A DNA stretch of 64,000 nucleotides from NCBI RefSeq assembly GCF_900104355.1, contig NZ_FNIY01000003.1:310001-374000 (forward strand). The letters are read 5' to 3'. Both the position numbers and the translations under genes were made by a program. The stretch is from Phyllobacterium sp. OV277 (GTDB taxonomy: Bacteria; Pseudomonadota; Alphaproteobacteria; Rhizobiales; Rhizobiaceae). The number at the start of each line of letters is the position of its first letter. The first letter of the stretch is position 1. Of this stretch, positions 1 through 64,000 are shown piece after piece. The notes below the pieces were generated by a model. The model worked only from the letters and a program-made list of their open reading frames with translations. It ran no database searches and had not been told where the DNA came from.

Positions 1-130
1 TCCTTTCATTCTGCTTGCTGCGCTCCACAGAGCGGCCTTTGAGGAATGCGGCGACAAGACCGGCCAGAAACACGCCAAGCGCGACCAGCAGGCCATTGCC
101 GCCCGATATGAGGGAAACAATCGTGCCCAT
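1..130 (-). CDS. Small membrane protein of the lysis cassette, spanin-like (cut by window edge)
   Basis: Only the first 43 codons are inside the window. The start codon overlaps the stop of the upstream holin-like gene (TAATG), so the two are translationally coupled. The N-terminus has one strongly hydrophobic helix (about residues 12-30) followed by a basic, charged stretch (KGRSVERSKQNER). One N-terminal membrane anchor followed by a charged, probably helical region is the layout of an inner-membrane spanin (Rz-like) protein, which fits its place after endolysin and holin genes. Because the C-terminus is missing, this remains inference; a second small holin is the alternative. Confidence 0.55.
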   Translation of the reverse strand, partial: MGTIVSLISGGNGLLVALGVFLAGLVAAFLKGRSVERSKQNER

Positions 131-309
131 TATTTTTCCTTTGGATGGTTGGGGAATGCCCAGACGAGCAGAGCAGTAAGAAATCCCTGTACGGCGATGG
201 CGATGGTGTTGATGGTTGCATCATCCATGCCCAGATCAATGCCGAACAAAGCGCGGATGAAAGCAATCAGGCCGATGATGAACGCGACCCAGAATTTCGT
301 GGCAGTCAT
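130..309 (-). CDS. Holin-like two-helix membrane protein (59 aa)
   Basis: A 59-aa protein lying between the endolysin gene and a second small membrane protein. It has two hydrophobic segments, about residues 6-24 and 36-53, separated by a short acidic loop (DLGMDDATIN), and a charged end (NHPKEK). Size, helix count and position next to the endolysin are those of a class II-type holin, which would form membrane lesions and release the endolysin at the end of the lytic cycle. No holin family is recognised by sequence, so the function rests on context and topology. The start is 4 bases after the endolysin stop and its own stop overlaps the next start. Confidence 0.65.
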   Translation of the reverse strand: MTATKFWVAFIIGLIAFIRALFGIDLGMDDATINTIAIAVQGFLTALLVWAFPNHPKEK

Positions 310-313
310 GGGA

Positions 314-973
314 TTAAACTTTCTTGAATAGGCGCACGAACAGACCCGCGAGGATCGCGAAGAGCGATTGAGGTTTTGCCGGTTGTTCTGGTGTGGGTTG
401 TGGTGTGGCTGGTTCGACAGGTGCGGGAGTGATCGGCGCTGATTCTGCCGCCTTCACGCGGTCAAGAACCGCCTCGACTGTCTCAGGCTTCACCAGCGAC
501 TTATTAAGGCCATCACCGGCATAGAAGGACTGTCCGCGACTGACGGGACGCGAACCGCCCTTTATGGCAGCCAGAACCGGGAAGGATGCCCATTCCTGCG
601 CCAGCCGCTTGCCAAACTCGGTTCGGCTGATCGCGCCAGACATGAACGCTTCATATCCCCGGCGCTTCAAGAGATGATAGGCGAGCCGATCCTGAAAGCC
701 GGCGTTAAACACTTGAGTACCAAGCAGGCCCAGCTCGCGCGACAAATCCTGTAGGGTCGCCCGCATGAACTGATAGCGTCCTGTCGCGGACGATCTGAAA
801 GCCTTTGACCATGCTGGTTGAGCGTCAATTATATCGCCCAGCGTCATGCTGGTGATGGGCCTTCCGAGCTTACCCTGATTGTTGCCGTAGATCGTGCCAT
901 AGCCTTTTGGCGCTTCGGTATCACCAATAAAGTCAAGCAGGATCGCCGCGCCCTTGGGTACGGTTCTGTCCAT
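314..973 (-). CDS. Phage endolysin, lambda R-like lytic transglycosylase
   Basis: A 219-aa protein whose first 140 residues follow lambda R (GH104 family): a catalytic-type Glu near residue 20 (GDTEAPKGYG), the core SATGRYQFMRATLQ, a QDRLAYHLLKRRG helix and EWASFPVL near residue 135. It should cleave peptidoglycan glycan strands during host lysis. Residues from about 175 form a Pro/Ala-rich linker (PAPVEPATPQPTPEQPAK), and the last 17 residues are hydrophobic and basic (LFAILAGLFVRLFKKV), which could tether the enzyme to the membrane. There is no N-terminal signal sequence, fitting holin-dependent release. An AAGGA ribosome-binding site precedes the ATG. A second GRYQF motif occurs in the internal virion protein at 5120-7282. 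Confidence 0.85.
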   Translation of the reverse strand: MDRTVPKGAAILLDFIGDTEAPKGYGTIYGNNQGKLGRPITSMTLGDIIDAQPAWSKAFRSSATGRYQFMRATLQDLSRELGLLGTQVFNAGFQDRLAYHLLKRRGYEAFMSGAISRTEFGKRLAQEWASFPVLAAIKGGSRPVSRGQSFYAGDGLNKSLVKPETVEAVLDRVKAAESAPITPAPVEPATPQPTPEQPAKPQSLFAILAGLFVRLFKKV

Positions 974-1080
974 GGTTAAATCCTTATTTAGATTTGGGAA
1001 TTAGCGTCGAAAGGCTGACCTCTGCCGAGACCAGTAGAATGGTCCGGTCCGCCTATGTATTGAGTAATTGGCGGGCCGGA

Positions 1081-1737
1081 TTAAACGGCAGCCGCTATCC
1101 AAGCGGAGGAAAGATCATCTTGCCATGCGTCGCCCCAAACCTTCGGGGCAACCAGCGCCATGAGAACCATATCCCACGTGAACATAGTAGAGTTGTTGAA
1201 CTGATTGCGGCAGGTTAGCTTTTTTGCTGTCGGCGTTACGGTTTCAATTCCCCCCATGAACTGATCAATCTTTCCAAGGCCATCAAGCAAGCTGTAAAAC
1301 TGATCAGGATCAAGTGCCAAACCCAATGGCGTAACCGGCGCTGAAACAATGGTGGCTCCATTCCAGCGCTTGCCATAAACTGTGCCGCCGGTGCCGCGTG
1401 TAAAGCCGAATGTTTCATCAATGCCCCAGATTGACACATCAGGGATTTGCGACTGTTCCGGATCGCTTTCCATGGAGATTATCGTGCCATCGTCCTGAAC
1501 GGCGATGTACCATGGATGAGGATATTGCTTGAACAGGTCGTGCCACTCAACGCCGTCCGCATTTCGCAAGACCATTATTAGAACATTACTGGTGCGTTCT
1601 GGTGAAATTACAATGCGTTGGGCTGGGGAGGTTATTACCCCATTTTCATCTCGCGTTTCCGGGATTTCCATTGTGACTTCAGGCGTCACGATAGAGATAG
1701 TTTCAATGGTGCTTCGCAATTTGCCGAAATGTTTCAT
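1081..1737 (-). CDS. Hypothetical phage protein downstream of the tail fibre
   Basis: A 218-aa soluble protein with no family recognised. It starts with a GAGGT ribosome-binding site 9 bases after the stop of the tail fibre gene, so it is probably co-transcribed and may be a fibre-associated or fibre-assembly protein. The central part is rich in aromatic residues and glycine (EWHDLFKQYPHPWYIAVQDDG; GFTRGTGGTVYGKRW). No signal peptide or membrane segment is visible. Position is the only guide to function. Confidence 0.6.
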   Translation of the reverse strand: MKHFGKLRSTIETISIVTPEVTMEIPETRDENGVITSPAQRIVISPERTSNVLIMVLRNADGVEWHDLFKQYPHPWYIAVQDDGTIISMESDPEQSQIPDVSIWGIDETFGFTRGTGGTVYGKRWNGATIVSAPVTPLGLALDPDQFYSLLDGLGKIDQFMGGIETVTPTAKKLTCRNQFNNSTMFTWDMVLMALVAPKVWGDAWQDDLSSAWIAAAV

Positions 1738-1746
1738 CTCACTACC

Positions 1747-2868
1747 TCAATAATTGAAGGCGGCGTACCAGCCACCTTTGTTGGTGCAATAAAGTTGCGG
1801 CTGACGGGAGCCGAATAGAATACCAAACTGCCCTTGTCCGTTCTTGCTCATTCGAGTGAGGACGTAGCCTGACGTATGCAATTCTGTTGTTTGCGTCTGG
1901 TTGGTAGCGATTGCGACTTCGATATTACCGGCCATGCGGCTATCGATAATGCTGGCATTAATGGCGGCAGATTGAGCATTGCCAGCATAGGCTGACGCGC
2001 GACTGTCGATATGGGTCATGACGCTACCGCCTGTGTAGGCCGTTCCCCCGATGTTGCCGTCGGTCTGCATGTAAGAACTTCCGGCGACAAGGCGTCCCGG
2101 AGCAGTAAAACTCCCGTCATTATTGAAGCCAAAACCGACGTTGCCACCATTCACTGCAAGGATTGCCGATCTATTAGCCTGTGCATAAAGAATGGCGCGC
2201 GTCGTGAAACCATCCGCGTCCATCATATAAAAATGAACGTTACCAGCGGCGGAGGCCGCTTGCGCCATAAACTCGCCGACGCCAGTAACGCGACCATTTA
2301 CAATCATTGCCTTGTTGAAATAGGAACCAGCATTGGCGAAGAAGCGCATTTGGCCTTCGCCATTGTTGAGAATATCGAAGGTTCCGTTCGCTCCCGCATT
2401 GCGGATCAGGCGAGCATCAAAATCGGTGGCAGGAAACACCGAATGAAAATCGATAAACGATCCCGAATTAGCCGTCAGCCCACTGTTAAGCTCGATGTTC
2501 GGCACATTCGCAAGCGTAACCTGATAAATCGGGTCAAAGAAAGCTTTCAACCGGGCTTTGATGACTGACCAGAGAACGCGCTTTGGCTTCTGGGTATCCT
2601 CGCTGTCAAGGATAACCAAGCTATCATTGTCGACAGGGATTGCTTTTGTTGGAGCGGCCAGCAGATCGGCAGCACCGAACGCTCCCAAATTAACACGGGA
2701 ATCAGTGGCGTTTGTCGCCCCCGTACCGCCTGCTGTTATGGGTCGGGCCGCGTTCGCATCGGCTACCAGATCGTCAACAAGCGCGTTGTACGGCGCTGAC
2801 TGGATTGTGGTGTTTGGAACACCTTTTGTTCCAGCCGGAGCGGTGTAGATACCACCTGTACGAGGCAT
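1747..2868 (-). CDS. Phage tail fibre / receptor-binding protein
   Basis: A 373-aa protein starting MPRTGGIYTAPAGTKGVPNT. The N-terminus contains the PITAGGTGATNATDSRVNLGA repeat-like motif found in the shaft of many tail fibres, then IYQVTLANVPNIELNSG, and the remainder is Gly/Ser/Asn-rich as in beta-structured fibres. An in-frame ATG four codons upstream exists, but GGAG sits 6 bases before the ATG chosen here, so 2868 is preferred. It probably attaches to the tail hub through its N-terminus and binds the host surface with its C-terminus. No C-terminal chaperone domain is visible; one is present in the protein encoded at 7283-8551. Confidence 0.78.
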   Translation of the reverse strand: MPRTGGIYTAPAGTKGVPNTTIQSAPYNALVDDLVADANAARPITAGGTGATNATDSRVNLGAFGAADLLAAPTKAIPVDNDSLVILDSEDTQKPKRVLWSVIKARLKAFFDPIYQVTLANVPNIELNSGLTANSGSFIDFHSVFPATDFDARLIRNAGANGTFDILNNGEGQMRFFANAGSYFNKAMIVNGRVTGVGEFMAQAASAAGNVHFYMMDADGFTTRAILYAQANRSAILAVNGGNVGFGFNNDGSFTAPGRLVAGSSYMQTDGNIGGTAYTGGSVMTHIDSRASAYAGNAQSAAINASIIDSRMAGNIEVAIATNQTQTTELHTSGYVLTRMSKNGQGQFGILFGSRQPQLYCTNKGGWYAAFNY

Positions 2869-2963
2869 GGCATTCTCCATAGATAAGCGCGCCCTGACGA
2901 ACGGCTGATATTGCTAGTGATGGGGGATTTTCTTTTTAGCGGCTTTCAGCCATATTGAGCGCC

Positions 2964-3203
2964 ATGGTAAGAGCTGTTCAAATAGGCTGCGTTGTCGTCT
3001 TCATTGCCGTCATGATTGCTATTAATCAGGGCGCGTCTTGGTTCATCAGCAAATTTTCAGGTGACTTCGCGTGGGGTTGCGTCGTGGGTGCTCTGTTTAC
3101 CTCTGCATTGGTCTTTCTCATCTTGAAGATGGAAAAATCATCGGGGACTGGACAGCAGCCCGCCGCTCATCAGAGCCGCTCGCGTGATCTGATTGATCTC
3201 TGA
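2964..3203 (+). CDS. Small two-helix membrane protein on the opposite strand
   Basis: A 79-aa protein encoded on the plus strand inside a block where every other gene is on the minus strand. Two hydrophobic helices (about residues 6-23 and 36-55) are separated by a short loop (NQGASWFISKFSGDF) and followed by a polar tail. Its last 66 bases overlap, antisense, the 3' end of the internal virion gene at 3138-5120. It occupies a 269-bp gap between the two minus-strand genes. The ribosome-binding site is weak (TTGAGC). Size and topology fit a prophage-expressed superinfection-exclusion or other moron protein, but this is inference. Confidence 0.5.
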   Translation: MVRAVQIGCVVVFIAVMIAINQGASWFISKFSGDFAWGCVVGALFTSALVFLILKMEKSSGTGQQPAAHQSRSRDLIDL

Positions 3204-5120
3204 TTGCGGAACATTGCGGACCGCTTGTGCCCGCATGATCGCATCAATAACAACTTGACGATTACTTGAAATCGCATTTGCTAAACTCTCATTACGCCGG
3301 TCCGCTCCGGAGCCAAGGATAGTTTTTGCGGCCTTTTCAAACCCTCGAACAGCCGCGGATCGGCCCGCACCAAGAACACCACCTGACATGTAGCCTTCAC
3401 GAACGCCGAATTCTGGAATGTCAGGCTGGCCGAGTTCGCGCATTGCGGCAGATCGCGCCGCTGTTTCGCTGTTCTGACCGACGATATGCCGAGTGTTTGC
3501 GAAAGCTTTTTCGCGATCAAGCACGTTTATGATGCGATCCGCTCTACTCGGCCCAAACAATGTTGCGAGACGATCCCGGTTCCAGTCACCTTCGCCTTTC
3601 ACAATCCGATTAAGCGCAACAACATCATTGACGTTCGTGCCGACGATCCGATCAATTTCGGCGCGCGCGCCCTGGGTCATTCTGAATGCCTCACCAGAAG
3701 GACCAACAGAAAGACCTTGAGGCTGAACACCGGCAGTCATTTCATTGGCGAGGTCCTCCGGCCGGGGAGCGGTTTTGCCGCTATCGAGAACTTGTGAGCC
3801 ACGATTTAATCCATGGTTCTGTCGGGCAAGCTCTTCATATTGAGCGTCGGCCATCTTGATACCCGGTACATTTCGGGAAAGGTTCTCGTCAATCTGCTGA
3901 CGTGTCTGGGTAAGAACGCGAATGACCTGCGGATTTTGCTCACCCGCCAACATGCCATCAATCGCGTTGCGCGTCTGAAACAGCGTGTAGGGATTTGTGT
4001 CCAAGTTATCGCGTCCGGCTTCGTTGAGCATCTGACGGACCTGCTGGACAGCGCGTTGCTGTGGTCCGCGAAGGGTACGGCCCTGCTGCTCAAGAGCATT
4101 GGCAATATAGTCCGTCTGAACAGGCACACCGTCAGCAAACGACTGGGCATAAGCCGGACCCGTTGCGCGTTGCCCCTCTTGAATGCCTTGATTGATTTGG
4201 ATCGGTGAACGAACAGGACCAAGCGTATCATTCAACTCACCAATGATGCGTTGATTTGCGCCCATCTGTCGCTGATTGACCGCGTTTCGAACAATCTCTT
4301 GCCCGCGTCCCGGCGTTGCCGCGATTGCACCAGCCTGACGCTGGAGATTTGGGCCAAGGTCCATAATCATGGCGTCAGGACCAAGTTCGGCAAGTCTGGT
4401 TTGCAATGCAGGCGCATCCAGCCCATCCGCTGCCGCGGCGCGGCCCAACCTTGCCAAAGCACCCGGAGCCATTTCAGCAGCCTTGGCCGCACCACGGCGC
4501 GCAACCATATCCATGAAACTGCGGGCGCCCGCACCAATAGCTTGGCCAGCTAAAGGCGCAGCACCGCCGGTCAAGCCGCCAATAAAGGCTCCCTTGCCAG
4601 CTTCTCGCCAATCACCATCCGATCGTACAGCGCTGTCAGCCCCGCCGATTGTTGCACCAGATACGCCAGATGCGAAGGTTTTGCCAAGAAGTCCGCCGCC
4701 GCCTGCGCCGAACAACGTCGGAGCGGCCGCAACCATTCCTGCGCTTCCGATGACTCCACCGGTTATGCGCCCCGCAGTTGTTGATCCGGGGTTCGCGTCC
4801 ATGACTTGTTTGTCATATTTTTGTACGTCAGCGAGTTCTTCTGCGTACGTCTTATCAGTAAAGGGAGCGCGCAAACCCGCGACTGATCTTTGCAGGCCAC
4901 CAAGGACATAAGGCCCAACAACCGGCATTCCATCAAAAAATCCTGCAACGGCGGCATCTTTTCCGCCATCCAATGGTTGACCGCCACGCGCGTAACTTGG
5001 CCCAACACTGCCATCATTGACAAACGACTGATCAACCAGCGGAGCCTCACTCCATCGGTTGTCCTGACCGGACTGCTTTGACTGCTCCACCAAGGGAGCA
5101 GTTTCCCATCTGTTTGCCAT
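3138..5120 (-). CDS. Internal virion / DNA ejection protein
   Basis: A 660-aa protein, last of three large genes after the tail hub. The N-terminus repeats a short motif (NRWETAPLVEQS / NRWSEAPLVDQS), then a Gly/Ala-rich hydrophobic stretch (about residues 100-215, ITGGVIGSAGMVAAAPTLFG) alternates with amphipathic regions, followed by a long helical, Gln/Arg-rich part. Such composition is typical of podovirus ejection proteins that leave the head with the DNA and cross the envelope. The start overlaps the upstream stop (TAATG), so expression is coupled to the lytic transglycosylase-domain protein. No close family is recognised. Confidence 0.72.
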   Translation of the reverse strand: MANRWETAPLVEQSKQSGQDNRWSEAPLVDQSFVNDGSVGPSYARGGQPLDGGKDAAVAGFFDGMPVVGPYVLGGLQRSVAGLRAPFTDKTYAEELADVQKYDKQVMDANPGSTTAGRITGGVIGSAGMVAAAPTLFGAGGGGLLGKTFASGVSGATIGGADSAVRSDGDWREAGKGAFIGGLTGGAAPLAGQAIGAGARSFMDMVARRGAAKAAEMAPGALARLGRAAAADGLDAPALQTRLAELGPDAMIMDLGPNLQRQAGAIAATPGRGQEIVRNAVNQRQMGANQRIIGELNDTLGPVRSPIQINQGIQEGQRATGPAYAQSFADGVPVQTDYIANALEQQGRTLRGPQQRAVQQVRQMLNEAGRDNLDTNPYTLFQTRNAIDGMLAGEQNPQVIRVLTQTRQQIDENLSRNVPGIKMADAQYEELARQNHGLNRGSQVLDSGKTAPRPEDLANEMTAGVQPQGLSVGPSGEAFRMTQGARAEIDRIVGTNVNDVVALNRIVKGEGDWNRDRLATLFGPSRADRIINVLDREKAFANTRHIVGQNSETAARSAAMRELGQPDIPEFGVREGYMSGGVLGAGRSAAVRGFEKAAKTILGSGADRRNESLANAISSNRQVVIDAIMRAQAVRNVPQSEINQITRAALMSGGLLSSPR

Positions 5121-7282
5121 TATGGTTTTCTCCGGAGCTTGCCGTCTGGGTCAACAAACTGCGCTCCAGTGGGCAGCGCGTCATATTCCGCATCCGTCTT
5201 GACATTTGCGGGCTTTCCAAACCCAGCGAGGGGGTTTGGCAAGGCGCGCAACTCTTGAATACCCTGCTGTCGCGTAATTTCATTATTCATCACGCGGGCG
5301 GCAATCGCACCCTGCTGGTCTTTGTATTGAGCAAGTCCCTGCATCACACCTATAATGCGCCGGTTGCCTTCCGGCGTGTTCCACAGGCTGGGCAGAGAGG
5401 CGCGGAACATCTCAACATCCCGATCGGACATCGAACCACTACCAGCCTGACGCTGTGTCGGGATCAGCTTATTGATAAGTGCGTCTGCTGCTTGAAGATC
5501 ACTGACGTTCTCGCCACCTATGCCGTAACGGGCCAGCCTGCCTGAGAGGCCAGTGAGAATGCCGCCCTGCCCCTGCAACGCCTGCCCAAGTTCGCCAATA
5601 ACGGCAAGATCGGATTTAGCGTTTTGCCCTTCCGTGAGCATATTGTCGAACATCGTGGCTTGGTTTTCAGCGAGCTTCTTATCAAATGCGCCTTCGCTCT
5701 TCTGATCGATATTGACGGTCGTTCCGCCGCCGCCAATCTGGGTTATCTTATTATCTGCGCCGATCTGGTATGCGCCCTCAAGCGGCAGTCCGGCTTGCTT
5801 CTTTTCGTCTGCCGTAAGTGTCCTGAAAGTATCGGGCTTACCGCCGTAGACGGACTCGATGTTGCCCCTGTTATCAGAGCGAAAAATTGCACCGTCCCGA
5901 CCTGAGATGAAATCATACTTCACCGGCGGATTTTTCAATGCGTTAAGCTCAAGCCGGTCTTTTTCCAATCCCATCTGATAACGTGGATCACTCGCCTGCT
6001 GCTGACGTTCCATTTCCTGCTGATAGCCAATTTCAGCCAACTTTCGATATTGGGGCGACAGGAATGGGTTTGCCATATTTCGCGCGTAATACTGCAAGCG
6101 ATCGCCGTTCTGCTGTAGAGCATTGTTAGACGGCGCAGGAGGTTGAATAGTCTGATCTGCTCCTGCCACCATCTTATCCCCAGCGCCCGCTTGTGCGCGT
6201 ATTTCCAAAGATCGAGCTGGGTCCTGAGCTTGCGGCTGGCCGGTCGGCTGCACAGGCGCTAAAGGCGACATGACCGGCTGAGAAGGCAGTGAGGCCATTT
6301 GCTGTTGATCGTCCTGACCAATGCCTTTCGAGAAGGAAAGCCCAGCGGCTTGCGAAAGTCCCTGCTGATCCGTCCAATCGACCGGAGCGACCTTTCCAGC
6401 TTCCGGGTAATTATTCTGCTGGGGAGCGACTTGATTGATGGCTTGCGCCGCACCATTCTGGGGCTGTGGCTGTGCCGGAGCGTAAGCCTGCCCCATGCCT
6501 GCCGAGGGATCGAGCGAAGCGACCTGCACACCGCCACCATTGCCGCCGACCTTTTTAGCCGTCCAGTTCTTGAAATCTCCAACCGTCATGTTGGCAAGAA
6601 ACGGGTTTGCCTTAACCACACCCGGCCCCACGATTGAGGCAACAGGTGCATTGTCGGCCTGAGACAGTACTTTTGTCGCCCCTCCCGCGCCGAGGAAGTG
6701 TGCGGCATACAAATTCGGATTTGTCGCCTCGATACCCGCATTGCCAAGGACGCCTGCATTTTGAGAAGTAAAGGCGCGGATTGCTCGCTCCTGCTGTTCC
6801 GGGTCGTTGCGCCCGTCAGCAGTTAGACCAAGCTGAGGGTTTTGCTGGGCGAGCTGGTTCCACGTGCCTGTTGTGAACTGGTAACGACCCGTTGCAGACG
6901 AAAGCGGGTTTTTTGCACTATCATTGCCGCCACTTTCAGCCGAGCGAATTTTAGAGAAGTAATCGCCGCTTTCCGTGGGCGTGGTGGAGCCGCCAGCGGC
7001 AACACTCGCCGGAAATGCAGGAGCAAACCCGCTGCCAGCGCCATTCAGGAATTCCGCGTCAGCACTTGCCCGGTTCTTGTCAAACTCACCCTGACCTTGT
7101 GCAATACGGCGGTTCATGACGTTGGCAAGGATGCCATCACCAAGTGCTGACAGTCCCTCGCCAATGTTCTTTGGCGAACCAATATTGCCGTACATGTCGC
7201 GTACCGTGGCGCGGGCACGGTCCAGCTCTTCTTGCGTCTTATATTTCTGGCCGGGGCCAAAGATGAACGACTGAACCGACAT
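5120..7282 (-). CDS. Internal virion protein with lytic transglycosylase domain
   Basis: A 720-aa protein. Residues about 108-240 contain a transglycosylase-like domain (IRSAESGGNDSAKNPLSSAT, then GRYQF and TTGTWNQLA, with a Glu in SAESGG as the likely catalytic acid). In podoviruses this domain makes a local hole in peptidoglycan during DNA entry. The rest is low-complexity, Gln/Pro/Ala-rich (about 260-420) and then helical. The start follows directly on the stop of the upstream gene, and its stop overlaps the next start, so three internal proteins form a coupled set. The N-terminus (MSVQSFIFGPGQ) has no signal peptide, as expected for a protein packed in the head. Confidence 0.8.
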   Translation of the reverse strand: MSVQSFIFGPGQKYKTQEELDRARATVRDMYGNIGSPKNIGEGLSALGDGILANVMNRRIAQGQGEFDKNRASADAEFLNGAGSGFAPAFPASVAAGGSTTPTESGDYFSKIRSAESGGNDSAKNPLSSATGRYQFTTGTWNQLAQQNPQLGLTADGRNDPEQQERAIRAFTSQNAGVLGNAGIEATNPNLYAAHFLGAGGATKVLSQADNAPVASIVGPGVVKANPFLANMTVGDFKNWTAKKVGGNGGGVQVASLDPSAGMGQAYAPAQPQPQNGAAQAINQVAPQQNNYPEAGKVAPVDWTDQQGLSQAAGLSFSKGIGQDDQQQMASLPSQPVMSPLAPVQPTGQPQAQDPARSLEIRAQAGAGDKMVAGADQTIQPPAPSNNALQQNGDRLQYYARNMANPFLSPQYRKLAEIGYQQEMERQQQASDPRYQMGLEKDRLELNALKNPPVKYDFISGRDGAIFRSDNRGNIESVYGGKPDTFRTLTADEKKQAGLPLEGAYQIGADNKITQIGGGGTTVNIDQKSEGAFDKKLAENQATMFDNMLTEGQNAKSDLAVIGELGQALQGQGGILTGLSGRLARYGIGGENVSDLQAADALINKLIPTQRQAGSGSMSDRDVEMFRASLPSLWNTPEGNRRIIGVMQGLAQYKDQQGAIAARVMNNEITRQQGIQELRALPNPLAGFGKPANVKTDAEYDALPTGAQFVDPDGKLRRKP

Positions 7283-8551
7283 TTAAGCCCCCAATGCTTT
7301 GCTATAATCGACTGCGAGAAGCCCGCCGGGCATTTTGATGACGGCAGACGGCTTTTTCTTCTTCACTTCCTGCGCGAGAAGGCCAAGGCGCATCGGTGCA
7401 TCGTCCGGTTCGCCCTTATAGTGATACATATAGAGGTTCTGGCCATTGGCCTTACCCACCTTCGTAATGTCTTTTTTGACCCGTTCATCAGAGGCGGCAA
7501 TTGCCTTTGCGCCAAGGCCGAAGAGGCCGCCAACAATGCCGTTCATCGCCCCAACCTTCTGGTTGTAGGCGTTCACATCACCCTGATATTTCTGGTTGAC
7601 GAGACCTGCATAATCCACGGTTGGCAGTGTCGGCATATTGGCACTTGCCCACTGGGGATTTGTGACTTGCGCGCCAGACAGCAGCGAATTGATTTCGTTG
7701 ATGGGCTGGTTGCGTTCGGCAAACTTTTCACTCAATGCCTGCTGCCGCTGAGTGTTGGCCGCATTGAATTGAGCAAGCTGCGCATTGGTCATCTGGTCTT
7801 GCAGGGAGTTGTTCGCGCCTGTCGTGGTGTTCTTGTTCTGGAACATCTGCTGCAACGAACTGTTGCCGAACGTCGCCTGATCTCGCGAAAGACCAGCAAG
7901 GCGGGATTGTTCCTGACCGGCGGCAAGCAATGTGGATGTGCGGGCATCGTTTGACGTGCGCCCGAAATCATCCATCGCATCTTTATAGGCCTGCGATCCG
8001 ATCTGGATGCCCTGATTGGCAAGCCTCTGTTCAAGTGCCGAACGATCCTTGTCGAGCGAGGGTTGTAGGCGCGACATAAGTCCATCCTGTACAGCCTGTT
8101 TGTCCTTCGAAAAGTCGTCGGTGTAACTCGTTTGGAGCTGCGGGCCATCCGTAAATTGCTGATAGTTCGGCCCCGTAATTTTGGATGCATCACCACCGGC
8201 AGGAAGCCCGTTTAATGTGAACGGAGTACCCAGCAACCCATTGAGGCGATCTGACTGCGAATTCGCCAGCTTACCGAGATTGAGCGAGGCCGCGTCATTC
8301 TGATCTTTGATAGCCTGCTGCTGTGCAGAAAGCGTCTGTGTTGCCGTATAAATTGGCACATCATAGGTGGATTTTGATGTGGGGTCGAAAACCTGTTTCG
8401 TGCCCGACTGATTATAAGTCAGGGTGCCGTCAGGAGTGACCTGATTGACGTTGCCGAGGGCAGCATTCGCGACCGCTGTTGAAACGTTCGTCGCAGTCTG
8501 CGCGGCGGCTGTCTTGACTGGATCGGGAGCCTTTGGAGCGGATTTACCCAT
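7283..8551 (-). CDS. Phage structural protein with C-terminal S74-type chaperone domain
   Basis: A 422-aa protein. The last ~70 residues (AASDERVKKDITKVGKANGQ, then LYMYHYKGEPDDAPMRLGLLAQEV) match the intramolecular chaperone domain of the peptidase S74 family, which helps trimeric phage proteins fold and is often cleaved off by a Ser-Lys pair. The body is Gln/Asn/Ala-rich and helical (ERLANQGIQIGSQAYKDAMDDFG), as in internal virion or tail needle proteins rather than fibres. It lies between the GNAT protein and the transglycosylase-domain virion protein. An S74 domain on a gene in the ejection cluster, not on the fibre, is unusual. Confidence 0.72.
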   Translation of the reverse strand: MGKSAPKAPDPVKTAAAQTATNVSTAVANAALGNVNQVTPDGTLTYNQSGTKQVFDPTSKSTYDVPIYTATQTLSAQQQAIKDQNDAASLNLGKLANSQSDRLNGLLGTPFTLNGLPAGGDASKITGPNYQQFTDGPQLQTSYTDDFSKDKQAVQDGLMSRLQPSLDKDRSALEQRLANQGIQIGSQAYKDAMDDFGRTSNDARTSTLLAAGQEQSRLAGLSRDQATFGNSSLQQMFQNKNTTTGANNSLQDQMTNAQLAQFNAANTQRQQALSEKFAERNQPINEINSLLSGAQVTNPQWASANMPTLPTVDYAGLVNQKYQGDVNAYNQKVGAMNGIVGGLFGLGAKAIAASDERVKKDITKVGKANGQNLYMYHYKGEPDDAPMRLGLLAQEVKKKKPSAVIKMPGGLLAVDYSKALGA

Positions 8552-8557
8552 GGAGCA

Positions 8558-9025
8558 TCAAGCGCTTTCGCGCTCTCCCTGTCTGGAATTGATCTTGTGC
8601 GACCGCCAAACGTCGTCGGTCAGTGTGAATATGATTTCGGCCTCATCCCGGCCCCGGAGGCGGGGAACGCGAACCGATGAAAACCCGAAGCGATCAAGAA
8701 TGCGCTTCATGCGTCTATTCCGCTCTGAAACCCGCAACACGCAAATCTGGCAACCGAGCTGCTGGAATGGGTAATCAAACATGGCCTTGAGTACAGGAGC
8801 CGTCAGCCAGCGGGCATCAAGGGAGGCAGCGGAAAGTTCGATTACACCGGTTTCCGGTGTCCAGTTGTGATAGACGACGCCTGCAAGGAGCTTGTCACCC
8901 TCAACCACGCCCATAGTGACATGATCGGTAAAGCCACGATCACAGCCGGGAATGTGCGAAGCAACGAACCGGGCAATACCTTCGTTGATTTCCGGGCAAT
9001 CCGCCCCGCCCCACGCGATAATCAT
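8558..9025 (-). CDS. GNAT-like acetyltransferase fold protein
   Basis: A 155-aa protein embedded in the tail module, overlapping the stop of the tail hub gene by four bases (ATGA). The pattern GDKLLAGVVYHNW - GVIELSAASLDARW - VLRVSERNRRMKRILDRFGF fits the GCN5-related N-acetyltransferase fold, with RNRRMKRILDRFGF being the usual motif-B helix region. GNAT-like proteins of this size are common in podovirus structural operons, but their substrate is unknown. It might modify a virion protein or only keep the fold. Confidence 0.68.
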   Translation of the reverse strand: MIIAWGGADCPEINEGIARFVASHIPGCDRGFTDHVTMGVVEGDKLLAGVVYHNWTPETGVIELSAASLDARWLTAPVLKAMFDYPFQQLGCQICVLRVSERNRRMKRILDRFGFSSVRVPRLRGRDEAEIIFTLTDDVWRSHKINSRQGERESA

Positions 9026-10632
9026 GCGCTTGCCTCGCCAACCTCGACATGCAGCGCGCCGATATCAATTTCAGCATCAAGGGCATATGCACCGCCTGAA
9101 ACGATGATGCAGCCAAGGGCCAATGTGTCACCGGATGCGCGAACGTTCTGGCGATACCAATAGTCATTCCGGCTCGATACGCCGTCCCATACGGCTTGGT
9201 CCCAAAGGCCCACATCCCATTCCGACGACTGCTGATTGCCGATAGAAACCTCAGAGAAGGCCGGGAGCGTCTTATTCATGTCAGCGCGGGCGAATAGCAG
9301 AACCTTTGGCTTGGCCTTGCCCTTGAGCAGCATACGGGCCATGGCAGCCGTCTTGCGCTGCCCGACGTTGCCACCTGCAAGGAACTGCGACAGATATGCC
9401 GCAGTGAATGGCGCGCCATCGTCGGTTCCGGTCGTGTCCCCCTGCCAAACGTAGCCGCCGACCGAGCCAAAGAACAGACTGCCTTGAAGGGTAGAAAAGC
9501 AGCTCGCATTCCAGTTGGTCAGGATTGACCATCGCCCGGTCAGAACATTGAGAACAAACGTCGTGTCCTGAATGACAACGTTTTTCGGAAACGTGATGAA
9601 AACCAGATTGCGTTCAATCCACTGGGTAATGGTCCAGCCTGTCCCGGTTGCAGCAGCCGCCGCGCGCCATTCGTCCTCAATTGGCCGGCTGACGGAAACA
9701 AGCGAAAGCGACTGTCGATCACGCTGGAAAACCTGCGACATCGGCAGGAAACCATCAGTCGTTGCTATCAGGACATCAGCGCCAGCCCTGATCCACGCAT
9801 TTTTGCCCAGTGGCTTGCCAATCTGGTAGACGCCCTTGAGCGCCCATGTATTCAAATCACTTGGATCAGCGCCGGAATAGATAGCAACTTCGCCCTCAGT
9901 ACTGATAAAGCAGCACATATCATTCAGGCCGTCCCCGCTTTCGATTGACCACGAAAAACCGGTCAGCAGCGAGCCACCCTTTTTCATGACACCGCCAAGG
10001 GGAAACAGCTTCGCCTCACCGCCGATTGAATTCAGCGGAAGATAATAGGCATCCATCGTTGCATTCTTGAGGAAGAACTCACGGTTCTTGAACAGGAAAA
10101 CATAATTGAGCTGATTGCTCGTTGTGCCATCGGTGAACGTGATGGCCGGTGTGGTCACCCAACCCGTTCCATTGTACATCTGGCGAGGATCAGCGCCGTT
10201 GACGCACACCATCATAGACGTGCCTTGGGTGGTGTGCTGCACGACTGTCCAGTTGCCCGATGTTTGACCGCCTAGGCTTGCTGGTGTCGGTACTGGCGGG
10301 GCTGACGGGCTGGTGACTTCGAAAATCCCCGTATCCGTCGCCATGAACATCTTTTCAGCGCCGCCAAAGCGATAGTTGAACGCGCTTCGTACGTTTCCAA
10401 GGCCTGCAAGCAACGCCTTTTTGATGGAACCGCCCCGAATTCTCGCGCCCTTCAATGTTGGAAAGAAGTTGCGCAAGACGCTTGCCGCTCCGGCCTGTTC
10501 TTCCATAAGATCATAGTTGGATACCAAGCCCAGCTTTGGAGCCGGGAACGTGATAGGCGTTCCCGTTGGCTTGCTGCCGACGGAAACGCTACCACGGTTG
10601 GTTTGAGCAATTCGCCCAGGACGAACCATCAT
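9022..10632 (-). CDS. Tail hub / DNA-stabilisation protein (P22 gp10-type)
   Basis: A 536-aa beta-rich protein. It begins with a nucleotide-poor, Pro/Gly-rich N-terminus (FPAPKLGLVSNYDLMEEQAG) and continues with repeated short beta motifs containing Gly-Asn-Trp and Asp-Gly. Size, composition and location immediately after two adaptor genes agree with the beta-propeller hub that plugs the portal in P22-like phages. This assignment is by position and style, not by a matched motif. Start codons ATGATG overlap the preceding stop, so translation is coupled. Confidence 0.6.
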   Translation of the reverse strand: MMVRPGRIAQTNRGSVSVGSKPTGTPITFPAPKLGLVSNYDLMEEQAGAASVLRNFFPTLKGARIRGGSIKKALLAGLGNVRSAFNYRFGGAEKMFMATDTGIFEVTSPSAPPVPTPASLGGQTSGNWTVVQHTTQGTSMMVCVNGADPRQMYNGTGWVTTPAITFTDGTTSNQLNYVFLFKNREFFLKNATMDAYYLPLNSIGGEAKLFPLGGVMKKGGSLLTGFSWSIESGDGLNDMCCFISTEGEVAIYSGADPSDLNTWALKGVYQIGKPLGKNAWIRAGADVLIATTDGFLPMSQVFQRDRQSLSLVSVSRPIEDEWRAAAAATGTGWTITQWIERNLVFITFPKNVVIQDTTFVLNVLTGRWSILTNWNASCFSTLQGSLFFGSVGGYVWQGDTTGTDDGAPFTAAYLSQFLAGGNVGQRKTAAMARMLLKGKAKPKVLLFARADMNKTLPAFSEVSIGNQQSSEWDVGLWDQAVWDGVSSRNDYWYRQNVRASGDTLALGCIIVSGGAYALDAEIDIGALHVEVGEASA

Positions 10633-11231
10633 TGTGATGCCCCCCGATCCGCTGCGATTTCAAAGGCAAGCGCCGCCTCGAATTCTGCGAGCTGGTCTTC
10701 GTAGTTAAGGCCCTTCTGTCGCTTCCAGCGCCATATCAGACCCATCACCAGCAAGCGTTCTGGAAACAGAAACGTGTTGTCGTCAGCTGTGAATGCGTCC
10801 TTTTCATCAGATCCCGCTTTGATCCAGTTTTTGGACACGTATTCGATATTTGCACCTGCCCCAGCCGACAGCGGAGTAAAGTGGATTTGACCGCCACGAA
10901 TGAAAAAATATGGCTGGGAGGATGGAACCTGTTTAACGACGGTCCATTCGCTACCATTGGTGACAGGGCGAACAAATTCGCCTGTCGCCGTGGTGATTGC
11001 GCCGCCTGTAATCAGCCGCTGAAAGTTCTCATCGAGCGCATATGGCGATGTAGGAACCGTCGCTGTCTTGAGTGTTCTTTGCCAATCGACGCGCCGGGAA
11101 ATCTCGTCACCGGCCTCTTGCGCAAACTCAAGCATAGTTTGAGCGTTCGGATTGTCGTTGCCGTACACCGTGTCAAACTGGTCAAGGGACACGACATCGC
11201 AGGCGTCATTCACTGCTGTTCTAAGGGTCAC
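10629..11231 (-). CDS. Head-tail adaptor-like protein (second of two)
   Basis: A 200-aa protein with a GTG start overlapping the upstream stop (GTGA). The N-terminal helices (NAQTMLEFAQEAGDEISRRV) followed by a beta region and a C-terminal helical segment (FPERLLVMGLIWRWKRQKGL) resemble portal-bound adaptor or tail accessory proteins, for example gp4 of P22-like phages. It and the 200-aa protein upstream are consecutive and likely form the connector below the portal. No catalytic motif is visible. Confidence 0.6.
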   Translation of the reverse strand: MTLRTAVNDACDVVSLDQFDTVYGNDNPNAQTMLEFAQEAGDEISRRVDWQRTLKTATVPTSPYALDENFQRLITGGAITTATGEFVRPVTNGSEWTVVKQVPSSQPYFFIRGGQIHFTPLSAGAGANIEYVSKNWIKAGSDEKDAFTADDNTFLFPERLLVMGLIWRWKRQKGLNYEDQLAEFEAALAFEIAADRGASQ

Positions 11232-11830
11232 GGTGTCGGCCCTCCAATACTAACCTTGTTCTGGCCGAACCGTGCGCGCTCGTCATTGACAGCAAGCGAC
11301 TTGATGGCCTGCTCTTTGAATGAAGCGGCGGCGCTCGCTGACGCGGCATCCTTGGCCCAAATCGCGATTTCTTCTACCAAGGCATAGAGATAAACGTCTG
11401 GCGCGGTTTCAAGCAGCCAATTCGAGGGATTTGCGGGTCTCAGTGGCGGGATAGCCGCGTAATAGAACACCGTCAGGGTGCCATTCCATGCGGGCCGAAC
11501 CGCAATGGAGCGTCCTTGTACGGCATAGGCATCAGGAATGCCGCGCCTCGTGCGATCACGGTTCATGAGAACCTGCAAAGGCAATGACCGGAGAACGCAA
11601 CCGGCTGGATTGGAAACCGACCGCGCTTCGATAAAGTCTGCTGGCAGAGAACCTGCGCCAAACGCAACGGCGACTACTGCAGCTTGCTCCATCTCGCCCA
11701 CCCGCAAGCGGCGATTGAGCTTGGTTTCGGCCATGCCGAGAAAACGGGAAAACAGGTGCGCCACGTCGTTCCGGCCGGAATATTCCCCGGCAGTCACAAG
11801 CAGGTCAGCATATCCGTTGATAGCGCTCAT
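11228..11830 (-). CDS. SU10-type phage adaptor protein
   Basis: A 200-aa protein. The pattern of an N-terminal helix, GMAETKLNRRLRVGEMEQAA, a VAFGAGSLPADFIEARSV strand region, and a C-terminal LYALVEEIAIWAKDAASASA helix is typical of the SU10 adaptor family that links portal to tail. The start overlaps the previous stop (ATGA). With the SU10-type capsid upstream, this supports a Kuravirus-like head module in a temperate phage. Confidence 0.68.
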   Translation of the reverse strand: MSAINGYADLLVTAGEYSGRNDVAHLFSRFLGMAETKLNRRLRVGEMEQAAVVAVAFGAGSLPADFIEARSVSNPAGCVLRSLPLQVLMNRDRTRRGIPDAYAVQGRSIAVRPAWNGTLTVFYYAAIPPLRPANPSNWLLETAPDVYLYALVEEIAIWAKDAASASAAASFKEQAIKSLAVNDERARFGQNKVSIGGPTP

Positions 11831-12150
11831 ATCTTATCTCGCGTCCGCCATTTGGCGTTATCGCTATTCTGCAACCAGCGTTGAATAAACGCGTCGTCGC
11901 CGCTGCGAATAGCTGGGAGTAAATCTCGATAGAGGATGTTGAGGGGGATCGAAGCGACCTTGCCGAATTCGCCCCATTTCTGGTTTTCGGCCCGCTCGGC
12001 TGCATTTTTGTCGAGCAGTTCATTGGTGGCGTAGTATTCGGTTTTCACCACGCCATAATCATCGTCAATATCGAACCAGATGCGACGGAAGCCACGAACG
12101 GGGTCATCTTCAATGACCTCGCCGTGACGATAGGGCCGATCAAGCTTCAT
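11827..12150 (-). CDS. Small head-tail region protein
   Basis: A 107-aa protein starting MKLDRPYRHGEVIEDDPVRG. The ORF extends upstream, but the ATG at 12150, overlapping the last codons of the preceding gene, gives compact coupling; the longer version would overlap it by about 70 bases. Sequence is charged with one predicted helical end (FIQRWLQNSDNAKWR). The position between capsid and adaptors suggests a head completion or neck protein. Function not recognised. Confidence 0.55.
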   Translation of the reverse strand: MKLDRPYRHGEVIEDDPVRGFRRIWFDIDDDYGVVKTEYYATNELLDKNAAERAENQKWGEFGKVASIPLNILYRDLLPAIRSGDDAFIQRWLQNSDNAKWRTRDKI

Positions 12151-12346
12151 CTGGGAACGTCGCAATGCCGTTCTTGATGGCTGCCTTGGCTTCCGAAAGG
12201 GGAAGCTCAATCACCGTACCCGGATCAATCTGCTTGCCTTCCTCGCGGAAGTATCCACGAACAATAAGCACTTCCAAAGCGCGCTCATCGGTCCCGTTAT
12301 CGAAATTGCCAACCTGTTCGGCTGCTGGTGTGTTCTTGTCTGCCAT
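12140..12346 (-). CDS. Small protein downstream of the capsid gene
   Basis: A 68-aa protein starting MADKNTPAAEQVGNFDNG, chosen because CGGAGA precedes this ATG; an in-frame start 18 codons further up lacks such a site. The C-terminal part (VLIVRGYFREEGKQIDPGTV, IELPLSEAKAAIKNGIA) looks like a small beta domain seen in head-decoration or head-tail connector accessory proteins (residue-binding SH3-like style). This is a guess from composition. It is probably a structural accessory protein made from the capsid transcript. Confidence 0.55.
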   Translation of the reverse strand: MADKNTPAAEQVGNFDNGTDERALEVLIVRGYFREEGKQIDPGTVIELPLSEAKAAIKNGIATFPDEA

Positions 12347-12403
12347 GGTGATAGTCTCCGTTGAAGGGGAACGGGGGCCAAAGCCCCCGCCTGTCCGCAT
12401 TGC

Positions 12404-13381
12404 TTACTGAACGTCAGCGATGACCGCGCTGGATGCCTCATTCTTGGCAACCAGTGTCCATTCGCAGTTGACCAGACGCTTTTCAGCATCGCCGGTCTTG
12501 GCAAGTGGTGTCTGGTTGATGCCGCGAAGGAAGCCCATTTCCCACATCTCAGGATCGAGCAGGGCAACGTCGCGGGCGCTCTGCCAAGGATTGGCAAGAG
12601 CCGTGAGGTAGCCGAAATCGCCCTGATACACGTCAGCCGCGCCAAGGATGGTGGCCTGCGCATCGCCGGTCTTGCTCACCTTCTGATCGACGCGATTAAG
12701 CGCGATACCGGCGAACCCGGAGAATGCGGATTTCAAGCTGCTGTGCATCATGATGACGGTTGGCTTTGCACCGACGTTGAAGCACTTCTGCTGCGTGTCC
12801 TTGACCTGTGCTTCTGCGAACGCACGGAGTGTGCCGTCCGTAGGGGCGACAGTAAGGCCGGTTGCGGAACTATAGCCGCCGTTCGCACCCGTCGCACCGC
12901 GATTGGCGTTGGTGGCAAGCCAAGTCCAGAGGGAGCCAGCCTGACGCACTGGTGTGCCAGCCGATCCGGCAGAAGATGCCTGCTTTGTCCCGACCATGGT
13001 AAACTCCATGTCGCGAGCAAGCTCTTTTGCCTTCTTGACGGTCTGACGTTTGATTTCAGACTTGCGCCCATATTTCTTGACCGCTTCCGCAGTGTTCGAA
13101 ATCATAAAGCTTTCATCGGAAATCTGGCAGTAATTGCCGACCTCGACAGTCGGTGCGACTTCCGCAAAGGAAGTCTCGTTGCCTTCCGGCTTGGCATTGG
13201 CTGCCGGAGCGCGGAGGGTGTCAGTCTGCCACTGGTGCTTGACGGCAGTCACGTCATACGTGGTGCCGATAAGCTTCTGAAAAGGAGTTTCCTCCTTGGC
13301 AACCGTATAAATAACATCGCGAAAATCCTCCGCTTTGCCCTTCATATCGTAGGTATCGGAAGTACCTGCTGCTTGAGCCAT
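12404..13381 (-). CDS. Major capsid protein, SU10 major head protein type
   Basis: A 325-aa protein starting MAQAAGTSDTYDMKGKAEDF with an AAAGGA ribosome-binding site. The order of motifs, an N-terminal DVIYTVAKEETPFQKLIG, a central RQTVKKAKELARDMEF helix, NVGAKPTVIMMHSSLKSAFS and a C-terminal ALLDPEMWEMGFLRGI, is that of the HK97-fold SU10 major head protein family (DUF5309). It lies directly downstream of the scaffold gene. It would form the icosahedral shell. Confidence 0.85.
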   Translation of the reverse strand: MAQAAGTSDTYDMKGKAEDFRDVIYTVAKEETPFQKLIGTTYDVTAVKHQWQTDTLRAPAANAKPEGNETSFAEVAPTVEVGNYCQISDESFMISNTAEAVKKYGRKSEIKRQTVKKAKELARDMEFTMVGTKQASSAGSAGTPVRQAGSLWTWLATNANRGATGANGGYSSATGLTVAPTDGTLRAFAEAQVKDTQQKCFNVGAKPTVIMMHSSLKSAFSGFAGIALNRVDQKVSKTGDAQATILGAADVYQGDFGYLTALANPWQSARDVALLDPEMWEMGFLRGINQTPLAKTGDAEKRLVNCEWTLVAKNEASSAVIADVQ

Positions 13382-13402
13382 TTGTGATCCTTTCGAAAAT
13401 GG

Positions 13403-14401
13403 CTAGGACCAGTCGAACGCATCGAGTGCTTTCGATGCATCCTGTGCCGATCCTGTTTTCTTGAAGTTTTGCAGGGCCTTGCTGGATGTGTTGACCGTTG
13501 GCCGGGGCTTGCCGGACGCGAGCGCTGGCGCGCTATCAACCTTCTTCTTGCCGATTTTCTGCTGTTCGAGGGCTTTGAGGCCGATCTGGGCATAGTAACC
13601 GAGCTTCAAAAAGCGGTGATCTGCCACGGTGTTCAATTCATCGACCGAAAAGCCGACCTTTGTTGCCGTGTCCAGAATACCCTTGTTGAATACTTCACGC
13701 TTGGCCGGGTCAGCGATCTGGGGGAAGGCCGCTATCAAGGCGTCATTTTCGGCCTTGAGCCGTTCCTGATGCTGTTGATAGGCGACTTGCTGTCCCTGTT
13801 CGTTGACCTGCTTTTTAGTGGCAAGAATGGTCTGCAATTCACCAACTGCCGCCTCATACATAGCCCGTTGCCGGGTGTATTCGCCGGGATTGGTCATTGC
13901 GAGGGTCGTTGATGGCTCTTCCGGCAATCGACTTGCCAGATAATCCACCAATCCATCCAAGGTTGTCTGCAACTGGGTGTGTTGCTGAGAAAACGCTGCT
14001 TCCTGCTGTCCTATTGCAGCGACTTTCGCCTCTGCATCGCGCCGCATGTTGGAAACTTCCTGCGTCTTCTTCTGGTAATCGCCCTGACGCAGATAACCGC
14101 CCTTCAATTCCTTGAGGGAGATTTCCGTGCCATCGGCGAGCGTGACAAGAGTTGCTTCATCAGGATCAGGCTCGCCGCCGTCGCCTTCTGTTTCGCCTTC
14201 GTCGCCGGTCTCTTCGCCATTTTCTTCAAAGGCGTCATCCGTCTCAGTCCCATCGGTGGCGGGAGCTTTGTCCGAATTATCGGGGTTGGACTGTTCAGTC
14301 TCCCCTTCGTCAAACATTGCATCAAGTGCCGTGTCGAGGGCATCAGAGGGGGGTGCGTTATCACTCCCGCCCGTAGGCAGGTTGGTGGGTTCGCCGCTCA
14401 T
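13403..14401 (-). CDS. Scaffold protein
   Basis: A 332-aa protein with a very acidic N-terminus (residues 20-80, rich in Asp/Glu: DGTETDDAFEENGEETGDEG) and a long helical Gln-rich centre (MRRDAEAKVAAIGQQEAAFS), ending in a basic, Ser/Lys-rich tail. This composition and its place between portal and capsid genes are those of an internal scaffold that nucleates procapsid assembly and then leaves. GGAAG precedes the ATG. No protease motif is seen in it. Confidence 0.8.
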   Translation of the reverse strand: MSGEPTNLPTGGSDNAPPSDALDTALDAMFDEGETEQSNPDNSDKAPATDGTETDDAFEENGEETGDEGETEGDGGEPDPDEATLVTLADGTEISLKELKGGYLRQGDYQKKTQEVSNMRRDAEAKVAAIGQQEAAFSQQHTQLQTTLDGLVDYLASRLPEEPSTTLAMTNPGEYTRQRAMYEAAVGELQTILATKKQVNEQGQQVAYQQHQERLKAENDALIAAFPQIADPAKREVFNKGILDTATKVGFSVDELNTVADHRFLKLGYYAQIGLKALEQQKIGKKKVDSAPALASGKPRPTVNTSSKALQNFKKTGSAQDASKALDAFDWS

Positions 14402-14435
14402 AGTGACTTCCTTTCGGGTAGTTTAGACCCCGTGC

Positions 14436-14675
14436 CTATGCAACGGAGCCTTTGCGGGCCGGTTTGGCTGTGCTCTCTGAGAGAGCCTTGAGCTTCGACC
14501 GCAAAGCTCTGATCGAGCGAGCATCGGCAAGAAATGCCTGTCGCTTTTCGTGATCATTATAAGGAGCAGCAATGGCATGATTGACCGCATTCTGCTCCAA
14601 TTCCTCCAGCGTCCTGACAATCAGGGGATGCTCAAGCAGAAACAGGGCATCATTGACATCACGCTCCCCGCTCAT
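14436..14675 (-). CDS. Small hypothetical protein between portal and scaffold
   Basis: A 79-aa, mostly helical protein (NDALFLLEHPLIVRTLEELE; HEKRQAFLADARSIRALRSK) whose start overlaps the portal stop (ATGA). Proteins of this size are common here in podovirus operons, but their role is unknown. The C-terminus is basic (TAKPARKGSVA). Confidence 0.6.
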   Translation of the reverse strand: MSGERDVNDALFLLEHPLIVRTLEELEQNAVNHAIAAPYNDHEKRQAFLADARSIRALRSKLKALSESTAKPARKGSVA

Positions 14676-16810
14676 TGTACCGCCCCTATCGATTGTTCGA
14701 ATTCCTGCATGAACTGCTGGGCCTCGTCGCGCTGCTGCTGTTCAAGATGCTTTCCAAGCGCAATGCGCTCCTGAGACGCGATTTTCTCACGCTCGATTGC
14801 AAGCTGGCCTTCCATCCGTTCGCGCTCAAGCTGGGCTTTGCGGGCGTCCTTGCGCTCTTCAAGGTCAAGCTTCTGCCGGTTGAATTCAGTTTCCCGCTGC
14901 ATTTCCAGCTCTTTCAACTGCCTTGCAGCCTCAACCTGGGCTTGTTCGCGTGTAACCGCCGTCTGGCCCTTTGCCTGCTCCAATTCCAGAGCGTTTTTGT
15001 GCTTGGTCTCTTCCGGGTCCGGCTGATTGCGCCGGGCTTCCATGATCTTTTGCAGTTCCGCCTCATCAGGCTTGTTGAAATACAGGCTCACGGTTTTAAG
15101 GCCTGATGCTTCGACCATGCGGGAAAGAGCATTCCAGAGATTGTCGGGCTTCACATAGGGGTTATCGACCGGGCCAAAGTTGGCAAGAAGCTTTTCCTGC
15201 ATGCCCATGACGAACTGCAACGCCATCATGTCACGCTCGCGGGTGCCAGCGCCCAGACCGGTGTTCACGGTCGCATCCATGCTTGCATCCCACGAACGCG
15301 GATCAAACTTCACCCACTTGTCACGCAGGCGCACGGTGCGCGGCTGGTCCTGATGCTGGATCACCAGCCGGAGAACACCCTTGAACACGCGCTGCAAGCC
15401 AAGCGCGAGGTTCTGCAACGTCATGCCCGTCTGGGCGATACCGCCCTGCTCAATCATCGCAGATGCCTTGGCCGTGGTGTTCTGCAGTGCATCCGGGGCC
15501 AGTCCGCTTGAAGCATCTGAAACGCCGGTTCGATCGGTAATCACCTCATCCATATAGCCGAGCATCTGGAAGGATTGAGCGGCAACGAAGGGAACCTGCG
15601 AATAACCAACAGCGGCGCGAACATCGGTGCCAGCGGTTACGCGGATCGGCTCACCGAACTTCGCCTGAGTGACGCTTTCGGGGTTGCTGACACTATCTTC
15701 CTGCACAATCGGCTGTAGGTTGTTCTGCCAGTAGATGTTGTCGAGCGTATTGCGCAGGAGAACAGTCTTGATGCGCTGCACTTCCTCGATATCGTCAGGG
15801 ATGGACCGGCCTTCCCATTGGTGTGGCTCGCGCTCTGCGACCAGATCACCAAAGGGTATCATGTCATCCCATGGCTCATTCTCAAGCATATGGGCTTCAT
15901 CACATCCGCCTGCATAGATAACCCGGCGCAACTCTGCGATGCCATCACCGTCATAATCGACCCGGACAAAGCATTCGGAGACTTCGATTTCATCTATCGA
16001 TGGGTGATGACCCTGCGCACTTGTACCAATGACGCGCTTGCTGTCCTCTTCCTCGTCTTGGTTGTCGAGAATGTCAGCACCGTCAGCAGCAGACAGGGCC
16101 TCAATGACGGATTTCTTGTATCCAGCTGCAATCAGCTCGCCGCGCCGCTTGAGCGTTTTGTGTGTGACAATCGGGCTATCTTCGATAGTCTTGGCGTCGG
16201 GATGAATGAAAAACTCACTCAGAGGAACGCATTCCAGCACAATGCGCTTTTTCTCAACCTCGCGCCGGATTTGCAACGTGTAGAAACCTGTCGCCTGATC
16301 TTGTGTCGCGCCGATAACTTCAACGTCCTTCGCTGACGCCAGTAATTGAGCGGACATTTCATCCAGCCCGTCATGCGTGGTTGTCAGGGTTTCTTTCTTC
16401 TTCTCGACATACCACTTGAGGATGCCGTTGCGCTTCAACAGGGCGTCATGCATGGCATCATAGATCGCCTGTTGTCCGCCGCTTTCAGGCAATACGACGT
16501 AATTCACGTAGTCGGTTGCCTGTTCCGCGCTACCCTCGTCACCTTCTGCAATAGGCGCATATTCGACAATCTTATCGGATCCGAAGAAAACGCGATAAAC
16601 TGACGGCAAGACCTTTTTCATGGTCGAGCGCACGTCCTTGGAAATGGCTCTTGAGCGGCCTTCATCCGAAGGCGTGTCAACCATCTTGCCGTCATAATAC
16701 TGCTGGGCTTTCAGGCGATCCGGCCTACGGTACGAGTTTTCGTAGTTATCGCAATCTTCCAGCAGGCCGCCGACAACACCGGCAAGCTCTTCGTCTGTCA
16801 TTTTGGGCAT
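14672..16810 (-). CDS. Portal protein
   Basis: A 712-aa protein. The N-terminal region (YENSYRRPDRLKAQQYYDGK; VLPSVYRVFFGSDKIVEYAP) and DRTGVSDASSGLAPDALQNT near residue 420 are hallmarks of the large podovirus portal family (P22 gp1-like). Residues about 580-712 form a long charged coiled coil (LELEQAKGQTAVTREQAQVE) that would make the barrel reaching into the head. It builds the dodecameric ring through which DNA is packed. The start overlaps the large terminase stop (TAATG), with AAGGTGG as ribosome-binding site. Confidence 0.88.
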   Translation of the reverse strand: MPKMTDEELAGVVGGLLEDCDNYENSYRRPDRLKAQQYYDGKMVDTPSDEGRSRAISKDVRSTMKKVLPSVYRVFFGSDKIVEYAPIAEGDEGSAEQATDYVNYVVLPESGGQQAIYDAMHDALLKRNGILKWYVEKKKETLTTTHDGLDEMSAQLLASAKDVEVIGATQDQATGFYTLQIRREVEKKRIVLECVPLSEFFIHPDAKTIEDSPIVTHKTLKRRGELIAAGYKKSVIEALSAADGADILDNQDEEEDSKRVIGTSAQGHHPSIDEIEVSECFVRVDYDGDGIAELRRVIYAGGCDEAHMLENEPWDDMIPFGDLVAEREPHQWEGRSIPDDIEEVQRIKTVLLRNTLDNIYWQNNLQPIVQEDSVSNPESVTQAKFGEPIRVTAGTDVRAAVGYSQVPFVAAQSFQMLGYMDEVITDRTGVSDASSGLAPDALQNTTAKASAMIEQGGIAQTGMTLQNLALGLQRVFKGVLRLVIQHQDQPRTVRLRDKWVKFDPRSWDASMDATVNTGLGAGTRERDMMALQFVMGMQEKLLANFGPVDNPYVKPDNLWNALSRMVEASGLKTVSLYFNKPDEAELQKIMEARRNQPDPEETKHKNALELEQAKGQTAVTREQAQVEAARQLKELEMQRETEFNRQKLDLEERKDARKAQLERERMEGQLAIEREKIASQERIALGKHLEQQQRDEAQQFMQEFEQSIGAVQ

Positions 16811-18250
16811 TAGACCACCTTACGCGGTGTGAATTTCCAGTCGTTGGCTGGCTTGTCGATCTTTGCAAACCGCAACATCATGAGCGCATATCGGGACGCT
16901 GAAATAACGTCATCACGCTCTTTGACAATCTTGCCATCCTTACGGTGATACAGTCGGCGCTCTTCCAGCCATTCGATGCAGGTTGAGAACACTTTGAACC
17001 GGCCCGTTTGCATCCGGTCCAGCATATCCATAAGACCGGCCTCGACGCTGTTTGATCCATCTTCGAATGTGGCGCGTTCCGGCAAGGTCTTGAGGCCTTG
17101 AGCCTTATACTGGGAAGCAAGGTTCTCACCTGCTGCCGTGTCGTTATTGCCATCATGTGGCCATGCCCAAGGCAACCAAAGCCCCCAAGGCTTGACGGCT
17201 GCTGCATGGATGACCGGCGTTGCCTGCCGCTTTCGATAATTCCGGGTCAGGTAGACGATATCACTGTCACGATCCCATGCGAGGGAGACAGCAGCAGTCG
17301 GGTGATCCCAGCCAAAATCCAACCCGCCAATTTGCGGCCAGATTGCCGGTATCTTGAACGACTCGACAACAATGTCCTCTTCCAGAACCGGGAAGATCAA
17401 ACCACTGCCGAGCGTGGGAATGCCTTTTGACCGTGCCTCGCGTTCATGCGCTGGGTAGCTTGCAATGATTTTGGCGCGCTGCTCTGGCGTATAGTGGTCC
17501 GCGTCATCAATGGTCATTGACGTGACGTGTCGGGCCTCGTCTCCCAGATCGTCGCTGCCGGGCATGACAAACCTGCTGACTACCGTGGACATGCCGAGCA
17601 GCGGTGTGAATGTCGTCTGGGCAAACTGCCCGCGCTGGCCGTTGTTCGTCCGGGTCAGGCCCTCGCTGTAAATGTCCTCCGGCGGCTCTTCATCGAACCA
17701 TACGCCGTCAACTGTCGGCCCCTGCCACTTCTCGCGGCCCTTCTTCATAGGCCTTGAAGGCGATAACGCTGTCACTGGCCTGTACATCGCCGCCGCCACC
17801 CCAGCGAACCACCACGCTATCAAGCAGGTTCGGCACACCCATGGCGCGGGTGCGGTCCCGTATGCAGTCGGCCGGTATGAAGCCTGTTCCCCAATCTTCC
17901 TCAATAGTGGGCGGACCAATGAGAATGCGTTGCGGGTTGTCTCGTGTACTTTCACCCGTAACTGACCCAGCCCATAGCAGCGGAGCGCGTTCGAACGTTG
18001 CACCCTCCCACCAGTCTGGATAACGTCCCGTCAGATGGATTGCCCATTCAGCGCCACCAGCAACGGTTTTGCCGAGCTGGTTGCCAGCCATAAACAAGCG
18101 TTCGCTATGCGTCAGCCCTGCTTTATGGAAATCGCGCTGCTTCTTGTAGGGCGAATAGAACCGAAGCTTATTAGTGCGCTGTCGGCGTTGTATCTCCGCC
18201 GTCAGCTCCATCCGCTCCATGAGCATCAAGGAAAGGTTTGATTGTTGCAT
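16810..18250 (-). pseudogene. Large terminase subunit, frameshifted
   Basis: Two reading frames together make one large terminase. The first (18250 to 17708) carries the ATPase start with Walker A in FMAGNQLGKTVAG and ends after VIAFKAYEEGP. The second frame (to 16810) resumes with GREKWQGPTVDGVWFDEEPP, which contains the Walker B acidic residues, and continues with the nuclease region (IGGLDFGWDHPTAAVSLAWD; DGNNDTAAGE). The shift is at a run of three C on the plus strand at 17738-17740: removing one base restores AYEEGREKWQG. Either the prophage is packaging-defective or this is a sequencing error in a short homopolymer. Starts at 18250, 18226 or 18211 are possible. Confidence 0.85.
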
Positions 18251-18560
18251 CTAGTTTCCTGATGCGGTCAAGCAACTGCTCGTCCGTCATTTCGCCCATC
18301 TGGTTGACGTTGACATTGAGGTCTTTCGGCATGAGCGATGCCACGACTTTCAGAAAATCTTGCGGACGCTTCTCAATGACTGTGTGAATGACAGCCGGGC
18401 CTTTGCTCTCCCAAGCGGCAAGCAAATCCTCAAGAAATGCCTCACCCAGCTTGTTCCGCGTTCCTTTCGGTCTGCCCGTATTCCCAACCTTGAATTGATG
18501 CTCAACCGGCGGCTTGCCTTTTCCCGTAGATTTCCCGTTTTTTCGGGGTGTATCCACCAT
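18171..18560 (-). CDS. Small terminase-like DNA-binding protein
   Basis: A 129-aa protein preceding and overlapping the large terminase gene. The motif FKVGNTGRPKGTRNKLGEAF is the start of DUF5681-type proteins, found in place of the small terminase in many alphaproteobacterial prophages, where they are thought to recognise phage DNA and present it to the large subunit. The middle is helical, and the C-terminal 30 residues are Asp/Gly/Ala-rich. AAGGG precedes the ATG. This gene opens the minus-strand structural operon. Confidence 0.75.
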   Translation of the reverse strand: MVDTPRKNGKSTGKGKPPVEHQFKVGNTGRPKGTRNKLGEAFLEDLLAAWESKGPAVIHTVIEKRPQDFLKVVASLMPKDLNVNVNQMGEMTDEQLLDRIRKLDATIKPFLDAHGADGADGGDTTPTAH

Positions 18561-18625
18561 TGACGACCCTTGCTTTCTGTAATCCGAATTGGTTGATTGA
18601 GAATCTGACCAAGATGGGGGCTACG

Positions 18626-18856
18626 ATGACTAAATCAGTTGAACCACTTGTGGATTACGCCGAGATTGAATGTACGGTCTACTTTTGGGATACGGATATT
18701 CCGAGTGAGACATTCGCAGGATTTGAAGCGGCTATCGATTATGTAAAAAAGCATCTATCTGCTGCACATCATGCAGACATCCACGTACACACAGCACAAC
18801 TGCCCGAACCGACGTACATAGGAGAAGAACTAAGCCCATTCTTGATCCACGGATGA
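18626..18856 (+). CDS. Small hypothetical protein (cargo island)
   Basis: A 76-aa acidic protein (MTKSVEPLVDYAEIECTVYF...) on the plus strand, divergent from the terminase genes. An alternative ATG lies 4 codons upstream (18614). It has alternating beta-like and helical stretches (ETFAGFEAAIDYVKKHLSAA) and four histidines in a short span (AAHHADIHVH) that could bind metal. No family recognised. It and the zinc-ribbon gene that follows are the left part of a non-structural island between terminase and replication genes. Confidence 0.5.
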   Translation: MTKSVEPLVDYAEIECTVYFWDTDIPSETFAGFEAAIDYVKKHLSAAHHADIHVHTAQLPEPTYIGEELSPFLIHG

Positions 18857-18929
18857 AGCTACGAGAATGTCTACCAATAGGAATTAAGCGTCTTCAGTAC
18901 CGGCAGTTTTGCGTTAAAGGATTCAGACA

Positions 18930-19088
18930 ATGCAACAGATGAGTGCCCAAGAAATAGCTCGGAAAAAACCGAATGCCACATGTTGTGATTGTGGACGGGA
19001 AGCCGCAAACAGTGGAACCCAAACTTGGACGATACAGGGTGGAAACTTTCGCTGTAGACCGTGCTCGTTGAATGAGGGGCTTTATTAG
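18930..19088 (+). CDS. Small zinc-ribbon protein (52 aa)
   Basis: A 52-aa ORF, MQQMSAQEIARKKPNATC..., with two Cys pairs: CCDC near residues 18-21 and CRPC near 43-46, separated by 21 residues, in the arrangement of a treble-clef or zinc-ribbon fold. AAAGGA sits 8 bases before the ATG, which supports translation. It ends nine bases before the convergent membrane protein gene. Small zinc-ribbon proteins of phages often bind DNA, RNA polymerase or host regulators, but no specific family is recognised. Confidence 0.6.
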   Translation: MQQMSAQEIARKKPNATCCDCGREAANSGTQTWTIQGGNFRCRPCSLNEGLY

Positions 19089-19096
19089 TTCGACAT

Positions 19097-19636
19097 TCAG
19101 CTATTTGAGAGGTCAGAGCCTTCATACTCTCGCGAAAAGACGATGCTGGCTCGTTTGATCACCATAAGAAGCGTAAGGAAGAAATGACAATACAACGCAA
19201 TTGCCAAGCCAGAACCAATAACCCTGGGCGCGTTAAAAAAGAAAAGGATGAGCGTGATGGTTACAGTTACAACTGAGAGAAGTATTAAGTAGGAGATATT
19301 GTCATTGAGTTCTCTTAGAAGTGCTCTACGGAATGCCTTTTGTTGCTCAAAATCCTTAAGTTTCTTTGGGTCTTCGGGTTTTGCTATAGGGCGAAGCGAT
19401 ACTCCATAAAGCGCCACTTGGACACTCAATAATAATGCGGCAAAAATTGAAAATACAGAAATCGACAGCTCTAATGCTTTCTCTGGCATTTGCCAGCCCA
19501 GGAACACCGACGCAACACCTAAGAAAATTGGCATCACATAAAAAGTCACAATATCCCCAAGGAAAAATTTTCCCTTATCGTCGCACAATGACTTAAGATG
19601 GCAAATTATAATCGATAGCACATTGATCTTTTGCAT
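19097..19636 (-). CDS. Four-helix inner membrane protein, second gene of a RexAB-like pair
   Basis: A 179-aa protein with four strong hydrophobic helices, about residues 29-48, 55-79, 113-133 and 139-159. A charged cytoplasmic loop (KPEDPKKLKDFEQQKAFRRA) lies between helices 2 and 3. It follows the stop of the 302-aa gene directly (TAAGTGATG), so the two are translationally coupled; a GTG three bases upstream is an alternative start. Both genes are visibly AT-richer than their neighbours. Four helices, small size and coupling to a soluble partner resemble lambda RexB, a membrane effector that depolarises the cell in abortive infection. The resemblance is architectural only; no residue-level family match is claimed. 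Confidence 0.62.
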   Translation of the reverse strand: MQKINVLSIIICHLKSLCDDKGKFFLGDIVTFYVMPIFLGVASVFLGWQMPEKALELSISVFSIFAALLLSVQVALYGVSLRPIAKPEDPKKLKDFEQQKAFRRALLRELNDNISYLILLSVVTVTITLILFFFNAPRVIGSGLAIALYCHFFLTLLMVIKRASIVFSREYEGSDLSNS

Positions 19637-19639
19637 CAC

Positions 19640-20548
19640 TTACATCTTTATGCTGGCAAAAAAATCTTCCATCAGACTGTCTACCTCCGCTACAATGCTA
19701 TTCAGAGTCGGATGTCCGCTTTTATCTCTTTTTACATTATCTGAGACGTCTATAAGGCCTGCGTCAATTCCAGATCCGAATATCCCAACAGATCGACGCT
19801 TTTTTCCCATCTTGATGTCGGCTTTAACTCCCTCGTACGTTACACCGTCGAACTCTACGAATCCGCCTTGATCAGATGGGACAAGTTCCTTCAGATCTTT
19901 GTACATGGATATAAACGCGCTTCGCTTATGTGCTCGAACGGTTACTTCATAATCCAATTCATCCATTTTCTTGCCAAGCCAATACTTATCCGCCCGATCG
20001 GACGACTGCTTCGGCTTAAGAAATGTAACCGATTTTACTGGCGCTGTATCCAGAAGAGCAGCCGCCGGTGCAATAACCTTGAATGACAGGTTATGTCCCT
20101 TGAACTTGTCTTGAAAGTCGGCTGACATAGCCGATTGCACAAACTGAACGCATGAACGCCCTTGAAATGATTGAAAAGCCATCAGCGCATAGTTTGTAGA
20201 ACTAGGCATCCAAATTTGAAAATACAGCGGTATCTCCTCAAGGTCGGTTGATTCGCGCTTATACTTTTCTTCCTTTGTAGTTACATCTTTAAGTTTGCTT
20301 TCGAACCCGTGAGTTCCATAATTTATAAAGCCATGGACAGCTCGGAGGGAATTGGAATCTAACCGCTCAAAAAACCACGTTCTAGACTCGGTAGTCTCAA
20401 CAGTGGGTTCCGTCTTGCGGGCTACAAAATCTTCGACATAGTCCAAAAGATCGCACGGCTCACAACCCGGACCAATTTCCAAAGGCTCTTTATCGCCCTT
20501 TTTCCTTATAGAAATACGATAGAAACGCAGCCCAATTGAAAACGTCAT
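19640..20548 (-). CDS. Soluble 302-aa protein, first gene of a RexAB-like pair (candidate defence sensor)
   Basis: A 302-aa soluble protein with no signal peptide or membrane segment and no recognised family. It begins MTFSIGLRFYRISIRKKGDK (a beta strand pair), has a mixed alpha/beta middle with PLYFQIWMPSSTNYALMAFQ, and a basic region near residues 250-258 (KADIKMGKKRRSV), ending GHPTLNSIVAEVDSLMEDFF. The order of elements (short N-terminal beta unit, central barrel-like half, Lys/Arg-rich half, closing helix after a GHP/GHLS-like turn) can be laid beside lambda RexA (279 aa), but this is by eye. Upstream are two direct repeats and a possible TTGTAA-N16-TAAAGT promoter, so the pair could be expressed by the lysogen independently of phage operons. 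Confidence 0.62.
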   Translation of the reverse strand: MTFSIGLRFYRISIRKKGDKEPLEIGPGCEPCDLLDYVEDFVARKTEPTVETTESRTWFFERLDSNSLRAVHGFINYGTHGFESKLKDVTTKEEKYKRESTDLEEIPLYFQIWMPSSTNYALMAFQSFQGRSCVQFVQSAMSADFQDKFKGHNLSFKVIAPAAALLDTAPVKSVTFLKPKQSSDRADKYWLGKKMDELDYEVTVRAHKRSAFISMYKDLKELVPSDQGGFVEFDGVTYEGVKADIKMGKKRRSVGIFGSGIDAGLIDVSDNVKRDKSGHPTLNSIVAEVDSLMEDFFASIKM

Positions 20549-20572
20549 AGTTAAAGTGATTCCCCCGCTAGA

Positions 20573-20623
20573 AGCTTCACTTTATTTCTTGGCCTTTTAT
20601 TTACAAGATAGCTCCACTTTATT
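20573..20623. repeat. Two direct repeats upstream of the RexAB-like pair
   Basis: AGCTTCACTTTATT (20573-20586) and AGCTCCACTTTATT (20610-20623) match at 13 of 14 bases, 37 bp apart. They lie between the start of the 302-aa gene at 20548 and the early-operon terminator. Spacing near 3.5 helical turns and location over the possible promoter suggest binding sites for a regulator, untested. Confidence 0.45.
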
Positions 20624-20660
20624 ACCAGTTATTTTGTTCACTGGCTCCGTGCTACCCTTG

Positions 20661-20691
20661 GAAAAATAAAACCCGCCTCACTAGGCGGGTT
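20661..20691 (-). terminator. Intrinsic terminator of the early (replication) operon
   Basis: A perfect 9-bp hairpin, AACCCGCCT-CACT-AGGCGGGTT (20670-20691), is followed on the minus strand by a T-rich run (TTTATTTTTCC, 20669-20659). It lies 86 bases after the stop of the last early gene (20777) and insulates the AT-rich pair from early transcription. Confidence 0.85.
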
Positions 20692-20776
20692 AATAGGCGC
20701 TATTCGCCACAATATCTAATCGGTAGATGGGTTCGCGTTCAATGTCAACTCCATTTCGCTTCCGAAATGAAATGCC

Positions 20777-21265
20777 CTATAGGAATTTAAATTGGTACGC
20801 GCAGTCTCGCAGATCCTGATGCAAGATCGGCGCCATATCTCGCTCTGGAACATCATACTTGCGGGCTATGGCCTTCGTCGTTAAGCCGTGAACGCAATAG
20901 TCCGTCAGACGCGCCGAAACACGCTTTCCAAGTTCGCGCATTGCCTGGCTAAGATCGTCCATTGCAGCAAGCCTGCCATCAGGCATGCCTATCCAGCCGC
21001 CTCCACCGCCCGCGCTCCCAAGATCGGGAGACTTAGCGGCGGCCGTACCTGCACGCTCCCACAAAACGGCATAGTGAGAACCTGCATGATACAACGCCAC
21101 GTTTCCAGACTGGCGTCCGTACCTCCATTCAAATGTTCCGGGCATTGCTCTAACCACTCGCCAGTCAGATCTGCTGACAGAGATACGAACATTCACCTGA
21201 GCAGTTTTTGCCCCATCGAAGCCAGGCTCATTCCGTTTGGTCTTAAGCTTTTTCTTAGCACTCAT
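20777..21265 (-). CDS. Small HTH-containing phage protein, last gene of early operon
   Basis: A 162-aa basic protein. The ATG at 21265 overlaps the previous stop (ATGA) and has AAGGAAAGG before it; 40 further in-frame codons upstream belong to the neighbouring gene's DNA. The C-terminal part, ARLTDYCVHGLTTKAIARKYDVPERDMAPI, has a helix-turn-helix pattern like that in phage late regulators and antitermination (Q-like) proteins. Its place at the end of the early operon, next to the terminator, fits a switch to late expression. The middle is Gly-rich (GSAGGGGGWIG). Confidence 0.55.
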   Translation of the reverse strand: MSAKKKLKTKRNEPGFDGAKTAQVNVRISVSRSDWRVVRAMPGTFEWRYGRQSGNVALYHAGSHYAVLWERAGTAAAKSPDLGSAGGGGGWIGMPDGRLAAMDDLSQAMRELGKRVSARLTDYCVHGLTTKAIARKYDVPERDMAPILHQDLRDCAYQFKFL

Positions 21266-21510
21266 CAGGCTACCTTTCCTTCGATGATGTATTGCTGCCG
21301 AACAACCTGTTTGTTGGGAGTGCGCACCTCGACCCACTTCACGCGCTTTGCCGACAGGATGGAGAAGGAACCGCTGACACAGCATTTCGCCGTCAGCTCG
21401 GCCGCTTCAGGCGTCAAATACAGGTGACCATCCCATCGGCGGCCCATACCGTTGAGGATCAACCAACCGGTTTCAGTGGCGACCATTCCGTTTTGCGAGA
21501 GGGTCTTCAT
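21265..21510 (-). CDS. Small hypothetical early protein
   Basis: An 81-aa protein whose start overlaps the primase-helicase stop (ATGA, preceded by GGAG) and whose stop overlaps the next gene. It has a mixed beta pattern (TGWLILNGMGRRWDGHLYLT; VKWVEVRTPNKQVVRQQYII). Tight packing in the operon supports it as a real gene. Function unknown. Confidence 0.6.
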   Translation of the reverse strand: MKTLSQNGMVATETGWLILNGMGRRWDGHLYLTPEAAELTAKCCVSGSFSILSAKRVKWVEVRTPNKQVVRQQYIIEGKVA

Positions 21511-23057
21511 GCTTGCTCCTGCATTGCCTTCCAGAGCGGTATTTGCCCATGAAGCGAATGATAGGTTTCGGTTGATGGTTCGTAGGCAAGCGTCACGTCA
21601 CCTTTGCGGCCTGTCCATGCGAAGCGGGCCTTGCGGATAAAGACGACAGTTTCGTTATTGTTCGGATCTGGCACATCGATGACGATGCCGTGGTCTGGCT
21701 TGTTGTACCAAGCCGCAGAGCCTTCGATGTCGTACAGCGTTGGCGTCCGGCTACTGCCTTCAGCACCAACGGATTTCGTTGGATGGGCCACAACTATTGC
21801 AAGAACGTTGTACCTTGATGCAAACCGCCGTATCTGGCGAAGAGCCCGATTGACGTATTGGGTTTCACTCTCGTTGCGCGGTCTGGCGTGTTCCACTTCG
21901 TTCCATGGATCAATTAGCAAAACCTTTATGCCATCCCTTGTCACGGCGTCGGCAGCTCGTTCCAACAACCACTCAAGGGTCAGATCATCCTCATTGTCGC
22001 CACTGGGATCGTCATCGATGAAGACAAAATGCTTTTGAATGAAGCCGTCAGCCTCGTCGATCAGGTCTCGATACCATTTATCTGGGGCAGTCTGTGTGAT
22101 GGCCTTGCGCAACTTGGCACGAAGCGCCGGTACGGTTGGGATTTCAAAGGAAGCTACGCAGGTAGTCCAACCGTGCATGCGAGCAAGATTGACACAAAGG
22201 TTCATTGTCCATGTCGATTTGCCATGTCCGGGAATACCGGTGATGACTACCAGCGACCCCAGCCAGAGTTTTACATACTCATCTAGGTCCGGCCAACCTG
22301 TGGTGTAAGTGATCGGGTCGCCTATCTCGGGATAATCGGAAAGTCGGTATAGGCCCTTTACTGGATACGGCTTCGCTGTGTTCAGGCAGAGCGTCACAGC
22401 GTCAACACCGAACTTCATGAGAACATCATTTAGGTCTTTGCAGCCCTCAGGATACCGAACGAAGAAACATCTAGCACTACCTATGCGGCGCACCAATTCT
22501 GCGGCAAGCCGCTGCCCCGGCCCATCGTTGTCAACAGCAAGAACAAAATGCTTGATCTGCTTGATACGGTGCCGGTTGTTATACACGAACTCGAATTTGC
22601 CGTTGGCATCTTCCTCGGGTGGAGTGTCGTCGAGCTCTTCCGGTTCCTTCCCTTTCGGAACGGGTGGAGCACCATCCGGAACTGAAACCGTCAACGGAAA
22701 TCCGCAATCAATCGCTGTCAGCGCATCAAGTTCGCCTTCGGTAATGATCAGACGTTGGCTTCCATCGTGCAACGCTGGATCGTCCAGGGCGTCAGCGTTC
22801 CAGAATGTCTTTTTGCCGTCTTTGAGTTGCCAGAACCTCTTACCGGGTGCTCGATATTTCTCATTCACGCTGACACCGCCGTCGAGGAACGGGAAGACGA
22901 CGATATTGCCATTCTGGTCTGGCACAACAGAGTTGTTGCCGTCAGCGTCGGTGACGCTTTTACCTGTATAAACTCCTAAACGAGATGCGGTTTCCGGGTC
23001 GATTTGCCGACCCTCGAAAGCTAAGATTGCCGTATTCCCCAGAGCGTGAGCTGTCAT
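21507..23057 (-). CDS. TOPRIM primase - DnaB-type helicase (T7 gp4-like, lacking its zinc domain)
   Basis: A 516-aa replication enzyme. Residues about 90-190 hold a TOPRIM primase core (LIITEGELDALTA with the catalytic Glu; HFVLAVDNDGPGQRLA with the metal-binding acidic pair). Residues about 250-500 hold a RecA-like hexameric helicase: Walker A GIPGHGKSTW, Walker B VLLIDPWNEV and a VAHPTKS sensor. T7 gp4-type proteins have an N-terminal zinc finger in the same chain; here it is encoded in another frame just upstream. GGAGGT lies 7 bases before the ATG at 23057, so separate translation is plausible. It should unwind and prime phage DNA. Confidence 0.88.
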   Translation of the reverse strand: MTAHALGNTAILAFEGRQIDPETASRLGVYTGKSVTDADGNNSVVPDQNGNIVVFPFLDGGVSVNEKYRAPGKRFWQLKDGKKTFWNADALDDPALHDGSQRLIITEGELDALTAIDCGFPLTVSVPDGAPPVPKGKEPEELDDTPPEEDANGKFEFVYNNRHRIKQIKHFVLAVDNDGPGQRLAAELVRRIGSARCFFVRYPEGCKDLNDVLMKFGVDAVTLCLNTAKPYPVKGLYRLSDYPEIGDPITYTTGWPDLDEYVKLWLGSLVVITGIPGHGKSTWTMNLCVNLARMHGWTTCVASFEIPTVPALRAKLRKAITQTAPDKWYRDLIDEADGFIQKHFVFIDDDPSGDNEDDLTLEWLLERAADAVTRDGIKVLLIDPWNEVEHARPRNESETQYVNRALRQIRRFASRYNVLAIVVAHPTKSVGAEGSSRTPTLYDIEGSAAWYNKPDHGIVIDVPDPNNNETVVFIRKARFAWTGRKGDVTLAYEPSTETYHSLHGQIPLWKAMQEQA

Positions 23058-23253
23058 ACCACTGACCTCCATGAAATCCGCAGTGATGACAGTTCCAGCG
23101 GATGCCATCCTTGCCGATTTCGACCGACAAGCACGGTTCCTTCTTGTTTTTGCGCGACGGTGAACATTTGGGACAAGTAACCTTTTGATTGCCGGACGTT
23201 ATGCGCCGGATGCAGATGCCTTCGCGGTCCAGGATTTCACTGACGGTTTTCAT
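22960..23253 (-). CDS. Primase zinc-ribbon domain encoded as a separate ORF
   Basis: A 97-aa protein: an N-terminal 25 residues, CPKCSPSRKNKKEPCLSVE, then RWNCHHCGFHGG (Cys pairs near residues 27-30 and 54-57). This is the zinc-binding domain of T7-like primases, which reads the primer start site. The ORF runs 98 bases past the start of the primase-helicase gene in another frame, and its last 35 residues look like out-of-frame coding. Either the ancestral single gene was split by a frameshift near 23,060, or the two are now independent genes: the GGAGGT over the HGG codons is well placed for reinitiation. Confidence 0.72.
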   Translation of the reverse strand: MKTVSEILDREGICIRRITSGNQKVTCPKCSPSRKNKKEPCLSVEIGKDGIRWNCHHCGFHGGQWYDSSRSGEYGNLSFRGSANRPGNRISFRSLYR

Positions 23254-24032
23254 AACCGGCTATCCACCCCAGTCCGTGATTTCGTTTTCGCATTGGGTGT
23301 CTGGATGCTGACCCGGTGCTTTTCGATTGCCTCGTGAGCGGCTCGGTTTTTCTTGTTCAATGCGCCAGACACTGCGGCAAACCAGTTTTTCGGCTTTTCT
23401 TTGCCAGCCCAGTCATCGAGCGACAGAAGTTCGGCTTCAAGCGAAAGATGGGGATATGCCTTCTTCCACTGATCCAAGTCTTTCTGGTTCAGCTTGATCG
23501 TTCTGCCTTCAAAGGCATAGGCGGCGGTTGATGGCGCTTTTGCGCCTACGACGTTGGTTCTAGGTTCTAAGTTATCAGAACTACCTATACCTCCTTCCTC
23601 CTTCATCCTCCCTCCTTCATCCTCCATCTGCGGAGAGTTTTCGGAACCAGTGGGTAACTGGTGGGGAACCGGTTCAGAACTAATGTCTGGTGATCCGACA
23701 AATGTCCGATACTGGTTCGGAAGTGGATGTATTTCATTCGGTTTTTTTGGGCGTTGATACTTCTGGAAATTCCGTACCAGTCCGTAATTCTTTCCCTCAA
23801 CGTCGATCTTGAGCACCGCCCCTAAGGCTTCGTATTCGCCAAGGATTGCTGAGAAATCAACACTATCCGCTGGCAGAATTCGTGCTTTGAGCACCACGGG
23901 TTTCCATTCAAAAACCCCTTGATCGTCGCACTCCGTCCACAGCAACGGCAAAGCTGCCTTGGCAAATGCTGACATCTGCATATACGCCTCGTCGGTGGAG
24001 AGACCGGGATGAACAGACCGGATGCGTGCCAT
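23250..24032 (-). CDS. Phage replication initiation-type protein
   Basis: A 260-aa protein. The N-terminus (MARIRSVHPGLSTDEAYMQM, then ALPLLWTECDDQGVFEWKPV) is the winged-helix segment found in many phage replisome organisers and replication-initiation proteins. A linker rich in Glu/Gly/Ser (EDEGGRMKEEGGIGSSDN) leads to a C-terminal helical domain (LDQWKKAYPHLSLEAELLSL) like the helicase-loader part. Its place right before the primase genes agrees. It starts directly after the stop of the preceding gene and overlaps the zinc-ribbon ORF by 4 bases. Confidence 0.72.
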   Translation of the reverse strand: MARIRSVHPGLSTDEAYMQMSAFAKAALPLLWTECDDQGVFEWKPVVLKARILPADSVDFSAILGEYEALGAVLKIDVEGKNYGLVRNFQKYQRPKKPNEIHPLPNQYRTFVGSPDISSEPVPHQLPTGSENSPQMEDEGGRMKEEGGIGSSDNLEPRTNVVGAKAPSTAAYAFEGRTIKLNQKDLDQWKKAYPHLSLEAELLSLDDWAGKEKPKNWFAAVSGALNKKNRAAHEAIEKHRVSIQTPNAKTKSRTGVDSRL

Positions 24033-24278
24033 TTATGCTGCGCCTTTCGGGTTCAGTGGCGATCGACCGACAATACGGTCAGACGGGAAGGCAGCGACAT
24101 TTACCGGATACAGTCGTTGACCAGTCGGCTGATACACATTCAGAAAATCGATCCATGCTTGTTTGGCAACGCGGGCGTTTTCAAAGCTGAATTCTCCATC
24201 CATCTTTAATTTTGCCGTTCGGAACTTTTCGAACGCCGCATATTCTTCCGGATATTCGTTTTCGAGGTTTCTGCTCAT
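24033..24278 (-). CDS. Small hypothetical early protein
   Basis: An 81-aa protein between the cro-like gene and the replication gene, overlapping the former by 4 bases (ATGA). It is charged and helical in its first half (NEYPEEYAAFEKFRTAKLKM). No family recognised. Tight operon packing supports it. Confidence 0.6.
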   Translation of the reverse strand: MSRNLENEYPEEYAAFEKFRTAKLKMDGEFSFENARVAKQAWIDFLNVYQPTGQRLYPVNVAAFPSDRIVGRSPLNPKGAA

Positions 24279-24559
24279 AGGTCAGCCCTCGCGTGCATGC
24301 GTGTGCGCAGTTTCGTCCGCGGATGGCGCTGGGTGCGAGGATTGGTTGGCCCTGGAACGTTTCCGAATAGCCAGTCATGGTCCCAGCCCAGCGCACGGCG
24401 CTTTGCTTCTTCCCGAATGACCCGGACTTGGTTGAAGGTCGGTGAGGATGTACCGGCCTCCCATCGCGATACGGCAGATTGTTTTAATCCCACAATTGCC
24501 GCGAATTCAGCCTGACTAAGCTTGAAAACGTTGGTTCGAATATATTTTAGATTGTTCAT
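24275..24559 (-). CDS. Cro-like HTH regulator (94 aa)
   Basis: A 94-aa protein, MNNLKYIRTNVFKLSQAEFA, with an XRE-type helix-turn-helix (LSQAEFAAIVGLKQSAVSRW). It opens the early operon, divergent from the CI-type repressor gene. The region after residue 60 is basic (KRRALGWDHDW; RTQRHPRTKLRTRMHARADL). The ATG at 24559 is chosen because the near-consensus promoter ends 7 bases before it; ATGs further up overlap the -10 box. That places the transcript start at or next to the ATG, making this a leaderless message. It should repress the repressor promoter and favour lytic growth. Confidence 0.78.
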   Translation of the reverse strand: MNNLKYIRTNVFKLSQAEFAAIVGLKQSAVSRWEAGTSSPTFNQVRVIREEAKRRALGWDHDWLFGNVPGPTNPRTQRHPRTKLRTRMHARADL

Positions 24560-24566
24560 GACTTGC

Positions 24567-24596
24567 ATTATATACGTCAAACGCATTAAATGTCAA
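24567..24596 (-). promoter_or_regulatory. Near-consensus early promoter (PR-like), operator in spacer
   Basis: On the minus strand TTGACA (24596-24591) is followed after 18 bases by TATAAT (24572-24567), a perfect match to both sigma-70-type boxes. One of the 13-bp operators occupies part of the spacer, so CI binding would block RNA polymerase. Only 7 bases separate the -10 box from the cro-like ATG, so no leader with a ribosome-binding site can be present. Confidence 0.85.
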
Positions 24597-24642
24597 TTTA
24601 CCATATGCGTTGAACGCAGTTTATTTTTAAACGTCAAACGCA
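24573..24642. promoter_or_regulatory. Three repressor operators between cro-like and CI-type genes
   Basis: Three 13-bp sites fit TGCGTTnAACGCA: TACGTCAAACGCA (24573-24585), TGCGTTGAACGCA (24606-24618, a perfect palindrome around a central G) and AACGTCAAACGCA (24630-24642). Two more copies lie beyond the repressor gene. Centres at 24579, 24612 and 24636 are 33 and 24 bp apart. The arrangement of three sites between divergent regulator genes parallels lambda OR. Confidence 0.8.
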
Positions 24643-24654
24643 TAAGATGTTATT

Positions 24655-25230
24655 ATGAAAACGTCAGATAAAGTAAAAGCCATCCTTAAATCTCGTGGAA
24701 TTCGACAGGCTCAATTCGCCGAAGAGATGGATGTGAGCCAACCGACGGTTGCCCGATGGCTTGCGGGGGCGGACCCCGAACAGTCGCGCCGCCTACAGAT
24801 TGAGGCGATGTACGATCGAGAAGTCGGAATGAGGCCAACCACGGTTCCCGTCATGGGATACCTTGGTGCCGGGGCTGAGGTAATGCCGGATTTCGAACAG
24901 GTGCCGCACGAAGGGCTTGATCAGATTGAAGTGCCGTTTGATATGCCTGATGATATGATTGCTTTTGTAGTACGTGGTGATTCGATGCTGCCCGTCTTTA
25001 AGGACGGTCATGTGGTTGTGGTATACCGCGATCAAAAGAAGCCTCTCGAATCCTTCTATGGGCAAGAAGCAGCAGTTCGAACGACTGACGGTCGTCGGTT
25101 TATAAAAACAGTGATGCGCGGCGCGCCGGGCATCAATTTATTTTCATGGAATGCCGCACCAATTGAAAACGTGAGATTAGATTGGATTGGAGAGATATTC
25201 GCTATCCTCCCTCGCACTTCCCTGCGATAA
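24655..25230 (+). CDS. CI/LexA-type self-cleaving prophage repressor
   Basis: A 191-aa protein with an N-terminal HTH (residues 13-37: GIRQAQFAEEMDVSQPTVARW) and a C-terminal S24 peptidase fold. The cleavage site is probably Ala72-Gly73 (GYLGAGAEV), the nucleophile Ser110 (RGDSMLPVF) and the general base Lys151 (RRFIKTV). Such repressors keep the prophage silent and cut themselves when RecA filaments form, so DNA damage would induce the phage. The gene is divergent from the cro-like gene across three operators. No good ribosome-binding site precedes the ATG. Confidence 0.9.
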   Translation: MKTSDKVKAILKSRGIRQAQFAEEMDVSQPTVARWLAGADPEQSRRLQIEAMYDREVGMRPTTVPVMGYLGAGAEVMPDFEQVPHEGLDQIEVPFDMPDDMIAFVVRGDSMLPVFKDGHVVVVYRDQKKPLESFYGQEAAVRTTDGRRFIKTVMRGAPGINLFSWNAAPIENVRLDWIGEIFAILPRTSLR

Positions 25231-25308
25231 AATCGCAAAGGCCCGCCCCTACCGACAGGCGTATAATGGCGTATATTGTATCACACTCTTCTTTATGAAT
25301 TATTTTAA

Positions 25309-25362
25309 TACGTTTAACGCATTTTTTATAATTGACCATTTAATGCGTTTAATGCATAAATG
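25309..25362 (+). promoter_or_regulatory. Two distal repressor operators with a plus-strand promoter
   Basis: Two further copies of the 13-bp operator lie 79-126 bases after the repressor stop: TACGTTTAACGCA (25309-25321) and TGCGTTTAATGCA (25344-25356). The second sits in the spacer of a possible plus-strand promoter, TTGACC (25332-25337) - 17 bp - CATAAA (25355-25360), with the same flanking bases as the cro-like promoter (TTGAC-ATTTAATGCGTTT). No good gene starts just after it; a transcript would run antisense into the RHH gene at 25602-26096. Confidence 0.6.
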
Positions 25363-25601
25363 CGCCATCAAACGAGATGGACCGCGCTATGCAAAGCCTA
25401 CCAACCCACAATTCGACTATCATCTTTGACAAGGTACTCGCCGGTTCATATTGCCGGCCGGGGAGGTTTATCGCGTTTCCATCCATGGCAAGACATTCAA
25501 TTTCACCAGCGTGGATCGCGGCAGCAGCACCTAGGACAAAAGATGGGCTCTAAAATCGGCCGCATGGCATTCTATGGCACTGGCAGAGGCTGCGTGATGG
25601 G
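25363..25601. other. Region without a clear gene between repressor and RHH gene
   Basis: About 240 bases. A short reading frame (MHKCAIKRDGPRYAKP..., 25 codons from 25353) stops early; in the same frame after the stop come 34 more coding-like codons ending GKTFNFTSVDRGSST. This may be a decayed or read-through small gene, or an RNA made from the operator-controlled promoter at 25332. Nothing stronger is seen. Confidence 0.35.
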
Positions 25602-26096
25602 TCAGTCCTTAATCTCGCGCGTTGGATTTTCAAGGATCGCTAGGTCTGAGAGGATTGTATCCATACCTTCCCGCGCGGTCGTAGCTGCTCGTAATGCATC
25701 TTCAAGCTCTGGCTCATCCCTCATTGCACGTAGAGGACCGAACAATCCAACAATGGCTAACAATAAGCGAGAATGGTCTTCCAGACCCTCCTTAATGGCG
25801 GTCAGCGCCGCAAGCGAAAACCGGATAAAATCGAGATTACCCCGGTCCACCTTAGATCGATCTATCCGACCGTCTTCTATTCTGCGTCTCAAGATCGCCA
25901 TTACTTGCTTCAAAATGGGATCTGCTTTCGCATCAACAGCGATCGCCATTTGGCACAGGCGCCGAATTGCCTCGCCGCGCGATCTGATACGGTTTTTGAA
26001 CATCCAGTCATCAATTGCTTCCACTTCGGAAGGCGTCATCATGATTGGAATGCGTTGATCTTTGAGCTGGTCTGTGGGTTTTTTCTTAGGGGCCAT
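25602..26096 (-). CDS. Long ribbon-helix-helix (RHH) regulator, module 1
   Basis: A 164-aa protein starting MAPKKKPTDQLKDQRIPIMM. Residues about 14-48 (RIPIMMTPSEVEAIDDWMFK, then NRIRSRGEAIRRL) form an RHH DNA-binding unit. The remaining ~110 residues are helical (ILKQVMAILRRRIEDGRIDR; AALTAIKEGLEDHSRLLLAI) and may dimerise or bind a ligand. It is divergent from a 57-aa RHH gene across a 24-bp inverted repeat. TATAAC lies only 7 bases before the ATG, with TTGTGC 17 bp further up, so this may also be a leaderless message. The long tail distinguishes it from simple RHH antitoxins. Confidence 0.68.
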   Translation of the reverse strand: MAPKKKPTDQLKDQRIPIMMTPSEVEAIDDWMFKNRIRSRGEAIRRLCQMAIAVDAKADPILKQVMAILRRRIEDGRIDRSKVDRGNLDFIRFSLAALTAIKEGLEDHSRLLLAIVGLFGPLRAMRDEPELEDALRAATTAREGMDTILSDLAILENPTREIKD

Positions 26097-26115
26097 GAAC
26101 GTTGTTATACACAGA

Positions 26116-26190
26116 TTGAATATGTTGCACAACTTATCGCTTGCGCAGACTCACAAATAGGGTTAACGATAGATTGTGCAACTTATTCAA
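26116..26190. repeat. 24-bp inverted repeat between divergent RHH genes (module 1)
   Basis: Left arm 26116-26139 and right arm 26167-26190 are inverted copies matching at 21 of 24 bases, separated by 27 bases; the shared core is GTTGCACAA. The left arm covers the -35 box of the minus-strand RHH gene. This should be the shared operator of the two RHH proteins. Confidence 0.72.
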
Positions 26191-26208
26191 CATAAGCAAG
26201 AGATAAAA

Positions 26209-26382
26209 TTGAATAACGAGCCAAAGGAACAGCGCGTACCTCTGATGATGGAGGCCAGCCTATTGGACCAGATCGACGACTACCGATTTGAAAACCGGAT
26301 AGCAACCAGAGCAGAGACTATCAGACTATTGATAAAGGAAGCGTTGGTGACAGCAGAAAAGAAAACTACAGATGGCAATTGA
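26209..26382 (+). CDS. Short RHH protein, module 1
   Basis: A 57-aa protein, nearly all RHH fold: EPKEQRVPLMMEASLLDQID, then DYRFENRIATRAETIRLLIK. It is clearly related to the N-terminal part of its long divergent neighbour (RIPIMMTPSEVEAIDDWMFK versus RVPLMMEASLLDQIDDYRFE). A TTG start at 26209 with GAGA upstream is preferred; a GTG at 26176 lies inside the inverted repeat. It has no C-terminal extension. Confidence 0.6.
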   Translation: MNNEPKEQRVPLMMEASLLDQIDDYRFENRIATRAETIRLLIKEALVTAEKKTTDGN

Positions 26383-26403
26383 TTGGAAAGATAGCGTAAT
26401 GCT

Positions 26404-26931
26404 TCATTCGTCACCCGGGCCGATTTTCTTCCCTTTTTTTTGCGGCGCACTCTTGGCTGGCGGATCGTACAGTAGTTCTTCAAGGTCTAATGGTTGGATT
26501 GGGCTGTCAGATATTGGTGTCTCTGGAAAATCATTGCCCTTCCCTTTGTTGGCCAACATTTTACGCAGTGCGTCCATGAATTCAGGCTTCAGCTCGCCAT
26601 TGCCAGCTGCTATTGCCTCAATGAGCCTCACCAACCCGCTCTGCTGTTCTCGCATCCAATGCAGAACTGCCACATTCTCTTTCGCTTCAGCTGCCGATCG
26701 GTCGAGCATCTCAAGAGACTGTTCAAGAAGGCGCTCCAGTCTAGAAAAATCCAGCACTCGGCCAACTTGCGGCTCCAATTCACTGAGTTTGGCACGCAAT
26801 TGGTCCACTTCTTCAAGACGTGAGACTATTTCAGCGGTTGTAGAACGGTTATTTCCCCGCGCCTCATCTTCAAGCTTCTCTTTGAGTTCCAACGGAAGGC
26901 GAATATTTATCTGCGGATCGGTTCTGGCCAT
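26404..26931 (-). CDS. Long Arc-like RHH regulator, module 2
   Basis: A 175-aa protein starting MARTDPQINIRLPLELKEKL. The first ~45 residues are an Arc-type RHH domain (QINIRLPLELKEKLEDEARG, then NNRSTTAEIVSRL). A helical middle follows (LRAKLSELEPQVGRVLDFSR), probably coiled coil, then a C-terminal Pro/Lys-rich tail (PPAKSAPQKKGKKIGPGDE). It is divergent from a 52-aa Arc-like gene whose N-terminus (MARTDRQINLRLPKE) is almost the same. A perfect inverted repeat separates them. Confidence 0.72.
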   Translation of the reverse strand: MARTDPQINIRLPLELKEKLEDEARGNNRSTTAEIVSRLEEVDQLRAKLSELEPQVGRVLDFSRLERLLEQSLEMLDRSAAEAKENVAVLHWMREQQSGLVRLIEAIAAGNGELKPEFMDALRKMLANKGKGNDFPETPISDSPIQPLDLEELLYDPPAKSAPQKKGKKIGPGDE

Positions 26932-26935
26932 TATT

Positions 26936-26989
26936 AAACTATATAGCACGGTGCTGTTGCTCGCAATCCAGCACCGTGCTATATAGTTT
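26936..26989. repeat. Perfect 21-bp inverted repeat between divergent Arc-like genes (module 2)
   Basis: Arms 26936-26956 and 26969-26989 are exact inverted copies, 12 bases apart. Each arm contains ACTATATAGCACGGTGCTG and within it the palindrome AGCACGGTGCT. The spacer carries TTGCTC on one strand and TTGCGA on the other, each about 16 bp from a TATATA in the far arm, so back-to-back symmetrical promoters overlap the repeat. Binding by either RHH protein would repress both genes. Confidence 0.8.
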
Positions 26990-27003
26990 ATGAGAGGTTA
27001 ACA

Positions 27004-27162
27004 ATGGCCCGTACTGATAGGCAGATCAATTTGAGACTACCCAAAGAAGTTTATGCGTTTGTGTCACAACAGGCTCAACTATATGGAAGTTCATTATCCA
27101 GCGAGGTGACTAGGGCAATCAAAGAACGTATGGACCGACAAACGAAAACGGCCACCGAATAG
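27004..27162 (+). CDS. Short Arc-like RHH protein, module 2 (52 aa)
   Basis: A 52-aa ORF, MARTDRQINLRLPKEVYAFV, then SQQAQLYGSSLSSEVTRAIK, made of one Arc-type RHH domain with a basic tail. GAGAGG is placed 6 bases before the ATG. Size equals P22 Arc (53 aa), which controls the antirepressor; here the next gene downstream is indeed an antirepressor-type (Rha) gene, 84 bases away on the same strand. It may control Rha expression as well as its divergent partner. Confidence 0.7.
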   Translation: MARTDRQINLRLPKEVYAFVSQQAQLYGSSLSSEVTRAIKERMDRQTKTATE

Positions 27163-27246
27163 GGCAGCAACCCAATTCAACGACCGTTTTCAAATGACTA
27201 CCGCGCAGCAACGCGGAAATCTTGTCCCAATACCGTAGGAGGTTTT

Positions 27247-27990
27247 ATGGACAGCCTTATGATTAACACGCCGCCGGGCGGCGGTAAACCCGCTACGATG
27301 ACTAGCCAAGAAATGGCTGAACTCGTGGATAAGCGCCATGACAACGTGAAGCGCGCCATTGAAACTCTCGCGTCACAGGGCACTATCCAACGTCCTCAGA
27401 TTGAGGATGTTCGCAATCATCGCGGACAGTTGGTCGCTGTGTATCTCATGGGAGAACGCGACAGTTATGTCGTTGTCGCGCAGCTTTCGCCCGAATTCAC
27501 AGCATCGTTGGTAGACTATTGGCAAGCCCACAAAACACAGGTGCGTTTGCCAACAACGGCAGAGGCGTTTGCAAATGCATTTCAAATGCTGGCCGAGACA
27601 GAGCGGCGGCAGGAACAACAGGATGCCGCAATACAAGCGATTGATGTTAAGGTGGATCGAATTGAACAAGCTCAGGTTGTTCTGAAGACAAGACCAGCCA
27701 ATGCAGAATCTATCACCCATATTCGCCCACGTATAGGCAAGCTTTACGGGCTCTCTCACGAAACTACCGATGCGGTGATGCGGAACACGTCTTACGCCCC
27801 CCGCCCCGCTGGCATGGTCCGCAACGACCGAGAAGAAGCCGACGGCGCAACGTTCGCAGTTTATTGGAAAAAGGATGTGTCAGCCGTCTTCAAACGATTT
27901 GTTGATGAATGTGAGCAAGTCACGGCGACACGCTGCACTCATCCGTTCATCGACGGTCGGTTCAAGCTGATCAAAACGCCCACTGAATAG
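27247..27990 (+). CDS. Rha-family phage regulator / antirepressor
   Basis: A 247-aa protein with the Rha N-terminal domain (TMTSQEMAELVDKRHDNVKR, AIETLASQG, then EVRNHRGQ-type and MGERDSYVVVAQLSPEFTA strands). The middle is a coiled coil (RRQEQQDAAIQAIDVKVDRI), and residues from about 160 form a second domain (IGKLYGLSHETTDAVMRNTS, AVYWKKDVSAVFKRF). Rha proteins are lambdoid regulators with antirepressor-like effects, especially under host factor control. TAGGAGG precedes the ATG. A GC-rich hairpin (27995-28014) follows the stop. Confidence 0.78.
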   Translation: MDSLMINTPPGGGKPATMTSQEMAELVDKRHDNVKRAIETLASQGTIQRPQIEDVRNHRGQLVAVYLMGERDSYVVVAQLSPEFTASLVDYWQAHKTQVRLPTTAEAFANAFQMLAETERRQEQQDAAIQAIDVKVDRIEQAQVVLKTRPANAESITHIRPRIGKLYGLSHETTDAVMRNTSYAPRPAGMVRNDREEADGATFAVYWKKDVSAVFKRFVDECEQVTATRCTHPFIDGRFKLIKTPTE

Positions 27991-28040
27991 CAGCGAGCGC
28001 GACTAACCGCGCTCCATCCTTCCCAGTTTTGGAGAATACC

Positions 28041-28454
28041 ATGTCGAACACTGTTCCGACAGCGGCCGAAGGCTACCCAAATAAAATGCAACTCGACCTC
28101 ACCGCCCTGTCACTATACGAGCTGACTACCGTCTATGAAAACCTTTATACCGTGTTCAACGTCTTGGGAGGAGCGGTCAACCAGCCGCGCTGTTACAAGA
28201 ACGATGATCGCACCAGATACAACGCTGCGGGCAACTTGCTTGAAGACGTATCCGATATGATCGCGGAACAGATCAGCGCCGTCGTTCGGGAGGCTGGAAC
28301 ACGACAGCCGAGTAACGAGCGCGACCGGGGCTACAAATTCTTCCTGCTCACAGCGGACGAAATGTGGACCAATGTAGATCCAGAGGATTTTCTATCTGTC
28401 ACAGAGCGAGTGATTGCCGAGCTCCCTCGCTGCGACGTGAGGGTGCGGTCATGA
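28041..28454 (+). CDS. Hypothetical phage protein
   Basis: A 137-aa protein starting MSNTVPTAAEGYPNKMQLDL, chosen because TTGGAGA precedes this ATG. It is mostly helical, with no recognised family. Its stop overlaps the next start (ATGA), starting a run of three coupled genes before the excisionase. Confidence 0.6.
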   Translation: MSNTVPTAAEGYPNKMQLDLTALSLYELTTVYENLYTVFNVLGGAVNQPRCYKNDDRTRYNAAGNLLEDVSDMIAEQISAVVREAGTRQPSNERDRGYKFFLLTADEMWTNVDPEDFLSVTERVIAELPRCDVRVRS

Positions 28455-29116
28455 CTTCCGTATATGTAATGATAGAACTTCACCGCCGCGCGCACGATCT
28501 GTTCAATTCAGAATGCCCGAAGAACGATACCCAGGACGAACGTTACGACCCATCCGAAACAGCACGGCAACGTTATGCCGAGGCTGATAAGGCCGAAAGC
28601 GACTCCCTTATGAATGTTTGTCGTTGCCCCGCCACCTCGGACAGAGACCGCAAACTAAAGGCTGAATATCTGCTTGCCTTTGCTCAAAGGAATGAGCTTA
28701 CACAAGAAAATTATCTTTCCGCACTTGAGGCGGAAACCAAGGCCGGTCAGTCAATCGATCCAATCGATCTATCGGATTATACCATCTCCGATCTTGAAAC
28801 GTTAAAATGGCGGCTGGAAAAGATCGGCGATCATCTGGAAGAAATATGGCCGGTTGAGCCTTGCAGCGTCCCTAGTACGATCATGCGGGGAGCGCGCGAT
28901 CTCACACCAGTAGGCAAAGAGATTGAGAGGCTTCAAAACTGGTTCTTTGCGCAGGAAAACAGAATTCCTGAATACATGGCCAAGTTGAAGCCAAATAGCG
29001 CGCTTGACGAAGAGACCAGACACCACTTCCTGATCAAGAATGCGGTTATGACAGGCGCGACGGTGGAAGAAATTGCAAAGCTTGCTCAAAAGCTGGCTGC
29101 AGAGGTGCGATCATGA
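28451..29116 (+). CDS. Hypothetical phage protein
   Basis: A 221-aa charged, helical protein (MTSVYVMIELHRRAHDLFNS). The start overlaps the preceding stop. The region ISDLETLKWRLEKIGDHLEE and the HHFLIKNAVMTGATVEEIAK end have no matched family. It overlaps the following gene by 4 bases. Role unknown; it may be a host-takeover or regulatory early protein. Confidence 0.6.
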   Translation: MTSVYVMIELHRRAHDLFNSECPKNDTQDERYDPSETARQRYAEADKAESDSLMNVCRCPATSDRDRKLKAEYLLAFAQRNELTQENYLSALEAETKAGQSIDPIDLSDYTISDLETLKWRLEKIGDHLEEIWPVEPCSVPSTIMRGARDLTPVGKEIERLQNWFFAQENRIPEYMAKLKPNSALDEETRHHFLIKNAVMTGATVEEIAKLAQKLAAEVRS

Positions 29117-29319
29117 TTACCGATGCAGACATTGACGCAGTATATGACGTGATCGAGACCTTGGCGCTGGCAATTCTTGCGTTGGATCAAGGCGATATTG
29201 CAGACAATACGGCGTCTTCAATATCTTGGCTTATGGGAAGCATGCAGAAGCGGCTTGCCAAAACGCTCGACATTTTGGAACAGGCCAAGGGTGGCCAACC
29301 TGTGGATAACGGGGATTGA
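29113..29319 (+). CDS. Small hypothetical phage protein
   Basis: A 68-aa acidic, helical protein (MITDADIDAVYDVIETLALA), coupled to the preceding gene by an ATGA overlap. It ends 4 bases before the excisionase-like gene. Function unknown. Confidence 0.55.
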   Translation: MITDADIDAVYDVIETLALAILALDQGDIADNTASSISWLMGSMQKRLAKTLDILEQAKGGQPVDNGD

Positions 29320-29323
29320 CCTA

Positions 29324-29755
29324 ATGGCAAACGTTCCTCCCCCGCACACTTACACCGATGACACGCCACTGAGACTTGATATCGCCGCTCAGATCGCCTT
29401 CCCTGACGGCTCCATCGGGCCACCCGGATTGCGCAAAGAGCGCGATGCAGGACGACTTGAAACGGAAATGATCGCCGGGAAAGAGTATGTCACTCTGTCG
29501 GCCATCGCGAGGATGAGAGAGTTATGTCGCGCAAATCGAAAGGTGCTCATATCTACTGGCGCGACGAAAGCAGGAAAGCCGATGGATCGCTCAGGAACCG
29601 GGCGGGCTGGTTTATCCGAGACGGATCAACGTTCGTCAGCGTTGGCGGCGGCGAGACGGATCGTGGAAATGCTGAAAAAGCCCTCGCAAAATACCTCGCG
29701 GACAAATATGAGCCGTCCAGAGAGCGCGGACGTGATTCCACTAACATCCAAATAG
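29324..29755 (+). CDS. Excisionase-like DNA-binding protein overlapping the integrase out of frame
   Basis: A 143-aa protein starting MANVPPPHTYTDDTPLRLDI. The stretch RLDIAAQIAFPDGSIGPPGL, RKERDAGRLETEMIAGKEYVTLSAIARM is a MerR/Xis-like winged-helix with the usual order of helix, turn and wing. The last 77 codons overlap the integrase start in another frame (29524-29755). The tail is Ser/Thr/Arg-rich. Location just before the integrase supports a recombination directionality role. A shorter, non-overlapping version would lack the basic tail. Confidence 0.65.
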   Translation: MANVPPPHTYTDDTPLRLDIAAQIAFPDGSIGPPGLRKERDAGRLETEMIAGKEYVTLSAIARMRELCRANRKVLISTGATKAGKPMDRSGTGRAGLSETDQRSSALAAARRIVEMLKKPSQNTSRTNMSRPESADVIPLTSK

Positions 29756-30864
29756 CGGATGTCGTTTCGATCTATGTATCCGAAGTTGCGCCAAAACACA
29801 CAAAGCCTCATGAAACGGCGGCGCGGCTCGGAAAAATACTGGATTTCTTCGGAAACAAGACGCTTGATCAAATTAACGGCCAACTCTGCCGAGCCTATGC
29901 GGACTTCCGCCGCGATAAATGGAATGCTGAACAACGGCAGTTTGTGAAGGATTGGAACGCCTCAATCGACGCCGATGAGAAAATGAGCGTCAAGTCCAAA
30001 CGGCAGAGAAAACCGGACTGGGTCGATAAGGATATGACCGCTGGAACCCGGCGACAGCTTGAGGATTTACGGTCCGCCATCAATTATTACAAAGACGAAG
30101 GTTATTCGACCATCGCGCCAACCGTCTGGCTGCCTGAAAAACCGGCTGCCCGTGATCGTTGGCTGACACGACAAGAAGCAGCTTCCCTACTGTGGGCTGC
30201 TTGGCGCATGACGCAGTCCTGGAAGGGTCAGGAATCGAAACGACGGACCGGTCGGCATTTGGCACGTTTCATACTCGTCGCGCTCTATACAGGCACCCGT
30301 AGCGCCGCTATTTGTGCTGCGGCGATCCGCCCTACAGTCGGCACCGGCTATGTGGACTTGGATAGAGGTGTTTTCTATCGCCGGGCGCCCGGCACGAAAC
30401 AAACCAAGAAGCGCCAACCACCAATTCCGATTCCCCGGCGCCTATTGGTTCACCTTCGCCGATGGAGTGATACGCCGGCTGATCTGGGCAAACCAGATGG
30501 CCCGAAGATTTCACAAAGCCACGTTGTCGAGTGGAATGGTAAACCAGTGACAAGCGTCAAGAAGAGCTTTCGTGCTGCGTGCAAAGCTGCGCAGCTCGGT
30601 AGCGATGTGATGCCCCATATTCTGCGCCATACCGCTGCAACATGGTTGATGCAATCTGGTGCCGATGTCTGGCAATCAGCGGGCTTCCTTGGCATGACAG
30701 TGGAAACGCTGATTAACACATATGGCCATCATCATCCTGATCACCTACAGGATGCAGCCAATGCGGTTTCCTCCCCACATAAACCCCACGGAATGACCAG
30801 AATTAAACGTGAACATCAACAATCTAACGTAATAAAAATCCCAGCAAATACACGGGTTTCGTGA
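29524..30864 (+). CDS. int: Tyrosine-type phage integrase
   Basis: A 446-aa recombinase. The catalytic domain has Arg259 (GTRSA), His365-x-x-Arg368 (HILRHT) and the nucleophile Tyr400 (NTYGHH). The usual His/Trp in the LGH motif is replaced (FLGMTVETL). The N-terminal part (residues 1-90) is an arm-binding region and 70-180 the SAM-like core-binding domain. The gene ends 9 bases before the tRNA-Pro fragment, and reads toward it. It carries out integration and, with the excisionase, excision of the phage. Start shown is ATG 29524, inside the excisionase gene. Confidence 0.93.
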   Translation: MSRKSKGAHIYWRDESRKADGSLRNRAGWFIRDGSTFVSVGGGETDRGNAEKALAKYLADKYEPSRERGRDSTNIQIADVVSIYVSEVAPKHTKPHETAARLGKILDFFGNKTLDQINGQLCRAYADFRRDKWNAEQRQFVKDWNASIDADEKMSVKSKRQRKPDWVDKDMTAGTRRQLEDLRSAINYYKDEGYSTIAPTVWLPEKPAARDRWLTRQEAASLLWAAWRMTQSWKGQESKRRTGRHLARFILVALYTGTRSAAICAAAIRPTVGTGYVDLDRGVFYRRAPGTKQTKKRQPPIPIPRRLLVHLRRWSDTPADLGKPDGPKISQSHVVEWNGKPVTSVKKSFRAACKAAQLGSDVMPHILRHTAATWLMQSGADVWQSAGFLGMTVETLINTYGHHHPDHLQDAANAVSSPHKPHGMTRIKREHQQSNVIKIPANTRVS

Positions 30865-30873
30865 TAGCACTGC

Positions 30874-30921
30874 CCGTTCGGGACGACGGGGTCGGAGGTT
30901 CGAATCCTCTCACTCCGACCA
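30874..30921 (+). other. Attachment site: 3' fragment of tRNA-Pro(CGG)
   Basis: The sequence contains a 7-base anticodon loop TTCGGGA (30877-30883, anticodon CGG), a T-arm GGAGG-TTCGAAT-CCTCT, an acceptor strand CACTCCG, then A and CCA (30919-30921). The acceptor strand would pair with CGGAGTG, the 5' start of bacterial tRNA-Pro. The 5' half is replaced by integrase DNA and the anticodon stem no longer pairs (GCCCG/CGACG), so this is the duplicated att core, not a working tRNA. The intact copy should lie left of the window. Confidence 0.85.
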
Positions 30922-31333
30922 GTGTTTTCAATCACATAAATTATTGCACTGAAAATTTGTGTCCTTTTCCGTGTCATTGCCACTCCCGCAATGAAGAGGG
31001 ACGGATATGTTTATAAAACATATGAGTTCATCAAAATAGCTTATCATTGAAATTGGGTTTGGCCGGAAACTACCGCGGAACGCTGTTACAATTCTCATTC
31101 AGCCCTACCCTCTATGTCCAGAAGGATATGAAACCGGCTAGGAAAACCTGCGTGTGCCACACTCACATAGTATTGTTTTTAAATGTTTTCAACAAAATGG
31201 ATATCTTTTAATATCCTTTTCACTGCATAATGCATATCTATTGATATCTTTTTACCACAACTGGATATCAATTAATTGCCTTTTCATCCCATTTGGAATA
31301 TTTATTGATATCCATCAACGCAGGACTCATACC
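30922..31333. other. AT-rich junction between prophage and MobA/MobB pair
   Basis: No gene is seen in these 412 bases. The first part is host DNA downstream of the att core. The second part (31199-31313) holds the repeated operator-like sites described separately. Confidence 0.5.
31199..31313. promoter_or_regulatory. Four repeated GATATC-type operator sites upstream of the MobA gene
   Basis: Four related sites: GGATATCTTTTAATATCC (31199-31216), GCATATCTATTGATATC (31232-31248), CTGGATATCAATTAATTGCC (31261-31280) and GGAATATTTATTGATATCC (31295-31313). They share GATATC or ATATC half-sites about 31-35 bp apart, i.e. near three helical turns. The last ends 20 bases before the MobA ATG. They are probably autoregulatory sites for the HTH antitoxin. 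Confidence 0.6.
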
Positions 31334-31798
31334 ATGAGTGTAAAAGACACCGTGGCGCGCCAATATAAAAAATTGGCAGATCATGGCCTACAGCAGGTTA
31401 GCGGGCTTCTTGTGCCACCGGAGGGGTGGATCGCGACATTGCGCAAGGCTCTGGCTATGAGCGGCCCGCAACTGGCAAAAAGAGCAGGCATAACAAAAGC
31501 TGCTATTTATCAGGCTGAACGCAATGAACGGGAGGGAGCAATTACCCTCAATCAGATGCAGAAAATGGCAGAGGCGCTTGGCGGACGATTCGTGTATGCT
31601 GTTGTGCTTCATGAAAGGATTGAAGATGTCCTCAAAGCTCAAGCTTTGAAGAATGCTGAAGATATTGTCAGACGCGCAAGTTCTCACATGGCTCTGGAGC
31701 AACAATCTTTATCTCGGGAACAGACACAAATTGAGATTGATAGGCTCGCCGACAGTATGATCCGGCATATGCCTCCCAACTTTTGGGAAAACACTTAG
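31334..31798 (+). CDS. Mobile mystery protein A (HTH antitoxin-like)
   Basis: A 154-aa protein starting MSVKDTVARQYKKLADHGLQ. Residues about 36-70 (LRKALAMSGPQLAKRAGITK, then AAIYQAERNEREG) are an XRE-type HTH. This is the layout of mobile mystery protein A, always paired with the Fic-domain protein B. It probably neutralises MobB and represses the operon through the GATATC sites. ATG 31334 with CAGGAC upstream is used; further 60 in-frame codons upstream are AT-rich non-coding DNA. Confidence 0.8.
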   Translation: MSVKDTVARQYKKLADHGLQQVSGLLVPPEGWIATLRKALAMSGPQLAKRAGITKAAIYQAERNEREGAITLNQMQKMAEALGGRFVYAVVLHERIEDVLKAQALKNAEDIVRRASSHMALEQQSLSREQTQIEIDRLADSMIRHMPPNFWENT

Positions 31799-32382
31799 TG
31801 TTCGAGGAAGCAAAAGGCGCCACGCCCCTCGAACCTGATGAAATTCATGGACTTAAATTCAGTCACATCACGACACGCAGTGAGCTTGATGAATTGGAAC
31901 AAGCCAATATTGAGCAAGGTCTCCTGTGGCTTGGGCGGCGACGTGGCGGCGACATTCTGACGGATAGCTTTATCCGGACCTTGCATGTTCGTTTATTCGG
32001 CGACGTCTGGAACTGGGCGGGTAACTACCGGCGAAGCGAAAAAAACATTGGTATCGATCCGCTCCAAATTTCCACGCAAGTTCGCATACACTTGGACAAT
32101 GTCCGCTATTGGGCAGAAAATGCCGTCTACACGCCCTTGGAGGCAGCGGCTCGATTTCATCATCGATTGGTTCAGATTCATCCATTCCCAAACGGCAACG
32201 GTCGACATACACGCATTGCTGCCGATGTATTTCTGTCTGATTATTACGGCCATTCGCCAATCCAATGGGCGAATGGATTTGACCTGCAAGCCGATAACGA
32301 GCGGCGGACAACCTATCTAAAAGCCTTGCGAAATGCGGATGCAGGAGATTTCGGAGCACTCCTGATCTTCGTGGGGGCGTGA
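31798..32382 (+). CDS. Mobile mystery protein B, Fic-domain toxin-like
   Basis: A 194-aa protein with the Fic motif HPFPNGNGRHTRI, near residue 132, where His is the catalytic base and the NGNGR loop binds nucleotide phosphates; Fic enzymes usually transfer AMP or another nucleotide to a protein. The start MFEEAKGATPLEPDEIHGLK matches the family; GTG 31798 overlaps the MobA stop (TAGTG). A TTG five codons upstream is possible. The pair lies within a kilobase of the prophage att site, as is common for mobile-element-linked modules. Confidence 0.82.
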   Translation: MFEEAKGATPLEPDEIHGLKFSHITTRSELDELEQANIEQGLLWLGRRRGGDILTDSFIRTLHVRLFGDVWNWAGNYRRSEKNIGIDPLQISTQVRIHLDNVRYWAENAVYTPLEAAARFHHRLVQIHPFPNGNGRHTRIAADVFLSDYYGHSPIQWANGFDLQADNERRTTYLKALRNADAGDFGALLIFVGA

Positions 32383-32413
32383 TGTTGCGACGGCCTTCGT
32401 ATCTTAGGCCTCT

Positions 32414-32680
32414 CTAATGCAGTGTCTCTCCGCCCTCAGGATCGATGAGGCTTGCAAGGCCCTCGTCTTCGACGGCCCGTAAAAACTCGTCAAAGGCGGC
32501 CTGATCCGTCTCGAAAGGATCATCCCAGATGATTGAGTCCTTGTCCTCTGTCACCACCTCCAGCGTCCATTCGCTCTGCTCTGCAAGGCGATAAATCTCG
32601 ACGCTCACGGTGATTCCGTCGCGGGTAAACTCTTTCGACAAACGCGACACAACCAGTTCGGGTTCTTCATCATCCATCAT
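32414..32680 (-). CDS. Small acidic hypothetical protein
   Basis: An 88-aa acidic protein (MMDDEEPELVVSRLSKEFTR), convergent with the Fic gene. It looks like a small conserved alphaproteobacterial protein (ITVSVEIYRLAEQSEWTLEV; FDEFLRAVEDEGLASLIDPE) with an alpha/beta pattern. Function unknown. The 210 bases before it hold no visible gene. Confidence 0.6.
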   Translation of the reverse strand: MMDDEEPELVVSRLSKEFTRDGITVSVEIYRLAEQSEWTLEVVTEDKDSIIWDDPFETDQAAFDEFLRAVEDEGLASLIDPEGGETLH

Positions 32681-32890
32681 GTGCCCCTTGGGACCTCAAG
32701 TTGTTTTTTCAATCATCTTACGACGTACCGGGAAATAGCAAGCCAGAAAATGGAAATCCTTTCCATTCCGGGCTGCATCTTTCCTATCGGCGCAAATATC
32801 CGCATAATTTGTGACAATTGAAACTCGCGGCGAAGAAGAGCCGGCCTATTATGATTAGCCCGGGAAAAGGGCTGGCTGACAGCGAAGGCG

Positions 32891-33385
32891 TTAACCCGCC
32901 TTTTTCAGCGCATCCATGACGAGACAGGTTTCCGAACCATGGGCGACAAGCCTGCCGCTGCTGTCAAAAATCTTGCCTTCGGCGCTCGCTGTCCGGCTAC
33001 CGGAATGCAGCATAATACCTTCGCAGCGCAGATTACCCGTCGTTTCAAGCACGGAACGGACGAATGTCGTTTTCATTTCCAGTGTAGTATAGGTTTGTCC
33101 CGCCTTCAGCGTTGACTGCACCGCACAGCCCATGACCGTATCGATCAGCAGGGAAATCCATCCGCCATGGACGAAACCCATAGGATTATAGAACCGCTTT
33201 GATGGCCGTGCCTCAAACACGACCTTGCCCGTTTCGACCGAAATCGGCCAAAGATCGGTGGTTTCAGCAAATGGCGGTGCGGGATAGGTGCCATCCAGCA
33301 ATCCCTGCAGAAGATCGAGCCCCGAAAGCGTTGCGGCAATCTCGGGGGGAACCAGACCAAAAGTTGTATTGAGCATCTCGGACAT
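32891..33385 (-). CDS. PaaI-type thioesterase (hotdog fold)
   Basis: A 164-aa protein with the hotdog motif NPMGFVHGGWISLLIDTVMG (residues 67-86), in which HGG and the following Asp are the usual catalytic/oxyanion residues of the PaaI group. It should hydrolyse acyl-CoA or aryl-CoA thioesters. MSEMLNTT at 33385 is preferred; five codons upstream is an alternative. It is divergent from a TetR-family regulator across a 101-base gap, suggesting repression by it. Confidence 0.82.
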   Translation of the reverse strand: MSEMLNTTFGLVPPEIAATLSGLDLLQGLLDGTYPAPPFAETTDLWPISVETGKVVFEARPSKRFYNPMGFVHGGWISLLIDTVMGCAVQSTLKAGQTYTTLEMKTTFVRSVLETTGNLRCEGIMLHSGSRTASAEGKIFDSSGRLVAHGSETCLVMDALKKAG

Positions 33386-33433
33386 ATCTGGCTCCTGCAA
33401 TGGTTGCCTGCTTGTTGGATGGGCTTCATATTA

Positions 33434-33454
33434 TGACCATCATATGATATGTCA
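33434..33454. promoter_or_regulatory. Candidate TetR operator
   Basis: An imperfect palindrome around CATATGATATG with TGAC and GTCA ends lies between the divergent thioesterase and TetR genes. It is the only obvious dyad there. Confidence 0.45.
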
Positions 33455-33486
33455 ATCGCCATACAACGGGTAGACGAGGTAGGCTG

Positions 33487-34080
33487 ATGCGCTATTCCAA
33501 GGACCATAAAGCCGAGACACGCCAGCGCGTTGTAGAGGTTGCGTCAAAACGCTTCCGCAAGGATGGGATTGAAGCAACGGGTCTGGCTCGCCTGATGGCT
33601 GATGCGGAACTGACCCATGGCGGTTTTTACGCGCATTTTTCATCCAAGGAACAATTGGTGCAGGAGTCCATCACGGCGGCAGTGGATTCATCCCGGGATT
33701 ATCTGGTGCATGCGGTAAGAAGTGCGCGGGCGCGCGGTGCGGACGGGATGGAGGCTATCATACACGCCTATCTGCGCCCCGCGCATGTGAAGCACCCGGA
33801 GCTTGGCTGCGCCATTCCATCACTGGTTGCTGAGGTTGGCCGTCTCTCGATCGAGATACGCGAACGATTGGTCGAGATCGTCGATGCGCTTGTTGATCTG
33901 ATTGCGTCAGTATTGCCCAAACATCTTGAAAAAGAAGCGGCAACCCAGAGAAGTCGTGCGATATTGGCCTCCATGATCGGCACCCTGCAACTGGCAAGAC
34001 TGGTGACAGACGAGGAAACATCCGCGAATATTCTGGCTGCGGGTCGGCAAGCCGCTCTGGCACTGGCGCGGCAAGCCTGA
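33487..34080 (+). CDS. TetR-family transcriptional regulator
   Basis: A 197-aa protein with the N-terminal TetR HTH (GIEATGLARLMADAELTHGG, then FYAHFSSKEQLVQES) at residues 25-60. The C-terminal part is helical with IPSLVAEVGRLSIEIRERLV, like the AcrR/NemR group (C-terminal TetR_C domains binding electrophiles or acyl compounds). It probably represses the divergent thioesterase gene. A Cys at residue 106 (PELGCAIPSL) sits where NemR-type proteins sense electrophiles. Confidence 0.85.
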   Translation: MRYSKDHKAETRQRVVEVASKRFRKDGIEATGLARLMADAELTHGGFYAHFSSKEQLVQESITAAVDSSRDYLVHAVRSARARGADGMEAIIHAYLRPAHVKHPELGCAIPSLVAEVGRLSIEIRERLVEIVDALVDLIASVLPKHLEKEAATQRSRAILASMIGTLQLARLVTDEETSANILAAGRQAALALARQA

Positions 34081-34202
34081 TCCTGATGATCGACTAGCAA
34101 GCTATTCGCCTTGCGAAGACATATTGTTTCATTATCATTCCGAACAAACGCGCAGGCATGGCCAGAGGCCAATGCCCAATGAGAGATATGACTGGAGCTA
34201 CC

Positions 34203-34847
34203 ATGTATAGGCCACCTGCATTTCGCGAAGATCGTCTTAACGTCATGCACGATCTGATCCGCAAGCACCCGCTGGCTATGCTGGTGACGGGCGGCGAGCA
34301 CGGGTTGATGGCCAACCTCATTCCGTTTGAAATCGACCCGGATGGCTCGCCAAACGGGACGCTTCGGGCCCATCTCGCCAAAGCCAATGAGCAGGTTGCG
34401 GCCCTGCAGGCGGGTGCGGAAGCCATGATCATCTTTCAGGGACCGAACACCTATGTGACGCCCTCGTGGTATGCGACGAAGCGCGAACACGGCAAGGTTG
34501 TCCCTACCTGGAATTATGTGGTTGTGCAGGCATGGGGAACCCCGCACGTCGAAGATGGCGCGGAGTGGCTGCGCCGCCAGATCGGCAGCCTGACACGTAC
34601 ACAGGAGGCGGGCCGCGCGCAACCATGGGCGGTCGAGGACGCGCCTGAGAATTTCATCGCCGGGCAGATCAAGGGTATTATCGGCATTGAAATCCCCATC
34701 TCGCGCATTGAAGGCAAATGGAAGGTCAGCCAGAACAGAGGCGAAGCGGACAGAACAGGCGTGGCTGATGGCCTGCGGCAGGAAGGTCCGGAAGCCGAGG
34801 CCATGGCGCGGATTGTCGATGAACGGGGGAAGCTCGGCGGCAATTAA
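34203..34847 (+). CDS. PaiB-like FMN-binding regulator
   Basis: A 214-aa protein beginning MYRPPAFREDRLNVMHDLIR with LMANLIPFEIDP, FQGPNTYVTPSWYATKREHG and VPTWNYVVVQAWGTP; these are typical PaiB motifs, a split-barrel FMN-binding fold annotated as a transcription regulator. TGGAGC precedes the ATG. Function in this species is unknown. Confidence 0.8.
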   Translation: MYRPPAFREDRLNVMHDLIRKHPLAMLVTGGEHGLMANLIPFEIDPDGSPNGTLRAHLAKANEQVAALQAGAEAMIIFQGPNTYVTPSWYATKREHGKVVPTWNYVVVQAWGTPHVEDGAEWLRRQIGSLTRTQEAGRAQPWAVEDAPENFIAGQIKGIIGIEIPISRIEGKWKVSQNRGEADRTGVADGLRQEGPEAEAMARIVDERGKLGGN

Positions 34848-34874
34848 GCAAGCGACCAAACAGGAGGGGATATG

Positions 34875-35504
34875 ATGCGCAGCGCTTTACTGACTGGATT
34901 CATGTGCCTTGCGGCGATATCCACGCAATCTGCGTGGGCAGAGAACAGCAAGGGATTTCAACTCACCATTGATGGCAAACAGACCGGTATCAATGTTGGT
35001 GAGACCGTGACCGTCACAACCGGCGACGGCAAGGAAATAAAGGTAGCGCTGGAGCGTTCAAAATTTGCGACAGCCTCGGGCGCATTGTTCTCTTTCGATC
35101 ATCCGGGTGATCTTAATCCCGCGAAAACCGAAATCAGCCGGGGCATCACACAATATTTCCTGACGTCCGCCACCGGGACATCGGTTATCGTGCAGGAATA
35201 TGACCGTTCGGATGCGGATTCCATCGCGTCCCGGATGATCAAGGGATTCACCAATGATGACCGAAAGGCCGGAGCCAAGATCAAAGAAACACCAACCGAG
35301 CGCAAACTTGAATCGGGCAAAACCCTTAAAGGCATGAAAGCGGTGATCGGAAGAAAATCCACCCATCTCATCAGAGAGGCATTCTCCACCGTTAATGGCA
35401 ACAAAGGCATCGTCATCCTGACACGTTTCAATGAGGATAACAGCCCCGCGGAAGAACGTGCAGTCATCGACACATTCTGGAAAAGCCTGAAGATCAATCT
35501 GTAA
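34875..35504 (+). CDS. Secreted hypothetical protein
   Basis: A 209-aa protein with an N-terminal signal peptide (MRSALLTGFMCLAAISTQSA-WA, cut likely after WAE region near residue 22). The mature part has alternating beta strands (VTVTTGDGKEIKVALERSKF; YFLTSATGTSVIVQEYDRSD) and no recognised catalytic motif. The AGGAGG site is 7 bases before the second ATG, which is chosen. Probably periplasmic. Confidence 0.72.
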   Translation: MRSALLTGFMCLAAISTQSAWAENSKGFQLTIDGKQTGINVGETVTVTTGDGKEIKVALERSKFATASGALFSFDHPGDLNPAKTEISRGITQYFLTSATGTSVIVQEYDRSDADSIASRMIKGFTNDDRKAGAKIKETPTERKLESGKTLKGMKAVIGRKSTHLIREAFSTVNGNKGIVILTRFNEDNSPAEERAVIDTFWKSLKINL

Positions 35505-35510
35505 TTGCAC

Positions 35511-35578
35511 TTATGCCGCTATCGATGCCAGCTCGATACGATTGCGGCCAAAGCGCTTGGCCCGGTAAAGCGCGGTAT
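35511..35578 (-). pseudogene. 3' remnant of a diguanylate cyclase gene
   Basis: Reading the minus strand, ALYRAKRFGRNRIELASIAA then stop is the C-terminus of a GGDEF domain, matching the end of the cyclase at 38537-39640 (ALYRAKRLGRNRIELASIAA). The DNA 35515-35578 matches 38541-38604 at 62 of 64 bases. Nothing of the domain remains upstream, so it is a duplicated tail, not a gene. Confidence 0.82.
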
Positions 35579-35631
35579 TTGCCGGTTCGCAAAGACCGCC
35601 CCTTACGGGGTAGAGAAAATGGCGGCTCAAT

Positions 35632-36792
35632 TCAGGCTGAAAGCCGCCGTTCGACAATTCGCGCGAGAAGGCTGGCACCCACCGGAAGAACGCCTTCATC
35701 GAGGACAAAACCCGGATTGTGAACCGGAATGTTTCCGCCATGCCCAATCGTCCCGTAAACGCCCGGCCGCAGATGGAGCATCTCGGCGAAATCCTCGCTG
35801 GCCATTCCGGGCTGTTCTTTCAGATAGACATTTTCCGCACCGACAATGTCGCGGGCTGCTTGTGCAAATCCCTCGACAAGCGCGTCCGTGTTGACCAAAA
35901 CGTCCGTAAGGTTGCGAATATCCACATCGATTGTCACATCAAAACTCGCAGCAAGCCCGGCAGCAATGGTGCGCATGCGCTCATGGACAATTTTTTGCAC
36001 CTCTCGATCCAGATACCGAATAGTACCTGATATCCTCGCCTCCTGCGGAATGACATTATAAGCAGTGCCGGAGTGAATTTGCGTAACGGAAAGCACCGCC
36101 GCTTTCAACGGCTGTATATTGCGGCTGACAATGGATTGCAGCGCCTGTACCAATGCAGTCGCGACAATGATGGGGTCCTTACAGGCCTCAGGTTTTGCAC
36201 CGTGTCCCCCACAACCATGAATATACATATCAAAACGATCACTGCCTGCCATCGCCGGTCCCGGTTTAATACCGATTTTATAGGGTTCATCAGCCGGGGC
36301 ATTGTGAACGAAATAAATCTCATCGCAGGGAAAGCGTTCGAATAACCCGTCCTCAATCATGGCGCGGGCACCACCCAAACCTTCCTCAGCCGGTTGAAAG
36401 ATGAAAACAGCTGTACCGGCAAAGCCGCGATTTTCCGCAAGATAACGCGCCGCGCCGAGCAACATTGTGGTGTGTCCGTCATGTCCACAGCCGTGGAAGC
36501 GGCCCGGTATACTCGAACTATAGGCAAGGTTGGTCTGTTCTTCCATCGGCAGAGCATCCATATCAGCTCTGAGGCCGATCGACCTGCCACTGCCTTTGGT
36601 GCCTTTCAGAACACCGACAACACCGGTTTTGCCAATTTCGGTATGAACCTCGATCCCCCAGCCAGCCAGCTTTGCAGCAACGATTCCAGCAGTTCGCACC
36701 TCTTCGAACCCAATTTCGGGATGCTGATGAATATCGCGGCGAATAGCGATAAGTTCTTCTTTGTATGCGTTGATTTTTTCCAGAACAGTCAT
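35632..36792 (-). CDS. M20-family amidohydrolase (hippurate hydrolase-like)
   Basis: A 386-aa metal-dependent peptidase. Motifs HQHPEIGFEE, FHGCGHDGHTTMLLGAA, FQPAEEG and ASEDFAEML are those of the M20D group that cleaves N-acyl amino acids and similar amides; Cys and His of HGCGHD bind metal. AAAGGGA precedes ATG 36792. It lies downstream of an MHS-type transporter on the same strand, and both are probably taken up and degraded as one pathway. Substrate unknown. Confidence 0.85.
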   Translation of the reverse strand: MTVLEKINAYKEELIAIRRDIHQHPEIGFEEVRTAGIVAAKLAGWGIEVHTEIGKTGVVGVLKGTKGSGRSIGLRADMDALPMEEQTNLAYSSSIPGRFHGCGHDGHTTMLLGAARYLAENRGFAGTAVFIFQPAEEGLGGARAMIEDGLFERFPCDEIYFVHNAPADEPYKIGIKPGPAMAGSDRFDMYIHGCGGHGAKPEACKDPIIVATALVQALQSIVSRNIQPLKAAVLSVTQIHSGTAYNVIPQEARISGTIRYLDREVQKIVHERMRTIAAGLAASFDVTIDVDIRNLTDVLVNTDALVEGFAQAARDIVGAENVYLKEQPGMASEDFAEMLHLRPGVYGTIGHGGNIPVHNPGFVLDEGVLPVGASLLARIVERRLSA

Positions 36793-36859
36793 TTCAATCC
36801 CTTTACGGTAGAGTGCCTTTGAGATGCCCAGTGCGCTTTGATCACGATGGGCACGACCT

Positions 36860-38215
36860 TTAAACGCCAGCAGCAACCGGCACACCTGCGTTCACTTTTT
36901 CCGTATGGGAGGTTTTATCCAAACTGGGCTCATCAGGTACAAAACGCACAAGCCAAAGGCCGACCATGCCGACACAACACATTGCGACAATGTACCAAAT
37001 CCATGAGAGCTTATCACCAGTCGTATTGATGATTGTTGTAAAGACAAGCTGTGCCGTGCCGCCGAACAGCGTGACACCCAAGGCATAGGACGTCGATAAG
37101 CCGACAGTGCGCACAGACACAGGGAATGCTCTGGCTGAAATACCAGAGGCTGCGCCGGTTGCCGTCGAGTAGATCGCCATCAGAAAACCGAAACCCGCAA
37201 TCAATGCGACTGGCGAATCCATTGATAGAATAAAGTGCATGACGGGATAGAGCAGAATAACGAAAATTATACGTGCGGTGAAGACAACAGTTTTAATGTC
37301 AAAGCGGTCACTCAACATACCGCCGACGATTGCAAACACGACCCCTACAGCTCCCACGGTGAAGGTAACTGCCATTGCAACTGACTGGGAGAAACCAAGT
37401 GAAGTAATGGCAAAAGTTGTACCGAAAAGGAAGAAGTAGGTGGATACCGTCGCGCTTGCGGTCATCATGATGCATATCAGAATTGTCCGCCAATGTTGTT
37501 TGAAAACAGTCGACAAAACAGTCGACATGCTATCAAGCGATTGCTCGGGATCGAGTGTTTCCTCAAGGCTCCGGCGAATATAAAAACCGATGGGCGCAAT
37601 CAGAACTCCAATTAAAAAAGGCACACGCCAGGCCCATTCCTCCGTCGCACCGGCAGGGAGCGTTGTTGCAAGAACAATACCGACCGTGCCCGACAGCAAC
37701 GACCCCATAAACTGACTGGAAGCTTGCCAGCTTGCCGCGAAACCTCGACGTCCGCGTGCGGCGCTTTCAATCAGAAAAGCCGTAACCGGGCCCATTTCAC
37801 CACCGGTAGAGAAGCCCTGGATCAGACGGGCGACAATCAGGAGCACCGGTGCCGCATAGCCGATTTGCTGGAAGGTGGGCAGCAGCCCGATCATTCCGCT
37901 TCCCAAAGCCATCATCAGGATGGTCATCGTCATTGCTGGCTTGCGGCCGTAGCGGTCGGCGTAAGCCCCCATCACAATGGCGCCAAGCGGACGAGCGACA
38001 AACCCGACGCCAAATGTTGCAACCGAAAGTAACAGACTGATACTGGGATCTGTCGATGGAAAGAACACATGTCCAAGAGCAACAGCGAAGGCCGCATAGA
38101 CCCCGAAATCATAGAACTCCATGGCATTGCCAAGCACGGCTGCTATGATGCTTTTGGTTTGATTGTTATGTGGACGCCCTGATTTGGGTTTTTGGGCAGC
38201 AAAAGCGTTTGTCAT
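36860..38215 (-). CDS. MHS-type major facilitator transporter
   Basis: A 451-aa membrane protein with 12 hydrophobic segments. AVLGNAMEFYDFGVYAAFAV and ADRYGRKPAMTMTILMMALG (loop 2-3 MFS motif) and GGEMGPVTAFLIESAARGRRG are marks of the metabolite:proton symporter (MHS) family, which includes ProP, ShiA and KgtP. It probably brings in the substrate of the M20 hydrolase encoded 67 bases downstream. Confidence 0.87.
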   Translation of the reverse strand: MTNAFAAQKPKSGRPHNNQTKSIIAAVLGNAMEFYDFGVYAAFAVALGHVFFPSTDPSISLLLSVATFGVGFVARPLGAIVMGAYADRYGRKPAMTMTILMMALGSGMIGLLPTFQQIGYAAPVLLIVARLIQGFSTGGEMGPVTAFLIESAARGRRGFAASWQASSQFMGSLLSGTVGIVLATTLPAGATEEWAWRVPFLIGVLIAPIGFYIRRSLEETLDPEQSLDSMSTVLSTVFKQHWRTILICIMMTASATVSTYFFLFGTTFAITSLGFSQSVAMAVTFTVGAVGVVFAIVGGMLSDRFDIKTVVFTARIIFVILLYPVMHFILSMDSPVALIAGFGFLMAIYSTATGAASGISARAFPVSVRTVGLSTSYALGVTLFGGTAQLVFTTIINTTGDKLSWIWYIVAMCCVGMVGLWLVRFVPDEPSLDKTSHTEKVNAGVPVAAGV

Positions 38216-38536
38216 AGTTCCCCTTTATTATTTTGATTATGTTTTGGCAGATGAAAATTGATTGAGTTCGAATGATGCAGGACCGATGATTTTTCGGTTT
38301 ATCCGGATAGTTTTGCCGAATCCAATGCGAAAAAATGCAGATATTTCAGGATGTTAACAAGCGATAAATATCAAGCTGGCTTCATCGGATTGATGTAACC
38401 GGCAAACTATGTTCGATTATTAGAGGAATATTTTTGAGCCCTCTATAAGCAATTGGTATGAGGGGTATTGCAACGACACGGGCGCGCAGTTCTGGTGCGC
38501 TGCGGGACGAGCTTTGCTCTCGCCCCGTGCGTGATG
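38216..38536. other. Intergenic region upstream of the MHS transporter
   Basis: About 320 bases, AT-rich near the transporter. A short dyad (GACGAG-CTTTG-CTCTCG) near 38,507 may end cyclase transcription from the right. No gene is seen. Confidence 0.4.
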
Positions 38537-39640
38537 CTAAGCCGCTATCGATGCCAGTTCGATACGATTGCGGCCAAGGCGCTTGGCCCGGTAAAGCGCG
38601 GTATCCGCTTCTTCGATAAGGTCCGTCAGCGACTGGTGCTGCGAGGTGAAGGTCGAAACACCGGCGCTGACAGTCACATGCGCTTGCGTGCGCCCGAAAT
38701 CGAAGAAGGTTTCGTTGACCCGCCGCCGGATTGCTTCGGCCATGGCCATGGCTTCTTCGGCGTCAGCCGTGGGCATCAGGATCGCAATCTCCTCGCCGCC
38801 ATAACGGGCAACGAGATCTGATTTGCGCACCAGCGAGCGGATGATGGTGGAGATTTCGACCAGCACCAGATCGCCATTGGAATGGCCCCAATGATCATTG
38901 ATGCTCTTGAACGAGTCGATATCGATCATGACAAGCGAAAAGACATCGCCGCCCGTTGAAGCCGCCTTGCGGAATGTGCGGCGCGCAACCCTGTCGAACA
39001 GCCTGCGGTTGGCAAGATTGGTCAAAGGATCGGTGTGAGCGTCCACCTCCAATATTTTCACGCGATCAACCCGCAGGCGCTCACGATGCAGGAACATCGA
39101 GATGAGAATGATCCCTGTGACACTCAGCGTCAGCATTGGCAGGGCGATACGCTGGAAAATCGGCAGCGCCTGTTCGAATGGCAGGACAAAGATGCTCAGC
39201 GTGTAGAGCGGAACAGTCAGACCAAGGATAATGAAGTGCTTCCAGGAATAGTTTTTTGGCCGGTAGACCTGCGTAAAGATCAGGCTGATCAGACCGATAA
39301 TCACAATGCCGACAACACCCGCATAAACACCATTGCCCCCGATGAGGATGCGGGAAATAATCGTTAAAGTTGTAGAGACCAGCACTGCAACCACGCCGCC
39401 AAATGGCGCGCTGAGCGCAAGCAGAATGGAACGGGCATCGACAATAATACCTTGGTCGACAATAACGGGATCAAGCATGGAGATAACGGCCGAACAGCCG
39501 AACAACAGCCCCACCATGAAACTACGTGTCACCGGGGTGTGAAAGCCGCGAATAATCGAGCCATAGGCCATGCTGACCAGCGCTACCAGGCCAAGACGGT
39601 GGACGAGATCCGCGACGATGGGGAAATATTCAGTGTACAA
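38537..39640 (-). CDS. Membrane-bound diguanylate cyclase
   Basis: A 367-aa protein. Residues 1-190 hold six hydrophobic helices with SMAYGSIIRGFHTPVTRSFM near the start (5TM-LYT-like sensor). The C-terminal GGDEF domain (200-367) has the active-site motif as GGEEI with a full I-site (RKSD, five residues before it), so it should make cyclic di-GMP and be product-inhibited. A TTG start is used, with GAGG 8 bases upstream. Its last 64 bp are duplicated at 35515-35578. Confidence 0.88.
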   Translation of the reverse strand: MYTEYFPIVADLVHRLGLVALVSMAYGSIIRGFHTPVTRSFMVGLLFGCSAVISMLDPVIVDQGIIVDARSILLALSAPFGGVVAVLVSTTLTIISRILIGGNGVYAGVVGIVIIGLISLIFTQVYRPKNYSWKHFIILGLTVPLYTLSIFVLPFEQALPIFQRIALPMLTLSVTGIILISMFLHRERLRVDRVKILEVDAHTDPLTNLANRRLFDRVARRTFRKAASTGGDVFSLVMIDIDSFKSINDHWGHSNGDLVLVEISTIIRSLVRKSDLVARYGGEEIAILMPTADAEEAMAMAEAIRRRVNETFFDFGRTQAHVTVSAGVSTFTSQHQSLTDLIEEADTALYRAKRLGRNRIELASIAA

Positions 39641-39953
39641 TTACCAACCTCAATTCCACTCCCTACGACTATAGCTTTGCCGGGCTAATTTCGTACGAAG
39701 GACATCCGTAAAAATTGAACTACCCGATGATCTAACACAAATATTCTACCACAGGTTGTATTTTTTGATGATTCCTGAAGTCAGTTTTTCAAATATGAAT
39801 TTCCATGGGAACGATATCGAGGGCTATCGGGAGCAGAAATCGCAACAAGTTTGGTATGCGGTTTCAAATCCGGCGCCATTTTTGAAACGAACATTCTGTC
39901 GGGTTGATCTGTCAGCGCCTAGACTGATCTCCATTCTTGAAAGGATCAAGGCC
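39641..39953. other. Intergenic region between cyclase and small protein gene
   Basis: About 310 bases. Upstream in-frame codons of the 64-aa gene continue into it, but no ribosome-binding site supports a longer form. Divergent promoters must lie here; none is clear. Confidence 0.4.
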
Positions 39954-40148
39954 ATGCTGGCATATCAGGCTGATATCATCGACCTCAAGGCCTACAGGCA
40001 GGCGAAAGCCGATGCCCAGCGGAGCGAGCAGCAAAAGCCTCAACAGCTCATGTCCTATCCGATGGTTTCCTTTGCCTGGATTGCCATGCCTGTCTCGTTC
40101 GTCCCCGTCGTCTTTTATAGCCCGGTTGCCGGTGAGGCGCATTCTTGA
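39954..40148 (+). CDS. Small protein upstream of the XRE-cupin regulator (64 aa)
   Basis: A 64-aa protein starting MLAYQADIIDLKAYRQAKAD with AAGGATCAAGG just before it. A charged N-terminal helix is followed by one hydrophobic segment (MVSFAWIAMPVSFVPVVFYS). Its stop overlaps the regulator start (TTGA), so the two are coupled. Unrecognised; possibly a membrane-anchored partner of the regulator. Confidence 0.55.
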   Translation: MLAYQADIIDLKAYRQAKADAQRSEQQKPQQLMSYPMVSFAWIAMPVSFVPVVFYSPVAGEAHS

Positions 40149-40777
40149 CGACACTTGCTCTGGACGAGAATTTTCAATCGGCTGCTTATAGCGAGAACAA
40201 CGACGCGGCCAATGACTTGCCCGCAATTCTCGGGCGCAACCTGCGCCGGTTGCGGACACGGCAGGGCCACTCGCTGGAGCGGCTGGCAAAACTGGCCGGT
40301 GTGAGCCGGGCAATGCTCAGCCAGATTGAAACGGGCAAAAGCGCTCCGACCGTCAATATACTGTGGAAGATTGCAACGGCACTCGGCGTTCCCTTCGCCA
40401 CATTGCTCGACAGTCAGCGCGTGCAAGGCACCATTATCCTGCGGCGCGACAAAGCCAAGATTCTCGGCCTTGCCGATGGGCGGTTTACCTCGCGCGCGCT
40501 GTTCCCCTTCGATGGCGAACGCAAGGTCGAGTTCTATGAACTCCGGATTGGTCCCGGCCATGTGGAGCGGGCGGAGGCTCATGCGCCGGGTACAATCGAG
40601 AACCTCATTCTGGTCAGGGGCCGGATCGAGATCAGGACCGGTCAGGAACCGGCCAATACACTCGAAGAAGGCGATGCCATGCTGTTTGAGGCAGATGTAC
40701 CGCACAGCTACCGCAATTTGACCGACAGCGAGGCAGTCATCTATCTCGTCATGACCTATGTCGAAACTGTAGGCTGA
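40145..40777 (+). CDS. XRE-family regulator with cupin domain
   Basis: A 210-aa protein with an N-terminal HTH (residues 38-65: GHSLERLAKLAGVSRAMLSQ, IETGKSAPTVNILWKI) and a C-terminal cupin (GPGHVERAEAHAPGTIENLI, VRGRIEI and LEEGDAMLFEADVPHSYRN). This is the class of small-molecule-sensing repressors of catabolic and amine pathways. The start is TTG 40145. The HTH of this class (SutR/PuuR-like) fits general metabolite control. A hairpin follows the stop. Confidence 0.85.
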   Translation: MTTLALDENFQSAAYSENNDAANDLPAILGRNLRRLRTRQGHSLERLAKLAGVSRAMLSQIETGKSAPTVNILWKIATALGVPFATLLDSQRVQGTIILRRDKAKILGLADGRFTSRALFPFDGERKVEFYELRIGPGHVERAEAHAPGTIENLILVRGRIEIRTGQEPANTLEEGDAMLFEADVPHSYRNLTDSEAVIYLVMTYVETVG

Positions 40778-40786
40778 AACAGGAAA

Positions 40787-40805
40787 GAGCCGGCAGTGCC
40801 GGCTC
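40787..40805 (+). terminator. Hairpin after the XRE-cupin gene
   Basis: GAGCCGGC-AGT-GCCGGCTC forms an 8-bp hairpin 10 bases after the stop, extended by AGG/CCT. There is no good T-run, so it may be a weak or bidirectional terminator facing the convergent Met-rich gene. Confidence 0.55.
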
Positions 40806-40835
40806 CTGTCAAACGTGCCTGTGGCGAGCTACAGC

Positions 40836-41198
40836 TCAACCCATCTTGCACATCATCATTGGCATACCGCCACACGACATCATCATGGGCATGCCCATGT
40901 TCATCATCGCGGTCATACGGTCACAGCAATCCTTCATCATTTCCATCGACATGCCTTCCATTGGCATCATTTCGCAGACCATGCCCGTTGGCGTCATCTT
41001 GCAAGTCATGGTGCACATCATCATGGGCATGGCCATCATTCCACCCATCATAGGCATCTGCATTGGCATCATGCCGTTCATCATTGGCATCTGCATTGGC
41101 ATCATTCCGCCCATCATCGGCATCTGCATGGGCATCATGTTGTTCATCATTGGCATCATATTGTTCATCATCGGCATCTGCATGGCAGGGTTCATCAC
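40836..41198 (-). CDS. Extremely methionine-rich small protein
   Basis: A 120-aa protein of which 57 residues (48%) are Met, with Pro, Gly, Asn and Gln between them and seven Cys in the second half. The N-terminal 55 residues are imperfect repeats of MPMQMPMMGGMM / MPMMNNMM. GGAGA sits 6 bases before the ATG on the minus strand, which argues for this reading and against the His-rich frames opposite. Met and Cys clusters bind copper(I) or silver(I), so a copper buffer or sink is likely, but no known family is identified. It has no signal peptide. Confidence 0.68.
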   Translation of the reverse strand: MMNPAMQMPMMNNMMPMMNNMMPMQMPMMGGMMPMQMPMMNGMMPMQMPMMGGMMAMPMMMCTMTCKMTPTGMVCEMMPMEGMSMEMMKDCCDRMTAMMNMGMPMMMSCGGMPMMMCKMG

Positions 41199-41383
41199 AC
41201 TCTCCGGAAACTTTGTCGACGGCGCCTGATTGCCACCGTTGGCGTGGCTCTAAACCCGGACTTGCTGCGCTGCAATACGGATATGGACCGGCGCCGCTGT
41301 TTCCTCCGCGCTCGCGAACAGGCTGTTCACGAAAGCAGATAATCCCCGTATTTCCTGATGTTTTGTGAACAAGCCGAGGTAAT

Positions 41384-42166
41384 TCAGGCCCAGCCTTTGA
41401 GGCGCGGCACCGCATCGATCAGTGCCCGGGTGGCTTCAGCCTGCGGCGCAGCCAGAACCCGTTCCGTTTCACCGCTTTCGACGACCCGCCCCTCATCCAT
41501 CACGATCATGCGGTCGGCAATAGCGCGGACCACGGCGAGATCATGGGAAATGAAAAGATAGGCCACACCCGTCTCCTCCTGCAGGTCGAGCAGCAGATTG
41601 AGGATTTGCGCCCGCACCGAAACATCGAGCGCCGAGACCGGCTCATCGAGCACAATCAGATCAGGTCTGGTCATGACAGCCCGGGCAATAGCGACGCGCT
41701 GGCGCTGGCCGCCGGAAAGCTCAAGCGGATTGCGTTGCATCAGATCGGGGCTTAGGCCGACTCGTTCAAGTGCGGCGGCGATAACCTCGCCATAGTTTTC
41801 CTTTGGAGCCAGATCATGCAGCCGCAGCGGGTCTTCCAGAATCCGCCTGACATTGGCGCGCGGATTGAATGCCGCCAGCGGGTCCTGAAACACCATCTGG
41901 AACCGGTGACGCAGTTGCCGTAGCGTGCCACCGCGCATGGCGGTGATATCATGCCCGCAAAGGCGAATTGATCCGGCGTCCGGCTCGCTTAACCGCATGA
42001 CAAGGCGCGCCAACGTTGTTTTGCCGGAGCCTGATGCACCGACAAGCGCCAGCGTTTCGCCGCGCCCCAAGGTAAGGCCGATATCTCTGAGACCCGACGC
42101 ATTGCGGTCGCCAAAGCGCTTGGCAATATCGCGCACATCAAGAACGATGGAATCAGCTTCGCTCAT
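41384..42166 (-). CDS. Peptide-type ABC transporter ATPase (DppF-like)
   Basis: A 260-aa ATPase. Walker A GASGSGKTT, signature LSGGQRQRVAIARA, Walker B LIVLDEPVSALD and an ISHDLAVVRAIADR switch His are all present. It starts with ATGA overlap on the previous ATPase gene. With it, it would form the ATPase pair of an oligopeptide/nickel-type (PepT) importer. ATG 42166 is chosen for the overlap; longer in-frame codons lie inside the neighbouring gene. Confidence 0.9.
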   Translation of the reverse strand: MSEADSIVLDVRDIAKRFGDRNASGLRDIGLTLGRGETLALVGASGSGKTTLARLVMRLSEPDAGSIRLCGHDITAMRGGTLRQLRHRFQMVFQDPLAAFNPRANVRRILEDPLRLHDLAPKENYGEVIAAALERVGLSPDLMQRNPLELSGGQRQRVAIARAVMTRPDLIVLDEPVSALDVSVRAQILNLLLDLQEETGVAYLFISHDLAVVRAIADRMIVMDEGRVVESGETERVLAAPQAEATRALIDAVPRLKGWA

Positions 42167-42969
42167 GGCAGGCTCAGACTGTCGGGGTTGATTTCGGCAA
42201 GGCGTCGCTGGCGCGGTGTCTCCAGCGACAGATGCGCGCCGATCAGCGCTTTCGTATAGGGATGCACAGGCTTGCCCAAAACATCCGCTGCACCGCCGCA
42301 CTCGACCAGTTGCCCCTTGTAGAGAACAGCGATCTGGTCGGCACGTTCGGAAGCCAGCGCAATATCATGGGTCACGAAAAGCAGGGTCAGCCCATCCTCG
42401 CGCACCAGCTCATCCAGCAGGTTGACGATATGGCGTTGCACCACCGTGTCGAGCGCGCTTGTCAGTTCATCGGCAATGATCAGTGACGGACCCGCGGCCA
42501 AGGCCAATGCAAGCGCGATGCGCTGGCGCTGACCGCCTGAAAATTCATGCGGATAGCTGTTGAGCCGTGAAAGCGCCTTTGGAATATGCACGCGGTCCAT
42601 AAGATTGGCGGCACGCACCCGCGCGGCAATCCAGCTTGTGTCCTCATGCGCGCGAATTACCTCGGCAATCTGGTCGCCGACCTTGATAACCGGATCAAGG
42701 CTGCCACCGGGGTCCTGAAACACCACGCCAATATCCCTGCCGAGACGTGGGCGCATCAAAGCACCGGGAAAACTGATCGTGCCAGTCTGTTGCGCCTGTT
42801 TTGGCAAAAGCCCGGCAATTGCCATGGCGAGGGTGGACTTCCCCGAACCGCTTTCGCCGATGAGCGCCAGCCGCCCTCCCCGCAGAAGTTCCAGCGAGAC
42901 ATCCGCCAGCGCGACGGTTTTGCCGTAGGAAACACCAAAATGATCAACGCGCAGGAATGGTTCGCTCAT
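42163..42969 (-). CDS. Peptide-type ABC transporter ATPase (DppD-like)
   Basis: A 268-aa ATPase with Walker A GESGSGKST, FSGGQRQRIALALALA and IIADELTSALDTV (Walker B). It overlaps the permease gene by 4 bases. Partner of the second ATPase. Confidence 0.9.
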   Translation of the reverse strand: MSEPFLRVDHFGVSYGKTVALADVSLELLRGGRLALIGESGSGKSTLAMAIAGLLPKQAQQTGTISFPGALMRPRLGRDIGVVFQDPGGSLDPVIKVGDQIAEVIRAHEDTSWIAARVRAANLMDRVHIPKALSRLNSYPHEFSGGQRQRIALALALAAGPSLIIADELTSALDTVVQRHIVNLLDELVREDGLTLLFVTHDIALASERADQIAVLYKGQLVECGGAADVLGKPVHPYTKALIGAHLSLETPRQRRLAEINPDSLSLP

Positions 42970-43784
42970 GACTGGAGCAACCTCTCATTACGCGATAATC
43001 CGCGTCCGATCAGATGAACACTGAGGACTGTCACAACCAGCGCCAGACCCGGCACAATGGAAAGATAGGGTGCGGTGCGCAGGACAGTGCGCCCTTCGGC
43101 AATCATGCTGCCCCATGTCACGCGGTTCGGATCGCCAAAGCCGAGAAATGACAGTGCCGCCTCGATCAGAATGGCCGCGGCGACCGAAATAGCCGCCAGC
43201 GAAGCGGCAGGGCCAAAGGCATTGGGCAGGATTTCCCGGAATGCAATTTCGAGCGGACGCATCCCGAGCGTGCGGGCAGCAGCAACAAAATCACGCTCGC
43301 GCAGGGAGAGAACTTCCGCCCGCGTGACCCGTGCGGCCTGTGTCCAGTTGCCGATGCTGATAGCAAAGATCAGCGTTGGAACGCTTGGCCCGGTGACGCT
43401 GATTGTTGCCAGCGCCAGCAGAAAACCCGGAACCGTCTGAAATGCCTCGGTGATCCGCATCAGGATCGCGTCAGCAATGCCGCCCAGAAACCCGGCAAGC
43501 GTGCCGACAAAACTGCCGATGATAAGCGATGCCGCAGCCGAGAAGAACGCCACGAGCAGCGTCGTGCGCGTTCCATAGAGGAGTTCGGAGAGAACATCGC
43601 GGCCAAGCCGGTCTGTACCCAGCAGATGCGCATCCGATGTGAAGGGGCGCAGCAAGGCTTCGCCTGTAATAGCAAGCGGATCGCCCGGCACGATCCACGG
43701 GGCCAGCAGTGCCATAAGCACAAGCACGACAAGCAGCACGAAGCCCGCCCGGCCTTCAAGGTTAAGACGTCGCCAGATCATCAT
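42966..43784 (-). CDS. Peptide-type ABC transporter permease (DppC-like)
   Basis: A 272-aa protein with six membrane helices; LLGTDRLGRDVLSELLYGTR is the family hallmark near residue 52, and the EAA loop is RTLGMRPLEIAFREILPNAF (residues 169-188), which contacts the ATPases. ATGA overlaps with both neighbours. Confidence 0.9.
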   Translation of the reverse strand: MMIWRRLNLEGRAGFVLLVVLVLMALLAPWIVPGDPLAITGEALLRPFTSDAHLLGTDRLGRDVLSELLYGTRTTLLVAFFSAAASLIIGSFVGTLAGFLGGIADAILMRITEAFQTVPGFLLALATISVTGPSVPTLIFAISIGNWTQAARVTRAEVLSLRERDFVAAARTLGMRPLEIAFREILPNAFGPAASLAAISVAAAILIEAALSFLGFGDPNRVTWGSMIAEGRTVLRTAPYLSIVPGLALVVTVLSVHLIGRGLSRNERLLQS

Positions 43785-44761
43785 CGCCCCACCCTCACGC
43801 GCGGATCGAGCTTGCCATAGGCCAGATCAACCAGCAGATTGGCGATGATCACCGTGATCGCACTGCACAGGATGATACCGAGCAGCAGCGGCGTATCGCG
43901 GCGCGAGACGGCTTCCGCCGCCAGACGGCCAAAGCCCGGAATGGCAAAAACGCTTTCCACCACCACGCTGCCGCCGAGCATCACCGCTGCCTGCCAGCCG
44001 AGCATGGTAGTAACGGGAAGAACCGCGTTGCGCGCCACATGCCGCCAGACGATACGGCGCCGGCTGAGCCCGCGCGCTTTGAGCCCAGTCACAAAGGGAT
44101 CGCGCCTGATTTCACTCATGCGGTCGCGCATCAACCGCAGATAGAGCGCGAGATAGACCATCGCGAGCGAAGCAACCGGCAGGACCAGATGGGTTGCGAT
44201 ATCCGCCATTCGCGCCAATCCGGTTTTCCCTGAAGCAATAGTTTCGATACCGCCAATGGGCAGCCAGCGAAGATCGACGGCAAAGATCACAATCAGCACC
44301 AGCCCGAGCCAGAAACCCGGCACCGCATAAAGCGCCAGCGAGCCGATAGAGAGGAAGCGGTCACGCAATGATCCCGGCTTTGCACCGGCGATAATGCCAA
44401 GCAGCGAGCCCAGAAAGAAAGCCAATGCGGTGGCAATGCCCATCAAGAGCAGTGTCACCGGCAGGCGTTCGAAAATCACCGAAAGCACGGGCCGCTGAAA
44501 GGCCGTTGACCAGCCGAAATCCCCATGTGCAAGCGCGGAAATATAGGCGATGAAACGGTTCATTGGCCCTTGGTCGAGCCCCCACGCCTGCCGCAATTGC
44601 GCCAGTTGACTGGCATCAAGACCACCAGAGCCCGCCACATAGGAATCGACAGCATCGCCGGGTGCTGCCTCCAGCAGCAAAAAGCTGCCCACCAGCACCA
44701 CACCCAAAACCGGAATGGCCCCCAGCAGGCGCTTTACAAAAAAGGAGGCGAGAGGCGGCAA
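43781..44761 (-). CDS. Peptide-type ABC transporter permease (DppB-like)
   Basis: A 326-aa permease, MPPLASFFVKRLLGAIPVLG, with six helices and the EAA-like loop LKARGLSRRRIVWRHVARNA. A TTG start at 44761 with GGAG 6 bases upstream gives the usual N-terminus; a TTG 21 codons further upstream lacks such a site. The operon is interrupted upstream by a palindromic repeat before the binding-protein gene. Confidence 0.85.
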   Translation of the reverse strand: MPPLASFFVKRLLGAIPVLGVVLVGSFLLLEAAPGDAVDSYVAGSGGLDASQLAQLRQAWGLDQGPMNRFIAYISALAHGDFGWSTAFQRPVLSVIFERLPVTLLLMGIATALAFFLGSLLGIIAGAKPGSLRDRFLSIGSLALYAVPGFWLGLVLIVIFAVDLRWLPIGGIETIASGKTGLARMADIATHLVLPVASLAMVYLALYLRLMRDRMSEIRRDPFVTGLKARGLSRRRIVWRHVARNAVLPVTTMLGWQAAVMLGGSVVVESVFAIPGFGRLAAEAVSRRDTPLLLGIILCSAITVIIANLLVDLAYGKLDPRVRVGR

Positions 44762-44950
44762 GTATGGCTCCGACAGGTCATGCGAATGGAGTGGGACACT
44801 AGAGCGATTGGCTGGGGAAAACAAATGGGTTTGTTGTCATTATGAGGGGCTAGGGTGGATCACCAACGTTGCAGATCACAAAGGGTGCAGAATCAAAGCC
44901 ACCTTATATCCCCCTTTCCCCCACAAGGAGATTTGCAAAACCATTAAGCG

Positions 44951-45062
44951 TGGTTCGACAGGCTCACCATGAGGGTGTGGGAGGATTGCAGGGAGTCAAG
45001 GTTCTACACCGATGGATTAGCCTTACAGCACCACTCTCCCTCATGGTGAGCTTGTCGAACCA
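44951..45062. repeat. Palindromic intergenic repeat, family A (copy 1)
   Basis: Inverted arms TGGTTCGACAGGCTCACCAT (44951-44970, extending to GAGGG) and the complementary CCCTCATGGTGAGCTTGTCG (from 45038) enclose about 60 bases. The same arms occur at 47979-48109 and 51492-51640. It separates the binding-protein gene from the permease gene and may form an RNA hairpin that sets their relative expression. Confidence 0.75.
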
Positions 45063-45092
45063 CGCACCAACCACCGCCACACGCTCCAACCC

Positions 45093-46709
45093 CTACCCTT
45101 TAAGCCAGACATTGGCCCAGTTGGACACAGCCCAGCGTGGATTGTCAGATACATTCTGCACCGTATCGCGCGCGACCGTAATGAACGAAAACTCGGCGAC
45201 ATTGATCAGCGGCAGGTCCTCGGCCACCTTCTTCTGCAACTGTTTGTAGAGGTCCGCGCGCTGGCCACCATCTACAGTCGAAGCCGCGTCCTTGATGAGA
45301 TCGTCCACATCCGCGTTGACATAGCCATATTGGTTGGAGAATGGCACACCATCAGGCAGTCCGCTTTCGAACAGAATGGTGGTCGAGATGGCCGGATCAG
45401 AGCGATAAACCGGCGTTGCCACGGTGATATCGAAATCATGATCCGTATAAACGGCCTTCAGATGCGCCGGTGTGTCATTGCTCACCACCTGCGCATCAAT
45501 GCCAACCTTTGCCAATGCCTGACGCAGATAATCGCCAAACTGTTTGGTTTCATTGAAGAATGGGGCTGGCAGCAATTTCAATGTAAAGCGAATGCCATCC
45601 GCACCGCGCTTATAACCGGCCTCATCAAGCAGTGTCTCGGCCTTATCAGGATCAAAGACATAAGCAGCCACATCGGGCTCATAAAATGTCTTGTCATAGG
45701 CTGGCACAGGTCCTGTTGATGGCTTGGCATAGCCAAGGAAGATGGTTTTCACCACAAAATCCTTGTCGATCGCATGGGCCAGTGCCTGGCGCACATTCGG
45801 GTCGGACAGTTCCTTGCGGCGATGGTTGATTTCGACAATGAGCTGATAGGTCAGCCCCTCATAGCCATTGGCATAGACTTTCAGGCCCGGCACCTTGGAA
45901 ATACGATCAAGGTCCGCAAGCGGCACAGCCGAGAATGCAGCAAGCTGGATCTGCTCGGCTTCCAGTGCATTGCCTGCGGCGGCGCGGTCGGTGAGCACCT
46001 GATAGACGATTTCATCCAGTGCCGGCTGGTCCTTTTGCCAATAGGTTTCATTGCGCTTCAGGAGATAATATTCGCCCGGTTTGTGCTCGCCATATTTGAA
46101 CGGACCCGTCCCAACCAGTTTCTCATTGGCCGGGTTCTTGGCGATGTCAGTGCCTTCATAGAGATGTTTCGGCACAACTGATGTGACAACGGGCAGCGCA
46201 TTGCGGATAAGCTGGAATGGCGTCGGCTCGGAGAATTTGAAGATGGCCGTGTGATCGTCAGGCGTCTCGACACTCTCCAGATTTTTGAAGACGACACGCC
46301 CGAGATTTTGCAGTTTCTTCCACACTTCGAGTGCGGAGAAAGCCACGTCAGCCGAAGTAAACGGCGTGCCGTCATGCCACGTCACGCCCTCACGCAGTTT
46401 GAATGTAGCCGTCAGGCCATCGGCAGACCCCTCCCATGCGGTGGCAAGGCGCGGCGACAAGCCATCCTTGCCATCATAGGATTGTTCCGCCAGTGGCTCG
46501 ACGATTTTGCTGGCGACGAAGAACACGCCATTGGAGGCGACAATGGCCGGATTGAGATTGGCTGGTTCACTGTCCCCGGCGACAACCAGACGCCCGCCTT
46601 TGACAGGCGTTACGCCTTGCGCCCACCCAAGGCCCGGCAGCGCGGTCAACGCGGCGGCACTGGCGGTCAGATGAAGAAAATTGCGCCGATTGAGCAGGAT
46701 ACGGGACAT
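45093..46709 (-). CDS. Peptide-type ABC transporter substrate-binding protein (family 5)
   Basis: A 538-aa periplasmic protein. The N-terminus MSRILLNRRNFLHLTASAAA with a following hydrophobic stretch and AQG is a Tat signal peptide (RRNFL). The SBP5 pattern is clear: GRLVVAGDSEPANLNPAIVA, FKLREGVTWHDGTPFTSADV and VRQALAHAIDKDFVV. It delivers the ligand to the permeases. Tat export suggests folding, perhaps with a ligand, before export. The ligand may be an amine or peptide linked to the aminotransferase upstream. Confidence 0.88.
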   Translation of the reverse strand: MSRILLNRRNFLHLTASAAALTALPGLGWAQGVTPVKGGRLVVAGDSEPANLNPAIVASNGVFFVASKIVEPLAEQSYDGKDGLSPRLATAWEGSADGLTATFKLREGVTWHDGTPFTSADVAFSALEVWKKLQNLGRVVFKNLESVETPDDHTAIFKFSEPTPFQLIRNALPVVTSVVPKHLYEGTDIAKNPANEKLVGTGPFKYGEHKPGEYYLLKRNETYWQKDQPALDEIVYQVLTDRAAAGNALEAEQIQLAAFSAVPLADLDRISKVPGLKVYANGYEGLTYQLIVEINHRRKELSDPNVRQALAHAIDKDFVVKTIFLGYAKPSTGPVPAYDKTFYEPDVAAYVFDPDKAETLLDEAGYKRGADGIRFTLKLLPAPFFNETKQFGDYLRQALAKVGIDAQVVSNDTPAHLKAVYTDHDFDITVATPVYRSDPAISTTILFESGLPDGVPFSNQYGYVNADVDDLIKDAASTVDGGQRADLYKQLQKKVAEDLPLINVAEFSFITVARDTVQNVSDNPRWAVSNWANVWLKG

Positions 46710-46722
46710 GCTGACGATCCTC

Positions 46723-47832
46723 TTACGAATTGATGGGCCGGGACAGAATATGACTTAAAGCAGAGATGGTGGCGCGGGCAAAGTCTGGCCGGGCCGACGC
46801 GCCCATATGGCCGACACGCAAAAGCTTGCCCGCCGTATCGGCGCGGCCAAGCGACAGGAGAATCCCGTGTTCATCGCGCAGCCGGTCGCGCAGGGCAACA
46901 TCGCTGAAACCCTCCGGCGGCCGGAAAGCGGTGGCTGTTGGAGCTGCGTATTCCAGCTTTTTCGGCCAGAGTTTTAACCCAAGTTCCAGCAGCCCTCTGC
47001 GGGTGATATCAGCGGTTTGCGCATGGCGTGCCCAGACATTTTCCGGGCCTTCCTGCGCATAGAGGTCAAGCGCGGCATCCAGCGCATAAATCTCCGCAAT
47101 AGACGGTGTGACGGGGAATGGCTTGCCGGGTTCCGATGCGCCTTTCCAGCCAAGAAGGCTGAGGAACGAGCCGCGCGGTGCATCCGGATTGGCCTCGATC
47201 TTGGCCCATGCCCGCTCGCTCACCCCGATCAGGCTAAGGCCCGGCGTGCTGCCCAGACATTTGGACGGCGATGTGATGAAAATATCGACATGTACTTGGG
47301 GATGCGCATCCATGCCACCAAAGGACGACACCGCATCAACGATCAGATAGGCCCCGTGTTCAGCAACAATGGCACCGATCTCAGGCAGCGGATTGAGCGT
47401 GCCTGACGGTGTGTCGTGATGGCAGAGCGAGACAATTTTGATATTCGGACGTTTGCGCAGGATATCACGCACCGCCTGCGGATCGATAATATCGTCATAA
47501 GGCACGGCAAGCTCGATGACTTCCTTGCCATAACGCGCGGCCCAACCGGCAAAGCCCTTGCCATAGACCCCGGAAACAAGGTTCAGCACCACGTCATCGC
47601 GGGCGATCAGCGCAGCCGCTGCCGCTTCAATGCCAAGGATCGCCTCGCCCTGCATGATGACGGGCGGCGTATCCTGCCGCAGCGCCCGCCGCAATTTTTC
47701 GATCACGTCGGCATAGAAGGTCTGGAACGCCGGGTCATAGTCGTAAAGAACAGGTTTTCCAAGCGCAGCAAGCACTTGCGGATAGGCAGGAACGGGACCT
47801 GTGGTCAGCATTATCGGGGGTATGGGGAGCAT
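46723..47832 (-). CDS. Pyridoxamine-pyruvate aminotransferase-like PLP-fold enzyme
   Basis: A 369-aa class V aminotransferase. Several segments strongly resemble the Mesorhizobium loti pyridoxamine-pyruvate aminotransferase as recalled: TTGPVPAYPQVLAALGKPVL, YDYDPAFQ, VLNLVSGVYGKGF, SLCHHDTPSGTLNP and LIVDAVSSFGGMDAHP, with Lys near residue 195 in SPSKCLG, the position of the Schiff base Lys. That enzyme moves an amino group from pyridoxamine to pyruvate in vitamin B6 breakdown. The exact substrate here is not proven; alanine-glyoxylate-type activity is the alternative. It starts the operon with the ABC binding-protein gene (13-base gap). GTG 47841 is an alternative start. Confidence 0.78.
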   Translation of the reverse strand: MLPIPPIMLTTGPVPAYPQVLAALGKPVLYDYDPAFQTFYADVIEKLRRALRQDTPPVIMQGEAILGIEAAAAALIARDDVVLNLVSGVYGKGFAGWAARYGKEVIELAVPYDDIIDPQAVRDILRKRPNIKIVSLCHHDTPSGTLNPLPEIGAIVAEHGAYLIVDAVSSFGGMDAHPQVHVDIFITSPSKCLGSTPGLSLIGVSERAWAKIEANPDAPRGSFLSLLGWKGASEPGKPFPVTPSIAEIYALDAALDLYAQEGPENVWARHAQTADITRRGLLELGLKLWPKKLEYAAPTATAFRPPEGFSDVALRDRLRDEHGILLSLGRADTAGKLLRVGHMGASARPDFARATISALSHILSRPINS

Positions 47833-47978
47833 GGATCGCACTTCGAAATTTCATCCCATTTGCGGGCTCAAATGGCACTAGGAGCAGACCATATTCTCAC
47901 GTTTGATGGAAACCAAGAAAAACTGTTCTAACAATTTGGAATAGGGTGGGAAATGGGGTGGTGAATGAGTGTGGGGGG

Positions 47979-48109
47979 TGGTTCGACAAGCTCACCATGA
48001 GGGGCTTGGGTGGATGAAAGGGAGCTATATTCTGCAACCTTTGTGATCCACAATCTTCGCGATTAGCCTTGCATCCACCCAAGCCCCTCATGGTGAGCTT
48101 GTCGAACCA
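47979..48109. repeat. Palindromic intergenic repeat, family A (copy 2)
   Basis: Arms TGGTTCGACAAGCTCACCAT (47979, through GAGGGG) and the complementary CCCCTCATGGTGAGCTTGTC (from 48084) enclose about 80 bases. It lies between the transglutaminase stop at 48135 and the aminotransferase start. Confidence 0.75.
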
Positions 48110-48134
48110 CGAACCACGCACCCGCACCACCCAC

Positions 48135-49013
48135 CTACTCCAGCGGGATCACATCCACGGATTGTTTGGCTTCCTGCGAGCCGCTGGTTTTCAGCACGCC
48201 GACAATGGGCGACACATCGGCATAATCCCGGCCATATCCCACCGTGATATGGTCATTGCCAGCCATCATCGCGTTGGTGGGATCAAACTCCTGCCAGCCC
48301 GCCTCACGGCCGCACCAGGCGCGGACCCACGCATGCATGGCGTCGGCGCCCTCCAGCCGTTCCTTGCCGGGTGGCGGAATGGTGCGCAGGAAGCCGCTGA
48401 CATAGCCCGCAGGGATGCCGATACCGCGCAGGCCTGCGATCATGATATGGCTGAAATCCTGACAGACCCCGGCGCGCAGATCAAAAGCCTCGCGCGCCGT
48501 GGTGCGCACATTGGTGGCGTCCGAATCATAGGCGAAATCCGCATGGATGCGATTGCAGAGATCGTTCACTGCCTCCATAACCGTGCGTGTCGTTCCCAAA
48601 CTTTTCGCGGCATAAGCAGTGATATCAGGGTCAATAGCCGCCTGTGCGCTTGATGTCAGAAAGTGATGTGGCGCATCGGATGCAACGGACCAGACGCCGC
48701 GTATCTCCTTGGTCAAACCGGCAAGATCAGGCGAAACATCCAGCATGGTCTGCGGGCGCGCCACGTTGATACGCGCTGTCATGGTCACATCAAGCGTTTC
48801 ATGCGGATTGCGGTAGACGATGGAGGTGACGGTGTTGGAAAAGAAGTCAGTAAAATCCGAACGTTCCGCCGCCGAAGGATCAAATGACAGGCTTGAAGCC
48901 ACCACGCGCTGAATGCCCGGCAGGGTCTGCGGCATAACCCGGATATGATGGCGGCCACCGGCGGCGGAGCGTTCATAATCATAGTGCAGGTGGAGGCGGA
49001 TATTATACAGCAT
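48135..49013 (-). CDS. Transglutaminase-like protease/ligase
   Basis: A 292-aa protein with the transglutaminase-like triad Cys184 (LRAGVCQDFSH), His227 (DAMHAWVRAW) and Asp244 (EFDPTNAMMAG). The N-terminal 150 residues are the beta domain found in this family (bacterial transglutaminase-like N-terminal). It lies next to the ATP-grasp/alpha-E gene (11 bases away) and the DUF2126 protein; all three are on the minus strand. In this known cluster the enzymes are predicted to make or cleave an isopeptide bond to a small peptide tag. Confidence 0.85.
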   Translation of the reverse strand: MLYNIRLHLHYDYERSAAGGRHHIRVMPQTLPGIQRVVASSLSFDPSAAERSDFTDFFSNTVTSIVYRNPHETLDVTMTARINVARPQTMLDVSPDLAGLTKEIRGVWSVASDAPHHFLTSSAQAAIDPDITAYAAKSLGTTRTVMEAVNDLCNRIHADFAYDSDATNVRTTAREAFDLRAGVCQDFSHIMIAGLRGIGIPAGYVSGFLRTIPPPGKERLEGADAMHAWVRAWCGREAGWQEFDPTNAMMAGNDHITVGYGRDYADVSPIVGVLKTSGSQEAKQSVDVIPLE

Positions 49014-49024
49014 CTCTCATCCCC

Positions 49025-51421
49025 TCAGGCAAAATAGGTGTCGGAGATGGTATCGGACAACGCGCCGATTTCATTGGCGAGATCATAAAGCTTATCAGGG
49101 GTCAGCTCATCAGCTTCCATGATGGCAAGCTGCGTGTGCAGGCGGAGCACATCCTTGGAAAAGGCCGACATGTGCGCCCCGGCATCACGCTGCGGCAGAA
49201 GACTGAACTCTGTTTTCAGCGCATCGAGCTGAAAGATGATCGAGCGCGGATTGAGCGGATCAAGCGCCAGAAGGTCGAGCACACTCAAACGGCCGGAATA
49301 GACGCTGTATTGACGCCGGTGCGTCATCACGCTGTCGCCGATTTCAAGCAGCATTTCCAGCGCTCCCTCGGGCGCTTCGTGGCGGGAAAGATTGGCGAGA
49401 ATGCGGGCCATCTGGATACCGCGCTCGACCCGGCGGCCGATTTCGAGGAAACGCCAGCCGGTGAAACGATACATATTCTCATGCACCAGACCGGAGAACC
49501 CGGCCAGCTTGCGCAGGATAATGGTCATGGCGCGGGTGCCGTCATCGCCCTGCGAGACGACATCCTGAAAGCGGTGCACAGTCTTTGACAGATCGCGCAA
49601 CGCCAGCCAGCCATCGGGCGAGAACCGGTCGCGGATGCGCCCGGCGCTCAGCATGGCGCCATCAATCGACCGCAACAGGCCTTTTGGCACGGCCTCATCC
49701 AGATCAATACCCAGCGGTTTGAGCTGATCGCGCATTTCTGTCAAAAGGGGCAGTTCCGCATTGGCCGTCTCGGCATAACGGGCATGACAGGCGCGCAGGA
49801 TACGTGCCGTGGCTTCGGCACGCTCGATATAGCGCCCCATCCACATCAGGTTTTCGGCGGCGCGGCTTGGCAGGGTGCCGGGTACATTGCGTCTGAAAGC
49901 ATCATCTTCGCGCGGCAGCAGCGTATCATGACGCACAGGGGCCGAACTGGTGATCCACACATCCGCCGCCTGCCCGCCGCGCTGCATGGCGATAGCCGCC
50001 GTATCCAGCGTAAAACCGACGCGGGCAAAACCGCCGGGCATAAAACTCCAGCCATCCTTGTGGCGTGCCGCAAAGACGCGCAGGACAAAGGGGCGCGGTT
50101 CGAGCTTGCCGTCGACATAAACAGGTGTCGTCGACAGTTTCACCGCTTCCTGCCCGACCAGCCCGCGACCATCGGTTTTAAGCCTGTGCAACAGCGCCTG
50201 ACGCGCCGTCTCGTCAAGCGCCGAACCCAGAACCGTCGCCTGTACATCTTCAAACGGCAGGCGTGTCGACAATGCAGGGCCTACCATCATCTGATCCAGC
50301 CGGTTGATGACCTGCTGGCGCTCTTTTTCCTGACCGCACCACCATGTGGCAATGCTTGGTAAGGCAAGGCTGCGATCATGCAGCGCCTTGGAGATGGCTG
50401 GAAGAAAGGCAAGCAGCGCCCGCGTTTCGAGAATGCCGGAGCCAAGCGCATTGACGAGCGAAACGGAACGCTGGCGCAGCGCCCCAACCATGCCCGGCGT
50501 ACCGATCCACGAATCGGATTTCAGTTCCAGCGGGTCCATATAGGCCGCATCCATGCGCCGCCACAGCACATCAATGGGTTTCAGGCCGGAAACGGTGCGC
50601 ACCATCACCCGCCCCTTGCTCACAGTCAGGTCATCGCCTTCCAAAAGCATGATGCCGAGATAGCGGGCGATATAGGCATGTTCGAAATAGGTTTCGTTGT
50701 TGGGTCCGGGCGTCAGGATCGCCGCACGGCCCGCCGGATCATTGATCAGGCTTTGCAGGGAATCGCGGAAATCCTTGAAAAACCCGGCAAGGCGGTGGAC
50801 ATTCATTTCGGTGGAAATATCTGACAGCGCACGGGTGGTGGCAACGCGGTTTTCCAGCGCAAAACCGGCACCTGATGGCGCCTGCGTGCGGTCCCCCAGC
50901 ACCCACCACTGGCCATTGGGTGCACGGCCAAGCTCAAAGGCGCAGAAATGCAGGAAATGTCCGCTCGCCGGTTTGACACCGGCAACAGGGTGCAGAAATT
51001 CAGGGTTGGAGGCGATGAGATCAGGCGGCAGCAAACCATCGCGCACCAGCCGGTTATCGCCATAGATATCGGCGACAATATCTTCCAGAAGGTCAGCACG
51101 CTGGGTCAGCCCTGCGGTGATCGCGCGCCACTCATCCTCGTTGATGAGCAGCGGAATATGAGCCAGCGGCCATTCCCGCTCCTGCGTGCCTGTTTCGTCA
51201 TAAACACGATAAAACACACCGGCATCATGCAGATACTGGTTGGCACGGGCAAAACGGGTGGCAAGCTTGTCAGGACCAAGCGTATCGAGCGAACGCAACA
51301 GCTTTTCCCAGCCGGGACGTACCGCACCGTTGGGATCAATCATCTCATCTGCCACCCCTGCCAGCGGTTTATAGCTGGCAAGCAGGCCGGAGAGAGGAGT
51401 TGCTTTCACGCTTTGTGACAT
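49025..51421 (-). CDS. Circularly permuted ATP-grasp fused to alpha-E domain
   Basis: A 798-aa fusion. Residues 1-500 are a circularly permuted ATP-grasp type 2 ligase (HVFYRVYDETG-like start; ILTPGPNNETYFEHAYIARY; LPSIATWWCGQEKERQQVIN). Residues from about 510 form the helical alpha-E domain (LMWMGRYIERAEATARILRA, then LNPRSIIFQLDALKTEFSLL). In many species these two are separate genes; the fusion is frequent in Rhizobiales. They belong to the transglutaminase/DUF2126 cluster and likely join an amino-acid or peptide to another using ATP. Confidence 0.87.
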   Translation of the reverse strand: MSQSVKATPLSGLLASYKPLAGVADEMIDPNGAVRPGWEKLLRSLDTLGPDKLATRFARANQYLHDAGVFYRVYDETGTQEREWPLAHIPLLINEDEWRAITAGLTQRADLLEDIVADIYGDNRLVRDGLLPPDLIASNPEFLHPVAGVKPASGHFLHFCAFELGRAPNGQWWVLGDRTQAPSGAGFALENRVATTRALSDISTEMNVHRLAGFFKDFRDSLQSLINDPAGRAAILTPGPNNETYFEHAYIARYLGIMLLEGDDLTVSKGRVMVRTVSGLKPIDVLWRRMDAAYMDPLELKSDSWIGTPGMVGALRQRSVSLVNALGSGILETRALLAFLPAISKALHDRSLALPSIATWWCGQEKERQQVINRLDQMMVGPALSTRLPFEDVQATVLGSALDETARQALLHRLKTDGRGLVGQEAVKLSTTPVYVDGKLEPRPFVLRVFAARHKDGWSFMPGGFARVGFTLDTAAIAMQRGGQAADVWITSSAPVRHDTLLPREDDAFRRNVPGTLPSRAAENLMWMGRYIERAEATARILRACHARYAETANAELPLLTEMRDQLKPLGIDLDEAVPKGLLRSIDGAMLSAGRIRDRFSPDGWLALRDLSKTVHRFQDVVSQGDDGTRAMTIILRKLAGFSGLVHENMYRFTGWRFLEIGRRVERGIQMARILANLSRHEAPEGALEMLLEIGDSVMTHRRQYSVYSGRLSVLDLLALDPLNPRSIIFQLDALKTEFSLLPQRDAGAHMSAFSKDVLRLHTQLAIMEADELTPDKLYDLANEIGALSDTISDTYFA

Positions 51422-51491
51422 TGGTGTGCTTTATATTCCTGTTTTACTCGCTGTTGCATGAAGATGGTGTGTTGCCGTGGTTCGTGGTTCG

Positions 51492-51640
51492 TGGTTCGAC
51501 AAGCTCACCATGAGGGAGAGTGTGGATGCAACGATAATCGCCAGCATTGCAGATCACCAATGTTGCAGAACTTGACTCCCTTCACCACCCCTCTCCCTCA
51601 TGGTGAGCTTCCTGAGCTTGTCGAAGGGCGAACCACGAAC
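51492..51640. repeat. Palindromic intergenic repeat, family A (copy 3, degenerate)
   Basis: Arm TGGTTCGACAAGCTCACCAT (51492-51511, then GAGGG) and complement CCCTCATGGTGAGCTT (51595-51610), which is followed by a partial second copy of the arm end (CCTGAGCTTGTCGAAGGGCG). Confidence 0.7.
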
Positions 51641-51650
51641 CGGCGGCATT

Positions 51651-51812
51651 CACCCCCCTCTGCCCTGTCGGGCATCTCCCCCACAAGGGGGGAGATCAGC
51701 CTTCAAAGCCATCTTGCACAATCTGAAACTGTTCCGGTTGTGCAAAGGCGTTACTGTCAATGTGATCTCCCCCCTTGTGGGGGAGATGTCCGACAGGACA
51801 GAGGGGGGGTGA
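51651..51812. repeat. 162-bp inverted-repeat element, family B (copy 1)
   Basis: Outer arms CACCCCCCTCTGCCCTGTCG and its inverted copy (...CGACAGGACAGAGGGGGGGTG) enclose inner arms GGCATCTCCCCCACAAGGGG / CCCCTTGTGGGGGAGATG. A second copy is at 59966-60126. The structure, about 160 bp with a central single-copy loop, is that of RIME-like elements of Rhizobiales. Confidence 0.8.
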
Positions 51813-51840
51813 AAAATGCATCACTGTCAGTCCCACAATC

Positions 51841-54800
51841 TCAATGGCGCGGCCTTCTCAGGTCGAGGGTCATGGGGAATTCACCTGATGGTTGCTCCCG
51901 GCGCAGTTCATATCCACCTGTTGTATGGCCCCGCGGTTCGAAACGGGCGAGCCGCCTCGCCTCAGCCTCGTTGGAATTGACCGGGAACGTATCATAGCTG
52001 CGCCCGCCCGGGTGTGCGACATGATAGACGCAACCGCCAATGGCTCGCTGCGACCACTGGTCGTAAATATCGAACACCAAGGGCGTATTGACAGGGATCA
52101 TCGGATGCAGGCCGGAGCGCGGTTGCCATGCCTTGTAGCGCACGCCCGCCACCGCCGTGCCCTGATTCTCGGTCATTTTCAGCGGCACTTCGCGCCCGTT
52201 GCATGCCACGCTGTAGCGGGCCGGGTTAAAGCCATCGACCTTGACCTGAAGCCGCTCCACGGATGAATCGACAAAGCGCACGGTGCCGCCAATGGCGCCC
52301 TGTTCACCCATGACATGCCATGGTTCAAGTGCCTGACGTATTTCCAGCTTGACGCCCTCATTCTCGATTTCGCCGCAGAAAGGAAAGCGGAACTCCAGCT
52401 GCGCTTCGAACCACTCGGGGCGGAAATCAAAGCCGTTCTCGCGCAGATCAGCGAGCACATCGAGAAAATCCTGCCAGACAAAGGCGGGCAACATGAAGCG
52501 GTCATGCAATGACGTGCCCCAGCGCACGAAACTGCCCTGAATGGGATTGTTCCAGAACCGGGCAATCAGCGCGCGGATCAGCAATTGCTGGGCAAGGCTC
52601 ATGCGCGCATTGGGCGGCATTTCGAAGCCACGGAACTCGACCAGACCAAGCCGCCCAGTGGGCCCATCGGGCGAAAACAGCTTGTCGATGCAAATCTCGG
52701 AGCGGTGCGTGTTGCCGGTGACATCCACCAGGAGATTGCGGAACAGCCGGTCGACCAGCCAAGGCAAAGGCGGCGTGCCCTCACCCGGTCGCGGCACCTG
52801 CGCCAAGGCGATCTCAAGTTCATACAGGCTGTCATGGCGCGCTTCGTCAAAGCGCGGGGCCTGACTGGTCGGACCGATGAACAGGCCTGAAAACATGTAG
52901 GACAGCGCGGGATGGCGCTGCCAATGCAGGACAAGGCTTTTCAAAAGATCAGGACGGCGCAGAAACGGGCTGTTGTTGGGTGTTTCACCGCCAACAACCA
53001 CGTGATTGCCGCCGCCGGTACCGGTATGGCGACCGTCGATCATGAATTTATCAGCGCCCAGCCGTGTCTGGCGGGCTTCCTCATAGATCGCCTCGGTCGT
53101 CTCCACGCAGTCGCGCCAGTTGGCGGCGGGGTGGATATTGACCTCGATCACCCCGGGGTCGGGCGCAACGCGGATGACATTGATCCGGTGATCCTGCGGC
53201 GGGCCGTAGCCTTCGATATGCACGGGCAGGCCAAGCTTGTGGGCGGCAGCTTCCGCTGCGGCAACCAGTTCCAGATAATCCTCAAGTGCCTCAACCGGCG
53301 GCATGAATACGCTGAGACGGCCATCGCGCGGCTCAACCGATATGGCCGTGCGCACCGCACCGCCGATTTCGCCCAGTTCCTGCTCCACCCGCTCCTGCTG
53401 ATTGCCTTCAGCGGCTGTGAAAGACGCAACGGTCAGTGGATGTTCTGCTGCGCGTTGTGCTGCCCGTGGCGAGGGGTCTGGCAGTGCACCGCGCTCAACC
53501 GAAGGGTCAACCGGGACGATATAGGGGAAATCGGACGGCGGCACATGCGGCAGCGCACCGAGCGGCAGGCGGTAGCCGACGGGCGAATCCCCCGGCACGA
53601 GAAACAGCTTGCCGCGCCGTGTCGTCCATTTTTCACTGCGCCAACGCGGCCCGGAAGCAAGGCTGTTCCAGCGCTGCACCGGCAGCACAAAACCGCTTGG
53701 CTCGGTGAGGCCACGTTCGAAAACCCGGGCGATACGGCTGCGTTCTTCCGGGTCCTTCAGCTTTGAATTGGAGGGATCGACATTATCAGGCAGATTGCCT
53801 TCCTTGACGATCCATTCAGCCGGGTCCTCATAGGCAGGCGCAACCATTTCCTGTTCAACGCCAAGCTCATCCGCCAGCGCCAGCAGGAGCTTTCCGGCAT
53901 CATCAGGCTTTATATCGGCCGTGCTGTTCTCAGGCGCGATCAGGTCCGGATTGACCCAGATCGGCTTACCGTCCTTGCGCCAGTAGAGCGAGAACGTCCA
54001 GCGCGGCAGGCTTTCGCCGGGATACCATTTGCCCTGCCCGTAATGCAGGAAACCACCCGGCGCAAAACGCTCGCGCAGCCGCCGGATCAGCTTGTCGGCC
54101 TTTTCCCGTTTGGTCGGGCCGACCGCATCGGTGTTCCATTCGCCTGACTCAAAATCATCGATGGAGACGAATGTCGGCTCACCGCCCATGGTCAGCCGAA
54201 CATCACGTTCTTTCAGGATAGCATCCACCTGTTCGCCAAGGGCATCGAGCGCGTTCCATGATTCATCCGAAAACGGCTTGGTAATGCGCGGATGTTCGGA
54301 AACCCTGTCAACGCGCATATCAAAGCCGAATTCCACATTGGCAAACTCCGCCATGCCGGAAATCGGCGCGGCGTTGCGATAATGCGGGGTGGCGGCCAGC
54401 GGCACATGGCTTTCACCAGTCAAAAGGCCGGATGTCGGATCAAGGCCAATCCAGCCGGCACCGGGCAGATAAACCTCGCACCAGGCATGCAGATCGGTAA
54501 AGTCCTTGTCCGTCCCGGCAGGACCATCAATGGCAACGAGATCAGGCTTCAACTGAATGAGATAGCCGGAGACAAACCGCGCGGCGAGCCCAAGATTGCG
54601 CAGGACCTGCACCAGCAGCCAGCTTGAATCGCGGCATGACCCGGAGCGCAGGCCAAGCGTCGCCTCCGGCTCCTGCACACCGGTTTCCATGCGGATGACA
54701 TAGCCGATTTCCCGCTGGATGCGCGCATTGAGATCGACGACAAAGTTCACCGTATTGGTCGGGCTGCGATCGATCGTTGCAAGGAAGTTCGAGACCAATG

Positions 54801-55173
54801 GCCCCATCGGTTCCGGCCTCATATAGATCGACAGATCGTCGCTGATTTCCTGTGGATAGCTGAAAGGCCACGTCTCCGCGACAGGCTCCACAAAGAAATC
54901 GAACGGATTGTAGACGGTCATATCGGCGACGAGATCGACCTCAATCTTCAATTCAGTCACCGGTTCGGGGAAAACGAAGCGGGCAAGGAAATTGCCGTAG
55001 GGGTCCTGTTGCAGATTAACGAAATGATTGGCCGGACTGACTTTCAGGGAATGGCTGAGAACTTTGGTTCGCGAATGCGGCGCTGGCTGGAGCCGGATGA
55101 TTTGCGGCCCGAGCATGATGGGCCGGTCATACTTGTAGTGCGTCAGGTGGTAGACTGCTGCGTGAATTGCCAT
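51841..55173 (-). CDS. Transglutaminase - DUF2126 amidoligase protein
   Basis: An 1110-aa protein. Residues 1-290 are a transglutaminase-like domain with Cys180 ([10 protein letters not shown]), His229 ([10 protein letters not shown]) and Asp245 ([11 protein letters not shown]). Residues from about 330 are DUF2126, an amidoligase related to the glutamine synthetase fold ([32 protein letters not shown], then [20 protein letters not shown]). Together with the ATP-grasp/alpha-E and second transglutaminase genes it forms a predicted peptide-tagging system (Iyer and Aravind proposed such roles). The start ATG 55173 is the natural N-terminus. Confidence 0.88.
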
Positions 55174-55339
55174 GTCGCCTCAAAAGTCAGTTTCGAAAAG
55201 CTACGATTCCACAAATACTCAAGCACTCTACCGTGTTGTCAGCCAATTGAAATCTTTCATTTGCCAAAAATTTTGGCAGCGTCAAAAATTGCCGCATAAA
55301 CGTGCTTGCAACGGCGGTGCTGGCCGCATAGCATCCGCG

Positions 55340-55525
55340 CCGATGGTTTCTCCGGCAAGACAACGCCGGAGATGAAAAGGGAACACGGTGAGGCGTACCC
55401 AAAAGGGACCGAGACCGTGGCTGCCCCCGCAACTGTAAGCGGTGAGCGATGCCTGACATGCCACTGGTTGAAAGACCGGGAAGGCAAGGCGAAGCTGAGA
55501 CCCGCGAGCCAGGAGACCTGCCATC
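55340..55525 (+). promoter_or_regulatory. Cobalamin (B12) riboswitch
   Basis: All main conserved elements are present in order: GGGAACACGGTGAGG-like J (55379 on), CCGTGGCTGCCCCCGCAACTG, TAAGCGG (55421-55442), the B12 box GCCACTG (55460-55466) and GACCCGCGAGCCAGGAGACC (55498-55518). It lies on the plus strand before the DUF1636/ABC operon. When B12 is plentiful such riboswitches lower expression. No U-rich terminator follows, so control may be at translation. Confidence 0.93.
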
Positions 55526-55643
55526 ACACTTGAAATTCGAACCGGACGGGGTGTGCCGGGAGCGATGCGATGTCTCTCCCGCATTGTCGCGATGGTGCAT
55601 TGGCTGCGTTCCCCAACCCCTGTCTTTGAGGCAGCGGACAGGC

Positions 55644-56000
55644 ATGAGCACGCCCACCCACCAGATTATTGTCTGCACCCTGTGCAAGTCAGCCGTTGAC
55701 CAGTCACGGCCGGGGCAGGACCTTGTCGACAGGCTTGCGGCGGAACTTGATGGCGATCCCGCCTATGAGGTGCGCGGTGTTGGCTGCATGGCGGGCTGCG
55801 GACATCCCTGCACCGTCGCGTTTCGATCCCCCAATAAGGCGCAATATCTCTTTGGCGATATCTGTCCCGACACCAACTTTGCCGATCTTGTCGAATTTGC
55901 CCGGATGTATCAGCGGCTTGATGACGGCTGGTCCAAAGCATCACAGCGCCCGGCAGGCCTTTATGACAAGACACTCGCACGCATTCCCGCACATCTATGA
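55644..56000 (+). CDS. DUF1636 predicted metal-binding protein
   Basis: A 118-aa protein with Cys in CTLCKSAVDQ (residues 11, 14), CMAGCGHPC (51, 55, 59) and DICPD, a thioredoxin-like [2Fe-2S]/metal-binding pattern (COG5469). It is the first gene after the B12 riboswitch, so it probably helps cobalt or corrinoid metabolism. ATG 55644 is chosen for its site GCGGACAGGC. Confidence 0.82.
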   Translation: MSTPTHQIIVCTLCKSAVDQSRPGQDLVDRLAAELDGDPAYEVRGVGCMAGCGHPCTVAFRSPNKAQYLFGDICPDTNFADLVEFARMYQRLDDGWSKASQRPAGLYDKTLARIPAHL

Positions 56001-56094
56001 CACGGCAGGCATTGACCAATGTTATAACATTACTATACGAGAACAATGCGCCTGATATGGCACGACAGAGTTTACCGATTTGGGACCCAGCACC

Positions 56095-56940
56095 ATGTGT
56101 TTTGCCTGCAGTCACGGACATCATCAGCCCATGAGCGAGATTGTCATGCGCGCCGACGATGTGACATTTCGCACGTCCGGCCAGACACTTGTGGACGAAA
56201 CCTCGCTCGATATCGAACGAGGTTCGCGGCTCGCCATTATCGGCCCGAATGGTGCCGGAAAATCCACGCTGCTGCGCATGCTGGCGGGCCTGCTGCGCCC
56301 CTCCTCCGGCAGTGTTTACATCGAAGGCACCCCTATTGAACGGTTGAAGCCCAGAGAAAGGGCAAGACGCTTTGCCTTTGTCGGCCAGACCGATGCGCCT
56401 GACCATCAGTTGCTCGTGGAGGATTATGTCTCGCTTGGGCGTATTCCGCATATGGGCGCTCTGACCAAGGCCGGAGATCGCGATATCGTGGCGGAAGCGC
56501 TGCTGCGTGCCAAGGTTGCCCAGTTTTCCCGCCGCCCCATAGGTTCGCTCTCCGGTGGTGAAAGGCAGCGCGTGCAACTGGCTCGTGCTATTGCCCAGCA
56601 GCCTGATATTCTGTTTCTGGATGAACCCACCAATCATCTCGATCCGAAAGCCCGCAGCGAATTGCTGGCGCTTGTCGCCGGACTGGATGTGACTGTCATC
56701 GCGGTGCTGCATGACCTGCCGCTTGTCGCGCCCTTCGCCACCCATGTCGCCGTCATGCACAGCGCACAGTTGGTTGCCATTGGCACGCCTGATGAAACCC
56801 TGACGCCGCGCATTGTCAGCGATGTCTTTGATCTCGACGTATTGCGCCTGCGCCATCCCTCGCAGGATCGCGACCTCATGGTGTTCGAAGCACCGGAACC
56901 TACAACAACAATACAATCTGCTCAGCTACGGAGAATTTGA
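56095..56940 (+). CDS. FecE/BtuD-type ABC transporter ATPase
   Basis: A 281-aa ATPase. Walker A GPNGAGKSTLLRML, signature LSGGERQRVQLARA, Walker B ILFLDEPTNHLDPK and switch His in VLHDLPLVAP all present. The N-terminal extension MCFACSHGHHQP (Cys and His rich) depends on using ATG 56095; ATG 56131 (MSEIVMRADDV) would remove it. It is the energy unit of the B12-regulated importer. Confidence 0.88.
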   Translation: MCFACSHGHHQPMSEIVMRADDVTFRTSGQTLVDETSLDIERGSRLAIIGPNGAGKSTLLRMLAGLLRPSSGSVYIEGTPIERLKPRERARRFAFVGQTDAPDHQLLVEDYVSLGRIPHMGALTKAGDRDIVAEALLRAKVAQFSRRPIGSLSGGERQRVQLARAIAQQPDILFLDEPTNHLDPKARSELLALVAGLDVTVIAVLHDLPLVAPFATHVAVMHSAQLVAIGTPDETLTPRIVSDVFDLDVLRLRHPSQDRDLMVFEAPEPTTTIQSAQLRRI

Positions 56941-57887
56941 TGAAAAGAATGCTGCTCGCCCTCACCTTATCGGTGCTCTCAGCGCCCGCTTGGGCGTTTC
57001 CTGTCACCGTCGACAGCTGCGGCAAGCCGCTGACCTTTGATGCCGCTCCCAAGCGCGCGGTCATTCAGGACATCAATATGAGCGAGATGGCTTTCGCCCT
57101 GCATTTGCAGCCGTCAATAGTTGGCGTTTCGGGCATTACCGGCTGGTACAAGCTGGATGACGCTTTCAAAAAACAGCAGGGGTCCATCCCGGAACTTGCG
57201 CCCAAATATCCAACACTGGAAAATCTCGTCGCCGTTGAGCCCGACTTTTTCTTTGCGGGCTGGAATTACGGCATGAAACCCGGCGGTGAAGTCACGCCTG
57301 ACACGCTCGCCCCGCACGGCATCAAGACGCTGGAGCTGACTGAAAGCTGCATTCATCTCGACAAAAACCGGCCAGCCGCCTCCATGGACCTGCTCTATGG
57401 CGACATGGAAAAGCTCGGCAAGATTTTCGGCAAGGAAGAGGAAGCAAACAAGCTGGTCAGCGGCTGGAAAACCGAGCTTGCCGACCTGAAGGCCAAGATC
57501 GGCGACAAGAGCGGCACCCGTGTGTTCCTCTATGATTCCGGCGAGGACAAGCCGTTCACCGCAGGCAAATTCGCCATTCCGACGGCGATGATCAGCGACG
57601 CCGGTGGCAGCAATATCATGGCCGATCTCGACACAAGCTGGGGCACCACTTCGTGGGAAACCGTCGCCACACGCAATCCTGAGTTCCTCGTGCTCCTCGA
57701 TTATCAGGATGATGCGGGCTATCAGAAACTGCTCGACTTCCTTAAATCGCATCCGGCGATGAAGGAAACCGACGCGGTGAAAAACAATCGCTTCGTCGCC
57801 CTGCGCTATGCGGAACTGACACCCGGCCCCGCCAATATCGAGGCGATCGTCAAGATGGCCAAGGCGATGCACCCGGAAGCATTCTGA
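56940..57887 (+). CDS. Periplasmic binding protein of the B12-regulated importer
   Basis: A 315-aa protein with an N-terminal signal peptide (MKRMLLALTLSVLSAPAWAF). It follows the FecB/BtuF clan (PKRAVIQDINMSEMAFALHL; YPTLENLVAVEPDFFFAGWN). Its riboswitch suggests it binds cobalamin or another corrinoid, but the long 'TTSWETVATRNPEFLVLLDY' region does not settle the ligand. ATG 56940, with GGAG 7 bases upstream, overlaps the ATPase stop. Confidence 0.85.
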   Translation: MKRMLLALTLSVLSAPAWAFPVTVDSCGKPLTFDAAPKRAVIQDINMSEMAFALHLQPSIVGVSGITGWYKLDDAFKKQQGSIPELAPKYPTLENLVAVEPDFFFAGWNYGMKPGGEVTPDTLAPHGIKTLELTESCIHLDKNRPAASMDLLYGDMEKLGKIFGKEEEANKLVSGWKTELADLKAKIGDKSGTRVFLYDSGEDKPFTAGKFAIPTAMISDAGGSNIMADLDTSWGTTSWETVATRNPEFLVLLDYQDDAGYQKLLDFLKSHPAMKETDAVKNNRFVALRYAELTPGPANIEAIVKMAKAMHPEAF

Positions 57888-58907
57888 GTGCTTCCGTCTA
57901 TCCGTCAGCATCTGATGCTTATCGTGGGGGTGATGGCCATTTTGGCCCTCGCCCTCATTTCCATTGCCTATGGGGCAACGGTTATCCCGCTCAGTGATGT
58001 GCTGCGCGCGCTTGCCCATGCCGCCGGTCTCTCCGACACTGCTGTTCAGGGTCCCGTTGGCAAGATCATTGTTGATTTGCGCCTGCCGCGAGTGATCCTT
58101 GCCATTTGCGTTGGCGCCGGGCTCGGCATCATCGGCGCGCTGTTGCAAACCGTCACTCGCAATGATCTCGCCGATCCGTTCCTCTTCGGCCTTTCCAATG
58201 GCGCTGCGGCGGGAGCCGTGTCAGTCATCACCATCATCGGCGACCGGTTCGGCATCTGGACCTTGCCGATTGCAGCGTTCAGTGGCGGCATGCTGGCGGC
58301 GATTGTTGTTTTGATGCTGGTGCGGCGCGTGCAGGGACAGGGACCGGAGCGGCTGATTCTGGCGGGTCTTGCCGTCTCATTCCTCTTTGCTGCACTCACC
58401 AACTATATGGTGTTTGCCGGTGATCAGCGCGCCGCCCATTCGGTGATGTTCTGGACACTTGGCGGCCTCGGCCTTGCCCGCTGGGAAAACCTGCCGCTGG
58501 CGCTTGTCGGCCTTGCGGCGATCCTCATCTACGCGCTTTACAACCACCGCAATCTGGATGCACTGCTGGCAGGCGAAAACACCGCCGAAAGCCTTGGCGT
58601 CCGCGTAACCCGCATCCGCAACACGGTGTTTATCGTCTGCGCTTTTTCAACCGCAATTTTTGTCTCGGTGGCTGGTGTGATCGGTTTCGTCGGCCTGATG
58701 ATCCCGCATATTGCCCGGCGTTTCTCTGGTCAGTTGCATGCGGGGCTGATTGTGACCTGCGCCCTGCTCGGGGCAACGCTGATCCTGCTCAGCGATCTCG
58801 CAGCGCGTTTGCTGCTGGCACCGCAGGAACTACCCATCGGTATTGTTACCAGTTCCATCGGTGCGTTTTTTGTGGTGACAGTGCTGTTGAGGAAACGGCC
58901 GGGGTGA
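57888..58907 (+). CDS. FecCD-family ABC permease
   Basis: A 339-aa membrane protein with about 9-10 helices. VDLRLPRVILAICVGAGLGI, GALLQTVTRNDLADPFLFGL and GVIGFVGLMIPHIARRFSG are FecCD/BtuC motifs. GTG start directly after the binding-protein stop. Completes the B12-regulated importer. Confidence 0.88.
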   Translation: MLPSIRQHLMLIVGVMAILALALISIAYGATVIPLSDVLRALAHAAGLSDTAVQGPVGKIIVDLRLPRVILAICVGAGLGIIGALLQTVTRNDLADPFLFGLSNGAAAGAVSVITIIGDRFGIWTLPIAAFSGGMLAAIVVLMLVRRVQGQGPERLILAGLAVSFLFAALTNYMVFAGDQRAAHSVMFWTLGGLGLARWENLPLALVGLAAILIYALYNHRNLDALLAGENTAESLGVRVTRIRNTVFIVCAFSTAIFVSVAGVIGFVGLMIPHIARRFSGQLHAGLIVTCALLGATLILLSDLAARLLLAPQELPIGIVTSSIGAFFVVTVLLRKRPG

Positions 58908-58990
58908 TTGGGTTTTTGCATAATATGGTGAGCGTCCTGAACTTTCCGCATGGCAAACCACGCACCCGCTCTCCGTCATCCCTGAATATC

Positions 58991-59119
58991 TCCTCCCTCT
59001 CCGTCATCCTCGGGCTTGACCCGAGGACCCACGACTAAGAAGTGCCAAGGTAAACATTGACGCGACGCATTCCAGCAAGGTCCTCGGGTCAAGCCCGAGG
59101 ATGACGGACAGGGAGGAGA
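58991..59119. repeat. Inverted-repeat element, family C
   Basis: Arms beginning TCCTCCCTCTCCGTCATCCT (58991) and the complementary AGGATGACGGACAGGGAGGA (59099 on) are inverted; each holds CCTCGGG-CTTGA-CCCGAGG, itself a hairpin, at 59009-59027 and 59083-59101. It lies between the permease gene and cysQ. Confidence 0.75.
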
Positions 59120-59154
59120 AGCGCTTAAGAAAGCGCAGACTGCTTCACAGAAAA

Positions 59155-59964
59155 CTACAATCTTCCCCAAGCCACAAAATTTGGATTGGCGAAATCGGCA
59201 TCATCGGCCTGATTGCGGCGGCCATAGGTTAGTGGATTGCCATCAAGCGTCAGCGTAATACCCCCCGCCGCCCGCAAAACCGCATCACCGGCTGCCGTGT
59301 CCCATTCCATCGTGCGGCCAAAACGCGGATAAATATCCGCCTCGCCGCGCGCCAACAGGCCGAATTTCAGTGAAGACCCCACGGAAACACAGTCTGTCAC
59401 ACTGAACTTTTCGAGATAGGCATCGGTTTCCGGTGTGCGATGCGAGCGGCTGGCGACGGCAATCAGCGCGTCGGGCGCTTTGCGGCAGGAGATTGCCTTG
59501 CGCGCGAGGACAGTGCCATCTTCACTAATGGTGACTTCCTGCGCACCGGCGTTTCCGCCTGTGAACAGGACACCGCGAACCGGCGCATAGACAACACCCA
59601 GAACCGGGACACCTTTTTCGATTAGCGCGATGTTTACGGTGAAGTCACCATTGCGGTTGACGAACTCACGCGTTCCATCGAGCGGGTCCACCAGATAAAA
59701 ACGTGCACCGAGATCACCGGGCACATGGCCGCCGGAGATTTCCTCTTCCGCTACCACAGGGATATCGGGCGTTGCCTTGCTGAGCGCCGCCTGAATGATT
59801 GCTTCGGCGGCATGATCGGCTTCCGTCACCGGTGACTTGTCATCTTTCAGTTCGAAATCGCAACCCTTGGCGTAGATGCGCAGGATTTCCTGTCCGGCTG
59901 ATATGGCGGTGGTTTCGAGGATGGTAAGGAGAGTGGTGTGATTGATGGTGGTGGTGATGGTCAT
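59155..59964 (-). CDS. cysQ: 3'(2'),5'-bisphosphate nucleotidase
   Basis: A 269-aa inositol-monophosphatase-fold enzyme. SPVTEADHAAEAIIQAALSK, VVAEEEISGG, LVDPLDGTREFVNRNGDFTV and MEWDTAAGDAVLRAAGG bind the metal ions and phosphate. CysQ removes the 3' phosphate of PAP made by sulfate assimilation; the cysNC and cysD genes that follow upstream support that role. It is separated from cysNC by repeat element B. Confidence 0.9.
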   Translation of the reverse strand: MTITTTINHTTLLTILETTAISAGQEILRIYAKGCDFELKDDKSPVTEADHAAEAIIQAALSKATPDIPVVAEEEISGGHVPGDLGARFYLVDPLDGTREFVNRNGDFTVNIALIEKGVPVLGVVYAPVRGVLFTGGNAGAQEVTISEDGTVLARKAISCRKAPDALIAVASRSHRTPETDAYLEKFSVTDCVSVGSSLKFGLLARGEADIYPRFGRTMEWDTAAGDAVLRAAGGITLTLDGNPLTYGRRNQADDADFANPNFVAWGRL

Positions 59965-59965
59965 T

Positions 59966-60126
59966 CACCCCCCTCTGCCCTGTCGGGCATCTCCCCCACA
60001 AGGGGGGAGATCACATTGACATCAGCGCCTTTGCACAACCGGAACCATTTCAGATTGTGCAAAGGCAGCACTGAAGGCTGATCTCCCCCCTTGTGGGGGA
60101 GATGTCCGACAGGACAGAGGGGGGTG
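59966..60126. repeat. 161-bp inverted-repeat element, family B (copy 2)
   Basis: Same architecture as 51651-51812: outer arms CACCCCCCTCTGCCCTGTCG and the inverted TGTCCGACAGGACAGAGGGG, inner arms GGCATCTCCCCCACAAGGGG and inverted. It lies between the cysNC stop and the cysQ start and touches the latter. Confidence 0.8.
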
Positions 60127-60147
60127 AAAGCCGGTTTCATCACACCG

Positions 60148-62085
60148 CTAAATCGACCAAGAACTTTGATCGTAGTTGAAAATAATACCATGATCGGTCA
60201 AGAGCTTTTCCACTTCCGATGCGAGGGCCTCGGTCGTGCGGCCAACCGTATGCAAATGCAATTCAGGATTTTCGGGCGCTTCGTAGGGCGAGTCGACGCC
60301 GGTGAAATTCTTGATCTCGCCGCGCAGGGCTTTTGCATAGAGCCCCTTGGGATCGCGGCGGGCGCATTCCTCGAATGGCGTGTCGACGAAGACTTCCAAA
60401 AACTCGCCATCACCCAGAAGCTCACGCACCATGCGGCGTTCTGAACGGAATGGCGAAATGAATGACACAAGCACGATCAGGCCCGCATCGACCATCAGCT
60501 TGGCCACTTCACCGACGCGGCGGATATTTTCCACCCGGTCCTCTTCGGTAAAGCCAAGGTCGCGGTTGAGACCATGGCGCACATTGTCGCCATCAAGAAT
60601 ATAGGTGTGCTTGCCGAGCGAAGAGAGGCGCTTTTCAACGAGATTGGCAACCGTTGATTTGCCCGAGCCGGAAAGGCCGGTGAACCAGATCACCGCCGGT
60701 TTCTGGTTCTTCTGGTCGGCACGCGAGGCCTTGCTGACATCAAGCGCCTGCCAATGCACGTTGGATGCACGGCGCAGACCGAAATCGATCATACCAGCAC
60801 CGACGGTCGCGTTGGTGAGGCGGTCGATGAGAATGAACGACCCGGTGGAGCGGTTCGACTTATAGGGATCGAACGCAATCGGCTCCTGCGCCGAAATATT
60901 GACGACGCCCACTTCATTCAGATCAAGCGATTTGGCCGCTTCCTGCGCGAAGCTGTTGATATCGATTCGGTATTTCAGGTCAGTGATCGTCGCCGTCGCC
61001 TGATCGGTTTCCGTGCGCAGGATATAGGAGCGGCCGGGGATCAGCGCATGTTCAGAGAACCAGACAAGATGGGCGGCAAACTGATCCGCCACCTCAGGGC
61101 GGGCACCCGGCGCAACCAGCATATTGCCGCGCGAGACTTCAACCTCATCCTCAAGCACCAGCGTTACCGCCTGCCCTTCGACAGCCCGGTCAAGATCGCC
61201 ATCCTGCGTGACAACACGCTTCACCCGCGAGGATTTGCCTGACTTGGCGACGACAACCTCATCACCCGGCGCAACAACGCCCGAGGCTATGGTGCCGGCA
61301 AACCCACGGAAATCGAGATTGGGCCGGTTGACATATTGCACGGGGAAACGGAACGGACGCTCTTCATCCGCATCCGCCAGCGGCACATCTTCAAGATGTT
61401 GCAGCAGTGCCGGTCCCTTGTACCAGGGCATGTTGGCGGAGGAAGAAATGACATTATCGCCAAAGCGCGCCGACAGCGGAATGGGCTGGATCGACTGGAA
61501 GCCGAGCTTGTCGGCAAACTCCTGATAATCCGCAACGATCCTGTCGAAAATCTCTTGCGAATAATCGACCAGATCGATCTTGTTGATGGCCAGCACGATG
61601 TTGCGGATACCAAGCAGCGAGGCAATGAAACTATGGCGGCGCGTCTGCCGCAAAATGCCCTGCCGTGCATCGACAAGCACAATGGCAAGATCAGCGGTGG
61701 ATGCGCCCGTTGCCATGTTGCGCGTGTATTGTTCATGGCCCGGTGTATCGGCAACGATGAACTTGCGCTTCGGCGTCGAGAAAAAACGATAGGCAACGTC
61801 AATGGTGATGCCCTGCTCGCGCTCTGCCTCAAGCCCATCGACCAGCAATGCGAAATCAATATCCTCGCCATTGGTGCCATGCTTGCGGCTGTCATTCTGC
61901 AGCGCGGCCAACTGGTCCTCGAAGATCAGCTTGGTGTCATAGAGCAGACGGCCGATCAGTGTCGACTTGCCATCATCAACCGAACCGCAGGTGAGAAAGC
62001 GCAGCAGCGATTTCTTTTCCTGCTCGGCCATATAGGCGCGGATTTCCTCGGCAGCGGAAGCCTTGATCGGGGCAACGTTGTTCAT
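60148..62085 (-). CDS. cysNC: Sulfate adenylyltransferase large subunit / APS kinase fusion
   Basis: A 645-aa fusion protein (NodQ type). Residues 1-440 are CysN: GTPase motifs [21 protein letters not shown] and NKIDLVD activate ATP-sulfurylase. Residues 460-645 are CysC (APS kinase) with GLSGSGKST and a [15 protein letters not shown] motif. It makes APS and then PAPS. The start overlaps the cysD stop by one base (TGATG). Confidence 0.94.
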
Positions 62086-62990
62086 CAGAAATAGCCCTCG
62101 CGCTTCTTCTTCTCCATTGATCCCGCTTCGTCCTTGTCGATGAGGCGCCCCTGCCGTTCGGATGTGCGGGCGATCAGCATTTCGCTGACAATCTCGGGCA
62201 GCGTCACCGCATCGGATTCAATTGCACCGGTCAGAGGATAGCAGCCAAGCGTGCGAAAGCGAACGAGCTTTTCCTCAAGCGCTTCACCGGGTAATAGCTG
62301 CATGCGCTCATCATCACGCATGATCAGCATGCCGTCGCGCTCCACCACCGGGCGCTTGGCCGCAAAATAAAGCGGAACAATCGGGATATTCTCCTGAAGG
62401 ATGTACTGCCAGATATCGAGTTCGGTCCAGTTGGAAATGGGGAAAACGCGGATGGATTCGCCCTTGGCAACGCGCGTATTGTAGATCTTCCACATTTCCG
62501 GCCGCTGGTTCTTCGGGTCCCAGGAGTGCTGGGCATTGCGGAAGGAGAAAATACGCTCCTTGGCGCGGGACTTTTCCTCGTCGCGCCGCGCACCGCCAAA
62601 GGCTGCATCAAAGCCGTATTTGTCGAGCGCCTGGCGCAGGCCAACGGTCTTCATGATGTGGGTATGGGTGTTCGACCCGTGCACGAACGGGCTGATGCCC
62701 TGTTCTATGCCTTCCTGATTGCTGTGAACCAGCAGATCAAAGCCGAGACGCTTTGCTTCTGAATCACGAAACGCGATCATCTCCTTGAATTTCCAGGTCG
62801 TATCGACATGCAGGAATGGAAATGGCGGTTTGGCCGGATAGAAGGCCTTCATCGCCAGATGCAGCATGACGGAGGAATCCTTGCCGATGGAATACAGCAT
62901 CACCGGCTTGGAAAATGTCGCGGCAACCTCGCGGAAAATATGGATTGCTTCGGCTTCAAGACGCTGAAGGTGCGTCAGGCTCTTGGTCAT
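62085..62990 (-). CDS. cysD: Sulfate adenylyltransferase small subunit
   Basis: A 301-aa protein, family size. [20 protein letters not shown] (PP-loop) and [20 protein letters not shown] are CysD motifs that bind ATP and sulfate. ATG 62990 gives [20 protein letters not shown], the usual N-terminus. With cysNC it forms the sulfate-activating complex. Confidence 0.94.
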
Positions 62991-63475
62991 GAAAATACTA
63001 TCCACTGCTTTTCGGGCCACTGTATTTCGAAAACCTCCGGGTTGCCCCGGTTTCCGCTTCGATTTCCAGATGTTCGCCGCAACAAATATCGATCCAATTT
63101 TTCGGCTTCTTACGACTTGCCGAACCGTGCGGCAACCATAGTGGACGGCCCCGCATGAAGAAAAGGATGGTTTCACAAGGCAAGGCAAATTCACGCCAAT
63201 TTATTGCTGCGAACGTCTGAAATATAAGAACATCATTCCAGCGAAGTTGAAAGCGAGAGTCTGACTTTTTCAAAAAAGCCGATCTGTGGAAAATTGATCC
63301 AGCAAAATTCACTCTCAGAACCGCCGATAAGAGATCATTTATATCAAGACGCCATCGGCAGCAGTCGTTTGGCCAAACATTACACATACATTACGATTGA
63401 CCGGAATGATCATCTCTCCTAGATGCTTGTGAAAATTAATGAATTTAAATTCACCAGAAGTTCCGGAATTGATTC
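62991..63475. other. Long leader region between cysD and glycosyltransferase
   Basis: About 485 bases with no gene seen; reading frames here lack ribosome-binding sites. It must hold divergent promoters for cysDNC and the glycosyltransferase. No riboswitch is recognised. Confidence 0.5.
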
Positions 63476-64000
63476 ATGGACATTTGTACGTTTTGGTATG
63501 GGCCGCGCTTACGGGAAGTCGACAGGGTCTGTCTGGCATCCATGGCGATGACCGGACAGCGGGTGAAACTTTACGCGTTTGAAGAGATCGAGAACCTGCC
63601 GAAGGGTGTCGAGCTTCACGATGCCGCGACCATTCTGGATAAAAAGTATTTCCAGCGCATCGATCCGGATTTTCCCAATATCGAGAAAGCCAGCCGCGTC
63701 ATTGGCCAGTTCAGCGATCTATTCCGCGTCACCCTGATGAAGAAGCAGCAAGGTTTCTGGCTCGACACGGACATTTATCTGCTGAAGCAATTTCACCCTG
63801 ATACCGACAAGCCTTACCTCGCGCGCGAAAACTATTTCCGCCTTGGTGTATCAGCCATGTATCTGCCGCCGGATAATCCTGTCATCAGGGAGTTCGACGA
63901 ATATATGGAAGGAACGGTTATCGTTCCACCATGGCTCGGCTTCCGCCGCCGCGTCCTGCGCCCCGCATGGTTCCGCCTGACCGGGCAGAAGATCACGCCC
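63476..64000 (+). CDS. Glycosyltransferase, DXD type (cut by window edge)
   Basis: At least 175 residues, starting MDICTFWYGPRLREVDRVCL. SRVIGQFSDLFRVTLMKKQQ, GFWLDTDIYLL contains the DxD metal-binding motif of sugar-binding (OCH1/capsular-type) glycosyltransferases, followed by FRLGVSAMYLPPDNPVIREF. It likely adds a sugar to a surface polysaccharide. The C-terminus is outside the window. It is divergent from cysD. Confidence 0.78.
   Translation, partial: MDICTFWYGPRLREVDRVCLASMAMTGQRVKLYAFEEIENLPKGVELHDAATILDKKYFQRIDPDFPNIEKASRVIGQFSDLFRVTLMKKQQGFWLDTDIYLLKQFHPDTDKPYLARENYFRLGVSAMYLPPDNPVIREFDEYMEGTVIVPPWLGFRRRVLRPAWFRLTGQKITP

Follow-up and report, generated by a model that had tools for sequence, protein, structure and literature searches.

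A conserved two-gene unit in a Phyllobacterium prophage is a probable distant RexAB-type phage-exclusion module

Rex exclusion is among the oldest puzzles of phage biology. In phage lambda, rexA and rexB (PF15969 and PF15968) follow the repressor gene in the order cI-rexA-rexB, and a soluble protein of ~280–300 aa is encoded ahead of a four-TM protein on one strand. For RexABpp of P. putida prophage P1 (PP_5643/PP_5644), it is reported that both proteins are needed for protection, that RexApp binds DNA non-specifically, and that, when it is overproduced, growth stops in a RexBpp-dependent way; membranes leak in a subpopulation of the cells and no depolarisation is seen, and binding between RexApp and RexBpp was not shown by two-hybrid tests (PMC12894663). 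Two-gene prophage defence with one soluble and one membrane protein is also found in Sbash (gp30/31), CarolAnn (gp44/43) and Butters (gp30/31), of which Sbash gp30 and CarolAnn gp44 are described as dimerising and binding DNA (PMC11077077). Only five RexAB-like systems were counted in 2026 (PMC12894663). Here we describe a gene pair, A and B, that shares this anatomy; among the matches listed in a search of open-licence papers there was none on this family.

The pair lies in a 64,000-nt stretch of the genome of Phyllobacterium sp. OV277, referred to here as the window, and the coordinates of its features are collected in Table 1. Genes A and B abut on the minus strand, with the junction sequence TAAGTGATG; the codon after the GTG start of B is itself an ATG, from which a protein of 179 aa would be made. 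The G+C content of A and B together is 43.2%, against 53.1% in window positions 1-30864, where only 0.8% of 1,452-nt windows (those overlapping the pair included) are equally low. Two small plus-strand ORFs, 18548-18856 and 18930-19088, fall in the same A+T-rich stretch, and the second carries a CxxC...CxxC pattern that, read by eye, resembles a small zinc-binding protein.

Comparison with PHROG profiles placed the pair among prophage genes, namely an integrase, a CI-like repressor, an anti-repressor, a primase/helicase, a terminase large subunit, a portal and a major head protein, with A and B as cargo between the replication and packaging genes. The same prophage is present in IMG/VR as a 37.6-kb viral contig. 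The early gene adjoining the pair (20777-21385, minus strand, 202 aa) had no PHROG match at 0.001. A prophage of the same genus that has no A (G003) was compared as a possible empty site; its terminase and portal DNA is 81% alike up to position 18551, with no further match in the 12 kb compared, and the position of the pair is therefore variable. A clean insertion was rejected, as a mosaic junction was seen instead; the blastn match, to the related prophage L085, ends at 18551, within the gene at 18171..18560. The terminase large subunit of the window (16810-18250, minus strand) is apparently split in two frames, with ORFs at 17708-18250 and 16810-18003, and in L085 it is one 490-aa frame (8686-10155); either the prophage of the window has a packaging defect or an error in the sequence may account for the split.

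Both 32-nt direct repeats sit between a terminator-like hairpin and gene A. Terminator-like sites in the scanned region numbered 3, with 3.4 expected by chance; because this count is not above chance, the terminator rests on its perfect stem and its position. The core of the repeats, AAAGTGRAGCT, is confined within the window to the two copies. No link between the repeats and the repressor was therefore found, and CI operators were rejected as their identity. A promoter scan gave 3 matches where 3.9 would be expected by chance, and the region upstream of A had none. An earlier note, made from the letters alone, had described a directly coupled, AT-rich gene pair in a prophage, preceded by direct repeats and a possible promoter and insulated from the early operon by a terminator. 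The coupling (with exact coordinates), the composition, the prophage and the repeats all held, the last as two copies 72% alike. Of the terminator, the hairpin stands where it had been placed, between the early operon and A, in a region whose number of such sites is that of chance; the promoter was not supported.

Table 1. Features of the A/B locus and its prophage (positions in the window)
Feature	Coordinates	Strand	Description
Gene B	19639..19097	minus	GTG start, 180 aa, four-TM; effector candidate
A/B junction, coupled	19634..19642	minus	Reads TAA-GTG-ATG, no gap
Gene A	20548..19640	minus	ATG start, 302 aa, soluble; RexA/RdgC-like fold predicted; sensor candidate
Upstream direct repeat, copy 1	20573..20604		32 nt; possible operator
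Upstream direct repeat, copy 2	20610..20641		32 nt; 72% of copy 1
Terminator-like hairpin	20691..20670	minus	Perfect 9-bp stem, 4-nt loop, T-rich tail; follows the early operon upstream
Prophage primase/helicase	21507..23108	minus	Upstream early operon; phrog_239, 2.8e-78
Gene directly before terminase large subunit	18171..18560	minus	phrog_8771 (function unknown); putative small-terminase position
CI-like repressor	24655..25230	plus	phrog_4, transcriptional repressor, 2.8e-19
Integrase	29524..30864	plus	phrog_1, integrase, 1.8e-32

Neither protein of the window had a Pfam or NCBIfam match above cut-off. The matches obtained were to PHROGs of unknown function, phrog_15676 for A (1.1e-5) and phrog_15250 for B (1.6e-14); the former was also matched by 38 members of a diverse set of 49 A proteins that includes the one in the window. 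Only the window's A, among these 49, gave a weak PADLOC match, to PDC-S15 (0.007 over 68 residues), which was discarded, as were Flavi_NS4A for B (0.0043, below cut-off) and four Pfam families each touched by one of the 49 at 0.0069-0.099. One of the 49 touches a tape-measure PHROG at 0.0065. The soluble protein had been noted as belonging to no recognised family, and it remains in that state; no match of A or B to a family of phage structural proteins reached a usable score. The predicted pI of A is 6.3, slightly acidic, and the median of 64 relatives is 8.4.

For B, hydropathy analysis gave four peaks and the AlphaFold model (pLDDT 92.6) four long helices, bearing out the four-helix membrane protein first read from its sequence; from the distribution of charge, both its ends are predicted to be cytoplasmic. 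At 180 aa, B is longer than lambda RexB (144 aa) and has no detectable similarity to it. The Pfam RexB family (PF15968) was not among the matches of B up to E 10, with a RexB control at 8.5e-92, and alignment of B with RexB by hhalign scored 15.3, inside the range of 40 shuffles (maximum 23.5). When the residues named in RexBpp mutants were used as a fingerprint, in place of the full RexABpp sequence, the best of the B relatives examined had 3 of 7; none of the relatives that came out of the protein search, the viral scans and the genome samples taken around G081 and G1073 carried the RexBpp residues.

The sequence of A gave a similar picture: no member of the set of 49 matched Pfam RexA (PF15969) at E 0.1, with lambda RexA as control at 1e-97, and phmmer and hmmsearch of A against PDB sequences returned nothing usable. 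Narrower A profiles gave little or nothing and no RexA match, and the widest reached a probability of 25.7% against RexA, a moderate signal over the RexA dimerisation domain. With neither of the curated Pfam models, RexA or RexB, matched, A and B are not filed in those families. Comparison of structures, which the earlier note had proposed as a check, placed RexA first, with members of the RexA/RdgC/Iml3 fold filling ranks 1-6; the model of A agrees with the RexA fold, which combines a split globular domain with a dimerisation domain. A is thus predicted to have the RexA fold, at an rmsd of 12.9 Å when superposed on RexA. Other proteins of RdgC or Iml3-Chl4 fold act in recombination and at the kinetochore, unlike the role proposed for A, and to our knowledge none has a coupled membrane gene.

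At E <= 0.001 the protein database gave 65 matches to A and 80 to B (the window's own counted in both). Those with names were all 'hypothetical' bar one in the list for B, the organisms named were mostly alphaproteobacteria, and contigs of several identical lengths turn up for A and for B alike; a second search, with a profile of 18 A relatives, gave 50 proteins, the named ones mostly from Pseudomonas with a few other Gammaproteobacteria. One scan of a species-genome collection gave 17 A loci, all alphaproteobacterial (some MAGs less exactly classified). Whole-genome searches found A in 1 of 20 genomes of the genus, namely that of the window; the larger samples, drawn from the phylum and from the class, had it in 7 of 398 and in 3 of 385 genomes, again with the window's genome included. 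The equivalent searches around G081 and G1073, which from their named close homologues appear to be Pseudomonadaceae, gave 1/25, 7/398 and 8/398; the samples overlap. With such low hit rates, the pair is widespread but rare. A further 18 A loci came from viral contigs, and among GenBank phages a relative was found in two Pf filamentous phages, with A copies identical to each other. Profiles built without Pf sequences recovered the Pf proteins at 5.7e-24 for A and 2.2e-24 for B; no match came from GenBank phages with the window's A itself as query, from plasmids searched for A, or from viral sequences scanned with only the Pf protein. The actinobacterial Sbash, CarolAnn and Butters pairs differ in host from the named A/B relatives, which are from Alpha- and Gammaproteobacteria, and are likened to them by description, not by sequence.

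When copies belonging to the window and duplicate records of one locus (L003, L025, L034, L093-L097) were set aside, 56 A loci remained; clustered by A at 95% identity, they make 47 groups. In 54 of the 56 loci B adjoins A and is encoded on the same strand (in L050 the contig stops within B), which speaks against a chance pairing. The two loci without B are L014, where the contig ends, and L024 (7971-8544) of Magnetospirillum molischianum, in which A is split over two frames and no B is nearby. Lambda rexA and rexB are 15 nt apart, whereas genes of the A/B family abut or overlap, by 4 nt in 38 of the 54 pairs (with the start of B chosen by pattern). In the reverse direction, 298 genomes from the family of G081 were searched for B; 5 had it, all of them A-positive and all at the A locus; two more A-positive genomes from the A search were absent from the rows of the B search and were maybe not sampled. 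A and B are thus one conserved, closely coupled unit, and the question of whether the pair stays together at unrelated sites, left as a check by the earlier note, has a positive answer.

The unit occurs in tailed prophages, in the two Pf phages and at chromosomal sites. By-eye reading of ORFs indicated that L010 and L012 resemble prophages, with the pair in L012 again between replication and packaging genes, that the pair adjoins resolvase- or integrase-like ORFs in L018, L021 and L022, and that it is near transposase-like ORFs in L008 and L011. An RNA-gene scan of 8 loci located a tRNA gene within ~95 bp after B in L013 (9532-9604) and L015 (9506-9579), and an SRP RNA gene ~110 bp before A in L016 (7781-7879). 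No prophage was recognisable in the ORFs surrounding these three; tRNA and SRP RNA genes are common integration sites. In Pf phages PfAC16 (L001, 412-1883) and OQ658363 (L002, 2524-3995) of Pseudomonas aeruginosa, A-B stands at one end beside a repressor gene and is annotated as hypothetical. The defence entry for PfAC16 is 'TA; PfsE' only; the pair is not in that defence table, and the word 'RexA' is absent from the main text (PMC11878078).

Ten same-strand ORFs upstream of the pair, picked by eye from 7 viral loci, were scanned against Pfam. As in the lambda order, an HTH/CI-type repressor gene above cut-off precedes the pair in four of the seven prophage loci (L035, with Phage_CI_repr at 8e-15, L037, L046 and L051); such domains were below cut-off in L043 and L045 and were not found in L044. 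This neighbourhood would suit a pair that mainly tunes the lysis/lysogeny switch of its own prophage, with A binding DNA, B restraining A and exclusion a by-product, and for lambda, RexA is reported to bias the CI/Cro switch and RexB to antagonise it, with the suggestion that exclusion may be incidental (Adams 2024, PMC11077077). We consider this unlikely: unlike in lambda, the window's pair lies ~4 kb from the CI repressor, on the opposite strand, several relatives stand beside the tRNA, SRP RNA, resolvase, integrase or transposase genes listed above (the last three by eye), and RexABpp is reported to have had no effect on its repressor promoter (PMC12894663).

The explanation we favour is that A/B is a distant RexAB-type phage-exclusion (abortive-infection) module carried as prophage cargo, to which we assign a probability of roughly 70%. 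The earlier note had reached a RexAB reading from layout and sizes, and it is supported by the predicted RexA fold, the conservation of the pair, the lack of any usable match to a phage structural family and the repressor-type gene upstream in four of the seven scanned prophage loci. Counting against it are the missing Pfam RexA match, the low probability of the one profile match to RexA, a B unlike RexB, the large rmsd, the distant repressor, the undetected promoter and the slightly acidic pI of A. Under attack by another virus, a cell carrying such a pair would probably be shut down. By analogy with lambda Rex and RexABpp, A would dimerise in the manner of RexA/RdgC, clamp DNA and recognise the replicating DNA, or a DNA-protein complex, of an infecting phage; it would then switch on B in the inner membrane, and B would impair the membrane so that growth stops before the invader matures. 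Least certain among these steps is the sensing of DNA, because exclusion by lambda RexA mutants is reported not to have followed their DNA binding (Adams 2024, PMC11077077).

The assignment of A as sensor and B as effector leans on RexABpp from P. putida. These roles may be reversed, with an antiviral A that B holds at the membrane until infection frees it, as the discussion in PMC12894663 describes for Butters gp30/gp31, and gene order and coupling are equally compatible with this. The only counterpoint is that the membrane protein is the effector in P. putida, CarolAnn and Sbash (PMC12894663, as above); our measurements fit both arrangements, and we regard the reversed one as improbable.

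It is very unlikely that A/B is some other membrane defence pair instead of a Rex type, for example Kiwa, whose KwaA is a membrane protein and KwaB soluble, and whose proteins are similar to A and B in size and composition. PADLOC includes Kiwa models, and the kwaA-kwaB order, with the membrane gene first, is the reverse of A-B. No usable match to PADLOC or Pfam was obtained for A, B or the 49 A members, and RexA heads the structural list among the families in it. The Pf phage study lists Kiwa for another Pf phage and reports it as found by PADLOC (PMC11878078). A small coupled operon in mobile elements could also be a toxin-antitoxin pair, or another module that benefits the host and has nothing to do with defence against phages. 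We think this hardly probable: a repressor gene precedes the pair in some prophages, as for lysogenic exclusion genes, and we know of no antitoxin that the predicted RexA/RdgC fold resembles.

What is new here is a scattered, uncatalogued family of A/B pairs; what is known is the RexAB type, which they resemble as far as anatomy shows. Dozens of distinct pairs occur in Alpha- and Gammaproteobacteria, Pseudomonas aeruginosa Pf phages included, and that of the window is without Pfam, NCBIfam or PADLOC assignment, which suggests that defence catalogues under-count Rex-type pairs. More tentatively, and with slightly more doubt than belief, we propose that they are part of a large superfamily across Pseudomonadota, so far uncatalogued, of immune modules built from two genes, in which an RdgC-fold DNA clamp that senses infection is wired to a four-helix membrane effector. 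Such modules would travel among tailed prophages, filamentous phages, integrative elements and tRNA/SRP-RNA sites, with lambda RexAB as an outlier instead of the type and with exclusion, not tuning of the switch, as the ancestral function. The A/B family offers natural variation in sensor and effector with which to seek the Rex trigger and to test Rex pairs as true immunity.
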